This document shows positions 1 through 64,000 of a stretch of 64,000 bases of DNA, piece by piece (position 1 is the first letter of the stretch; each line of letters begins with the position of its first letter). Source of the DNA: Ulva prolifera (Eukaryota > Chlorophyta > Ulvophyceae > Ulvales > Ulvaceae); NCBI GenBank assembly GCA_023078555.1, contig CM041199.1, forward strand, positions 930,001 through 994,000. Reading direction: 5' to 3'. The notes below the pieces were generated by a model. The model saw nothing but the letters and a program-made list of their open reading frames with translations. It did no database searches and had not been told where the DNA came from. The position numbers and the translations under genes were made by a program.

Positions 1-613
1 CAACGCCTGGAGCGTAAGCCCCGCTTGATGCCATGCGTGTCGACTGAGCGCAGCGCTGACTCACTCCCGCCTGTGCACCGGCTACGAGCGCAGCGCATGC
101 GTGCTTGCCCATAGAACGGCCGCCGCAGCGTGGAGTAGTATCATGCATATGCATGGTAGCAATGCATGCATGATAATACACCGTAGCCACACCTCGGCCG
201 CCGAGAGCGTCCGGCCGGCAGCGCGGGGAGTCAGCTCCGTGACCCCCATCGCGGGCAACTGGTTGCGGCAGGGCACGTGGTGACAGGTACATTCTGCGGT
301 CGCATGGAGGGGCTTCGGCTGCGGCGGCGTCGTGTCGGCGGGCTCGGAGGCCTGGACACCCTCTGACAGCCCCGGCAACGCCCCCCCCCTCGACAAGGTG
401 CAGCCTCCCCTGCCGCGCACGGGTCAGCCCTCCAGAGGGCGGAGCCTGACAATCATGGCAACGCACGCTCTCCACAACTCGTGACTCTGCACCACTGCAC
501 GGGGGGTCGCCCTCACAGCCACCCTCAATGCGCACCCTCCCACGCCACACCGCAGCGGATGCCGGGCATGACAACATGCCCCACGGGACTGCTGGAGGCT
601 TTCTGGGGCGTAC
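1..613. other. No recognised exon; intron or downstream DNA of the CoA kinase gene
   Basis: The kinase exon to the right ends in a donor at 613/612, so this stretch should begin as its intron. I looked on the minus strand for the next conserved block of the family (a hydrophobic stretch ending in an LLFE-like motif) and did not find it in any frame. The open frames here are Arg/Pro/Cys-rich and look like chance GC-rich frames. The rest of the gene probably lies beyond the left edge. Confidence 0.4.
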
Positions 614-1546
614 CTGGTCGAGGAAGCGCTGGCGTGCGGTGGCTACAAGGGGGTGGATGCAGGCCTCGAGCAGTGCCATGTTGCTTTCGTTCTCCGGCCC
701 AACGACGCTCTTCGAGAGGACTGCCCGGTCGACCCCACCTGCACACGCACGCCCACAGTGCACGCTGCACGCTGTGCTGTTCTCTTGCTCAGTGATGATG
801 TTGTGCCGGATAGTCCACTGGCGATGCTTGGGCCGCTGGGGCGGTGGACTGGAATGCTGGACATGGTCACGGTAACCAAATGGATACCCTGCTCATGTGC
901 TTCTGTGTCATATCTTGCGAAAGCTGCGACGATTCGAGGCACATGGCACAGGAACTCAACTTCGTTCTGCGTTGTGATGCATGGCTTGATGGCACGGACG
1001 GTGTGGTTGGGCGGCTGGCGATACTGTGGTTGATGAAGAGTGCATTCCAGTGCGATGCTGTGCGGGCAAGGCGATGCAAGTACCTTCGCTGATTGCATCC
1101 GGAAATAGCTCCTGGATGGCCGGAACAGCTGCTCCCCCTGGCTGGTAAAGCTGGTGCACCGTGGCGTCTGAGTCGAGAACCGGTATTTTCAGGTCCTTGA
1201 ACATGCCTGCTACTGTGGACTTGCCCATCGCAATCGACCCCGTCAGGCCAAGAACGTACGGCTTGCCTTCACAGATCTACATAGGGCACATAACTGGTGT
1301 TACTGAGGGGGCTAGCTTCATCGCTGCGCTGATGTGAGCCTCAGTGCTGTTGTGTTATGTCTTGCAAGGCACTGGTGCAGCATCGCTCGTCCAGCGCACC
1401 TTCGCCTGTGGTATCGCCATGGAGCGGATACGATTGCGGTATTGATCTTCCAGTCGATCCGATGCCATCAGACCGCGACCGTGTGCGAAGTATCGCGCGT
1501 GCCTGAGCACTAGTCGTTGACCATCTGGCGATCGCAAGCGCTGCAT
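614..1546 (-). CDS. Dephospho-CoA kinase, 5' part (three exons, 3' end outside window)
   Basis: This enzyme phosphorylates the 3'-OH of dephospho-CoA with ATP, the last step of CoA synthesis. Exons inferred from phase-matched splice sites are 1400-1546, 1084-1276 and 614-738, with GT-AG introns of 123 and 345 nt. Exon 2 carries the P-loop GSIAMGKST followed by SDATVHQLY, the typical CoaE pattern of a P-loop and a DxD..H motif. Exon 3 reads GVDRAVLSK...LLEACIHPLV, matching the family's conserved LE.I.HPLV block. The first exon gives about 49 residues, Arg-rich with few acids, ahead of the kinase core. It could be an organelle targeting peptide, but this is inference. The M before the basic stretch at 1546 was chosen because the frame stays open and the exon 1 donor joins exon 2 in phase 0. 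The SDATVH wording recalls alphaproteobacterial CoaE. The remaining 100 or so residues should lie left of the window. Confidence 0.85.
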
Positions 1547-2183
1547 AGGTGACACCGAGATCAGCCAAGCTAGAGTCCGAGTGAAAGCGATCTAGTGGTT
1601 CCTTCACTCGTGATGCGCGTGGCAGTTGCAGCCTGCATGCTTGGCAGCAGTTCTGCAGCGCTGTAGATCTCAGCGCCTGTGTCAGTGTACAGCAGAGATC
1701 ATGCCGTGGCGATGTGTCACGTTGGCTGTAGCATGTATGCCAGACGATACCTGACAGCGAAAGCGTGCGTGTCGAAGCCGTGATCACATAGTGCATGCCC
1801 CTTGTTGCTTGTTAAACGCTGTGCTCCGCTGTGGGCTTGGTGCAAGTGGCTTTGGCGTCTGCAGCGCTACCATTCGCCGTGTTGCCATCAGGTCATCAAG
1901 ATGAGACTCTTCTCACTTGCGCTGAATCAATGTTTGAGGCGATCGTTATCGCTTGTTCGTACCTCTGTAAACGGGATGTCCGCGCGTTTTCGTCATGGCA
2001 GTGTTCAAGCTTCCGATTCAATTATTGCCAATTCGATGCTTCTGAGCATGCACCGCCGTACAGTTTCGCTGTCATCCAAAAGCAATAAATGCAGAACTGG
2101 CCTAGTGCGCATAACAGTATCCTTGTGAACACTAAGAGGCACGCACTTGAGCTGGTGCTGCTGTCCTGCACGTTACACGGGGG
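1547..2183. other. Intergenic spacer between divergent genes
   Basis: About 640 bases lie between the start of the minus-strand CoA kinase and the first plus-strand exon of the next gene, so promoters for both should be here. I see no clear TATA box. A plus-strand frame at 1831-2088 is open but resembles no family I know. Confidence 0.4.
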
Positions 2184-5100
2184 ATGGAGCAGTGCCCGGA
2201 ACGTTCACTCCGCCACCTAGGAATCTTTCGACAGCATGTAGAAAATGATGTGCCACAAGAAGCGGCATCTCGTCGGCGTGCGTGGGATAACGGCCGCTCT
2301 GGCCAGATGGTCGCGGTCTCCTTTGAGACTCTGCGCGCTCCCAACGGCACGCTCCGCAGATCAAGTGGACGTGAAACATCTTGGAGCCAGCGAAAGGTTC
2401 GTCAGGCTGTCTTTGCTTTCCGATCCAGCGGCAGTCCAGAGCACAAGGCGCTGCGCCTGGGTGGGCCTGTGCTGCACTATCCAGTCCGCAAGGCCGTGAA
2501 TGCCGCTGAACACGATGAAGACGACGACTACGACGATGACGATGATGACGATGACGAGGTCGTCACATTCCTCCAGTGGCAGATGCCGGGCACGCCTCTC
2601 CAAGCCGAGCCGGTGTCAGACGAGGACGAGCAACACCAGTTCGACACCATTACCGCCGGGAACGTGCCAGCGCTGTTCCTGGGCAAGGCTTACACCAACG
2701 CCGCGGTCAATATCATCGGAATGCACAAGATGCAGAAGCTCCTCGAGGACATGTACTACCACCTCGTCGCTCCGAGGCCAGACCAGGAAGCCATCAACAC
2801 CATCGGCCTGCTGCTACGTGCGCCCCACACCTGCCCCATCCTGCATCAGCACAGCCACACCTTTCCCCTCCATCTCCATGCTCTGATAGCACGTGACTAT
2901 GCCTCCATGAGCCACTCCACCGCCCTCTGTCACGTCAAGCAACCCGCAGTCGCCGGCAGCCTGTCACCACCACAGAGATGTGGCCGCGGTCAGTGCCAAC
3001 CGATTAGCACAAGCCTCCAGTACGAAACTATGCATCACACACCATCCTGCGGATGCTCCTGCACATTCTAGCTGTAGATGGACGCAATCCCCTGCACCGG
3101 CAGGCCTGCTCTGGCTGCACGGCGGTCGCCGCTTGACCACGGTCGCCGGTGCAAAAACACAACCAAGAACATGCAGGTCTCTGCTGGATGCCGAGCCCCC
3201 ACCGCTCCCACAGCCCCACCGCCCTCTACGCCGACACCTCCACGGCGGTGCTGGACCGCGGCCTCGACCTCGACACCGACGAGATTGCGCTCAAGTCCAT
3301 CGCCAACACGCATGCCACCGCGGACGCCACCCCAGACGCACCCGCAGCCACCCCCGCCACTGACCCCGACGCAGACCCGCCGCTCGTGCCCGACCCGGTG
3401 ACCCCCCCGCGACTAACCCCCCTCCGACCCCCCCTCCCACCGGAGGGCATGCAGACACTCCTCTCCTCTTGCTCTCGGATCTCCGGGATTCTTCTTGGGT
3501 TGTCATCTGCCGTGCGCGACGCGGCTCCAGCACCGGAGGAGCGGGCCGAGGGCGCGGGCGCCGACAGCGGCGGCCGCTCGGCGCCGCCTGCGGCACACAG
3601 TGCCGGAGAGACGCCCCCTGCAGCCACACACGCGGGGGCGCATGGCGAGCCGGAGTCCTCCAGAGCAGGCGTGTGTGCGGCGGGGACGGCAGACTGCGCG
3701 CATGCACCCCAGCCTGCCGGCGACCCCAGCGTGCGCAGCACGCCCAGCACGCGCAGGCGCGGTGCCGCGCCGCGTCGTGCGGAGGCGGTGGTAGCGGATG
3801 GCACGGGAGCGGAGCAGGATCCCAGCGCAGCAGGCACAGCGCGCACAGCGCAGGGGCAGGCGGGGCCGGATGAGGCGCGGGCGGCCACGCGCCTGCCGCC
3901 GCTGTCGGCCGGCGGGGTGCCGGCGCAGGCATCGGAGGCCGCCGAGGCGCTGAGTCAGCACGTGCGCGCGACGGCTGCGCGCATGTCGGACGCGCTGGAG
4001 CAGATGGCCCGGCTGCTGGCGCCGACGGCGGTCCCGCTTGGGCTGGCTGTGCTCTGTGCGCAGTGCGCACCACCCCTGTCCCGGAAGATTTTTACTTTTC
4101 AGTTGTGCTTCATGAATTCTGAACACGCCCCATAGTGCATGAATCATAATCTTCACATGCATAGATACCGTGATCATGTTCATGATTCGACGCGACGATG
4201 ACTTAGCCATGTGCCTGTTTCCGCTGCAAGTGCTGTGATGCAAGTCGGCACTGGCAGCGTTGCGTGGCGGGGGAGCATTTTGAGTTACGGAGGCCGGGGG
4301 CGGGGGGGTTGGGGGGGGGGGGGGGGGGGGGGGATTGGAGGCCATGTGTTCTCTTCAGTGTGCCCTACATAGCCCAGTCCGCCGCCGCTGCGCAGGGTTC
4401 TGCCACGGAACATTCAGTTCCGGCCGTCGCCGGCGGATGAGATCGCACTGAAGCACTTTGCCGACACCCCGGCCGGGGAGGCCTTCCGGCGGCAGTTCGA
4501 CGACCACATCGCGGCCCCTGCCACGGCCCCCGCCTCGGTCGCAGTGCCTGGCGCCGCCGCAGCCCCAGTGGCCCCTCCAGAGGAGCCGTCGCAGAGCGGG
4601 GACGGCCCGAAGGCGGCGTTCCGGCCGCTGAAGTGGCTACGGGGGTGCACCGACGGCGGCAGCGACGCGGCGGCGAAGCCGGCGGAGCTGGAGGACGTGC
4701 AGTGGCCCGGAAAGGGGGCTGCCGCTGTGTACGAGCTGCCGGTGTTCTTCGTGCCAGGCGTGAGCCTCTCCCTGCCGCTACAGGTGCGCTGCTCGCAGTG
4801 CCCGGTGGCGATTCAGGCTGCCTTATGCTGACCCGCCCACGATGTGTGTTAGCATGCTACCGATGACATGGTTTTGCCTGTGATCATGCCCCAGGGGCAG
4901 GGCGCAGCGCAGTGTGTGGAGTAGATGCTTGTGCCAGCAAGCCCACCCTGCGCTCCAGACACTTCGGGCCAAAAAAGGCTGCGACTTGCATAATACCATC
5001 TCATGTGAATTAGCATGGGGAGTCTGACTGGGGGGGGCACAGCTGTCAAACGGCAACGCCAGTGTCCTGAGCTCCACGGCAACAGTAATCTCGTGTAAAA

Positions 5101-5807
5101 CAACAATGATCAATGGAAGTTAGAGGTTACACCAACGTAGCTGTGGGCTGCAGGGCCACGCGGTGCAGTTCTGGCCGATGTTCCTCAGCCGAATGCACCT
5201 CATCACGTGGGTCAACGAGACCCACCAGGCGCTCGCGGCCGTGTGGCTCGCGCGCCGCCGGGCCCGCCGCGACCGCGCCGCCTCCGCCGCCAAGGCCCGA
5301 ATCGCACGCTTCTTCGCGTGGTGCCGCACCTCCTCCCGCGGTGGCGGCGGCGGCAGCCGCCGCGGCGCCGCCGGTGCCGGCACCGCGCCCGACTCCGATG
5401 CGATCGACGGCGGCATGGACGAGGACGCGGGCGACGGCGGCGACGAGCCGGCAGAGGTGCAGGAGCTTATGGAGGAGCTTGCGGCCGGGTCCGGCCTACC
5501 CGCGCCGCCCGGTAGCGACTCCCTCGTTATCTCGATCAGCCCGTCAGGGTTCGGGAAGAGCGTGGAGTATGTGGCGCTGGGGGCTGCGGCGCTGGCGTGC
5601 GGGGCGGCGGAGGGGGTCGCCGCGGCGGTCGACTCGGCCGCGCTCGCCGCGCCAGGCGTGAAGCGCATGCTCGGCCTGTGCCCGGAGTTTGAGGTGCAGG
5701 CGGCGCGGCTGGGGGAGGTTGCGGCGGCGGGGCGCGCATGGAATGCGGTGGCCGCGCCGCATGTTGAGGAGGCGATGTGGGCACGGCGGGCCGCGCTCGA
5801 GCGGGAG
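2184..5807 (+). CDS. Multi-exon gene of unknown function with acidic run (gene A)
   Basis: Exons are inferred from long open frames joined by phase-matched sites: about 2184-2817 (donor GT at 2818), 3177 to about 4070, about 4418-4783 (donor GTGCGC) and 5154-5807 (CAG acceptor, GTGCGC donor). Exon 1 holds a GAT/GAC run at 2514-2558 giving mostly Asp, then QWQMPGTPLQAEP and KMQKLLEDMYYHL. The second exon is Ala/Pro-rich and probably disordered. The motif DEIALK followed by IANT or FADT occurs in the second and third exons, so a short module may be repeated. The third exon ends YELPVFFVPGVSLSLPLQ and joins in phase 0 to GHAVQFWPMFLSRMHLITWV, a hydrophobic region followed by an Arg-rich helix. 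No family was recognised. The first ATG at 2184 and the border near 4070-4418 are uncertain. The gene may continue into the exons at 11.4-14.0 kb. Confidence 0.55.
4311..4333. repeat. G23 homopolymer
   Basis: Twenty-three consecutive G, preceded by shorter G runs, in the presumed intron between the second and third exons of gene A. One of eight runs of 16 or more G or C in the window. Confidence 0.95.
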
Positions 5808-6647
5808 GTGCGCTGCTGCTGCTGCTGCTGCCTCAGGCGCCCCTGCGAGGCTCCGAATCTCTCTGCCGGGGACTGCTGTGTGAGATCTGCTTTGTGGGGC
5901 TCCCGCTTTCTGGGGCTTCCGACTGGTGTCGAGTTGTCTCTTCAGTCCAGGTGTCCACACGCTCCTGAGCGTTTGGCATCGCTCCGGCCTCGACTGCAAA
6001 GCACAACAGCTCGCGTGCACCCACATGCCCCCGAAGGCATAGGCCATGTCGATCCAGACGTACTTCACTTTTCTTTACAGGCCGCCGTAGTTTCACCCCT
6101 GTGCACGTTTGCATCCTGCGCACCTCTGGAACCGCGCGTGTTCGAAATGCCCATGCCGGGCGGTGAATCGGCCGTCGTGGCGCTCCGCTGCATACCCGCT
6201 GCGCTGCGCTGCGCTGCGCTCTGCTGTGCGGATGTATGTGCCTCGTGTGAATGAGTCCCCCTGCCCCTGGACTATTCGCCCGCCACGCCGACCCGGCACG
6301 TCCGAAGCACCCTGATGTGGCTGTGTAGCCGCCTGTGAGGCCCTGGACGGGCGACCTGCAGTGGCATGTAGTTACAATGGACAGAGGCTGGGCATGCTAC
6401 CGGAGCTCGGAACCCATTCCCAGACCTATATACTCGTTCATGGCACTAGGCCGGGCACGAGCTCGCACAACAGCCCTACCGGCACCAGTGGTATGCATGT
6501 GCACACTTATTTATACATAGGTCCACCGGGGCATTGGCAACTGCGATTTTCTGATACCTGGAGTGGTATGCTGTCCAGGGAAGGGGCCCTCTAGTTGCAA
6601 CTACCTACGTGCCCATGCATGCATGCCGAGCAAACGCTCATGCGTGA

Positions 6648-6825
6648 AGTAAAGTAGATTCAGAATCACTGAGCCATATTCTCTTGGGACATTGGCAGCT
6701 CCAGGTAAACGGGACCACATATACCGAAGGGGTAAACCACCTGGAAACCCCCCCTCCAGACGACCGTACGCAACTCACGGGGCCTCCTCCTGTGCTCAGC
6801 GAGGTGGTCACGCACGGCCGTTCTG
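6648..6825 (-). repeat. Dispersed repeat family R1, copy 1
   Basis: The core is ACTGAGCCATATTCTCTTGG, then GGGACATTGGCAGCTCC and a tail GGGGTAAACCACCTGG...CAACTCACGGGGCCTCCTCC. The same order of blocks recurs at 47.87-48.04 kb and, shorter or more diverged, at 35.5 kb. The core alone recurs at 9.28, 32.3, 34.7 and 38.7 kb. Ends and class are not defined. No coding frame is shared between copies. Confidence 0.6.
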
Positions 6826-7354
6826 ATTGCCCGCGTGTGCCACCACAAATGTGCCGAGCCACTGTCCTCCTGCTCACTCCGCGGAGCGTGGTGGTGGTCA
6901 TGGTGATCATTCGACAACCTGCAACCTGCACGTGTCACCGCCCGGCCATGTGTGTTTCAGCACGATTACAATCACGGCTATGTAATCATGCATGCATACA
7001 TCTAATTGCCCGGCCTCTCTCCGTTGTAACTACATCTAATTGTGAAGACGCTTTTCGCCGTAGTGGGCATGAACTGGTGAATGAGTCGATTTGCGAGTGA
7101 ATTCCTAGGCTCGATGCCCGGCCTCTGTCCTTCATAACTACATGCAGTGCACTTGCCCAGCCATGTGTGTTTCAGCACGATTACAAGGAACAAGCCAGAG
7201 ATGCAGAGCACTGAAGAGGACTAGGGCGCTCGCCATCGCAGTCCACCGCAGCCCACAAGCCATCGCAACCACGGGCAGTGATGTGGGGACCTACACAATC
7301 TCCCTCCGCACACCCCTAGGCAGAGGCGCAGGTTGCACCACCAGGCCACACATC

Positions 7355-7672
7355 TGCCCCCCACAGTCCTACACGGACACAGCCAGAGAGGCAGGTAGCA
7401 CCGCAGGCCACACACACCCCCACGCAGGCACCCGCACGCAACACAACCAACACAGCCACCCGTGCCTGCACGCAACACAGACACACAGACCAGCACACCC
7501 CCGCACAGCCAAGCCCCCCCCCCCCCCCCACAGTGTGATGCGCAGGACACCTCCCATTCCCCCACAGTGTGGCCTGTGGGTCATGTGTAATTTCTGCATC
7601 ATGGCATGTCATTTCTTCTGTGCTACCACATGCCTCCTCCTCTGTTCCTCTTCGTTTGTGACGCATGGTGCA
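7355..7672. repeat. Dispersed repeat family R2, inverted pair
   Basis: The left arm at 7355-7405 contains GACACAGCCAGAGAGGCAGG then TAGCACCGC. The right arm near 7612-7672 is a diverged reverse complement (GTGCTACCACATGCCTCCTCC, followed by a TTTGTGACGCATGG-like end). The two inverted arms suggest a non-autonomous DNA element. The interior is C/A-rich and includes a run of 16 C at 7514-7529. Confidence 0.4.
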
Positions 7673-8796
7673 ATCATACCTTTCTTTACACATGTGACCT
7701 GTCACTTTCAGTGCAGTGGGGCCATGGCCATGCACGGACTGCAACACATATCACATGATCTATGGTATGAAAATTTGATCAGCCATCACTGCCAGACATG
7801 GCCGTGCAATGTCACACATATTTGGGTAACACCCATGCTCATTAGGCCGGTAGTTTGATTCCTCCCAGGCACTGGTGTCTCCCAAGAGATCTCACATGTC
7901 TGTGTTGAGTCATGAAATCTTAGGACATGTCTTTGTGTTGAGTCATGAAATCTTAGGACACGTGCAGCATCAGGGACCAGTGAGGTTACGAGGCAGTGGG
8001 GACATCCAGGTGCCATCTAGCCTGAGTCTTGGGGAGCTGAGCTCAGCTGAAGGCATCCACTGCCCCGGACCTCAGAGTGTCCACCTGTTCGATATTCGCA
8101 TGGTGTGTCCTGCTGCGTCTCTGTTTCTCTGTGCCTGCAGCTGCGTAATGCACAAGGCATGCTGGTCAGATGTTGGCTGCATTGTTGGTTTTGGCTGCAG
8201 TTCGACTGCGAGTATGGCCACACCCACCCGCAACAGTGTGAATCATATGCACCATTGAACCATCGCGTGCGTTTTCAGGCCTGTGCACAGCTGTTTCCTG
8301 CAAGTCTCTATCTGTGCTGCCCTGCCCACGTGTGCACAGCCGCCTCCACTTTTGTACCATCTGAGGTAGAACGTGCACCCGTTGTTGCTGGCTATATGAC
8401 CAATGTAATAGTTCCGATAGGGAAGTTGTCACATGACAATCACACATGTTAGCCTTGCCAAAGGGCCTCGTCAGACTGTGTAGGTGAGTCAAGCAAACAA
8501 CATCGAACCCAGAAAGCATGTTCCCTGATATTCAGGGAGCCACACGCGCACAGCCGCCTGTCCGTTGCTCTGCAGGCATATCTCGAGGGTGGGGGGCCGC
8601 TGCAAACATGTGCCCGAGATGCAGGAACACACATGAAGCCAGACCTTTCGTGTGGAACGCCGCAGAGAAATGAGCTAGTGTCACAGTTTAGTGGCGGTGG
8701 TTTCGGTGGTGGTGGTTTTGGTGGTTTTGGTGGACGGCGATGCACCGCGTCGTGTTCTGTGTTACGAGGAAGGGTGTGTGTGGTGATCTGTATGTT

Positions 8797-9062
8797 ACAA
8801 GGACAAAGGCAGCAAGGCAGGTAGCACCGCGAGCAACAACCAGGGGAATTGCACACCACGCAACCAGCCAGGTCAACCAGCCAGGTGATCGGCGTGAGGC
8901 ATTGGCAGTGGCAGTTGCTTGCGAGCGTAGCTACAACAACACCAACGACAACGGCAGAGTAGCTGGTGTGCCTGCCCAGGAACATGTCTGGATCCTGTGG
9001 TGTCTGGATGTCTTGTCTGGATCCTGTGGTGCTACCTGCCTCCCGGACTTTGCCATTTTCAC
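8797..9062. repeat. Dispersed repeat family R2, clearest inverted pair
   Basis: The left arm GTTACAAGGACAAAGGCAGC continues to GGCAGGTAGCACCGCG (8797-8836). The right arm at about 9012-9062 reads TGGTGCTACCTGCCTCCCGG then ACTTTGCCATTTTCAC, which is roughly its reverse complement. The arms of about 38 bases enclose 180 bases without coding signal, which fits a MITE of about 265 bp. A target duplication could not be fixed. Confidence 0.45.
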
Positions 9063-9703
9063 TCATAAACCGCCGTCACTCCTCCAGCACACTCCACAAG
9101 GGGCATGTGGTTCCTGGCCTTGCAGAGGTACTGGCCTCTGTTGTATGTATGTATCTTACAAGGAGCCCCCTCAGGACACAGCCCACCTGCACATGCACTG
9201 TCAACGCCACAATTGGTATCGTTATACGTGTGACGATAGTCTTTCTGGTGTAACAGCGATGGTACAATTACAGTAAACCTGGGCCTACTGAGCTGAGCCG
9301 TATCCTTGTGGGGTCATTTGCCACTCCGGATGACCTGGAACCACATGCATGTGGCACCTGCTGGGCTGTGCACATCTGTGACACGCAGTTCTTGTGAATG
9401 TCGACCTGTTGCGGCAACAGTGTTGACACTGAGCCAGTTGTGCCAGTCGACCGGCTCACAGCAACAGCAACACAACACGGCTTGTCCAACATGCACACAC
9501 TGCGCACCTTTGTCCTTGTAGCAAAGACTGCAGCTGCCCTGGCGGTGCTATTGGCCTCTCCTACTTTGCCCTTGCATCAAAGACAGCAGCTGGGTTGGGC
9601 ACAGCCATTGGCATGCTTGGCAAGGCAGAGTCACAGGCGCAGGTAGCAAAGCAGGAATGGCACAGCCAAACCAGATATGCATGACAGCCATTTGCCAGTG
9701 GTC

Positions 9704-9751
9704 TGTCAGTCTGTCAGTCTGTCTGTCTGTCTGTCTGTCAGTCTGTCTATC
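9704..9751. repeat. (TCTG)n microsatellite
   Basis: Imperfect TCTG/TCAG repeats. They create a Ser-Val-Cys-Leu open frame on the plus strand that should not be taken as a gene. Confidence 0.9.
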
Positions 9752-10084
9752 AGCTGTACCTCTGCCAGTGTCAGTTGTGACATCACAGCTGACAGACTAC
9801 ACAGACACAACTGAAAGCCTACTACAGCAACGCCACAGCACCACCACCGTGGCATGATCACATGTGCAAAAGGTTGACAAGTGACACACATGATCCCACA
9901 CATGATGCACCTGTGTCTGGGACGAACCCACTGCCCACTGCGCAGACAAGCTGTGTGCCGCCCTCTCACCCATGCAGGTGCTAGGGAGGTCTCCACCCAG
10001 GCCTGCCTCCAATCTTCAGTGCCATCATCCCATCACAGCCCGTTACCAGCTGCCACACCCTCCCACCTTCGATGGCCCTCACAG

Positions 10085-10107
10085 CCCCCCCCCCCCCCCC
10101 CCCCCCC
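10085..10107. repeat. C23 homopolymer
   Basis: Twenty-three consecutive C in non-coding DNA between the two exon clusters. Confidence 0.95.
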
Positions 10108-11422
10108 ACTGGCCCTGGTGTCGTTTTACCTGCCAGGGTGCTACAGTGTGGTGGGAGGTCAGCCTGACAACATACCTCTGCCACTCCACACAGCCGCTGC
10201 GCCGCATGTTTGTTTGCGCCGCATGGTGGCCCGTATGTAAACAAGTAGCAGCTCAAGTCCCTGTATGGCCGTATGTATGGCTGTAGCAACTGCGGCCATC
10301 CATGTGCGGCAGCGAGGACAGGCAATTCAGCCCGTCCACAGTGCCGGATCCAGGCATTCACACTTGGCCGGTAATTATGGAAATTAAGAGTTTTGGGGGT
10401 AACTCCCAGTGGCCGGCATGGTGATTAATTAGCCGGCGAGTTTGATCAGCCGACAGAGTTTGACAGAGTTAGCAATTGCAAGCAGGCATATGCAGCCTGG
10501 CCAGCCTCCCAGGGGGCCATGCAGATTGTTGCCGAATGCCCGTGAGACATCTAAATTTAGATGCATTTAAATGCAACCGGGGTTCCCCTTGGCATCACGG
10601 AGGGACGCACAACCCTGCCCATAACCTCCGATTAGCGATATCGTACGGTGCAGCATCGCGGAGATGTACACCGGCGAATGCGATCATGTCTTGCATGGAA
10701 CTGCAATAAAACCAAAAACAGCTACGCCGGGATGTTTCAGTCTTCTGTAGCTTGTGCTGCGCTCCCGGTGCGTCCGGCGCAAAGCCGTGCATGGGCGCCG
10801 GGCCTCCCGGAGGGCCTCCCGGAGAGCCTGTCGCTGTTGCTCTGAGTGGCATCAGAGCAGGGGGCTTCGCTTTGAGGAGATCACGGGCCCCGGGCGATTG
10901 CTCGAGCGAACTGAGGCCTGGGCACTCGATCAGATATCGTAGGTGGGTGTGACGTGGCGCCCCCAAAACGAAGTAGAAGGTTTGAGGCGGACTTGCACAC
11001 TTGCATGGACTCAGTGCACCCCTGCGTCGGCACGTGCGGCGGTCTTAGCGCTCGCCGAGCCATCTCAAGTGCACTGCATGCCAGGCCTCGCGTTGTTGGC
11101 GTGTGCACAGCGGAGCTCGTACGGTGGCGGCGGCGCGTCACAGCCTACAGGTATTGTGAGCTGTGCCTGAGTCAGCGTGACCCTCGAGCTCTCGACCGTC
11201 GCATGCCAGCTGCTGCGCGCAGCTGCGTCGCGCCACCGTCGTGCGACTCCCGGACGGCATGCCGCGGCACGACGCCCCGTGTGCGATCGTACGAGGCCCG
11301 ACGGACTTCGACGTAAATATATCACGAACACCGCCGCTGCCGCGTTGCCGGGGTCCCAGTGGTCCCATCGTACCCCTACCCCGCTCATGACTAGCTTGTG
11401 CACAGCCGTCGCCCATGTGCAG

Positions 11423-13989
11423 GTCGACGACATTCTGAGCGCGCTGTCGCAGGCCCTCACCGACGCGGTACGAGCTGCGGGCGACGCCCCCGGGACGTCG
11501 CGGCGAGAGCACACAACCGCACCCGCCGCAGGTCTCCCATCGGTTCGCATCACCGTGGAAGCCAAAGGCGGCGCCCCACCTGACGCCACGCAAGCAGGCG
11601 TGGAAGGCGGTGCCGCACTCCGGAGCGGCGAGTCCAATGACGGCTCCGGGAGCAACCAGAACCGCTCCCCACAGGCCCCGAGGGCTGGAGACGGCACATC
11701 AGCTGGAAGCACGCATGCAGCCGACCAGTCAGATGGCCACAGGGGTGACACTCCCGCCAAACCCGGCCGCACACGCATGATTGTGGGCCGGCGCAAACCA
11801 GCGGCATGCGCGCAGGAGCCTGCTGCGTGCAGTTCAGGCGATGCGGCCACCGTCGGAGATCCACCCAGCGCACAGCCAGACGCCGCTCGCACGGCAGCAG
11901 CGGTGCCGGCAGCTACTGCAGACCTGGCCGGCAGCGCCGCTCCCCAGGCACCTCCTCCGAATCCTGACCACCCTCTCCCCTGCACACGCTTCGCCGCCGA
12001 GCGGCGCTGGTGGAATCCGCGATCATGGTGGCGGCACGGCGCTGTGGCTGGGGGTTCCGCTAACAGCGGCAGTGGCCAACAGGCGGCGGCTGTGGCGCTG
12101 TCGTCCACTGCCGCCGCCCCGCCTGCGCCACAAGGCGTCCAAGATGCCACCCCGGCCAAGCTGCCTGCTGCACAAGAGGCGGCAGAAGGGGATCCGAAAC
12201 CCTGCTGCGCTGAGGGGGGGGGGGCTGCGACCTCCCCTGACAGTACGCAGAGCCCCACATCACCAGAGCATGAAGGGCCGAATGCCGGGTTTGGGGACGC
12301 CGGCGACGTGGGGCTACCGCAGGGGGTTGCGGAGCAGTTCCGGAAGGTGCTGCGGCGCGTGGTGGCTGGGGTGGCGCCCAACGGCCGGGTCCACATCCGG
12401 GAGGACGCGGAGGGGGCTGGCGGGGATGCGGCCGCTGAGGGGGGTCAGCCGCGCTCAAGAGGGGCAGAGGGTAGAGGCGCGGACGCAGAGCAGATGCACT
12501 CCCTCCGCTCTGGCGCGGAGGCCGACTTGGTGTGCCCCCCTGTATGCATGCCCCCCCCCTGGTGTCTATCATTACCCCCTTTCACAGTGGTTGCTTCGAG
12601 GCGCAGTGCTGCGCACTAAGGACGCTCAGTGCATACCATTTATTTCTGAGCGACGCGTTGACTGTTTATGGACGCATGGGGCTCCGCCGCAATGCATGGG
12701 TCCGTGTGCAGGCCGGCGCGCAGATCGTGGAGGAGCGTGCGGCCGCCCTCGCGGCCGCCTCGGCCTCCGCGCCGCTGCAGGAGCGCCTCTCTGACTTCCT
12801 CGGGGCCGCGATCGCCGAGCGCCGCGCGCTCGTGGAGAACATGCTCGCGGCTCGCCGCAGCGCGCAGCGAGGGGACGTCAGTGCGAGCACGCTGCGGGAG
12901 CTGCGCGGCGCGGAGCGCCGCAGCCGGGTGTCGCTCATGCGTACGCTGCACGCGATGGGCGACGAGCTCGCGGCGGCCGCCGGGGACGTCGACGCGCATG
13001 CGCTGCGCACGATGTGGCTCACCACAGTCAATTCCCTCCTCGCCATTGACCAGGCACGCCCTCCCGCCGCCTCCACCTCCGGGCAGAGCTGCCAGTGATG
13101 GGGCCAGCTTGCCAGGCTCGTGAATCCTGAGGATTGAGTTCCGTATTGTGTGCATAGCATAACACACACGCCAGCTGAGTCATGCAGGCCTCAGGGCTCG
13201 CGCCGCTGCTCCCGGCGGCGGCCGGTACGCAGGTGCACGTCCCGCAGCTCCGCACCGCCCCAGCCACCCTCGACTTCCTGCTCGCGGCTGCCTCCTCCCT
13301 CCAGGCCGCCGCACGGCGCGATCCCCGCACATTCTCTCTGTTCCTCGAGCCCGCCGCGTCGCTGCTCGACGCGCGCCGGTCCCCGACGCTCCGCGCCGCG
13401 CTCTCCCAATCCTCCACGACAGCGGCCGCTTCGGGTGCGGGGGCAACGGCCGGTGCGGGGGGGTCGGGCACGGGCACCGGCGGCAGCGCTGACAAGCTGT
13501 GGCGTTTTGCGTTTGACGCAGTCATGCCGGCGGCGGCGCGGCTCGACGGCCACTCCAGTGTAACGTTAGAGGTGGATCTCGATCAGGCCTTCGGTACGGC
13601 CCACTGGCCCACCCTTCCCCCCGCCCGCCCGGGCCTTGCCTGCTCTCCTCCCTCCCCTGCTCCTGTTGTGTCACATCGAGGCGTTCTGTTGACACTTCTC
13701 TGTCATTGGCATCAGGCAGGTGGTCACCTCCACTGTCGGATGGCGATGCATGGCCCCCTCATGTGACAGACCGCAACGCTGTGCTGTAGGAGTCGCCCCG
13801 CCAGAGATGCTGTCTCCGCAGCTGGCGCACGTCAGCGCCGAGCCGCCGTTTGACCGGCCGGCGTTCCGAGGGGTGCTGCTGGTCGGGGACCTTGGCGGGG
13901 CCCCCGCCACGCCCACCCCGCCCCCGCCGCGTGACAGCCCGCCCACCCGCACCCCCAACTTCGAGGCCCACCTTGGCCACCTCCCGTGA
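11423..13989 (+). CDS. Multi-exon gene of unknown function, 3' exons (gene B)
   Basis: Four exons join in phase: 11423-12529 (369 codons, GT donor), 12712-13053 (114 codons), 13188-13593 and 13790-13989. The last ends at a TGA, although a GTGACA donor just before it could let the gene run on. The second intron begins GC rather than GT; no other site keeps the frame. Exon 1 begins VDDILSALSQALTDAV, then turns into a long Ala/Pro/Gly/Ser-rich, probably disordered region, and ends FRKVLRRVVAGVAPNGRVHI plus low complexity. Exon 2 is strongly helical (QERLSDFLGAAIAERRALVE). Exon 3 has FLEPAASLLDARRSP and KLWRFAFDAVMPAAARLDG. Exon 4 has RGVLLVGDLGG. No family was recognised. The start is not visible: a basic frame near 10.95 kb could be an upstream exon, or the cluster could be the 3' half of gene A. 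Confidence 0.55.
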
Positions 13990-16131
13990 CAGCCGTGCCG
14001 CGCCGCCACACCTTGGGAGCCCACCGCAGATGCTCATGTGTGCCGGCCCATGCGTGGTTCCCGGGGCCGTGTGGAGGTTCTGCCATTGCCAGCAGCGCTG
14101 GGTCGTCGGCCCCGGTCACATCGCGCAGCTGCTCTTTTCTGTGTCAAGATTGTGGTTCGCTGTCGTCCCCAGCAAATCATGGAATCGACGAAGCTGTGGG
14201 TGTCACACCATGATCACTGTGCCGGGCCAATGCTGTGATGAAGACTGTCCCAAGTAGTTGTCAGATAGGTAATGCACCAGGTAAGGGCGAGTATCATGAT
14301 GCGCTGCTACCTGGCTACAGGCAGGCGATGGTCTTCCTGGTTGCTGTTGGGTTGTGCTGGGTGTCAAGGTGGTGGTGCCATCAAGTCGTGTGATAATTAC
14401 TAGCCACTGAGAATGCAGACTAGAGCTGATGCCAGCTGGGACACAAGCACGGGTGTCCAGCTGCTGCTGTGGTGCGCTTACTAGAAGCTGCACTTGTAAA
14501 CTCGTTATCTAGAGGTCTTAAACGTGTGCATTCGGTGTCGGCATGTGCCTGCTGTGTCATCGCTAAAATATTCACCAACCATGGGGCGGCGGTGGCTCTG
14601 TGTCCATTGGCTACAATCTCTTCCACCACTGAAGGTGTCAGAAGTTTTCACACTGGCACTCCGTGCACATGCTTTGTCGCAATTTGTCTGTTTCTCAACA
14701 AGGCACACGGGCAGCTGCAGCCTGACGCGGGCAAGGTGACCTGCACAGGGCACTACATCGTGCATGGGCACGGCAGTCGTGCTCAAATAGTAACCTCACA
14801 CCGCAAACATGTGAGAGGGTCACCCGAGTAGTGGCTGTCAGTACACACACAACAAAGCTCGCTGCTGTTCGGACCCTGCAGTGCCATCTGCGTCTCCAGT
14901 GTCGACCTGGCAACACCCGACCGCAATTCGCACAATTTGCCATCTCGGAAGACCACCGTTACACACCATGACACAGCAGGGCAGCTGCAGGTGCGTGCCC
15001 CCTACAGCTGGGGCATCTTGCTCCAGCAACTCAGCCCAGGCTGTGGACGCCACCGGTCTCACTTGAGTGCTCAACCGAGGCCGAAGCCTGATCCATTGTG
15101 CTACAAAAAGGGGAGCGGAAATAAGGAATCGCGCCATGGGACACAACCGCAAGGCATGCGGCTGATCCGCCGCAGCATCGCTACACGGGAATCAAGCCGC
15201 ATGTCATGTCGACGTCGCACATGGCGCCAAACCCCCCCCCCCCCCCCCACCCCCCTGCCTGCCCTGCGCATCGCGCGGGGGCGCTTGAGCAGGAACCCAG
15301 CTAAGGCCGTCCCGGGGCGCTTGAGCAGGACCCCAGCTAAGGCCGTCCCCCGGCACGTCCTGACAGTCGCCTGCAGCCACCGCAGGGTACCTGCGGCTCA
15401 CCTGCATTGGGCCTCTGCACTACCTTCATCAACTTCATCATCTGCCGCCGCCCAACAGACGCTCTGCCCCAGCCCGCATCATCCCCACCGCCCCCTTCTC
15501 CGCCTTCCCCCCTGCCGTCAAAATAGACTTGCGACGCCCATATGCACAGCCTCATGCAGTGGACAAGACTACTGTGTCTATGGCTGCTCATGCACCAGCT
15601 GGCATAATCGACATACCGACGCACGTGAACCGCATGGAGGGGCAGGGGGTGGGGGCGGGGGGGTTGCGCGTACAGGACAAACACTAGCAGGGGACGCGAT
15701 TCAGCGGCTGACTTCTGCTGTATGTGTTGCATACCCACAGCCCTTGTCTCTAAGAAATGTATATATGCCTCCGTACCGGCGGCACTTCAGTCTACACAGC
15801 ACCGTGGCGAGACTGTATGAATCATGCATCAGGAAAGATATGCAAGTAAGCACACGTTGGCGTTCATCGGCGGGTGGGCCAGGCGCCGCCTAGCCCCCCA
15901 ACCCGCTGTGAGCACCGCGCCGGCCAGCACGCAACGCATGCCGACCATGCATGCAGGTGTTCCCTGGCCCCGCGGCACAGCGGTGACCTTGCCAGTCCGC
16001 CGCGCATGCATCACAATTATCACTGAGGCGTTAGCAAAGCCGTTCCCTCACCCGACATCAATCTTAGCCGGTGACCGGTGATCCTCACCTTGCCCTGATC
16101 GGGGCCGGGCGCGTCCCCTCAAGAGCGCGGC
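13990..16131. other. Spacer between convergent genes
   Basis: No recognised gene. It holds a run of 17 C at 15232-15248, a 36-base tandem doublet at about 15283-15353 (GGGCGCTTGAGCAGGA-type unit) and a one-sided match to the MITE terminal sequence near 14093 (GCGCTGGGTC). Plus-strand frames at 14469-14831 and 14937-15893 are open but show no domain and cross the C run. Confidence 0.5.
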
Positions 16132-19100
16132 TCACGGCTCGGCCGTCGTCGAGGCCGTGAACGTGGTCAGCCCATGGCCGGTGTCGGCGGTCTGCGTCGC
16201 AGAAAGAGACACGGGCCGGCGGGATGACCCAGCGGCAGGCAACGGAGCACCCCGGAGGTCCAACACCCCATCGGCCACCCGCCGCACAACCCCCCCCACA
16301 ATGACCCCCGCACACGCAGCCACCCCGGCTTCGTCATACCCGCCCCCGCCACCGCCCGGCGGCGCGGGAAGCTCCTGAGGCCCCCCACCGAGGTCGCTCT
16401 GCTGCATGGACGCAAGCATCGAGAAGAGCGCCTGCATGACGCCAATGCGCGGCGCCGCGGCGGCCGCCTGCACGCGCGTCGCGTCGGCGATATGCATGGC
16501 GCGCATGCATCCTGCCCACCCAAGTTCCTCCACGATGACGCAGACGGCCTCAAAAGAGGCCTCCGGGAAGGGGGCAGTGGCGCGGGCGACGAGGGAGGTA
16601 ACGGACATCGAGTCCGGGCCGCCTTGGTCCTGCTGCGGGCGGCAGTGCAGGTGGAGGCAGGTGGCAAAGAGGACGGCGATGCTTGCAGCGTCGGGGACGG
16701 GCGCAAGCGGCGCAGACGATATCTTGAGGAAGATCGCGATTGCGTCCGCGTAGTGGCCCTGGACGCACGACCGCTCCTCGGACACGCAACAAGCAGCCTG
16801 TGGCCTCACCGGGGGTGGGGGGGGTTCAGAACAATGAAACAGGATGCCGGTCTGGACCATCGATTCAACAGAGGTTCTCTCATGCGTGCGACGCCGTGCC
16901 TCGTCATACATTGGCAGCCTGAGGGCGAGCGCGCGCCGCGTGTATATCCACAGGCCGCTGCTGAGGGCAGCAGATTGCAGCTCTCGATGCAGGAGGCGGC
17001 GGCCATGAGCATCTGCAGTACCTGAGAAGGTGGGGGGGTGGGGGGAGGAGAGGCGGCGCACGAGCTGAAAGAGGGCCGCAAGATAGAGAGACACGGCGGC
17101 CCCTGCGGGCACGATCTGAGCGGAGATCATCTCTGCCCACACTGACATCGTCAGCTGTGGGTCGCCCGCAGTGGCCGAGCCGGCCATGTAGATGGCGTAC
17201 GAGGTCGCGAGGAGCGGCACCCGCGCGAGGCGCGACAGGTCCAGCAGCGCTGGCACGGCAGAGAGCCGCTGCGATGCACACAGCATGCGCAGCACGATGT
17301 TGAACGAGATGACGTCTGGAGACACGTCGCCGCCGCGCCTGCACGGAAGCGCGTGCTCGGTGCGGCTGCCGCAGAAAGCGGCTGCGGGAGGTGCCGAATG
17401 ATGCGGCGGAGAGAGTGCGGGCCGTGCCGCTGAGGCGGTACGGCTCGGAGAGCCTGCCGGAACGATACGATCTGGCTTCGGCCCAACGGCCGGCGTATGG
17501 GGAATGGCCAAAGCTAGGCCAGGAGGGCGCGTCATGCCAGCAGGGCCACGAAAAACACGACAGAAGCACGGAAGCAGCGCTGGCGCTGTGACTGTGAGTG
17601 CATGGGCCGGGACACCGTGGGTGTGCAGGCTCACAAGTGGCAGTGGGCACGCACTGGATCATGGCCACGAGGACCTCCGTCGCGCGCTCAAACTGCGGCG
17701 GCGTAGCGCAGGAGTACGACAGCAGGAGCGCGTTGAAGCACGCGCGGGCGAGCGGGTCGGGCTCGGCCGGGCGGGCGGTGGCCGGCGCGGCCACGGCAAG
17801 CCCCGCCGACGCGCGGCGGCCACGTGCGGAGGCTGGCGGCGCCCCCGGCGGTGGGGATGGCTGTGCCGGACGCAGCTGTTCCTGCACCCCACCACACACT
17901 GTCACACACGGCACTGGCGGCACATCAGCCTATGCATGACACGGTAGCACTGCGGCCAGCAGGCTGATTACAGTCGGGACTGCCTGTCCCGAACCTATTG
18001 CACGCGAGCGGCATGGAGCTCCCCCATTGAGTGGCAGAGGGCCTGTGTTTCGGCAGGAGCCGTAAGTTTGAGACGTGGGGGCAGGGCGCAACCGACTGAT
18101 GCAGAGGAAACCCACGCATCCACCCACCGGGGCGCGGCGCAAGATCCTGGTGCTGGAAGGGGGGGGGGGGGGGGGGGGGGATCGGACCCGCTGTGGCTGA
18201 GCTTCTGCGGCGGACGCAGGTACCTGCACGTCGTCGCGGGGTCCACCTTCCTTGCCGGGGGACAGCGCAGGGGAGGGGCTGCGGGCGCGGGGCAGCGCCG
18301 ACTCGAGCGCGTCGACGTCCGCGCTGCCCCGCGTTCCGGCACTTCCGGAGACGCTCAGGCTGTGCTCCAGCCGCCGCTGCTTCATGTAGGCGTTTGGGCC
18401 GTCGAGGGAGCCGGCGGCGGGGGCCTCCGCATGCACTGTTTCGTCCAGGAGGACTCCGGTGGCCTCCGCGACCTCCTCCAGCAGGCGGCTGCTGCCATCG
18501 CCACCGCTGCCGAAGCCGCCGGTCGTGATCGGGACGGCCTCTGACGCTGCAGGCTGCCCCAGGCTGTCGCCGTCATGCGCCGGCGCGTCGGGGCCGAGTG
18601 GGGCCTGTGGCGTGTCTGGCAGAGACGGAGCCGGCTGCAGCCCGTTGAGCTGGCACAGCTGCTGGTACATCTGCACGCATGGCGGCCAGATGTAGGTCAG
18701 CCTTTCTGTTTCTCTCTTTGCATGCAGCACAGGTGACCTTCAGGACAGCAGTGATCCACAGTGATCCACAGATTAATCATCGAATGGTGGTGGGTCAACC
18801 TGGATCCACGTTCTCAAGGTGGGTGATCATGCAGATTACAGTAAATCATGTAGATCATGTTCACCATTGCAGCATGTTGTTGCAACGTTGACTGTAGGTT
18901 GTGTAGTTGTAGTGCAGGTTGTAGTGACCCCTCACGCTGAAAGCACTGGTTCCTAAAACCAGCGTGCCTGCCACTGCAGCTGATTGTTCATTCATGTGCC
19001 TGAGCCCTGGGCTCTGGCTGCGTGAAAGATGTCACAGCAGCTGCCGTGAAGCAATCTCGAGATAAACACAGCCCACATACTCGTTTGGCCGCTCAGGAAG

Positions 19101-22100
19101 GCTGGGAGATGTCCAGAGTGGATGTCTCACATGGAGTGAGGGTCTACGTCTGTGCTGTGCTGTGCAAGAGTGTGTTCTACCTGCCTCTGACATTTTAAAA
19201 ACACAGTCATGCCCACACACACAACCACATAAGCACTGAGCTTGTGACAGTGGTGTGCGGTAGCAGAAATCACAGGTACGCGGCTGCTAGCGACTGATGA
19301 TGTATGCCAACTGAAACCATGCACTCCCGCAGGCTCATGCATGGGCCGCGGCTACATGCGCGCCTAGGCGGCCGTTGCACGCTTGTCCTAGCACTGACCT
19401 GAGTACTGTCTCGGGGGGCAAGTTCAGGCCGAATGCTCATACACGCCTCTACGACACCCCGTAATGCAATAGAAACATAGAGGGACCTCGCGCGTGCACA
19501 CAGCGGCGCGCGTGAAGACTCCGCTGGGACAGTAACACCGACAAATACTCGCCCAGCTGTGAGCCCCGACGACGCAGCTTCCCATGCCAGCGAGCAGACA
19601 GCTGCCAAGCAGCTTCGCAGCTTCGCAGCGTGCGCTCGCTAGAGTTGCGCACGAGACAGCACGCGCACACGTTACCCAGCTGGGCCCAGGTCCGCCAGGA
19701 CCTCTGTGGCCGCTATCATATCACTACATCACAGATTCGCCATGCCAGCGCCACACGCGCAGGCACTTGACATGGTCTGTTTTCTACATGCGCAGTCATC
19801 TGGCAATATCCGTTGCAGCAGCAATGACTACGTACCCATGCACACGATCATCACCTGACAGTAATTACACGCGTCCCGTGTGCGGGCCGCTGCCGTGGTA
19901 CCAGAACACCGATCGCGAGTCCACCAACGGCGAATCATATCCCATCCGGAAGCAAACCAGCCCGATTGCCGCTCATCGAAGTGTCAACAGTGCATACAAC
20001 CAACCTGTTCAATGCACGCCGCGCGTGATCGCACCGTGATTCAAAGAACTAGAGCGCAACCTGGCTTACAGCATCCCATCCGGCGCAAATGTATCATTAA
20101 TTAACGCCATTAATGTACAGCTGCGCGACCCTGAATCACCGGCAGGGCAGCGCATGACGAAAGGCCATTGACGCGAACGAGGTCCTTACAGCCCCTCCTT
20201 TCAGCGTGTGCAGTATTCGGGGCTGTGATGTCATGACAGAGGCGTCGAGGCAGCAAGGCTCGGGGCGGAGGGTGGGGGGGCGAGGGGGGCTCCAGTGTGT
20301 GTGTGCTGTGTGCTGATAGCCTTACCGTGCTGGTCCCTGGAGGTGTGTGGGGGGGGGGGGGGGGGGGCGGTTGCGCACCTCCTGGAAGGACTCTGGGACT
20401 TGCGACGGCGCAGCAGGCTGCATGTTGGCGATGCGCTCCAGGACGTACCGCGGCCGGAAGGCTGCCAAGAGCAGCTGCTCGGCCATCGGCCACGCGCCGT
20501 GGCGGCCCATCGACAGGATGGCGGCCATGCACGCGGTGCTGTCGTGCGCGACGCTGTCCGTGAGCATGTGCAGCAGCACCTGCACACCACCCCGGGCCTG
20601 AGCTCCCCAGCACACACCGGCGGTGCCCGCCGCAGACACGCATGCAAGCACCCCTCAGGCCAGACGGCCGGAAACTGATGCTACACCTGTTGGCAGAGCC
20701 AGCCGCGCCTCCTGCGCAGCCTCGCGTGAGCAAAGCGGACGGGGTTGACTGGCAGCAGCACGATCGCTGAAAGCAGCTGCACGCACGCCGGCCTCCGCCC
20801 GGGCCGCGCCAAGGCACGCCCCGGTACCAGCCATCGCACACTCAATGGGCACGACACAGCCGTGTAACGTTGCTCCAGGCGAGAAGTTTCGAAACAAAAC
20901 GAAAATTCAATCCTCCACATAAACCGATGCACGATCGAGGTTGAGGTGGGAAGTGAAAAAACTTCACAGCAGCCTGGCGGCCTTGGGGGTTCATCAACGC
21001 AATCACGAGCAGCACTCTGCGCCCAACACATATCCACTTCGCGCACAAGCCTCGATGGAAATGTGACGGCAGGGGATGCGGCACACCTGCAGCGCCTCTC
21101 TCATGTGATCATACTTCATCAGCGCCGTGACGGACGCCCGGTACGAGACGCTGTCCGGCTGCAGGCCCTGCGCGACCATCTGACGGAAAATCATCGCCGA
21201 CGCGTCCGCGTTGCCCGCCGAGCTCGCGGCCATGAGCGCCGCATTGCACAGCGGCAGGTCCGGCGCGAGGCCGAGCGATGGCGCGGCGGCAAACACCGCG
21301 AGCGCCTTGGCGTGCTTGCCGCGCTTGCTCGAGTTGCACAGCAGCTTGGTGAGGCTGGGGAGGCCGAGCGGGAAGCCGGCGGCGGTGTTGGAGAGTGCCT
21401 CGGCGACCGCCGCGACGGTGGCGGGGGCACGGTCGAGCGCTCGAGCGAGGCTGCATGCGGCAGATCTGCTTCAGAACACAATATATAAACATAACCAACA
21501 AAAATGTAAGATATGGTGGCCGCAATGGTCCTCCGTGGCCTACGATTGTGTTGTGGTGCTAGCGTCAACGCCTGGCCTCAGGGGGGAGGGGGGCATGGTG
21601 AGCAGAGCTATCATGGCTAGTTGGTATGCCACTGGCAGAGTAAGCAGTCACAGTAGCTGAGCACTGCTACAATTGCTGATGATAGTTGACCAGACAATTG
21701 GACCAGACAATTGGACAAGCAGGCAATGATTGAGTCTCATGGTGCACATCAGGGATCAAAATGTGGGACATGCACCAAGGTTCCTGGTATGTGTGTTTCT
21801 CCATGCACTCCAGCAAATGTCCCCGACAGTGTGCCCATTACAGAGCTTTAGGTTATTAAATACAGAGCTGCCTGCCTCTGCATTTCATTGGAGATGCATC
21901 AGGAAGCATGTGTGTCACACAGACACAAAGGCAGTGTCAGAGCGGCTCTACAAAGGCAGTGTCAGAGCGGCTCTAGAAAAGGAGCGTCAACTTAGCACAC
22001 AGGGAGCTCCCTGTGTGCTAAGTTGACGCTAACCCACACACGCATTCTAGAATGCGTGTGTGGGTTTCAATCCATGGATGTTGGTGTGTGGGTGTTTGTA

Positions 22101-25100
22101 TGCATTGGCACTGGTGTCATTGCAATTGTCTGCTGAGGGTGCTTGTTCTTAGTCGGGTCGAATGTAGCTCTGCCCATAGTGGCACCTGTGTTTTCCCCTT
22201 TGCCTTGCGAAATTGCACATGCATATTGATGCGAGTATGGATAATTACATAAGCTACATCCTCCTGCTCCCCTACAGGACCCTACGATGCATATTCGTGC
22301 GTCACACCGGTAGCTGTGGAGCAGTTGTGCATGCTAGTGAGGGTTGCGAAGGGTGATGTGGCGGTGTGACGTGATGTGCCGTGACGTGGCAGAGCAGGCG
22401 TGGCGGAAGCAGAGGTGTTTGCGGGATCCTCGCACCCTCGCCCTGAACTCGAACTGTCCAGCAGTTTTGACACGGACATAGATGCTGTGACACGCAGGTA
22501 ATCTATGAGACGACTAGCATGGTGCCTTCAGCTCTCGGAGCCTCCGGACGCGCGCGGGTGGTTGCGGGCGATGCATGGACATCGTGTGTGAATAGGGCGA
22601 AGTCGGAGAGGCAGGCGGCACCCGAACATGGCATAGCAACATACTGGGCAACACATGTGTTATCCAGATGGTGAGAGGATTGCAGATCTCTGAGCTGAAG
22701 ACACGGCAAGAGGATGCACATGCAATGACTCCGACGCTGATGCACATGTTGACATATCAACCGCCACTGCCACTGTCAGGCTTTCCGAGACATCCCACAG
22801 CGATGAGCCACACTGGAGAGACTGCCACACAGCCGGTAGTGCTACTAGCATCTCTGAGGTTGACCTCTTGTCATAATGGGCTTACAATACATGCACAGGC
22901 CTTGTACAAATAACATGTGCCTTTGTTGGTGTGATGATCATTGCCAGAGATATGTGTCAGATGTGTCAGCTTGACCATGCACATGCATATCTTGCATGAA
23001 TGCTCACCTCTTGAGGCATCACATAAGCCCAGGCAGGGTCATCAAGAAGGATCGAGGAGCAGCCAGACATGGCAACAGTACTGAGCTGTGTTGAGGTAAT
23101 GCAGACAAGCATTATCATGGTGGCTGCCACCAGATGACAAGCACCAATGCTTGGTGGCCATGCCAGGCTGGTGTGCATTCCAATCAGCCACACACAACGT
23201 CTGACAAGACTTTCAATGGGTGTGGTTGCTGCAGTGCTACCTGCCTGGCGTGGACTTGAGTCAGTCTGGTCAGTCGAGTTGGTCAGTCTGGTGGTCAGCC
23301 TGGTCAGCAATGGAGTCTGGCTGGGCACGTGGAATGGGAAAGTCTGGATGAAGACACGTGCACAGCAGCACACATTGCAGTGCCAGGCAGTGTCAGGTGG
23401 CAACAGCCCTGACACAGTCTGTACTGACTCAAACCCGCCTCAGGGCTGGCAGCATCATTGACCACGTATATGACTGCACCACTACACACCACAGCACCAC
23501 TGAGGGAACAAAAACCTCTGAACCAACACTTCTGAACGGACCAGACGTTTCCTATTCACACAGCAGCCGACCACGGGCAGAGCTCATCTCGACAGAGCGT
23601 GTCAGCTTTGCAGCATAGACCATGCGCTGAACGAAGAGCTGGGAGACGGATTGGACGAAGAACGAGGGTGACAGCAGTGGGAGGGCATCACCAGTGCAGC
23701 ACTGGATGTGCTACACTAGATGTGCTATCCCCTCTGGCACTCACCTGCTCACGAATGTTCAGCTGACACAGACGAGAAACCGCATTCACTCTCTACAGCC
23801 CTGCGAATCCCCTTGCGGTCATCCGCCCCCCGGTATGGACTGCACCTGTGGGAGCACAAGCGCAGACGAGGCAGGATGCACACCTGGACATATCAGTCGC
23901 CGCGCCCATAGGCGCAGACGCTTCCTGCAGGATGTCATCTCCCCCGACCGCCCCACGGGCGCCGGGGTGTGGTGGGGCGGCCACGACCGCAGCCGCGGCA
24001 ACGGCGACGGCCGCCGCCGCCGCCGCCGCCGCCGCCTCCCCGCCGCGGCTGTGCTCGGCGGTGCCATCGCCATCATGGTGGAAGCTGTCGCTTCGGAACG
24101 ATCCGAAGCCGCTGCGGAAGCTCGTGTTGACACTTGACGTGCTCTTGAAACTCCCCGAGTTGTTGCTGCGGAACGAGTCGTGTGTGCCGTGCAGCGCGCG
24201 GCGCGGCGGCGGGCTGCCGAACCCGCCGGAGCTCGGCTGCCCTGGGGCCTGAGCCCCCCCCCGCGCCGCCGTTGACCCCGCCCCCGTGCCGCTGTGAGAT
24301 CCCCGCCGAGGTTGCCTCGACTCATGGATGGTGGGGAGGCTGAGGCAATCATACGGGAGCGCTGCCCCGCTTGCGTCCGCCGCAGGCGCCGGGGCACCCC
24401 ATCCGCCGACAGGAGTCGGCAGGGGGGCAGACACCGTTCTCGGGTCGGCTTTGCCAGCCCGATCAGGCAGCTGGCGGATCTGAAACATAGACATGCCGCC
24501 GGACAACGGGGGGAGGTCTGGAGCGACACAGTGGGGGGGGGCTTCGGGGGCGGTGTGCGCTTGGCCGTGACTGGCTGCAGCACCGGGGGCAGACCCGGCA
24601 GATGGGGACGGAGAGCTGTTTTGTGCGACAGCGGGAGAGCCAGGTGGTGAAGAGAAGGGCAGCGTGTGCGCGGGGCGGAAGGATGGGGCAGCGTCGATGT
24701 GGGCGGGAAATGGATGCTCAAGGCCCAATTCGTTGGGAGGCATGCCGACAGCTTCATTGGCAGAGCCTGGATAGGTGTGAGACCAGATGCCATTGGATGG
24801 TGGCCGGGCAGCAGCAGAGGTGGTGATGGGGTGGGGATGCTGCGGATGCACCATGAATGGCAGGCTGTCTGTGCTACGCGAGTGCGGCTCATGACTAGCC
24901 TGCTGATAAACGCCCTGTCCGTTTGATGGAAAGATCTCTTGCCGTGGATCGCCTTGGAAAAATTGCTGGGACGGATCAAAGCTGGGGTATCGACTGGGCA
25001 GTGGGGCATGGCCTGGCGGCACCGGGCCATTCAGACCTGCTGCAGTGAGCAAAGCCTGGAGAGTGCGGTCAGCTTCTTCCGCAGCTACTCCAGGAACTAC

Positions 25101-25496
25101 TGGAGCAGGCGCGCGGGAGTGAAGCTGGGATTGGAAGGGAAGGGGCATGCCCTGGATGTGCTGGTGCGATTGCACGGAATGGTAATTGCCATGGCCGTGT
25201 AGCATATGCTGCGGCTCTGGCATCATCATACCACCATCAGGCGGCCATGTATCATGGTATGGTATGGGCATTGATGCAGCAAACGCTGCGGGATGATGTG
25301 ACCGATCGGCGGGCCCCCGGCGAGGCCGCAGGTCGCGAGCTGTTGCGGGATACACAGCGGCATCCCGATAGAGTATCCCGGGATCACCATTGTTGTATCC
25401 GTAGATGTCCGGAAAGCCAAAATGTGACGATGTGCTCCAAGTGCGAGTGGGGTCGTCGTCACAATGACTCCGGTCGAGCTCATCCCTGCGGTCCAT
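16132..25496 (-). CDS. Pentatricopeptide-repeat (PPR) protein, about eight exons
   Basis: PPR proteins bind organelle RNA and control its stability, splicing or translation. Exons with matching phases are 23884-25496, 21087-21450, 20379-20579, 18224-18670, 17655-17881, 17062-17338, an uncertain small exon near 16.86-17.02 kb, and 16132-16758 ending in TGA. Exon 1 encodes 537 residues of low-complexity His/Pro/Ser/Ala-rich sequence. Exons 2-3 give tandem 35-residue motifs (DLPLCNAALMAASSAGNADA then DSVSYRASVTALMKYDHMRE, continuing across the intron into a third). Exons 5-6 give more: ACFNALLLSYS..., then SPDVISFNIVLRMLCAS. Exon 4 is a Ser/Pro-rich linker. Introns range from 39-48 nt (before the small exon) to 2.4 kb, and three hold long G runs or palindromes. 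The N-terminus is not a clear transit peptide, and an extra upstream exon is possible. I cannot assign an RNA target. Confidence 0.8.
18159..18180. repeat. G22 homopolymer in a PPR intron
   Basis: Twenty-two G just downstream (in gene orientation) of the exon 4 donor at 18223. Confidence 0.95.
20349..20367. repeat. G19 homopolymer in a PPR intron
   Basis: Nineteen G within 12 bases of the end of exon 3 (exon edge at 20379), so on the transcript a C run directly follows the GTGCGC donor. Confidence 0.95.
21926..21975. repeat. 25-bp tandem doublet
   Basis: Two perfect copies of a unit beginning CAAAGGCAGTGTCAGAGCGG and ending CTCTA. They stand 7 bases before the double palindrome, inside the first intron of the PPR gene. 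Confidence 0.9.
21983..22066. repeat. Two abutting perfect palindromes (48 bp and 36 bp)
   Basis: 21983-22030 is a perfect 48-bp palindrome with 24-base arms and no loop (arm AGCGTCAACTTAGCACACAG plus GGAG). It is followed with no gap by a perfect 36-bp palindrome, 22031-22066 (arm AACCCACACACGCATTCT). Both lie in the 2.4-kb first intron of the PPR gene. No target duplication was found. Confidence 0.95.
22585..23250. repeat. Dispersed repeat family R2, two diverged arms
   Basis: 22590-22620 contains AGTCGGAGAGGCAGGCGGCA. About 630 bases later, 23228-23250 contains GTGCTACCTGCCTGG in the opposite sense. Both lie in the first intron of the PPR gene. They may be two solo arms or the ends of one element. 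Confidence 0.3.
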
Positions 25497-28400
25497 CCCC
25501 CCTACCGTTCCTGACGCTCACCTCACAACAGGATAGCAAAGGCCCTCATAGAGACCGAACTCTTCACCTTCAACACGAAACGCAAACGCTGTTATGAGTA
25601 TGCGGCGATGGCGAACACTCGGAGAAATAGGAAAACGCCATATCGACCGCATTGAGACCATACCAGATATGCAGCACTAGATACAATCTCGTGATACTCA
25701 AGCTATCCAAATCTGTGCGCAGAAAGTTATTGCGGTTGCATACGCGTTGATGCGGTACGTTGCAACAGCAACAGCAGAGCTGGCGTTGACTCGGAAACAG
25801 ATGCCACGACTGAACGGCTGCTCGGTTCTTCTGGAAATACCATCACCGACAGTCATCATTCAATAATGCACACGCACCTGACAATGTCACTCCTGGCGTG
25901 CCACCTGGACTGAGTTGCGTGGCTTGACGTGGTAGGAGCTTCTCTGCCGCACCTACCGTTCTGATATTGTGCAAAAACACCTTATCAGTTGCTGTAATTA
26001 TCTATCATTCATCGAGGAGAGTTGACGCGGGCCATGCGTGAGCGCTTAGCACTTGACGCAGTGCTGGCGCTGTCCTGGGCAAAAGCAAACACAGCCGGAC
26101 ACCTGAAAACAAACACAATCTATTGCAGAATTCAAAGGCCTAGACTAATAAAGCTTCCGGATCGGAACCAAGAGATTGCTACACGGAAGGCACGGCCGCG
26201 ATACACGAGAAGCCCATTCAAAACATGTCGACCTGATTGTGTCAATGCAGCTTGCCGTTCACCTCAAATCGACTTCCGTGGGTGCAGTTGCTCTGAAACA
26301 TATTGCGACGAGTCTTGGTGACTTGTTCGACAGACGGCATGAGACGAAAATGAGAGTCTACAGCGGCGCTTGCATGCGTGCGTAGCGAGGTCTCATCGTC
26401 GCGATGGCGTCGTGACATGTTCCCCCCCATGGGGCCCCACCCTTGTCAGTGCTGTGCAGAGGCAGCAATTCGACAGCGCACGTGCGAGAGTGGTTGCTCT
26501 GTCTTTCTCCTCCAAAATATCGCCTGTGGATGTACGAAGCTCACCGTTCCGGCCGCTATCACCTCAATATCGATGCATCTTTGAGCAATTGCAAGGACAC
26601 TCACTGGACGCATACACCCAGAGGTCGTGAGCGACGCTTCCGCAGCAACCTAGGAGCCTGTACAGCGAGCAGGTGTGTCCGCAACGCATACCCCAGCTGC
26701 CGATCAGACCGAATGTGATGTTTACATCCCATCAATCTAGTTTGCCGCAACAATGCTCTGTACTCGACGCGCAGCTGTGACGTACCTTGGCGTGAAGGGT
26801 GGTTCGTCATCGAAGCATGACTGCACCGCCGCGGTGATGTGTCAGAGAGTGATCTGTCCCGGAAGCCGCATGCATAGACGTCCGGCCGTGCCCGGACCGG
26901 GCGGTGTGGCCAGGGGAACTCCCCGCGGTTTGCGAACGCGTACTTGGTGTCGGGATCACTGGGCCCATGACGCACGGATGTATCGGAGCAGTGTCACGCG
27001 CCATGCGAGCACCGCACGTAGCTGCGCATGACGTCATGTTGGCATCGACGACAGATTGCAAGCAGCCACCACCACATCGCGTGCAACTGCGCAGCCTCGG
27101 CGACAAGGTTCGTGACCGAGCCGACGCGCTGCGCTGCTCGGAATGCCAGAAATGCTGGCCCGCGCGGGTCGCAAGAGCATCCCTGGCCACACATGCCGAT
27201 CCGTGGTGACGGTGGCGTTGGTGCACCATGGTGTTGTCGTACGGTGTGCCTTCGGTGCTACCTGCCTCTCCAACTTGGTTCTTGTGACCCCACAGGCCTG
27301 ACTCAAGAAGCTTCGCGAGGTGGCTTGACTGGCTCGGTCTCAATCAACATGTGACGAGTCGTAATTATGCATTCGAATTGGCTGACCATGCGCGCGTGCG
27401 GCCGTCATGAACTGACGGAAAGTCTTGGCGGGTGTTGGCATTTCCTCGATTGGCATGCGCAGCTGATGCGTAACACTTAGGAGCATGCAGACTGCAATAG
27501 TGATGGCAGCTAGCCTGTTTGGAGATTGCTCTCGAAACGGCGGCGGATGTAACCACCGGCGCTGGTCCCTGGAACCACTGGCGCTGGTCGATGGAACCAT
27601 GGCGCTCTCTAGTCGATGCGTGCACCTGGGCGAGTGGTATCGGCATGCAAGATGCATAGACATGCATTGTCGTTATTTTCACGCCAACAACCTCATGATC
27701 GGATCCACAGGCCAGCGTTGGTACCGCGGTATACCGATGGCATGGCTAGGCATGCTGTCGAGGATGCACTTGCAGCTTTCGCATGGTACCAAGGACTGTA
27801 TCATGTAGCTGTGAATACATAGATGATGTCCATCCTGATGGCGACCTTCAACGCGTGCTGAGGGTCGGGCTTCCTTACGGATTGCCCCCGCTTTTCCTTT
27901 TCCGATAACGCACCGGCCTCTGGAGGTATGTGACCACCACGCCACCCGCGCCAGCATGCAAATTCAACCAAGTCACTCCAGGTGCATCAGAACAGCAGCA
28001 GAAACGTGAAACGGCCTTGATATATTATCACGATGGAGCACACCGCTTTTGAAGACGATTTGCGTTGCTGACCTGTGCCGCTGTGAAGCTGGACGACTGT
28101 TGGTCGACTGCATTGCTCGAAAGTACGTCGCACCTCAGCAACGTCAAATATCTATTTGACATTACTTTGGGCTTGAAATTGGACCGTGGGCCTCTCCCCT
28201 GCAGCTGGTTGGCGTGCGTGCCATGACCCCACACAACTGTACGTTGCAACGCGTTGGTAGTATATTCGTCACGTTACCGCGATGTAGAGGGCCTCCCCGT
28301 ACCGATCAGTGCCGGTAGATGTATCTGTGCTTCTTTGCCTGATCCGAGCGATGCTGCTGCGCCACAGGAAAGGTAAGCACTGCTACAGCATCTGTGCATC

Positions 28401-30146
28401 GATTGCCGTGCGCACGCTCCTGTTTGCGCACGCTGGTTTCAAATTACCATCACGCTGGTCTCATATCATCCTATTCTGCAATCTGTCGCTACTTCGTGGA
28501 GACAGCTCCGCCCCAGGCCACTCCACCGATGTTCGCGGGGCGTCAGAACCACAATTGCGAAGCCAGCCTTCTCCAAGTGACACACAAGAAAGAAACATTC
28601 AATTTCCAATGATACGCCGACTTGCCGATCGGAAAGTGCCTGTTCCAGGTTGCTGGTACGGCTGATATCCCGGGCGCTGTCGATACGACCGATCATGTAG
28701 CACGACGCGCATCAATCTGTGTTTTGGACAGCATCCGCACCAATTTGAGCTGCGGAATCTCTAGATCCTTGTGATGGTGCTGTGTCTTGACAAGCAGAAA
28801 ACGAATAAGGACATGTTAACTTCCTCCACGAAGACAAGCACCAAGAGCACGCTTGCGTAGGTGAATGTGACAGCGAAGTGCATGGTTGAAAGTTCCAGTC
28901 ATCCAATAAAATGAAGCTTGAGATGGATCTCTCGAAAGTCTTCCTCGATGACCAGGTCCGGCAAGGCTGTGTTATTCGGAATGTCTATGGTTTGCCCACG
29001 CACTTAATAACTCGGCTGCAAAGGGGTAGTAAGTAGACTTACGGCCGTTGAAGGATTCTCGTGTTCCTGCTGCTGCTTTGATCGAATTTCGTCGAGCCTG
29101 CATTCTGGCGATGGTGGCGCGGTCGTCACCCGTTCGGTTACAAAACTCGAAGTAATCCCGCCGTCGCGCATGCTGCATCGTTCACTCCCAGCTCTGGTGA
29201 TAAAAGTCCCGGCGGCGGGGAGAATCTGCCGCTGGCCCTTAAAATGCAAAGCAAAACTTCATATATCAAGGCGGAGCTCCGCGGAGAGCTGGTGGGGGGC
29301 GCAAGCGGCCGTCACGTGCCATGCTGTCACGGCGTTACGATCGAGCCCCAGGCGCGCCGCGCCGCCGATGTATATGCATGAAAGAATTGCGTTTGTCATC
29401 GCGACGGCCGAGTCGCTGCAGCGCGCTGTATACAGCTGTAGCTGTGCAGCCGTGCACCCCTCAGAACGAGATCTAGACGCCGCGGCGTACACGGTCCTGC
29501 GCGTGGAATCCTGCAGCTGGCAGGCACCGGCATTCTAGATCTGCTTCTTAGCATGCATACATCAGTCCGGCGAATGCTTCGTAGCCTGTGCGAGGGGCCA
29601 CAGATGCCCACATATCTTCCATGTCTCTGTGGGAGTCGTACGGTACAATCGCACACAATGTTGTGTCTTGAGATATATGCCGCACTTTACTAATGATGCG
29701 AGCACGCCGCATGTGGTCAGTTTATGCATGGTGGTGTTGCGTGATCATGTGTACACATGTGTCATGTGAGCAATGCCGGCACCTATCTCGAGATAAGAGA
29801 CAGTGGCCTGATCAACGCCCAGTAACTCATTGCCACCTGATGCATCGCGCGAGACTTTGCTGTCAACTTGATCGTTATGTTGTACATGCCATATGGCATG
29901 CTCGCGAGTGCACCCCGGCCGCGGGCCCCTGCAAGCCCGCTGTAGATAACGACGAGGCCGCCTCACCCGCCGCCACGGCGCCCTCCCCTGGAGAACATCG
30001 TACTTCCTTCGTGACTCGGAAGCGGTTGCACCATGCGTATGCACGGCCATATCGCTGGAATATCAGGACACAGTCGGAGTTAGCTCCCGAATCCATGTGA
30101 TGTTGTGATCTTCGTGACGCATGCATACAAGAGATCCGTCACAGGG
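25497..30146. other. 4.6-kb region without a confident gene
   Basis: Many frames of 60-125 residues are open on both strands. Those least like chance are plus 26176-26385 (contains IVSMQLAVHLKSTSVGAVAL), minus 26601-26975 and several minus-strand fragments at 28.47-29.18 kb (one contains LPDLVIEEDFREIHLKLHF, another HKDLEIPQLKLVRMLS). The last group could be short exons of one minus-strand gene, but I could not join them with consistent phases. An R2 copy lies at 27250-27300 (GGTGCTACCTGCCTCTCCAA). Confidence 0.35.
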
Positions 30147-30147
30147 G

Positions 30148-30156
30148 CTGCGTCAC
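30148..30156. repeat. Left 9-bp target-site duplication
   Basis: CTGCGTCAC, matched exactly by 31545-31553 on the other side of the inverted-repeat element. Confidence 0.8.
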
Positions 30157-31544
30157 CGACCTCCTTATCGAGACCCCCCGCGGATGGGTCACGGCGTCAT
30201 CCTTCGTACTTGGCTAACCGAGCATGACGGCATAGCCTCGCGCGCAGTTTCGACTCGCCATCGCGGTGGCCCTGGCGCCGTGGCTGTGCGCTACAGAAAT
30301 AATTAAAGTCACACGCGACGCAATCGATCCGTACTGCTATGCGGGTGTTGTCAGCGCCGCGCGACTGCATTGGTCGAGCAAATGCAACCCCGAGCCCTCA
30401 GCGGCGGAGCCTGCAGCCTGGAACGGCCCGCTATCAAACACAATGATATCCTGTAACCAGTTCGACAGCTACTTATCTTTGTATGATTTGCTGCGTTGCG
30501 TGTGCTTTTCAGGGACCGTCGCACATGTACATTGCAGCCCCGCAGCCTTGCGTAGTCAAAGTCGATGCTTACCATCCATCGAACTTATCGTCACAAGACG
30601 ATTGCTTGTTACGATTTCGCTAGATTCATTTTTGGGGGCATTGAACCAAGCGGCATGCAGCATTACGTCTATGCTTGTGTTGCACTTTCTGGCCGGCGTG
30701 GGTTGCAAGACAAAGATTGATTGCTTGACAAAGGCTTGTTTTCGCTTCTACGCAGCTCAGCAAGCGCAAATGCAGCCGTGATATGGCAGAGATTTTGCTT
30801 CCCAACTTCATAGTCTCATCGGCCATTGCAGCGAATAGTTGGCATGAGCCATTGTTGCCCAACGTGTACGTACCTCGAACAAGACGTGGTCACCAGCGGA
30901 CATCACCCATGATATCAACAACTAAAAGAGCAGCAACGATAACAAAGTTCATGATGTTTCAGAGGCCATGTATATGTGGTCTCATGTCACATGAAGCATG
31001 TACAATCTAGCGGCTGGAGTATCTCGCAGGCTGCGGCAATCGGTATACAAAAAGCCCCGTGTGATGCAGCAAGGATAACATGTATGAAGGCGTAATTCGA
31101 TGTCGTATATCTGCCGATGCTGTCCGGCTTGAGGAAAGGCAACCGTTGCTGTTAGCACTAGCGCAACTATATCGAGATACTGCCACTCGTACGCAGCTAT
31201 TCGCTAAACATTGGGCCGACAATAATTCAATCATACTTGAGTGTGTCTAGAGTATCTCACAGCTCTGTTGAAGAGCATACGCAGCCTGGAAGATCAGACA
31301 GCACATGCCGCTGCAAATAGCACGGCAACACAGCCTTCATTTAGTCAACTATGCAACGTCACATCCGCTATGAGCAACGTACTACTTGCTTGTGATTGCA
31401 GCCATGGCAAAGGCGCCCCCATGGGGCCCCAACGGGTTGTTGCCTGCGCGCTGTTGGCCCGACGGAGACACCGTCATGCTCGGTTCGCCAAGTACGAAGC
31501 ATGACGCTGTGACCCATCCGCGGGGGGTCTCGATAAGGAGGTCG
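30157..31544. mobile_element. Mutator-like non-autonomous DNA transposon, 1.39 kb
   Basis: The ends are inverted repeats of about 74 bp: 30157-30230 against the reverse complement of 31471-31544, three mismatches by eye, starting CGACCTCCTTATCGAGACC. The element is flanked by perfect 9-bp direct repeats CTGCGTCAC at 30148-30156 and 31545-31553. Nine-base target duplications with long terminal inverted repeats are the hallmark of the Mutator (MULE) superfamily. The interior has one open frame of 171 codons (30266-30781) with no transposase feature that I recognise, so mobility would need a transposase from elsewhere. The high identity of the two ends suggests fairly recent insertion. Confidence 0.8.
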
Positions 31545-31553
31545 CTGCGTCAC
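31545..31553. repeat. Right 9-bp target-site duplication
   Basis: CTGCGTCAC, identical to 30148-30156. Confidence 0.8.
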
Positions 31554-31927
31554 GCGTACACACAAGATATCGAGCACAAGCTTGGTGTACCCTGACATGT
31601 CTGGCTTGAGTGAGTCTGGTTGGCGTGAGGGCTCGTCCGGAACGCACCTTGGCCCACACAGTTGCGCTGGGATCAATGCATGCAGTCGCTCTTGCCTTTT
31701 ATCGACCATGATTTCTCACCGCGTCCATCCTCGGGTGTACGCCTGCCGGGATGCGGCTGCATGAAGTCCTTGACGACTGCGAATGCCTATGGCGCTGCAG
31801 CGAATGTTTGGAGCCTTCTCAGAATCATTCACATGCAACAGCCTGCAGGTTCTACTTCGGCATGTAGACGTGCAGTGCAACGATTGCTGGTATAACCTTT
31901 ATACTATGAAGCATCTTTCTCTGCGAT

Positions 31928-31950
31928 GGGGGGGGGGGGGGGGGGGGGGG
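31928..31950. repeat. G23 homopolymer
   Basis: Twenty-three G in intergenic DNA, 375 bases right of the Mutator-like element. Confidence 0.95.
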
Positions 31951-32289
31951 CTCATTTTCTGTTGCATAGGCAGGGATGCAGGTGTGAGAATGTGTCAGTC
32001 AGAATTGCTGTAATCAGCCACGCATGGGTGGATAACACCTCCCAGCCACAATGGCAGCAGTCTGCAGCAGTGATCATCTGTGCTGTGCTCTGCTCTGACA
32101 CAGCTGCCAACCCATGACACCCTGACACCCTGACAGCCTGGAGCACCATGCACTGTGCTGTACCCAAGACCCCTGATCACAGCTGTGACGCTGGATCATC
32201 CGAAGCCAGACAAAATAGGTATTATCATGCACTACATACTGTGCTGATGCAGGTATGCAGAGTCCATGCAAGTGCGCCACAAGGCCTTG

Positions 32290-32345
32290 CAAGGATGCAG
32301 GTGGCAGAACGAGTACGGCTCAGTAAATTGATATTTACTTTAGAG
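32290..32345 (+). repeat. R1 core copy
   Basis: Contains GAGTACGGCTCAGTAAATTG then ATATTTACTTTA, matching the R1 core in the orientation of the 34.7-kb copy. Confidence 0.5.
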
Positions 32346-32597
32346 TCCATGCTACATGCATTACATCATCATGCATGCCCTTCTGTTGTTTGCCTTGGCA
32401 GAGCTCACAGTGACGAAAGTGACATAAAGGACACCGGTGCCAGCAGGGGTTGATGCCCAATTATTTCTTGGGGCCTGCAGGGTTGCACCACTCCCTCACA
32501 CCCACACCACCCAAACCAGACGACACTGCAATACTAATGTATTCTGACACACCCACTCCATATACAAATGGACTCTCACACACCCACTCCATATGTG

Positions 32598-32875
32598 ATG
32601 CGTGTGTGTGTTACAAAGGAAAAAGCCGGAGGGGCCAGTAGCACCGCCAGGACCAAAAGGGAGAGCACGAGAACCGCAATGCGCAGCAGGAGAGCCACAG
32701 CCAACGCAGGAGAGCCACAGCCAACGCCAAGGCACAACAAGCACCCACACATCCCCACACTCCCACACACCACCACACGAACCATACACTGCCACCCGAC
32801 CCACGCACCCACGCACCCGCACCCGCACGCGGCCCAGACCTAACCTAACCGTGATGCGTGTGTGCACCCAAAAAA
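32598..32875. repeat. R2 copies in direct orientation
   Basis: 32598-32650 reads GATGCGTGTGTGTGTTACAA, then AAAGCCGGAGGGGCCAGTAGCACCGC in part. A second start, GTGATGCGTGTGTGCACCC, occurs at 32851. Between them is a CACAC/CCCAC-rich stretch and a doublet of GGAGAGCCACAGCCAACGC. Confidence 0.4.
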
Positions 32876-33443
32876 ACAGCCCCACCAAAGCGGCCTCGGC
32901 TGCCTCTGCCAACAGCCTAGGCCTGCCACAGAGCATGATCCACAACAAGAAGTACTAACCAGGCCACCTGCAATGTAGATACTGAGACCTGCAGCTGCTG
33001 TCCATGCCTGCCTTGCCATAGGGGGCTTGATGTCATGTGTATACATGTGTATACATGCATGTGGCCCCCAGGCTTGAAACCCTGATGCCCCTGCACAGCA
33101 AAATACTTCATGCAGGTATGCACAGAGCCAGTGCAAGTGTGTTACAAGGACACAGTCTGCTTGCAAAGATGGACCCCTGTGTAAGGTTACCTGTGCAAGT
33201 ACTCTGCAGACATCTCCACTTCACTCCACTACTCCAGTTCACTCTTGCCTTGTGAGGCAGGCATGAAGTGGTGAGGCCTCACTGCGAGTCTAAGTATGCA
33301 TACTGCAGAGCATTGGCCTAAGTATGCATACCGCAGAGCATTGGCTGCAACGCATCACGCGTCTGGGGCCGGCCACGCTGCTCTGTGACGACTGATTGGG
33401 AGTGCCTCAGAGCATACCGCAGAGCATTGGCTACAAATGCAGC

Positions 33444-33543
33444 AGTGCTGGGTCATCGGGCCCGATTACATAGAACACTTCCGAATATATAGGTCTAATT
33501 TCTGGATGGCAGCCCCGGAAATGCTGCAAAGCGACCCAACACT
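33444..33543. mobile_element. MITE family M1, copy 1
   Basis: Terminal inverted repeats AGTGCTGGGTC and GACCCAACACT bound about 100 bp. The interior matches the copy at 37.07 kb (CGGGCCCGATTACATAGAAC against GGGCCAGATCACATAGAACA; both share TTCCGA.TA, a TTTC.GGATGG block and ATGCTGCAA.GCGACCCAACACT). Its flanks show no exact duplication, so it is the older copy. Confidence 0.7.
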
Positions 33544-33724
33544 GGACTGCAGGCCTGAAGGCCCAGCGCCACAGGGAGGCAGAGAGCTGCGCAGGCAAGG
33601 CATGTTCGCACAGCATCCAGAGACCGACCCCATGCAGCGATCGCCCCACACACACCTACGTCTCGTTTCCGGATTCGACGCGGACATCTCCTGCCGTGCA
33701 TGCATTGGCGCGTTGGCATGCGTC

Positions 33725-34055
33725 TTCGTTGCTCCGGCGGTGCTACCGGCCACTCCGGCTCTGTCCTTGCAACACACACTGGAACGTCTCGTGGCCATGG
33801 GGTCTGTGGGTGTGCTAGAATGATGAAGGAGGCGGGGTGGGCAGCACCGGAACGTTGCTGTGGCCCCCCGGGGTGTGCGTGTGCGGGTGCATCATGCGAT
33901 GATGCGGTGGCCTGTTCTACACGAGCGCCGTGTATGCATGCATGTGTCTCCTGCCGTGCCTGCAACCACTGATGGCGGTGGCGTTGGTGTTTCTGTTGAT
34001 TCCGGCGATGCCACCTGCCCCTCTGACTGTGCGCCCCCGTAACACACACATCTGT
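33725..34055. repeat. Two R2 copies, minus sense
   Basis: 33737-33775 reads CGGTGCTACCGGCCACTCCG then GCTCTGTCCTTGCAACACAC. 34003-34048 reads GCGATGCCACCTGCCCCTCTG with a CGTAACACACACATCTG end. Both are direct copies of the R2 right arm, about 270 bases apart. Confidence 0.45.
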
Positions 34056-34506
34056 TGACATGCGTCACAACGGTCGCGCCGTCGCATGAAAGCTCAAGGT
34101 TTCTGCGGCGCTACGTAGTATACTAGTCACTAGTAGTAGTAGTAGTAGCACCTGCCTAGTCAGTTTTATATATGCGGCCAAGGACAGCCCTCAAGCCGCA
34201 GCGAGGCCCCCATCCTCACGGAAATACTCCTTAAAGTCAGCGCCGTCTTAAAGAAGGGTTCACCCCAGCTGAGTGACACGAATCGGAGCTGTGCGCCTGC
34301 ATCGCGTCCGGATGTCGACGCGCGCCCGATATCATATGCAGCCCCCGACTACAACACCACACTGCCCCCATCACATGCAGTCAAAGGCCCGCAGCTCCCC
34401 ACGTTAGCATGGACACACAACCCCCGGCCCCTCCGGCCCCTGTTGCAGGGCCTGTCGAGTGCACATGCATATGAGGCCCGGCCTGCGACCGAGGCTCTGC
34501 AGTGCA

Positions 34507-34527
34507 CCCCCCCCCCCCCCCCCCCCC
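34507..34527. repeat. C21 homopolymer
   Basis: Twenty-one consecutive C in intergenic DNA. Confidence 0.95.
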
Positions 34528-34711
34528 TTCCCTGGGAAGCAGTGCGGCTGTGCCTTCTCACCGGGGCGGGCGCTTGGATTTGAGTCGTGTCACCATTTGC
34601 GGCAATAACCATGTATGCCGATTCCGGTGATGGGCTGCTCCAACTTTGTGGCTTCAAAGCCAAGCTTGTAGGCGAGCTAAGCACACGGCACGTGGTCCCG
34701 TTAATTCGGAG

Positions 34712-34762
34712 TTGCCAATGTCCAATAGGATACGGCTCAGTAAATTCAGATTCACTTTACTT
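34712..34762 (+). repeat. R1 core copy ending at a palindrome
   Basis: GGAGTTGCCAATGTCCAATA then GGATACGGCTCAGTAAATTC and AGATTCACTTTACTT. A 28-bp palindrome follows at once. Confidence 0.6.
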
Positions 34763-34790
34763 TACACCTGGATTTGCAAATCCAGGTGTA
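34763..34790. repeat. 28-bp perfect palindrome
   Basis: Arms of 14 bases (TACACCTGGATTTG) with no loop, placed directly on the end of the R1 copy. Confidence 0.9.
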
Positions 34791-34805
34791 CTTGAACACT
34801 GGTGT

Positions 34806-34843
34806 GTTTGAACACTAGTTTGCATGCAAACCAGTGTTCAAAC
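34806..34843. repeat. 38-bp near-perfect palindrome
   Basis: Arms of 19 bases centred on TGCATGCA with one mismatched pair. Part of the arm (TTGAACACT) also occurs once more just to the left, so three alternating arms lie in a row. Confidence 0.85.
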
Positions 34844-34890
34844 AGATTTGTGTGCATGGGGGCTGTGCGGTACGGGGGCCGGTGGCTGGC

Positions 34891-35160
34891 TTCCTCGGGG
34901 CGTGGTGTGGCACAGACACTGGGAGACTTTGTGTTGAACAAAAGCCATGGCGAAGAGGTGTTCAGTGCATCTGTGCTGCATTGTGCAGCTCGACTGTTCG
35001 TGTTAAACCTTCCCATAATTTGGTGCTTCCTCGGGGCGTGGTGTGGCACAGACACTGGGAGACTTTGTGTTGAACAAAATCCATGGCGAAGAGGTGTTCA
35101 GTGCATCTGTGCTGCATTGTGCAGCTCGACTGTTCGTGTTACCTTCCCATGATTTGGTGC
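34891..35160. repeat. Tandem duplication, unit about 135 bp
   Basis: 34891-35026 and 35027-35160 are the same sequence (start TTCCTCGGGGCGTGGTGTGG) with a few substitutions and a short indel. The duplication is recent. Open frames run through it on the plus strand, but no gene was recognised. Confidence 0.9.
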
Positions 35161-35524
35161 TGGCAGGCCTGGGCGACAACGGCATCGTGCACTGGTACTG
35201 GGCGCCGCAGACAGGGTGGATTCCTGTGAGGAACACAATACAAGAGCTCGGCATGACATGAGACAGCATACTATAGCATGGCTCCTGGCAGCCGCAGCAC
35301 ATGAGGAGCTTGAGTTGTTCATGACATCAGATCCGCTGCTGCACATGAAACCTCGATGCTTCCATTATTTCCGCGAGGCCGGCATTTGGCATTATTTCCA
35401 CCGGCCAGCATGCTGCTGCGTGCATGGATCCAGTGCAACAGTTCGCTGCAGGCCCGGTGCAGCACACGGGGTGCCGCAGGAAGGCAGATCACGGCTCAGG
35501 TATGTCTGGGGCAGCAGATTCTAC

Positions 35525-35650
35525 ATGTTCCGGATTTACTTAAGAAATTTGCCATGCTCTCTTGGGACATTGATGACTCCGGCGATCGGGACCACACACA
35601 CGGCGGAGGGGTAAGCCACCTGGCAACCACCTAGCAACACGTAGACCCCT
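35525..35650 (-). repeat. R1 copy, diverged
   Basis: ATGCTCTCTTGGGACATTGA then GACTCC...GGGACCACACACACGGCGGA and GGGGTAAGCCACCTGGCAAC, matching the block order of the 6.65-kb copy. Confidence 0.5.
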
Positions 35651-36297
35651 CCAAGGCCAGGGCCCTGGCACAGATTTTAGTGCTCAAGGCTTGCCCATGG
35701 TATGCCACTCTTGCGGTGCTGCTGTGGTGCTTGATTTGGGCTCCTTCGCTGAGAATCCCATATGCAACATTGCAATGAATGCTGGAAACATGCCGTCACA
35801 GTATTGGAGTGGGTGCACTTGGCACTCAATTGCAAATCAGGAGTTCATATACATGAATGTAGGAAGTCATGTACTCACATGAGAGAGCCTGTGATGTTTA
35901 AAAGTGAGGCTCCCCACCTGTGCAATTATAACACATCCTGAACATCATGACTGCAGCAGTCGCACTCACCCCCCGCACCCCCCGCCGGTTGTCATTTTTG
36001 GCCGCCCTGCGATCAGTGACACCTGCAGAGTGTGCCTGGAGACGTCTCTGCTGTTACATTTGACAGATGTATGGATGGACATCCTCTCCTCTCATTTCCC
36101 ATCACAGAACCCTGGGCAAGACCGACCCCGGGTACCCTGTGGGTTCCAGCATGTTCAAACAATTTCCACCACGTGGCTGCCTTGCCTCCCTCAGTTCACT
36201 GACAAATCCATCCCTGTGAGCACAGTGTCTGGCCCTGTGAGTGCAGGTGCGTGGCTCACATGCATGGTGCAGCTCAGGTGTGGCTAGCTGCAGTGCT

Positions 36298-36333
36298 ACA
36301 AGCTAGCTCCAGGCCTGGATGGAGCTAGCTTGT
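36298..36333. repeat. 36-bp hairpin
   Basis: Arms of 14 bases (ACAAGCTAGCTCCA and its complement) around an 8-base centre. Confidence 0.9.
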
Positions 36334-36652
36334 GGTAAGCTGCTGTCCCGCTTTGTGCCTCTCAATATGGCCATGGCTGCACACGCACACCCATATATGA
36401 ATTCATGAGCAGCATGAGTTCCTTGGCATAGCGGCCGCTGCAGGGTGCAATCAGTGAGTGTCAAAGGTGGTGCTAGGGTGGGGTGGTGCATAGATCAGCA
36501 TCAAAGGTGGCACTAGGGTGGGGTAGGGTGGGGTGGTGCAGCGTCATAGACCAACTGACAACCATGCCACCAGACTGGTATGGCAGAGGCCGCAGGCAGG
36601 TAGGCACAGGATCCGGACTGAGCCTCATGCAGGGGGGGGTGGGGGGTGGAGA

Positions 36653-36697
36653 CTGTGGCAATCCAGTGTTATGGCCGCTATACCACTGGATTGCCAC
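36653..36697. mobile_element. 45-bp palindromic element P1, copy 1
   Basis: TGTGGCAATCCAGTG...CACTGGATTGCCAC with a 7-base centre GGCCGCT. GGAGA occurs directly on the right (36698-36702) and one base off on the left (36648-36652), consistent with a 5-bp target duplication and a one-base slip at the left end. Confidence 0.75.
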
Positions 36698-37069
36698 GGA
36701 GAGATTGAGCCTCGTGGTACCATAAACACATTTTCTGGTCAAGTGTGGTTGATGGGTGACTCAAGTTTGAGGCGTCATGCATGCGTGATTGCAACCCAGT
36801 CCCACAGCTGCTGTGCTGTCAGCACCACCAGCTTGCCAATATGACTACCAGTGCAGGCCTGGGGGTCACAGGGCCCACCAGCATCCTCATCGTCAGGCGT
36901 CATAGATCGATCTGATCACATCTTGTGGTGGATGCAGCCACATCAACAGTGGCTGGCCGTGGGGCGCAGCTTCGTAGATCACACCTTGCAATCTGGACTA
37001 AAGCCTGTGATCAATGATCCATGAAGCTGAGCCCCCCTTGATCTCGGATCACAGGCTGTGATCTCCACT

Positions 37070-37173
37070 AGTGTTGGGTCATTGGGCCAGATCACATAGA
37101 ACAATTCCGATTACTCAGGTCTCATTTCCGGATGGGAGCCCCAACAAAGCATGCTGCAAGGCGACCCAACACT
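37070..37173. mobile_element. MITE family M1, copy 2, with 9-bp target duplication
   Basis: Terminal inverted repeats AGTGTTGGGTC and GACCCAACACT bound 104 bp of non-coding DNA. GATCTCCAC occurs at 37060-37068 and again at 37174-37182, a perfect 9-bp duplication with one extra T on the left. Nine-base duplications point to Mutator-type transposition. Confidence 0.8.
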
Positions 37174-37693
37174 GATCTCCACCAAGGGCGGCGCGTAACG
37201 CCTGAAAGTCCACATGATGTATGTACACCTGATCAGTGCTGATGTACTACGATCTGACGTACTATGATGTTTCTGATGTTTCCCACCGCTGTGTGGTGTG
37301 GTTTGATGTGGACGCTGCCTGCTGGGCATCACTGGTCTGGCAAGTATGGCATGGCATGACGCCCGCAGGCTGGCATGCCTGGCATGATGCCAGCATCTTT
37401 GCTCCTGCACTGCACTGCAGTGACTGCAGGCTCAACCAAGCTGAAGCTGCTGTTGCTGATGTAAATGGAGCAGCTGAGCCCCGGCTGTGGACAGGATACG
37501 TAGCACCTGTGAGAACCCACAGCTATGCCCTCAGTGTAGCAGCTGTGTGGCCAGCATACGCAGATTGATCTTGTTCCTTGCTTGCAGTGTATGGCTGTGT
37601 GGTTACGCCACGGCTGTGCACAGGATACGTACATTTGAGCACCTGCAGCACCCACATGCCCCCAGTATAAATGGCTTGTCGACGACAACTAGG

Positions 37694-37757
37694 GGGATTG
37701 CTACGACTGAGCTCACTCGTAGCAATCCCAACAGCTGTTGGGATTGTTACGAGTGAG
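37694..37757. repeat. Triple-arm hairpin
   Basis: One arm sequence occurs three times in alternating orientation: GGGATTGCTACGACTGAG, CTCACTCGTAGCAATCCC, then GGGATTGTTACGAGTGAG after AACAGCTGTT. The centre CAATCCCAACAGCTGTTGGG plus ATTG is a perfect 24-bp palindrome. Confidence 0.9.
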
Positions 37758-38740
37758 GCCGCCACTCAAGTAGCACTCAAGTAGCACTATATCGGCATCC
37801 CATCCTCATCAGGTGACAATTATAACACTCCAGGGTTGGCGCTTTTTGTTCAACAGGGTTCCCCAGTCGCAGTGTATGGCTGTATGGTAAAGATCAGCTG
37901 CCTCCCTTGCAGCACACTACACCCGTATACGTAGGGCCATCTCAACAGTGCCTGAGAGACAGTTGCAACATCATGACTGCGCACGCTGCGTCCTTCAGAA
38001 GACCTCGATGATCATATTCACCTGTGAAGTCACATTGCGGCCACCACGGCGTTGGTTTTACAAGCTTCTGCTTCCAAGCTTCCGCTGCCCCTTTGGCTTG
38101 TCGGGTGGTACCATAGCAAGTGGCCAGGGAGCTTGTGCAGCTCCTTGGATGTGGCCTACGGGTGTTCGCTGTAGGGTGTGGCTATGGGGGTGTTCATTGT
38201 CATCCTGCAAAGGATGCCTGCGGACGCCGACGTGGAACAAATTGACAGTGCTACAAACATGCCGTTGTATCCAAGGCGCTGTGTGCAGATTATAGATCTA
38301 CGGGCTTGACACGCAAGCGCCTGCGGGGCGGGCGGCGGCCGCTGTGGCGTGCATGCGTCTGTGGCGCGCGGAGCCGCAAGAGGCTGTACATCGGCATCGC
38401 GTCAAGTGGCTAGCTTCTGGCTCGGCTGCCAGTGGAGGGCCCCGCCCACGCCGGTGGTGGTGCTCCAGGCGCTGCTGTCGAGCACACGTTGCATGGGTAC
38501 CATGCATGATAGAACACCAAAGCAGGTAGTCCCCCTTCTATGGTGCTCTGCCGTGCGGCCGATCTCTGTGAAGGAGATCACATTGGCCCCGGACGTCGGA
38601 GATGTCAACGTCGCTACGTGTTCATGCAAAGATCGCCTGAAAATGCCACTCTCACGGCCGACGGGCCCCCTCCTGGGCAAGGCTGCTGCTTGCTGCTGAC
38701 TGGAGCAGCTGTGGCAGGCGTATGTGGTCTTGCTCCTCCG

Positions 38741-38788
38741 CAGTTGTCAATGTCCGGTGAGGAAACGGCTCAGTGATATCAGATTTGC
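38741..38788 (+). repeat. R1 core copy interrupted by a P1 element
   Basis: GTCAATGTCCGGTGAGGAAA then CGGCTCAGTGATATCAGATT. The R1 end CTTTACTTCA is split after TTTAC by the palindromic element at 38794. Confidence 0.65.
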
Positions 38789-38793
38789 TTTAC

Positions 38794-38838
38794 TGTGGCA
38801 ATCCAGTGACATGGCCGCTATACCACTGGATTGCCACA
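38794..38838. mobile_element. 45-bp palindromic element P1, copy 2, inserted in R1
   Basis: 45 bp with 19-base arms (TGTGGCAATCCAGTGACAT, two mismatches to the other arm) and centre GGCCGCT. TTTAC is duplicated on both sides (38789-38793 and 38839-38843). Uninterrupted R1 copies contain this stretch once, so they show the empty site. Confidence 0.85.
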
Positions 38839-39024
38839 TTTACTTCATTGTACATGTGGCCATCGTTTTCAGGCAACGGAGAGGCGTAGGTCGCACCACT
38901 CACTTCCAGATGAACACGGGTCGAGACGACTCTCAGCACAGTTGAGAGTGACCTGTGCTAGTGGCATCGTGTCGGGTTTGGACGATTGTCGACAGTGCGT
39001 AGCTAGGTCTGAAGATAGCCATGG

Positions 39025-39069
39025 TGTGGCAATCCAGTGGTATAGCGGCCATACCACTGGATTGCCACA
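39025..39069. mobile_element. 45-bp palindromic element P1, copy 3, perfect arms
   Basis: Perfect 19-base arms (TGTGGCAATCCAGTGGTAT) around AGCGGCC, the centre of copies 1 and 2 in reverse complement. It is flanked by CATGG at 39020-39024 and 39070-39074. Confidence 0.9.
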
Positions 39070-40886
39070 CATGGCCAGAGTGAGTGCGCTCTGCGCATGC
39101 ATACAGAGCATGAACCACTTGTGAACAGCCTACTGCAGGTGCAGAACCACACTCTGGCCATGTCACTCTGGCCATGTCACTCTGGCCATGTTTGCATGTG
39201 CGAGACGTATGCCATCGACAGATGCCCATTCATGGCAAAACAGCAGCACAGGGGCCACAGCATCGTTTCTGCCTGGCAGGGAGGTGAAAGGCGGTATAGG
39301 CTAGCTCGCCTTGCCCTCCGGTTTTCAGGCTTGACATAAATGATCACATAATACGTGCGCCTCATGCTGTGTCCGTGCCGGAATCTCTGCAGACATACAC
39401 ACATATTGTGACACGCGGGCGGACAGTGAGCGAGCGGACAGTGAGCGAGCGTGCCCACCGCATCTGCCTGCATACCTTTCAAGGTCTGATGGCGCTCGTA
39501 AGGCTACTCTGCTGCGTGATCGAAATTGGACGTGAGCAAGATGCAGGGCCCACAAGGCATGTCCAGAATGATGGCTGCTGGGGCACAGCGTGCTGGCAGG
39601 CATTTGGCATGTACATTCAGCAATGGCAGGCCTCGCCTGCAGTCACATTGAAGAGCAGTATTAGGCAGATGCAGCAGGAAGGCATGTTTGTGCACCAAAT
39701 GCAATGGCTTGCAGGTCAGTTGAGCACCGGGCAAGTATGCCGGTGCACTTGGATTCAGGCATCTAGCAGAAGAGAAAAACTGAGCACACAACTTGTGTAA
39801 TCTGTGACAACTGTGGAGGAACCATTCTTTCTGGCGTAAGGCTAGGCCACATGAACGAAGGTCGATTGAACAGATTCGTGCTCATGTGGTTGTCCCAGGT
39901 AGGTGCATCACCAACGGGATCGGCTCAATCTCCCAACACCCAGAGGCATTCACATCCGAGAAATGGAATAACGGTCGCCAAACGCCTTCTTTTGCGCGAG
40001 GGCAAATGCTGTGGTGCAGTGCAGCAGCGCATCAAGTGTAGCGCTCCTGTGCAACGCAGTCGTTGTGATCTACTGTAGGAGCACATGAATCGCTTGCACT
40101 GCAGTCTCTTCTCCTGCCGGCTAGCAGTGGCTACACGACTTCCCAGGGACTCGACGTTGCACACCGTGCAAGCGGAATGTAGGCAGGCAACAACGAATAA
40201 TGCATGGAACATTGTTTAGATAATGTGATACCTCAGGTTAAACAAATCTTGGTGGACACACGATAACTGTGCTTCAATCCACTTGCATAATCCACTTGCA
40301 TAATTTGCATGTACTACATTTGCATGGCCATTTTCTTGGATAAGGGCAGCAATCTGCAACAGCGTTGCCCGGGTTACATTCCGGACAAGCCTTGATGAGA
40401 CAGGAGCCTGACGGTCGACCGACGCCTGCGTTGCACGTACATCAGAGCCGAGCGACTGCGAGCTGCTCGTGTTGGTTCGATACCAAAGACTACCTTCAAA
40501 TGTGTGCCCCTTGGCATCACCACAGATTGAGGAACCGTGGTAAGAAGGCATTACTCACGCCAATCTGCGCGCCACGCCACATCATGTGACGCAGCGCACC
40601 AATGACTGCGAGGGAGCCATTCTCCACGCTGGACTGGCCTTGGCGCGGCTTTGTGGGAGGCCATTCATGAATAACGCATTCGCCAAGATCTCTCGACACA
40701 AGTCACGCTTAAATCCGCATATCTGCCGACTGCTCTGAATGTATGCAGTTGCCCAGTCCCGCTGTGTCCGTGGCTCTCTGTGTTGCCGGAAGCCGGCGTA
40801 AACTCTGCCGCGCAAAGACCCAGTGATAGCTGTTGCTTTACGTCTGCTTTGATCTGCACTCGCTGCTGCCTTGGGCGTGTGTCAGC

Positions 40887-43800
40887 ATGTTCCGCGTAGC
40901 GGTAGCTCTTCTTGCCTGGCCACTCGCTTTCACGAAGGTGTGTGTAAATCAAAGCCAGTCAAGGTTGACTACATGCTACTTCGAAATACCTCGCGTGACA
41001 TGTCGTGCCAACGGGCAAGAGGTCTCTTCCGACCAGTGTCAGCGAAGGAAATGAGAACCTGTGTCCCGCATACCAGCATTCGACCACGTCACACGTATCC
41101 TGCATCAGCTAATATGATTCTCACTGTATTGACCTGCAGGCGCGGCTTCTCAATGCTGAGGAGACAGATCCAACGGAAGTCCCCACGTCCGACATGCTGG
41201 TTGGGATCGGCAACGCAACATGGTCGGGCACGCCTCGAATCATTTCTTGGCACCCCATGGCTGTGGTATATGATAATTTCCTGTCTGATGACGAGTGTGA
41301 TTACCTACTGAAGCTGTCCAAGCCACGCATGGAGCCAGCCATGCTCGTCAACAGCAAAGAGCAGAAGCACCAACGCAGCAAGTCGCGCACAAGCCATGGC
41401 GCGTTCATGGATAGTTTCGAAGATGAAGTTCTGGCGATGATCACGAACAGAATAGGGCATGTTGCCAAAGTGCCACCAGGCGCGGTTTTCACACTTTGCC
41501 CACCATGCCTGCCCGGTTGTGATCGGCCTGCTCATGCCACCGCAAAGAAATGCACCGTGATTACATTTGCATTGCGGGATCGTCGCTGGGCAGATCATCT
41601 GCAGCTGAGTTTGTGCTAAACCTAAGGATTACCACACCTCCACTGCAGGTCCCTTCGTAGTCGGGACTGTTGCATTCTCGTAAAACAAGCACTCGTGTGG
41701 AACCAATCAGGCATGTACCGTGCTGCCTGTTCTTTCCTTGCGAGCTTCACTTGACTCTCCCGAGTACCGACTGTCAGAGTCTCATTGATTGCTTGCCACA
41801 ATGCCAAGAAGGCATGGCAGCTTACAATGAGGCGCTTCGCGACCTCCATTTGCGAGATACATTTTTTGTTTCCAGATGCACGTAATAGCTGGGCAACTCT
41901 CCCGGCCTTGGCCATGGTGATTCGTTGCTGCGTCAGCACCGCTAATGTGATATCATTAGCCAGCAACGTCTTTGAGACACCGCTTCCCATACAAGTTTGG
42001 CAAAGGTCTTTGCAATCTACATCGCTAGCTGTGGCCTGTATCGTGATCCATTCATCACGACCAGCTCAGAGCAGCCACATGCAGCCAATCTGTTGCAAAC
42101 TCACGGCAGGTTGGCTCAGGTGCCATGCATGTGTGTCCCGACAACAGGCTCCCCCATGCTGTGATGCCACGCACTACCCTCGGCACTCCTGCGTTGCTGT
42201 CGTGGCATCTCAGTGCCCAGCAGGCGCCATACTATATGCCGGTTGTAGTGGCGCTATTCAGACCCGAGTCGAAGGCTGATTGCTGTGTCTCGCGATGCGC
42301 CGGGTTGCTCAGCGCACAGCTCACTCTGGCAGTGGTCATAGCTGCCCCCCCTAGTGTTGCTAGTGCTCCCACCAGCCACAGCAGCGCCTTGACGGCGGGG
42401 CCCGAAGGGTCGGCGCGCAGATGAGTTGCTGCTGAGTGTGGCAATGCAAGGCGGTCCATGGTCATGTGCGGCAGCACGCATTGGTGTGCGGCAGCATGCA
42501 TTGGCGTGCGGCAGCACGCATTGGTGTGCGGCAGCATGCATTGGCGTGCGGCAGTACGCATTGGCGTGCGGCAGCGCACGGTCACGTGTGGCGGCGCGCG
42601 CCAGGGGGCTGCGCGAGCGGTTGCTCAGCGGACGCTCAACACCTCGTAGACCATGCGGCGTGCGGTGCAGAGAACCTGGAGCCGTGGCAGGTGATGAAGT
42701 ACGGCCCGTCGGAGGAGTACACGCGGCACGTCGACTTCTACAATCGCGACGAGCGCTTCTTCGGCAACGACATCGAGAAGTTCGGCGGCCAGCGCATCAA
42801 GACGGCGCTGCTGTACCTCACCTCGGCCACCGGCGGCGAGACCGTGTTCCCGAAAGCCCTCAAGCCCAACGCCGTCGGGGAGGCCTCTTGCGCCGGAAAG
42901 TGCGCCCCCTGCGGCGCGCCACTGTACCGTCGATGCCACGTTGGTGTAATGCCGATTGATTGGGCCGATGTGCCGAGCGGCCGATACAGGTGCCATGCAC
43001 GCGCGCATGAACACGTTCTTCTTCGGCTGCATAGGCACCGCTGCAGCGCGCAGCGGCGCCGCAGCGCCTGCTGATCTGGATCCTGCCGAGTGCTGGGTGC
43101 TTCGACGCAGCTGCGCCGTGTGTGAGCACCCATCGGGTCTCGGGAGGACTCGGAGGCACGAAGCCGGCCACGCTGCATCACGGCGGCTGCGCCGCCGCGC
43201 TGGAGCGTCTGAGTGTGGGCTCATTGCCTCTGGCCCAGGGCCACCACACCCCCTTGACCAAATCCAACGAATTGCGTCATCATTGCGGCGAATTTCTTTC
43301 TAACCACTGATCAATAGTGCATGGAGGGAATGACCGGGAGTGAGAGGGGGGGAGCGAGTGCAGGGGGGCAGGCGTCGAGTGCAACAAGGGCGCGATGCTC
43401 GTGTTCAACAACATCCTGCCTAACGGCGAGACGGACCCGCTGACGTCGCACCAGAGCTGCCCGGTGCTGTCCGGCGAGAAGGTCGTCGTGTCGCGCTTCA
43501 TCCGCCAGGAGACGTGCTACCTCAACCGCTTCTTCTCGTGGCGCAAGTGGAACGGCAACGTGTTTTGCGAGGACGACCACACGCGGTGTGCGGAGTGGGC
43601 TGCGCAGGGCCAGTGTACGACCGCGGACATCGACCTGCGCGAGCGCATGATAGGCGACGAGGTGCGCTGCACGTGCTGTGCGTGCTGCGATCTCTGCACA
43701 TCACCGGCTGAGCTTCGGCAGGAAGCCGGGGCGCGATTGCTGCATCAGTATTCTGACTGTTTAGCTGTGTGTGTGTGTGTCTGTGTCTGTGTCTCTGTCT

Positions 43801-44077
43801 GTCTGTCTGTCTCTGTGCGTGCTGTGCGTGCTGTGCGTGCTGTGCGTGCTGGTGTGAAGGGTGGGATGTATGGTACGGGGTGGTGCAGCGGGCGTGCTGA
43901 GGTTCACGCGGCCGCGTGCAGGACTGGACAGGGTTCTGCGAGAAGACGTGCGGCTTCTGCCGGCCGCTGGAGGACACGGTGGTGAAGCTGCGCAAGGACC
44001 TCGGCCAGGAGATCCCCCCGGAGGCCATCGCCGGCCGCATGATGGCCGAAGACGAGGTGGAGGAGCTGTACGCATAG
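40887..44077 (+). CDS. Prolyl 4-hydroxylase with C-terminal ShKT domain, five exons, complete
   Basis: This Fe(II)/2-oxoglutarate dioxygenase hydroxylates proline in secreted proteins, usually in the ER lumen. Exons are 40887-40937, 41140-41479, 42671-42899, 43364-43661 and 43922-44077 (TAG), giving 357 residues with all phases matching. Exon 1 is a short hydrophobic signal sequence (MFRVAVALLAWPLAFTK). Exon 2 has ISWHPMAVVYDNFLSDDECD, then SKSRTSHGAFM. Exon 3 opens ENLEPWQVMKYGPSEEY and carries the iron ligands in RHVDFY plus GGETVFP. Exon 4 has the distal His and the 2-oxoglutarate Lys in SHQSCPVLSGEKVVVSRFI; the usual Trp after that Lys is Val. Exons 4-5 form a six-Cys ShKT domain (CEDDHTRCAEWAAQGQC ... 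FCEKTCGFC). Intron 2 starts GC: only this donor restores the conserved VPPEN sequence. Intron 2 also holds a minisatellite and an antisense open frame. Confidence 0.92.
41622..41990 (-). CDS. Unrecognised 122-codon open frame inside prolyl hydroxylase intron 2
   Basis: An open frame antisense to its host intron (41480-42670), from ATG to stop, with base composition closer to intergenic DNA than to the surrounding exons. It contains LLANDITLAVLTQQRITMAK and QMEVAKRLIVSCHAFLALWQ. Loosely similar wording appears in the minus-strand frame at 40216-40551. No family was recognised. It may be a nested gene, an exon fragment of an inserted element, or chance. Confidence 0.3.
   Translation of the reverse strand: MGSGVSKTLLANDITLAVLTQQRITMAKAGRVAQLLRASGNKKCISQMEVAKRLIVSCHAFLALWQAINETLTVGTRESQVKLARKEQAARYMPDWFHTSACFTRMQQSRLRRDLQWRCGNP
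42466..42575. repeat. 21-bp minisatellite in intron
   Basis: About five units of GCGGCAGCACGCATTGGTGT plus G, alternating C/T variants, in the second intron of the prolyl hydroxylase. Because 21 is a multiple of 3, all frames stay open and give false repeats of Gly-Ser-Thr-His-Trp type. Confidence 0.9.
43762..43855. repeat. GTGT/CTGT and GTGCTGTGC simple repeats in intron 4
   Basis: Simple repeats fill much of the last intron of the prolyl hydroxylase (43662-43921). Confidence 0.85.
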
Positions 44078-47000
44078 CGCGTCGTGCCTCAGCGCCGCCT
44101 CTACGACAGAGGTGCATGCATGTACGATCCCCCCCCCCCGTGGCCTTGACCCACTTTGTGCAAAGTTGTGCTTTTGAATGGAATGTTCTGACTGCATTGT
44201 AGCCGGCCCACAGGAGCGACCTAGCATCCGGGGTTTGCGATGGACCCCCGCCTGGCATGCTTCTCATCGCTGTGTCAGTGGCCGCATCAGCCATGGAGAC
44301 CACGGTCGCAAGGCCACAGGGCGCTGATGCACCGCAGCCGTCGCCTGCGTGCTGTGATGCGCTGTGGTGCTGCCCGCCATGTGCTGAGGTGCCGTGCGGG
44401 GCAAGCTTGTGCGTGCGGTCGTATCGGACAGGGTGCGCGTGCGTGTGCAGGGGGTACAGGCTCACGCTGCGGATCTGGGCAACAGAGGCAGGTGAGCAGA
44501 CAGGGGACGCAGCACAGCACAGCACAGCATTGTTTCTCCTGTGTCAGCGCGGCGTGCCGGTATGCATGTAGCTGCGCTGCGTGTGCTGGGCTCTGTGCAT
44601 GCCAGGGGTGCTGCCGTCCGCGTGGCTTGCGGCGATGATGGTGGCATCAATCGGCGCCAAATATATGAGCCTGGCTGCAATATGGCCCTGGAACATGGTG
44701 ACTCTGAAGCTTCCGTTGGAACGCGTCACTACAGGGGGGGCGGAGGGGGGAGGCGCGCGACGGCTTTGGTGGTTCGGAACCACATTCCCGTCACACACAA
44801 AGTGGCGGTCACAAGCCCCTAGCCTGTACGTGTTTTGCGGTTATGTGTGAATCTCTTTCGGGGATGCTGCTGCGCTGTCAGCCAAGCCGCACCCAGCACG
44901 CTTGAACGTGAGCCTGCCACAGGTTCACCTGGTGGGTGGCTTCAAGTGTGCAGAGGACGTGTTCCTGCCAAACGCGGCCTGCGTTCTGGCCGTCGCGGAC
45001 GGTGCCACACCCCCCAAGTGCCCCAGGCGATCTAAGGGGCCAGGCCGCGAGACCCCCGCAAACGCTCTGCAGCCACATGCGTGTGTCACGCACAAGGACA
45101 TGCAAATGCATGTGGTGTGTGGCCGCGGTGCACGGGGGCGATGGCTCAGTATCAGGACCCGACCATGCTGCGCGCTGCGCTGCGCTGCGCTGCCTGCACG
45201 TAGCTCGGCTGCAGGCTGGCCCCTGTGGACGCCTCGGCCGGACGTGCCGTGCTATGGTTCTGACGTGCGGGGCCGGTGGCGGCAGCAGAGATGCCGGAGG
45301 CGATTGTAGACCTGCACGCTGCGCCGTGCGCGCCGCGTGCTGCGCGAGCTATCACAGGCTACAGTGACGTGCATGAGCGGCGCCGCCCAGTCGGCGTGCA
45401 GGTCTGGGCGCCCTGAGCAGTGTTTAGATGCAGTTAGTCGCATATATAGGATAGATTCCCCCTTGCATTGACTAGCTCGCCGCTGCGCCGCTGCGCGCTG
45501 ACTTGCCCGCTATGACCCTTCCTACCAGTGAATGCGCATGGGCCCGCCTCGCTTAGGTGGTGCCTCGCAAGCATAGCATTGGGGCGGTGTTTTCAAATTC
45601 TGGGCACCCAGACGGGAGTTCATGGCGCTGGCGTGAAAGTGGTGCACAGTTTTAGGAGCTGTCGGCCTCCCGTGGCTTCGTTTAGTGAATACGCTCCAGA
45701 GTGGCGCATACAGGCTGCTTTCGAGAGGGTCTTCAGAGGATCAGACCGATCCTTGCTGGTGTAAAGTAACGAGGATGTGTGGCTGATTTGAGGACACCTT
45801 CTGTATGTTCTGAACTCGTGCAGGTGGCCGGTTGTAGTGCATGCACTGACAACGGGGCGTCCGTCTCGGAGCGTCTACGCTCCAAAATCAGCAGGCAGCC
45901 ACTTTGGCCGCTGATCGGCGAGCATCGCTCCGCCGTCTGAATGCTGGAGTTGAATCAGCCGCTGGTGGGTGCTGCTGCTGCTGCAGGCACACCTGTGAGT
46001 ATGCTGTGAGTGGCTGATGGCACAGGCTCAATGTGAACTGTTGGGCATGCCTGCGCCTGTCTACACATCTGAGCTGGAAGAACACGACCCTGAGCACTCG
46101 CTGCCCTGCTTGAATTCCTTAATTGCAGTCGAGCATCTCCCTCGAAAGCTCCAGACATATGCTTCAAGGCACATTGGGCCACCTTCCTGCCTGCCCCAGC
46201 TGGCACAACATCTGCAGTGCGGCTGTACTATAGCTTGACATCTGCACGAAGCGACAGAGCCTGTGCTACGGTTTGTCCCATGAAAAACAAGCGGGGATAC
46301 AGCATGTTGGCAGCGTGACACTGGAGTTCAGGTGTCCGAGGTGATCAGTCACGCAGCTTTCCACTCCTGCAGGGATTTGGTTCATGGGGTCATCAGGGGA
46401 GGTGTTATGTTATTCCGTCCTTGACTTAGTGAGATTAGGGCTTATTGAGGTATCAAGGGATACAGGAGTTGTAGTGACTGGTACATTTTTGTATTGAACA
46501 TAGGCCTCACTCTGGAGTCTATAAATACACATGTACTGTCCAACAGCTTCAGACTTTACTTGTAAATCTCTTCTCTTTCTTTTCCACTGCCCACTGAACC
46601 GTGTCCCTCTGAGCCTAACTGCTCCAGTTTACATATCAGGAGGGAGGCAGATCGCTCCAGCACTAGCCAAAGCCCTGCTTACTCAGGCAGCTCGAGATGC
46701 ATGAGTCAGCCCACTGCATGGTCTAAACAAGGCCATGTGGCACTGGCTGGTCCCAGTGGGACTTGGAACCATGCACCTGGCAACCGACACGTTGAATTGT
46801 GACCAAGTTGACGCCAACGAGTAACAAATTCAGAACAGGCCCTGCATGGCCATTCACCTCACTCCTTTGTCCCTTGAGCATGCGGGCCTGATCATCCGTA
46901 CTTGGGTCAAGTGCTTCAACCATCTGGCCAAGGACCATATGTTACTTCACAGTACGTGTGTGCTGTGTACACTTCACTCTCCTCAGGTGTGCAGGAGCTT

Positions 47001-48602
47001 CAAGTTGGCAGACTGTGGCTTTGTTCCGGAGGTAGTGAAACACCATGAGTCATATGCAGGGAGACACAAGTCCACAACCTGGTGTGGGTTGGTTTGGAAC
47101 CCACCAATCTCCTATGCAGCTGTCTCCTATGAATAAGGCAGCCTGGAACCATCTCCTGCTGCTTTGACACTCCTTGAAGTTGTCACAGGTAAGTTTTTGC
47201 CATGTTCCTTGCAATGAGTCATGCATGGCCCCTTGCTGGAGCAAGTAAGGCACTTGCACTGCATGAATGAATCCGACATGACTGATCCATGAGCTGTAAG
47301 TGCAAACCTGATCCCTGACTATTCATGCATGGATGCACTGGCATCTACACAGGTACGCTATGAAGTAAAGGTCGGTGGTCATCGCAGCTGTGTTTGCTCT
47401 GGAACACGCCCCTTTCCTTGCGTCCACATACTCTTAGTCTACACTTTTGTAGCAGGTGGTTAGACTCCAATGGTTTGAACGTTGCCACCGGAGGTGGTCG
47501 ACATCACCACCATAGGCTCAGAAGTTCCGAGGCAAAGCTTTGACCTCACCCGCACTGGTGCTGGCACATGCCTCGAGCTGGGTATTGAAAGGCATGCTGT
47601 CCCGGCATCGAAGGCGGATACATGCCCTGTCCACCTACACTTTTCCAGGTCCATGGAGTGCGGCCCGCTACTGTCCGAAGCGCCTGTACAGGTACATGTA
47701 CATGAAGTTCATTGCACTGCTGCCCATCAATTGTGGTAACACTTCACCAGTGTGTTGCAGTTGCAGCTGCCTCAGTTGCACCTGCAAGGTCACCTCGTCC
47801 ATGCCATAGGAACAGGCAGAGCAGTAAGACTGTACCTTGCCAGCCAGATGCCTCATCGAAGCAACACACTAGTGAAGTGAAGTCAATCTGAATTTGCTGA
47901 GCCGTATCCTGAACAGGACAATGAAACTCCAAATTGCTGAGTCTTTCGAAGTCAGAGGGGTTAGCCACCTGAGGAGCCCTTCAGACGACTGTCTGCAACT
48001 CACAGGACCTCCTCCTGTGCTAAGCAAGATCACATTCGATCGGGTTGATTCCCCAAAGCGCAGTTGGATGGTGATTCTGTTTGAATGTTTCGACTGCAAG
48101 TATGACAGGCAACCATACTGCACAGGTAGTGACTTTCCCAAAGAATGTGTAGGCTGAGATGTTACAGTGTGCGTCTTGTAACTGTGTGGACATGATGAAG
48201 GCAATGTTTCTGATGCTGCAGCCCAGACAGTATCACACTGCTACACATCAAAATAGAGGACTTGCATAAGATATGTACGCCACTGTCGCAGTGTCTGCTC
48301 TCTCGTCCATCACATCACATTGCCCTCATTCACCAAATTGCATGCACCAAAAAACTCGCATATGGAGCATGTTTGTGCCTGGAAAAACCTCCCAGCACCG
48401 TGCCAAATCACCACACATCGCAGCCCCCATAAAAAAAGAAAAAACAACAGGACATGCTGAAAACTGCACTGTGTACTGAGCCCCCACATAATCATCATGC
48501 CCATTCCGGAGCTCACATGGCATGTATATACTGTGCATCATCACCGCCAAGTGACGCCACAATCACAGACCGCAGTATGCAGCAGAGATAGTAGTAGCAA
48601 CA
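44078..48602. other. 4.5-kb spacer without a confident gene
   Basis: Contains a run of 11 C at 44129-44139. A GC-rich half (44.1-45.5 kb) holds open frames but no domain; a possible exon at 44924-44992 reads VHLVGGFKCAEDVFLPNAAC. An AT-richer half (46.4-48.5 kb) has scattered short frames such as 46846-47136 and 47482-47809, none joined or recognised, and the longest R1 copy. Confidence 0.4.
47872..48045 (-). repeat. Dispersed repeat family R1, longest copy
   Basis: AATTTGCTGAGCCGTATCCT then GACAATGAAACTCC, GGGGTTAGCCACCTGAGGAG and CAACTCACAGGACCTCCTCC, TGTGCTAAGCAAGATCACAT. It matches the 6.65-kb copy block by block. Confidence 0.6.
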
Positions 48603-51060
<2,458 letters not shown>

Positions 51061-52527
51061 GATTCTAGACTCCAGCTGCGTGGGTCAACACAGATCGCGG
51101 CACCACAGCTCTGCTATAGGACTGCACACAGCACAGCAAGACACAACACCCGGTTCAACGCTATCCGGGATGTATTGAACGTTAAAGTGGCTAGTTATGT
51201 CGGCATATCTGCCCGTATATATCGCAAGCAAGTGCGGCACCGCAAGCCCGAACTTGAGCAGTGCACAGCGACATCTCCCCGATGCATATGGGGCCACACT
51301 GTACCCCGATATATCGGGATGACGACCCGCCCCATGGATCCGGCATTTTCCAGCCCGCGTCGCAAACTCGCGCCAGCAACTGCGTTCCGTGCAAAGCGGT
51401 GGCTGCACGGTTAAAGGAAGCTGGGCCACCGCCGTGCCTTGACACAACCGTCATACTGATGATACATGTGTCGTCTGTTTCATGAGTGGTGTTTCTTGCG
51501 CAAAATGTGCAGGAAGGCACGGGTCGACAGGTGCAGGTCTAGGGCACCGGCTGGGCTTGCTTGCCACCCTTCAAGCTTGCGACCGAAGTGCATCATGCAT
51601 AGAGCTCTCTCCTGGTCGGGCGTCACTGCTGGCCCATTGCCGATGCTTGCAGCGCTGCCCATGCATAAAAATTTCAGTGTAGGACCACTGCATGGCCCTT
51701 ACGTCAGCTGCGCTGACATTCAGCACATGGCTCTGAACTCATTCATGTGGTCAGTCGACAGTTTGTCGATTTGCTGCCATGACAGCGTGGCGTCCCTAAT
51801 CTCGCAACTCCAGGTCACCAGGGCCAGCGCCCAAGCAGAGGTGCTCAGAAGGACAGGCGCGCGTGACTGGCATGGGCCGTTGCGCTTCATCGCGTTCCGC
51901 ACACACTGTGTCGATGTCAATGGGCATGCCACGGCGGACACTTCGTTCTCGATGCGCACCCACCTCACGGCCCTGACACGTTTGCAGCATGACGTCCAAG
52001 CATACTACTTCTGTGGACCTCGCGCTGAGTAACTGTCAAGAGCGCTTGCGCGTCCTTCTCTGCAGCTGGGTACCTGTCATAGCTTGCAATCAGCATTACG
52101 AAAACTTGCCGTGGCCTCCATGATGTGAGTTCATGCAACCAGGGACAACGCTCCTGCTCAGTGCACGAGATGGAAATCTCGCTCCGTCCAGGTAGGCTCG
52201 TGACCCTCGAGTCGAGACTGCTTGACAGGCATTCAATCTGGATCTACGCCACCATTTCGCAAGGGAGCCTATGCAAGCCTTTAGTCCATGCAGCCAGAAG
52301 CATGAAGCGTCTGTGTGGCATCCCCAGAGTCGCTTGCGCGCCCCAACGTTTGGCAGACAAACTGTGCCGGAGAAGTGCCCCCTGCTGTACCACGCGGATC
52401 TGCGTATGACACGAAAATAGGTCAAGGACCAGGCTGGTGGGTAAACATATCATTGTGAGCAAAGTCAATGCGGCGCAGCGCATCTCATGGGGCGGCCTGA
52501 AGTCCAGAGCGCAGGACGAAGCAAGTG
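51061..52527. other. Spacer upstream of NRT2 copy 1
   Basis: Should contain the copy 1 promoter. No clear TATA box near the ATG; a TATATA stretch lies at about 51214-51220. Frames on both strands at 51.47-52.03 and 52.1-52.48 kb look partly protein-like (minus 51480-51662 contains TPDQERALCMMHFGRKLEGW), but no domain or consistent exon set emerged. Confidence 0.35.
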
Positions 52528-52849
52528 CTAGACATCCAGCTTGCCTCGCCTGCGCAATTGTGCAGTGACTCCTTCAAAGCAGGCCTGGAACCTCCGTCGG
52601 AGAAATTCCAAATCTGTCACTGTAAGACTACGGCTGCTTTTGTGGAGTCCTGTGCACCAGCATCCCACAATCTGCAGTACTTATGGCAGTTGTACATCGC
52701 CTAGCGAGCTGATGAAAACGCCACACTGGATCATCCATTCTATTAGTGACAATTTCAAGCACTCTGCACTTGTAGCAGGCAGGATACGCCGCATCAAAAG
52801 TGGCAGAAGCTGGCACCACAAGAGGGTGTCTCCATAGCTTTTTGTCCAC
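52528..52849 (-). CDS. 3' exons of an unrecognised gene
   Basis: Two exons: the last, 52528-52619, ends in TAG. A GT-AG intron of 61 nt (52620-52680) joins it in phase to an exon ending at 52681. The joined reading includes TFDAAYPACYKCRVLEIV, NRMDDPVWRFHQLARRCTTA, then TDLEFLRRRFQACFEGVT and a basic tail RRRGKLDV. The composition and the in-phase splice make this look like a real C-terminus. No family was recognised. A GTGAGT donor at about 52852 suggests another exon to the right; a frame at 54.83-54.94 kb may belong to it. Confidence 0.4.
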
Positions 52850-54833
52850 TCACCGGGGTGCACAGGGCAGCATGCTCCATCAGGCATGAAGCTACACTTG
52901 GCCCCCTAACACCTCTCTCTACGTCCGCAGTGCTCTGTCGGAGGCAAGGCACGTATCACCCAGGGAAGGATGTGCAGCCATACACACTGCCAATGCTGTG
53001 CTGCCAGCTTTGCACTCTGCCTTCATGGATAGTCTGTGCGGACTCTCCCCGCATGGACAGTGTCATCTATAGATATGTGCCGTGGCTGTGGACAGTGGCC
53101 AGTACACTGTCACACTCTGGGCAGGCTCAGCGGTGCAGGCCCGGGCAGTCCGGCCACCTCTCGACCCTTGCTGTTGCTGCTCACTGCGGTGTGCCTCGAG
53201 GTGACCAGCCCAGTGTCAGGCGAGCCTGCATCTCTGTTGGCCGTGGCTGACGTCCCATGGAATGCCATACGTCAAAAATCCCAGGACATTCTGTGTTTTG
53301 ATGTCTTTGACAGGCGAGTGTGTGCGTGTCGCAGGATGCACACCGCACTCGTCAACCACTGCTGATGTCTCTCACGATAGTGGCTGTTGTCCTCCGAACC
53401 CAGCATGTCTCAGGACAACTCGGAGAAGTAGAGGCTGTCTCCAGGCCTGCCTGCGACGCAGTGCACCTCTAACTGCAGCTACACCAGGATCTTGTAGAGC
53501 CAGCTGACTTGCCTTGCATGTGCGTGTCAACTTGAGGACCATTTCGGCTGCAGCGTCTCCGCACTGCCGCCCCCACACAAGCCCAGTCTCCTGCCCCGAC
53601 TTCACACTTCCAGGTGATGATATTGCCGATCCCATTTGAAGTCGCAGCGAAATGGGAGTGCGGCGCATTGGGGCGCCCCTGACAGCCACCACTTCATGTG
53701 GGGGCGGAGGCCTCCGCGGACGTCCAGCAGGGGTCACCACAGCGTACAACGCAGACGCCGTCGCCTTCCGCAGGGTCGTGCTGACCCAAAGACCAAGCCC
53801 GAAAACAAACAACCGAGCTGTGATGCGCCTGAGGAGAAATGGGGACAATTCGGGAGTCAGATTCCCCCTCGCGGCCAGCACCACTTGCCCACCACGTCCC
53901 CTTCTTCAGCATGCCTGCAGACCATGCTGGGTTGGCAGACGAGCTGTGTCCGACGGACGCTCATGCGCAGCATATGGTTTGCAACGCATGCCATGAGCCC
54001 TGCCCCACGTCGTGCTATGTGGCTGAAGTGGGCAGCTGCCATGGACGCCACAGGCGTGTCCCCGGCATCGAGCGGGTGGCGGATGCCGTGCTGTGATGGA
54101 TTCGGCTGCTCCGGTGGACCCCACATGCCGCAGGACACATGGGGCCCCCACGATGGCTACAAGGCAACGCAGGGCAACGCTCGACAGCCCGCCGCTGCCG
54201 AGCGCCTGGGCAGCTCCACTGCAGACCGCCCCATGTCGCCCGTCTGCAGCGGCAGCTCAGAAGGGAGGGGGGGGAGGGGGGAGATGTGCTTCAGAGGCGT
54301 GTTGAGGCAGTGCGCACAGCAAGCTTTGGCTGGCCCGCAGAGGGCCAGGCCGCACGCCCAGACTCCCTGCAGCCTGTGGACACCCAGCACCCCTGCCACC
54401 CTTGCGGCCGTTCACGCCATCACAAAACCCGCGCTGTGATCAGCGCCCAGGCTGCTTGCGAGAACTTCAGCGTCATTGCTACTAGGACAACAGACAGAGC
54501 CTACCTACTTCTCAGGGGAGAACAGGCCGGAATGGCATCGGCGGCACGGTGCGCACCACACAGCACGCGCAGCACAGCACGCATCACAACAGGCGCTGCC
54601 CGGCGGGCGTGCCCTGGTCCAACTGAATGGACTCCAACGCAGCCGCAGCAGGGCGCTTTGGCTACAGCGTGGCTGGCGTGTGACGCCAGGAGGCAGCTGC
54701 ACGCGCACGCGCACGCGGTTCGCTGACGTTTGAAGATAGGTACACACGTACGCAGGCTTGCGCATCTGATGACCCCGTGCAAGGCGCATTGGGAATGCCG
54801 GGAGGGGGGGGGGGGGTCGTTTCCCCTGTGCAC
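52850..54833. other. Unassigned stretch, possibly intronic
   Basis: No exon could be fixed. A 170-codon minus-strand frame at 53372-53884 and Cys-rich plus-strand frames at 53.84-54.44 kb overlap each other and cannot both be real. There are short G runs near 54264-54280 and 13 G at 54804-54816. Confidence 0.3.
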
Positions 54834-54941
54834 TTTATCTCCACGACCCAGACAGATAATTTCTGGGCCTGTGGATAAATGACATAGTGTCTCGACAACA
54901 TGGCAATTTGGACTGGTCTCTTCTGGACCCGACACTGCAAG
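54834..54941 (-). CDS. Possible single exon of an unrecognised gene
   Basis: A minus-strand stretch bounded by a CAG acceptor and a GTGCAC donor. It reads CRVQKRPVQIAMLSRHYVIY then PQAQKLSVWVVEIK, without low complexity. It could be an upstream exon of the gene ending at 52528, but no phase link was established. Confidence 0.3.
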
Positions 54942-56736
54942 CTGTGCACAAGGCGAGTGGTGCCCACGTGTCCTGTGGCTCCCCTGGCAGCATTGCTACT
55001 GGCCACCGGTGGAGTTTCGAAACGCTGATTTGGCGACAACATGTCTGGCGTACCTCGGGGCCCTGTAGGAGCAAGGCTGTGTGGAGGCTGTCTTGAAGGA
55101 CAGGAGGAGGCGGAACGCCCGATGCAGCCTGATGGCCTGAGCAGCACCGATGGCAGCAACACCAATGGCAGCTCCTAGGCTCGTCACTGTATCTGCAGGC
55201 ATTGCAGTGTGCCATCAGATCCAGCGTGGTTTCAGTAAAGACCAAGTGTATAAGAGTTCAGGTAATTTCACGGCATAGAACCAAAAGGTTCTGCCAGTCA
55301 TCACAACCAGAAGTAGCAATCCGAAGATCCGTAAAATACCGAATGTGGATACTGATACAGTGTATGTGACAGGCCAGCAAGATAACTGCCACCAGTGGCT
55401 GAGTTTGGACTGGTTATTCCACTCGTTTTGCATACACCCTTGCGGCCACCGCCGATCATATGGCATCACTGCAGCTGCAGCTATTGTAGACAGATGACTG
55501 AATGTGGTGGTCTGTCCAGCGAAAGGCCGCAGATGGCCAGTAACAGAACTTTGTGTGTGGACACAGTGCAGCAGATGTCCCTGATACTTGTCAGCTGCTG
55601 TCACCTGCCCACTTGAATGGCCACAGATTTGTTACAAGCAGCTTGTGTCAGGGCATGAAGTAGTGCCAGCTGCATATGCTCATCAGCAGATTTTTGCATG
55701 TACGTTATGCATCACTGAACTGGCCACCTCCCACACTGTACGTGTCAATCTGGCAACAACATCAGCCTTGTGCGCGGCCTACCGTTATCTTGATGGCACA
55801 GTCCAGATCAAGGCTAATCTCTACAACATGCCGATACATGTCAAAATGTATGATTCCATAAGAGTTCTCAACGGTCACATGTACAGGTAGAATCGAACAA
55901 AACCGGAGATTGGCCAGATCTGACAAGAGGCCAGGTGCCTATGATCTGACAAGAAGCCAGGTACCTATGATCCAATACATGCCTTGTCTTGTGTGCTGGC
56001 AACAGCGCACTGTGCGCTGCGAGTATATATGACTCCTACCAAAAACGTCGAATCTGATGTAATGGTGCGGTTCAAAATCACCATGCACGGTCACTGTGGA
56101 CAAAGACACGGGAAACGGTGCACAGTCGCTGGCTGGTGCAGGACAGTGTCGCTTTGCAACATGCTAGATCCGTGTACCGTATGTGTCCAACCATAGTTGG
56201 TTGCAACAGTGAGTCACATTCTGGAGTTCTGTTCACCATTTAGTTAGGGCAAAGCTATACTGCCATCGGATTTGAACAGTGGTTAATATCATTTATATTG
56301 TTCTCTATATCATATTCGGCTTGCAAAATATCATCACAGCTCCACACATTGAGCTGGTCAACTTGGGTTATTTGCAATTCCAACTTTATCGTGCAACGTT
56401 GGATAGTGATGAGTGTACATCATGTATCTGGAACTGGACAACACATGCACTATGTATCAGTACAAAAAGTTAGCAGGCCATATCACGAACCTGGTCGGAA
56501 CGGTTATGTGTACGAATCACAAACACAGAGACAAGACAATTTCCAGTATTCAGCAGTTGTACATCTGGCTGTCCAGCATTGCATGCGGGAAAATACTGCC
56601 TGTGGCATGCACGCTATTGACCTGCCCATACACCTATACTACTCTTCATGCCTTCTAATGCATAGTTTGCAAGAGAAAAAATGTTTTTGGCAACACATGC
56701 CTTTCATACACTGGGCTCAAGCAGAAGCCCCCAGTA
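54942..56736. other. Spacer, partly AT-rich, no confident gene
   Basis: A minus-strand frame at 55215-55604 includes a hydrophobic segment (ILRIFGLLLLVVMTGRTFWF) and a plus-strand frame at 55588-55890 is open. Neither has support. From about 55.9 kb the DNA becomes AT-rich up to the 3' end of NRT2 copy 2. Confidence 0.35.
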
Positions 56737-59193
56737 CTACGCAGTGGACTCCACCTTGGGAGGGTTCCCTAGCTGAATATCGTCCACGTTAGCTTCCCGT
56801 TGCTTAGCACCCCGCTGCGACTTGGACTCCTGAGCGAACTTCATGGCAGCGTCGGCGAGGCCAGCAGCCCGCTCCTCCTCAGAAAACTCTCCGAGGTAGT
56901 AGTCCTCTTCCACCACACCCTCACGAGGGCCACACAGCATGCCTCCCCACATCGGAAAGTAGATTGGGACAACAAGCAGAGTCATAGCCATGACCATGAT
57001 GCCCATGTAGACAAGGCCAGTGTATGTCTCGTATGATGAGTCCTTGAAGAAGAGGGACTGGGTGATGACAGAGCCAGCATTGCCACCAGCACCGATGAAG
57101 CCTGAGACAACACCCAGAGCCCGCTTCGAGACGAAAGGCACAACACCGTATGAAGCACCCTCTGAAGCTTGCACGAAGAGGGAGAAGATGATCATAATGC
57201 AGATGGTAGCGGGCAGGGAGTTCTTGGCCAGGCCCATGAAGATGCAGAGGGCACCCTCGAAGGTCTGCATGGACCACAGCGCCCAGAGGCGGCCCCGCAT
57301 CCCGAAGCGCTTGCCAGCAAGATCTGAGCCCAGGCCTCCAATGGAGCGAGCGAACAAATTCATGAGACCGAACAGAGAGCCAAGGACACCAGCGATAGTG
57401 AGGGAGACGCCGAACTGATCGAAGAGGTAGGTGACAATGATGTTGTTCATGGTAAGCTCTACACCGAAGCAGAAACCATAGGTCACTGTCAAGCACCACA
57501 TCCTGCATGAGAACACAAAACATGAAGCTGAGAACAACAGGATGTGGTTCATAGCCCCAGTGCATGACTGGAGAGCCACATATAATGGCCAGCTCAACAA
57601 GCCAATGCTCAAAATTAGACAACAAAATGTACATGGGGCGATTTCCAAATTCATAGCAGCATGTCACATGCGAGCATAAAATACATGGAAGAAGGAATCG
57701 AAGCCAGGAGCAGGGCGCACCGGTAGTTGCTGATGGCTGTGATGAACACGCGGAGTGGGCTGTCCTTGCTCATGCCACCAGACTTCTTGAGCACAGCATA
57801 GTTGCCATCAGGCAGATCCAGGGAGAAGAAGAGGATGCCCATGCCGCCGATGATGTGCATGAAAGCAGGCACGAACATGGACCAGCGCCAGGCGAGGAAG
57901 GGCTGCGTGTGTTGAGAGATACCGCGGAAGACGAGAGGCATGAGCAGCTGTGTCACTCCTCCTCCCAGGTTGCCCCAGCCTCCTGTGGTTGCATTGGCAA
58001 TACCTGCACACAGCACCAGCATGGTCTACCGACTCGAGCAAGACAGGTCTTATTTTTGTTGTGCGGACTGACAAAGCATAAGCCCGATACAGGGCTGGCG
58101 CAGAAGCTTCGAACATATGTGGTGAAGTGGACATAGTCGCACCGACGATCTTCACGTTGAACATGCTTGCGGTCCAGAACTGGCAGGAAACGAAAGTAGA
58201 GAGCCCGAATCCGATACCGAAGCGGAGCAGAGTGAAGTCGAGAGCCTTGTTTGCGAGGGCCATGCCGAAGACGCAAGGCGCGGTCATCATAAGCACGGAG
58301 GACATGCCCAGTCGAGGTCCAATCCAGTCGCAAACAGCCCCCATCGCTACACGGGCGGCGATGGTGCCGGATACAGCGGCAATTCCTGCAGCAAGGAAGG
58401 ATACTCGGCACGGGCCCGGCTCAATTGCACTGGGAGGCCACCTTCTTTAACAAAGCAAGAGAGCGCCGAGCAACATAGCACGAAAGACGTATTAATGCTA
58501 GAAAGTTTTCTGATGTGGAATGATGTCAATCAGTTTTACTAACAGAGAATTCCAGTTGCACGCTTTCTTTGTGGTAGGTGGACCAGGCGATACTGAGAGG
58601 CCGCCAGGGCACAGCAATGCAACATTAAATAAACCGCAAACACAATAGTAATACAATACACTGCTCTGCATGGTCTAGATCTCATGCCGCTGCACCGGCA
58701 ACTACGCGAGCGGGCGACATGTATGACGCGTAGACACTCTGGTCCGTCACAGGGACCAACGTACTGTAGCCAAGCAAAAGCATGCAAGAATGTCCTGCTC
58801 TTGTGAAGAATTGCCTAACAATATATAGTTCATATTGGAACATCTGATGTGCGCAGGTTCCGTAGTCGGTGAATTTGAAAACAGTCTGCATGGCCGCGTG
58901 GGACGGCGCGCGAGCACATGAAGAGCAGACAATTGGCATTATTTCCGAAACGCCGCAGCCGAGGCATAATACATACCTGCATTACCGAGATCGGCTTTGC
59001 TGAGGCCAAGATCCTCGCGCACGACGGGAATCATCGCTGCTGGGGCGAAAGTAGACACGAAGGACGTGAAGAATCCGAACCAGCACAGGTGGAACGCGCG
59101 CATGTGTGGCAGCGCAAACGATAACAGGTTGATCTTCAGAGCCTTATGCTCCGAATCAACAGGCAGCGCGAACTGCGGCTCGGTGGTCGTCAT
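56737..59193 (-). CDS. NRT2: High-affinity nitrate transporter, NRT2/NNP family, copy 2 (complete)
   Basis: Same role and architecture as copy 1. Exons 58977-59193, 58143-58385, 57721-58003 and 56737-57502 encode 502 residues, with introns at identical positions and phases (591, 139 and 218 nt). Exon 2 appears identical to that of copy 1 and exon 3 shows about two silent changes. Exon 1 differs at roughly one base in eight and its N-terminus reads MTTTEPQ instead of MASNEQQQ. Exon 4 differs by about 4-5 percent with conservative changes (KNSLPATICIMIIF against KGSLPATIVIMVVF), and the tail end diverges (DDIQLGNPPKVESTA). Intron 2 can be aligned throughout; introns 1 and 3 cannot. All signature motifs are intact, so both copies look functional. 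Confidence 0.95.
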
Positions 59194-59293
59194 GACTAGT
59201 GCCGTCTAGACACGTGTTCAGAACTGCTGCTGTTTCCGGTACAGCTGCGGAGGTACAGGGGGTGGGGAAATGCAGGATCTTGCGGCACTGTAC

Positions 59294-59300
59294 ATTTATA
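59294..59300 (-). promoter_or_regulatory. Possible TATA box of NRT2 copy 2
   Basis: TATAAAT on the minus strand about 100 bases upstream of the copy 2 start codon. Position and sequence fit a core promoter; nothing comparable is obvious at copy 1. Confidence 0.35.
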
Positions 59301-59434
59301 CGCCTGTCAAATGCACCCAGGGCTGAGGGCTCAACACGGGAGTCTGCTCGGCGTTAGCTGGCAACGCACGCTGCAGGGGCACTCGCTGCTGCGTTATGTC
59401 GGCGCTTGGCGGTGACTGGTATGCATGCGAGGTC

Positions 59435-60175
59435 TCAGGGCTCGGAGTGACGAGAAGTCTGCTCGGCAAGAGTGGCATCATAGCCGCAGTGTCCCACTAA
59501 AACGAACTGTGATGACGACTTGAAGATCACGCGATCGCTGAGGCCCATCACGGGGTGCCAGCTGAGCTCAGGCAAGAGCTTTCGTGGGGCACTTGGACGG
59601 TTGCGGAAGTCATCATAGACATTTGTCTGGAATATTGCCACCGCGCAGTCGACCTTGCTGCAAAGTACATGTATGTACATACTGGCAATCCCGTGGTCTT
59701 GTAGCTGGGTGTAGTGGTCTTCTCTGATGCTCGCAGTAGCTTCCTTCTGTGTTCCGAACATCTGGGCGCGCTGAACAGCTGTCGCCTTCTTCTGGCTGTA
59801 CGTCCAAAATCTTGCATTGATTCAGCTGTGAGTGTCTCCCATCACACACTGTTGCACTGAGTAGCAGCCTTCGCATCTCCGCTTCTGCTGGTGGTGCGTA
59901 AAGTTCCACAGCAGCTGTGCAGTTGTTTTCATCGATGAGGTCCGGCGAATATCCTGCCTCTTTGCACTGTGAGCTTGATTGCATGCCTCCAAACATTCTT
60001 GCTGTGTTGGATTGGCTGCATCTGTGCATGTACGTCCAATGTGCCTCCCTGTTCGATGCTGGCCGCCAGCCGGGCAGCAGGCGACTTACATGTCCCTGCC
60101 TTGCACGTGCACTCCTTCTCTGCACTCGACAACGGCATTGTAAAATGCCGCTCGCATGCTAGCATACTTCACCAT
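59435..60175 (-). CDS. Small unrecognised gene, three exons
   Basis: Exons 60090-60175, 59802-59973 and 59435-59761 (TGA) join in phase across a 116-nt intron with a canonical GTAAGT donor and a 40-nt intron. They give 194 residues: MVKYASMRAAFYNAVVECRE at the start, DLIDENNCTAAVELYAPPAE and RRLLLSATVCDGRHSQLN in the middle, IASMYIHVLCSKVDCAVAIF and LSWHPMAVVYDN-unlike LPELSWHPVMGLSDRVIF near the end. The protein has several Cys and no signal peptide or membrane segment. The frame is open upstream to about 60255, so the true start or another exon may lie there. It is transcribed toward NRT2 copy 2, 240 bases from its start. No family was recognised. Confidence 0.45.
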
Positions 60176-63100
60176 GTGGCCCAGTGTTCGCCCGGTCTCA
60201 TCGGGCTGCTTATCACGACTAGCATCAACTCCTGATCTCGAGCACCGCACGATATGGCATCACACTGCTGTAGACGCTCGCTGAAATGTATCTGTGGGCT
60301 GTCTCTTGCGTGGCTCCTGAACCTCTGCGTTTTGCGCATGTTGCCAGGACAGCAGAGTTACTGATGGCACCAGCAACAGTCAGCTCATATAGCAACATTC
60401 AGCTGGGCCCGTGTGTCACGGTGCCCTCACTACCACGCCCTTTGCTACTTTCAATTACCCCCGCCTCAATGCATCAAGTGAGATCTGTTCCACGACGCTC
60501 TTAATCCGTTTGGGCCTGGCATGTCTGAAAAAATGCTGCAAGTTTACGGCACCCGGCACCGGAGGAGCAACAGCACCGCACACTGGCGCCACGACTGCGC
60601 ATGCTGCCGCAACCCAGTACACCGTGAAGCAGCGGCCCTGCGGATGGGGTTTGCAATTTCCCTGCCGTGGGAGGCCCCGCAGTGTGGCAGCTGGTGATCC
60701 CAGGCCGAGCCATACGCTGCTGGCGTCTGAGTCTAGCAGACACGGTCGCCAGGTCACTCCTGACATCTGCTGTTGCCCCAGGCACCCCAGGCTATCGCCA
60801 ACAGCAGTGCAACGCCCGCCACATTCTGTCACACACCGCCCTGACAACTCGCCATCCCACCTGGCCTTCTGGGGTGCTTCACATGCTTGGGAGGTACAGA
60901 TGTCAACTACCTTTCTCCGCACAAGGCCCGCCATCATGCCCGGAGCCCTCACAAGGCCTTGCTTTTCACAATTGTGATCACACCAGATGTGCTTGGCCGT
61001 CAACGCCCAACACTGTGGGCTTTGTGTGTTGGCCACGCTTACGAGGGCGCCCAGCTCTGCTGGTGCTGCACACGTGCCCTGTGCTGCACAGCGCTTCGGC
61101 CATGCGCCGCACGGCAGGTTCTAGCTTCCAGGCAGCACCACAGGCGGAATGTTCTTATGTATTTCCCACAGTTCCCTCCTGCCCGTCGCCCTCGCCGCCG
61201 GATGCCGCACACGTCCCCAATCGATCGACAGACACTGCCCTCCGCCAGCAGTCCCCCGGTCGCGTACAGGTGCGCAGTGTGAGCGCTCCGATATGATCTG
61301 TCTCTCCGCCTGGCGGCCAGTTCTGCGTGGACCCCTCCCTGGCGACACGAGTTACAGGGGACCCGTGCCGCACCGTGGCGCTCCGGCCGTGTGGATGCTC
61401 CTCTCCACGCCGCTACCGCAAGCTGTGCCAGAGTCATGCCTGGATGGAGCTGCTGCGGGTACCCATTGGACAGCTGCAGGCTCAGGCCGAGGTGGTAGGC
61501 CAAGTGCTGAGGCACCCCCGGTGGTTGTGGAGAGGCTGCGCGACGCCAGCGCGGCTGCCGCCCGTGCGCCTCCGTCCCTCTACAGCTGAGCTTTGGCCCG
61601 GCCGAGTTTCAGGTGGCCGGCGAGGCCACTTCAGGCGACAGGTGCTGAAGTTGGACCTCGAGACCGTGCCCGAACATTGGAGTCTGGTGGTGGATGTTCG
61701 GGCCCGTTGCCGCAGCTCTGGCGTCACCCTGGGACAAACACGGCGCGAGCAGGCCCGATGCACCGCCATCCGCTGTGTCGCTCATGTTACATGAGTGATG
61801 TGGCACACACACACACACACACATGCATGCTATCAAATCGCTCCATGGGGTGGTGGATCGGGTCCGCTGCATGAGCAGCACACGAGCGGGTGGCACACAG
61901 TAACCGAGGGGACTGACACACGCACGCGCACGCGCGCTGCCCTGGGGCGCCGAGTTTGCTGCTGCGCCCGCCCCGGGACGCCGAGTCTGCTGCTGCGCCC
62001 GCCCCGGGGCAGCCCAGTGCCGCGGCCAGCCCGTGCACTCCTTGCTCCGGGGCATCTGCTTGGATGCAGGGTTGTGCACATGTGGTGACCCTCTACAGAC
62101 TTATATACTCATGTGTGGCTGACTACTGCAGTATACTGTCGGCTGGGGTGCTGACTTCACAATGCACAATGTGCAGCATGATGCACTGATCAGTGCATCA
62201 AAGTTCGATGCGTGATGAGACTGCTGGAGACGCTCCCAGCCTCGTCTCCATGCAGTGTCTGCAAGGGCACATACAGGAAGGCCTGTACAGCACTCATAAC
62301 TTGCTCATGCCTCATGTTTGGAGGGGACTGCTTGCCTCGTGCAGCCTGCGCCTGCTTCGAGGAGGCGTCCGCGGGAGTGTTGCAGCTGACTCTGTGGGTT
62401 GATCAGTGTTGATGTGATTCGTGGCTGAGCATGGACATGACTGAGGCAGGGAGTTCCAGGAGGGTAGGCATGAATTCAGGCAGCCTCGGGAGGGAAGATG
62501 TCCCGTTGCATGTACCTTGGCAGGCTGCTGCTTCCAGGATGCTGCTTCCTTCATTTGTATTTGAGGGCGCCAGCCCCGCTTGCTATCACAGTGCACATCG
62601 CAGCGCTTACAGCTCGCAAACAGCAGACCAGCAGACGTGGCTGAGCTTTGATTTTGAGAGTCCTGGCAGGGAACGGATATCGCGACAGCTTGGCCAGAGC
62701 TGTTGCAGTGAGGTCCAGCTGCAGATGCACCGATGGAGCATCGACAGTTCGCGACCCCGGAAGTGAGCTGGACAGCCCGGAGCAGAGTTGTAGCTGAACA
62801 CGTGGGCAAAGATGGTGAGAGATCGTGAGGTAAACAACATCAAAGTGATTAGCAATATGCTTGACAGGACGCTGACAACTTTGGATCAACTGGGCCACAT
62901 GCTGAATGCATTGCAATCATGCACCGGTGAGTTGGTGATTTGCGTTCGGAACCTGAAGTGCTTTGCATGTCCAGACATGCTAGCGATGGGCAATATTCCT
63001 TCTAAGCCTTGACACCTTCGACACATGTACAACGATGCATCGTGTTGCCTGCCTCTTGGACCTTGTCCTTGCAACAGATGCAGCAGCAGCAGGCTGGTAC

Positions 63101-63739
63101 CGTGGTTGCGGCTGTGTCCACGCATTTTGCAGTTGGCCAATCATGCTTTTCGGAATTCTCAACTAGTCTGAGAATTAGCGTCTCAGCATGATGCCGCAGC
63201 ATAATTCCTGCTACACCAATGAATGAACTGACAGCACAGCCATCGAGGATGTTTGATCTGAGGCTATTCTGTACATGCTGCAAAGTGATGGTGAATATGT
63301 CATGATGCAGGCCGGTTGGTATGTCTGAAAGTGGAGGTAAACATGTGCATACTGGATATTAGGTCAGCCTGTGCAGTATGTGCAGTAGCCAGTCATCATC
63401 ATGGTACAGATGGGTCGAGACCTGACTGGATGCTGCTTGCCATTCAAGCAGTCGGTCTCATCCAGGACATTTCCAAAACAAGGTGTGTCAATGCATCTAC
63501 CAACCGCGTCAGTGGTGGTACACAACAACACTCCTCGTGCTCGTACAAACATGTCCATGTAACCGCCCAACCCAGTACTTTATACATAATTTCCGATCCT
63601 TCTCGAGTAATCTCATACTTTTTCACCATAAGCAATTGACAGCATTAGCACAACATCAGCGCTGGCAATGCTTTATCACTCCTCTGAAAAGAAAACGAGG
63701 CCGCATCAACCATAGTGGCGAAATTAAAAAGAGTAGAAA
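60176..63739. other. 3.6-kb spacer before NRT2 copy 3
   Basis: A GC-rich part (60.4-61.8 kb) has overlapping frames on both strands, for example plus 61327-61794 (contains VLKLDLETVPEHWSLVVDVR) and minus 60455-61036, with no domain recognised. A CA run lies at about 61805-61822 and a repeated GCTGCTGCGCCCGCCCCGGG unit at 61957-62009. From 62.8 kb the DNA is more AT-rich. Confidence 0.4.
62179..62200. repeat. 22-bp perfect palindrome
   Basis: TGATGCACTGA and its complement with no loop. Confidence 0.85.
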
Positions 63740-64000
63740 CTACGCTTCCACCTTGGCAGGATCTGACGGCTGAACATCAATACCTTCTTCTGCACGTTGC
63801 TTCGCACCCCGCTGCGACTTGGATTCCTGGGCAAACTTCATGGCAGCATCAGCGAGACCAGCAGCCCGCTCCTCCTCAGAGAACTCTCCAAGGTAGTAGT
63901 CCTCTTCCACCACACCCTCACGAGGGCCACACAGCATGCCTCCCCACATCGGGAAGTACACTGGCACGACAAGCAGAGTCACACACATCACCATGATGCC
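63740..64000 (-). CDS. NRT2: NRT2 nitrate transporter copy 3, 3' end only (cut by window edge)
   Basis: The last 86 codons of a third NRT2 on the same strand, ending in TAG at 63740-63742. It retains LLVVPVYFPMWGGMLCGPRE and EEDYYLGEFSEEERAAGL, then its own C-terminus (AEEGIDVQPSDPAKVEA). It corresponds to the end of exon 4 of the other copies. The rest lies to the right of the window. Confidence 0.93.
   Translation of the reverse strand, partial: GIMVMCVTLLVVPVYFPMWGGMLCGPREGVVEEDYYLGEFSEEERAAGLADAAMKFAQESKSQRGAKQRAEEGIDVQPSDPAKVEA

Follow-up and report, generated by a model that had tools for sequence, protein, structure and literature searches.

The window, a stretch of 64,000 nucleotides from Ulva prolifera, contains three solo 45-bp palindromes (P45) that we read, with a probability of roughly 0.55, as copies of a non-autonomous, palindromic family of foldback/MITE-type DNA transposons in which most P45 copies are end products. 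That the family is a non-autonomous one of class II is very probable. It comes in three size classes (i.e., P45, a 100-bp palindrome referred to as P100, and body-bearing elements), which have TGTNR...YNACA ends and 5-bp target site duplications (TSDs). What is unusual in this family is its size, the fact that its terminal repeats are themselves palindromes, and the route along which it would shrink to nearly nothing.

Short palindromes in the window and across the genome

Screening the window for the P45 arm (up to three mismatches) returned six matches, against 0.03 expected from shuffling. All three 45-bp copies described in the original prediction exist (Table 1), with copy 1 starting one base to the right of the position 36653 given there. 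The 19-base arms that they were said to share are perfect in copy 3 only, those of copy 1 carrying one mismatch each and those of copy 2 carrying two and none. The centre does occur either way round, reading GGCCGC in the first two copies and GCGGCC in the third, and the description as almost nothing but inverted repeat is right for the 45-bp palindrome. Distinct 5-bp repeats flank the copies as proposed, and are exact for copies 2 and 3; in the register of the family, the repeat of copy 1 agrees in four of five letters, and the GGAGA earlier assigned to it needs the element to be shifted by one base. Since no body-end sequence (up to two mismatches) lies within ca. 700 bp of the window copies, all three were taken as solos.

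Table 1. Coordinates of the three P45 copies, their target duplications and the adjoining host repeat in the window.
Feature	Position	Strand	Basis
P45 copy 1 (solo palindrome, 45 bp, centre ATGGCCGCTAT)	36654..36698	+	arm and palindrome search, TSD scoring
Copy 1, left target duplication GAGAC (4/5 identical to right)	36649..36653		TSD scoring
Copy 1, right target duplication GAGAG	36699..36703		TSD scoring
P45 copy 2 (solo)	38794..38838	+	arm and palindrome search, TSD scoring
Copy 2, left target duplication TTTAC	38789..38793		TSD scoring
Copy 2, right target duplication TTTAC	38839..38843		TSD scoring
Part of dispersed host repeat, with its edge at the copy 2 insertion site	38717..38793	+	approximate borders, query positions 24-100
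P45 copy 3 (solo; centre reversed; perfect 19-nt arms)	39025..39069	-	arm and palindrome search, TSD scoring
Copy 3, left target duplication CATGG	39020..39024		TSD scoring
Copy 3, right target duplication CATGG	39070..39074		TSD scoring

The original prediction had also proposed a genome-wide search for further copies, and these were abundant in the home genome (88.9 Mb in 44 contigs): P45 with two exact 14-nt arms was found at 119 places, versus none for a reversed-pattern control. When two 10-nt inner arms with up to three mismatches were sought instead, 651 places were recovered (control, 1), a count in which P100 halves can match and from which up to ca. 186 (2 x 93) may need to be set aside, leaving an estimated P45 total of roughly 465. 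Single arms with up to three mismatches numbered 723 on one strand and 725 on the other (controls, 4 and 5), and one 15-nt consensus centre was common to 24 of the 50 exact P45 places listed out of the 119. Viral contigs yielded no exact matches to either the P45 pattern or the P100 core.

Target duplications were scored for 39 short copies of 36-59 bp from the loci read, a non-random set of best search matches situated mostly on contigs C1 and C2. Seven of these copies (two in L005 and one each in L068, L069, L070, L076 and L080) belong to larger elements, as their ends or internal portions, and therefore cannot show a two-sided repeat, while L019 and L020 look like one site that was copied. 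An exact 5-bp flanking repeat was present in 20 of the 39 copies and absent from the other 19, and at least four of the five letters agreed in 26. In 2000 rounds in which left flanks were paired anew with right ones, exact 5-bp matches averaged 0.14 and never exceeded 3, and exact repeats of 4 bp or of 6-10 bp in the same register occurred in none of the 39 copies at any of these lengths. The repeats differ from copy to copy; the 20 exact ones are 41% A+T (compared to 42% for the window), revealing no AT preference, and position counts made no strong motif apparent. With 20 of 39 exact against 0.14 expected, there is strong support for the proposed origin as a mobile element that duplicates 5 bp of its target.

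Copy 2 had been said to split a repeat whose unbroken site survives elsewhere. Its joined flanks match 39 other scored places in the genome (70 candidates, of which 40 were scored), and most of the resulting alignments (28 of 39) stop 0-2 bp beyond the junction, which places the insertion at the edge of a host repeat. The remaining 11 extend 9-20 bp past the uninterrupted site and, as alignments across the junction, provide modest empty-site evidence; the claim is weak without being wrong. Alignments inside the window gave the same picture as the genome. The dispersed repeat itself lies at 38717-38793, 34692-34762, 6645-6721 and 47873-47928 of the window and in at least 39 further genome places, with 28 alignments sharing the edge, and may be the terminal part of an element resembling a SINE or LINE.

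Among the fetched loci, 42 joined-flank queries revealed no empty site for the window copies. L005 gave one weak match, and the joined flanks of L066 matched 12 places, the four listed being 79-87% identical with 3 gaps. L066 (G000:C4:1158700-1158900) is a solo P100 without a TSD, and from these alignments it seems to sit in a dispersed repeat.

The window holds several other features. A second short palindrome cluster at 37685-37757 comprises 46 bp at 96% complementarity and an overlapping 54 bp at 81%; its ends can be read as TGTTGGGATTG, and it possibly represents another palindromic family. On the minus strand, the open stretches 48603-49391 and 56737-57663 encode 92% identical, membrane-transporter-like segments that constitute a nearby gene duplication, and that we take to be NRT2-like. 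A Pfam search with five window frames returned one MFS match, below cut-off, in one of these stretches, and one window frame compared to the PDB gave no match. Finally, 34889-35141 contains a duplication of 117 bp (99% identical, with a spacing of 136).

Longer relatives and the origin of P45

P100 is a 100-bp palindrome with the ends of P45 (the length is exactly 100 bp in 34 of 43 long palindromes), and its core occurs at 93 places in the genome at up to two mismatches (control, 0). Among 21 solo long palindromes called by script, five of which have adjacent body remnants when inspected by eye, the TSD was exact in 9 and matched in at least four of five letters in 13. The left body end was found at 63 places in the genome (control, 0), and the body, of up to ca. 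190 bp, lies beside or between palindromes. In its fullest form the element consists of a palindrome, a body of roughly 190 bp (194-bp inner part) and another palindrome, i.e., 394 bp in total. Lengths of body-bearing elements range from 124 to 412 bp, with 688 bp for a tandem (L065; palindrome-body-palindrome-body-palindrome) flanked by the TSD AGCTC. Of 28 body-bearing elements tested, 19 displayed an exact 5-bp TSD at a TG or CA terminus and 9 did not; this test covered the loci other than L114 (which has no anchor), L072, L074, L076, L077, L110, L112, L113, L115-L117 and L118-L144. The stretch of L079 starts inside the body, its left side being out of view. The 412-bp member (L111, G000:C3:7019420-7019960, positions 70-481) has an inverted duplication as its body, located between two P45-length palindromes, and carries the TSD CTTTG.

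Subfamilies differ in their outer 8-10 nt, usually with both ends alike (TGTGGCAATCC, TGTGATAGTCC, TGTGACAGTCC, TGTGGCAGTCC and TGTTGTAACC), and the element ends seen were TGTGG, TGTGA and TGTTG. Ends of mixed subfamily occur in L066, L102 and L109, the last of which is a solo P100 (TSD GTGTC) whose two arms come from different subfamilies. Other elements have mostly lost one end while keeping its outermost letters and the TSD (TGTG in L096, TGTGGCA in L092, TGTGACAG in L095 and TGTGGCAGTCC in L100), as would be expected of internal deletions during gap repair.

The P45 consensus equals P100 positions 1-37 joined to 93-100, and thus P100 lacking the 55 bp that separate two CACTGGA direct repeats. 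Subfamily TGTGATAGTCC has both P100 and P45 versions of its own, and in L068, L069 and L072 the two ends differ, one being a P45-length palindrome and the opposite one P100 or what remains of it. There is good reason to regard P45 as derived from P100, and the separate P100/P45 pair in a second subfamily together with the mixed-length ends favors repeated collapse of individual palindromes. Scoring by script of 27 body-adjacent stretches yielded 16 of P45 length, 4 that were long or held the P100 core, and 7 others (two of which, L129 and L141, are P45-length by eye), a P45 share that is too high for the whole because these 27 are what is left of the 63 body ends after the favorites of a P100-holding query; among the latter, P45-length and P100 palindromes appeared by eye in similar numbers. 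The P45:P100 ratio in solos versus body-bearing elements, considered as an indicator of P45 mobility, is affected by counting rules and samples that differ between the groups. The mobile origin of the 45-mer holds, whereas its proposed role as the mobile unit has to be revised: it is most likely a 55-bp deletion form of P100, and since the same palindromes end longer elements that certainly moved, the 45-mer need not be what is recognized and moved.

Movement as DNA and the search for a mover

Two of the three 394-bp copies, L061 (contig C8, TSD TTAAT) and L063 (contig C4, TSD AATGC), are letter-for-letter identical (0 differences), and the family or its helper has therefore recently been active. 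In both, position 38 is a C in the left palindrome and a T in the right one. Because reverse transcription copies both LTRs from one template, this shared left/right difference argues for recent movement of the 394-bp form as DNA, and not by LTR-type reverse transcription. The third copy (L062; TSD CAGTT) differs from the other two at 4 of 394 positions. Its palindromes differ from each other at two positions while each is still perfect, which suggests that repair templated by a hairpin or cruciform makes one arm agree with the other.

The original prediction had further envisaged a larger autonomous element with the same ends, which was not found by limited searches with three end or body-end patterns. 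The ends TGTGGCAATCCAGTGNNBV occurred at 15 places, read as palindromes, degenerate palindromes or lone arms, and TGTGGCAATCC followed by a non-A base (TGTGGCAATCCB) occurred at 55 places versus 20 in the control, with no autonomous element among them. At the 63 body ends, covered mostly on the palindrome side and for some on the inner side to ca. 400-700 bp, no longer coding interior appeared in the stretch read. Two candidates were discarded: the convergent pair C4:5580749/5591062 (ca. 10 kb apart) is without a TSD, and C7:1540354/1551226 proved to be one P45 variant in duplicated DNA.

Frames with an rve/integrase domain were plentiful, with at least 150 scored of 626 candidates, and none could be tied to element ends. 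Six integrase-bearing stretches were fetched (L085-L090), of which L086 and L087 contain LTR pairs, L088 an LTR/primer junction, and the other three no LTR pair. L086 is a Copia element with its integrase before RVT_2, ends TGTGGGAAG...ATATTGCCACA and TSD GTGGA. It is inserted beside parts of its own kind (G000:C3:2370000-2376400), has LTRs identical over 421 aligned bp, and carries the primer site GGTTATGGGCCC, which resembles the anticodon half of the initiator tRNA, a kind of primer also used by Drosophila copia. A pattern for such a half-tRNA primer site following CACA occurs at 4 genome places. A Copia-type integrase was set aside as the mover and kept as a hint, since only L086 of L086-L088 shares 9 terminal nt with P45. 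Positions 6509-6729 of L087 consist of ca. 60-bp tandem units, each with a palindrome-like stretch. In the body, a T-arm/B-box-like stretch (GGTTCGATCCC) is visible. A tRNA/SINE origin of the body was rejected after five stretches compared with Rfam gave no tRNA; the 23 weak matches obtained were microRNA hairpins and one sRNA, all below gathering scores.

Alternative readings and known families

The LTRs bear on an alternative in which the family is a miniature LTR retrotransposon of the TRIM/SMART type moved by Copia, with the palindrome as a tiny LTR, the 394-bp form as the complete element, and P45 and P100 as solo LTRs. The TG...CA ends, the 5-bp TSD and the 100-bp terminal repeats around a 194-bp inner part would suit such an element, as would the tandem L065, the abundance of LTR-type integrase frames (many exceeding 1000 aa), and the fact that L086 has ATTGCCACA at its end, 9 nt shared with the end of the family's elements. 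TRIMs are recognized by two features, a primer binding site that adjoins the left repeat and a purine tract preceding the right one. In L061-L065, judged against LTRs of the same genome, neither a purine tract before the right palindrome nor a primer site of the two kinds looked for was present. Moreover, GGTTATGGGCCC adjoins the LTR in L086 and L087, whereas the body starts with AAAAGCTGGGTCC or AAAAGTTGGGTTC at its two sides, and the LTR ends of L087 and L088 are without the 9 nt. Terminal repeats should also be identical at insertion, yet L061 and L063, themselves identical, keep the difference at position 38 that LTR synthesis would erase. Taken together, a TRIM/SMART identity appears quite improbable.

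Under the preferred DNA-transposon reading, we infer from the termini and the TSD that a DDE transposase/integrase-type enzyme would join the TG...CA ends to the target with a 5-bp stagger, the mobile unit being the 100-400-bp form. A palindrome serves simultaneously as a direct and as an inverted repeat, so that the two terminal palindromes can act like LTRs, and could recombine or slip to leave a solo palindrome with its target duplication. The hybrid solo L109 fits recombination between palindromes, as does L065, the structure of which is expected if palindromes recombine as direct repeats. Solo P100s, either moved as such or left behind, would subsequently lose the 55 bp between the CACTGGA repeats by slippage or repair, giving P45. 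Most solo P45 copies would accordingly be scars and not P45 jumps, for which we put the odds slightly above even. It is conceivable, if somewhat doubtful, that P45 is itself mobile, i.e., a 45-bp MITE with its two ends in a single palindrome, which a transposase acting in trans excises or copies and inserts. The many solos with different 5-bp TSDs point that way, as do the excess of P45 over P100 and body ends (651 minus up to ca. 186 versus 93 and 63) and the consensus centre shared by nearly half of the exact places listed (24/50). Nevertheless, the P45 consensus carries no sequence beyond P100, P45-length ends occur on body-bearing elements too, and a length of 45 bp falls well short of the persistence length of double-stranded DNA, making it hard to pair the ends of one copy. 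Movement of P45 would call for pairing of ends that belong to different copies, for an intermediate in hairpin or single-stranded form, or for a transposase that can work on a pair of almost bare ends. As for the 45-mers being immobile structural motifs (regulatory palindromes or gene-conversion tracts) that resemble insertions, near-perfect palindromes can arise and be homogenized without transposition, but direct repeats of sharply 5 bp, with a sequence that varies between copies, and the identical 394-bp relatives at different sites make this exceedingly improbable.

Among known systems, the family resembles MITEs in being short, non-coding and dispersed, with terminal inverted repeats (arms of 14-19 nt), a fixed TSD, hundreds of copies, and deletion forms of longer elements. 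P45 differs in that it is entirely one palindrome, and its 45 bp fall below the usual MITE size of about 100-600 bp. Foldback elements (Drosophila FB, Galileo, Tm1) are likewise built largely from inverted repeats, around a middle part that varies or is absent; P45 and P100 are largely inverted repeats, and L111 has inverted body halves. FB arms are tandem subrepeats of hundreds of bp, whereas the arms of the present family measure about 19-50 bp and each terminal repeat is itself a full palindrome. In L061, the one element tested, Tandem Repeats Finder (score 30) reported no tandem subrepeats. Yeast mitochondrial GC clusters and other organellar palindromic repeats are short dispersed hairpins thought to be mobile, and differ from the P45 family in being organellar and without a constant 5-bp TSD.

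Ginger2/TDD elements have TGTNR termini (PMC2836005), as does the present family, whose 5-bp TSD fits TDD-4/-5: according to the two reports, these members of Ginger2 combine TGTNR ends with the 5-bp TSD, features common to LTR-retrotransposon integrases (PMC2836005, PMC10045372). Other Ginger2 elements are described there as having 4-bp TSDs, AT-rich RTATAY targets and TIRs of about 50-180 bp (PMC2836005, PMC10045372), in contrast to the TSDs found here, with an A+T content like that of the window; no transposase was found in the present family, and among the plentiful rve domains of the genome none could be linked to its ends as the H2C2-DDE transposase expected of a Ginger2/TDD element. TRIM/SMART elements are small, with terminal repeats and a 5-bp TSD, and reported from Chlamydomonas and Volvox (PMC4717578), but the terminal repeats of the present family are palindromic and differ left from right in the same way in two insertions. 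Within the accessible parts of the literature on very short, palindromic or green-alga MITEs and on Ginger-type, algal and foldback elements, no description of this family was found.

The family offers a testable route by which a transposon family may shrink to almost only its two ends. It also poses the question of a lower bound, i.e., how short a TSD-flanked element can be and still be recognized and moved. If P45 does move, hundreds of insertions with 5-bp duplications would have been made by a 45-bp palindrome too short to accommodate a conventional one-copy synaptic complex.
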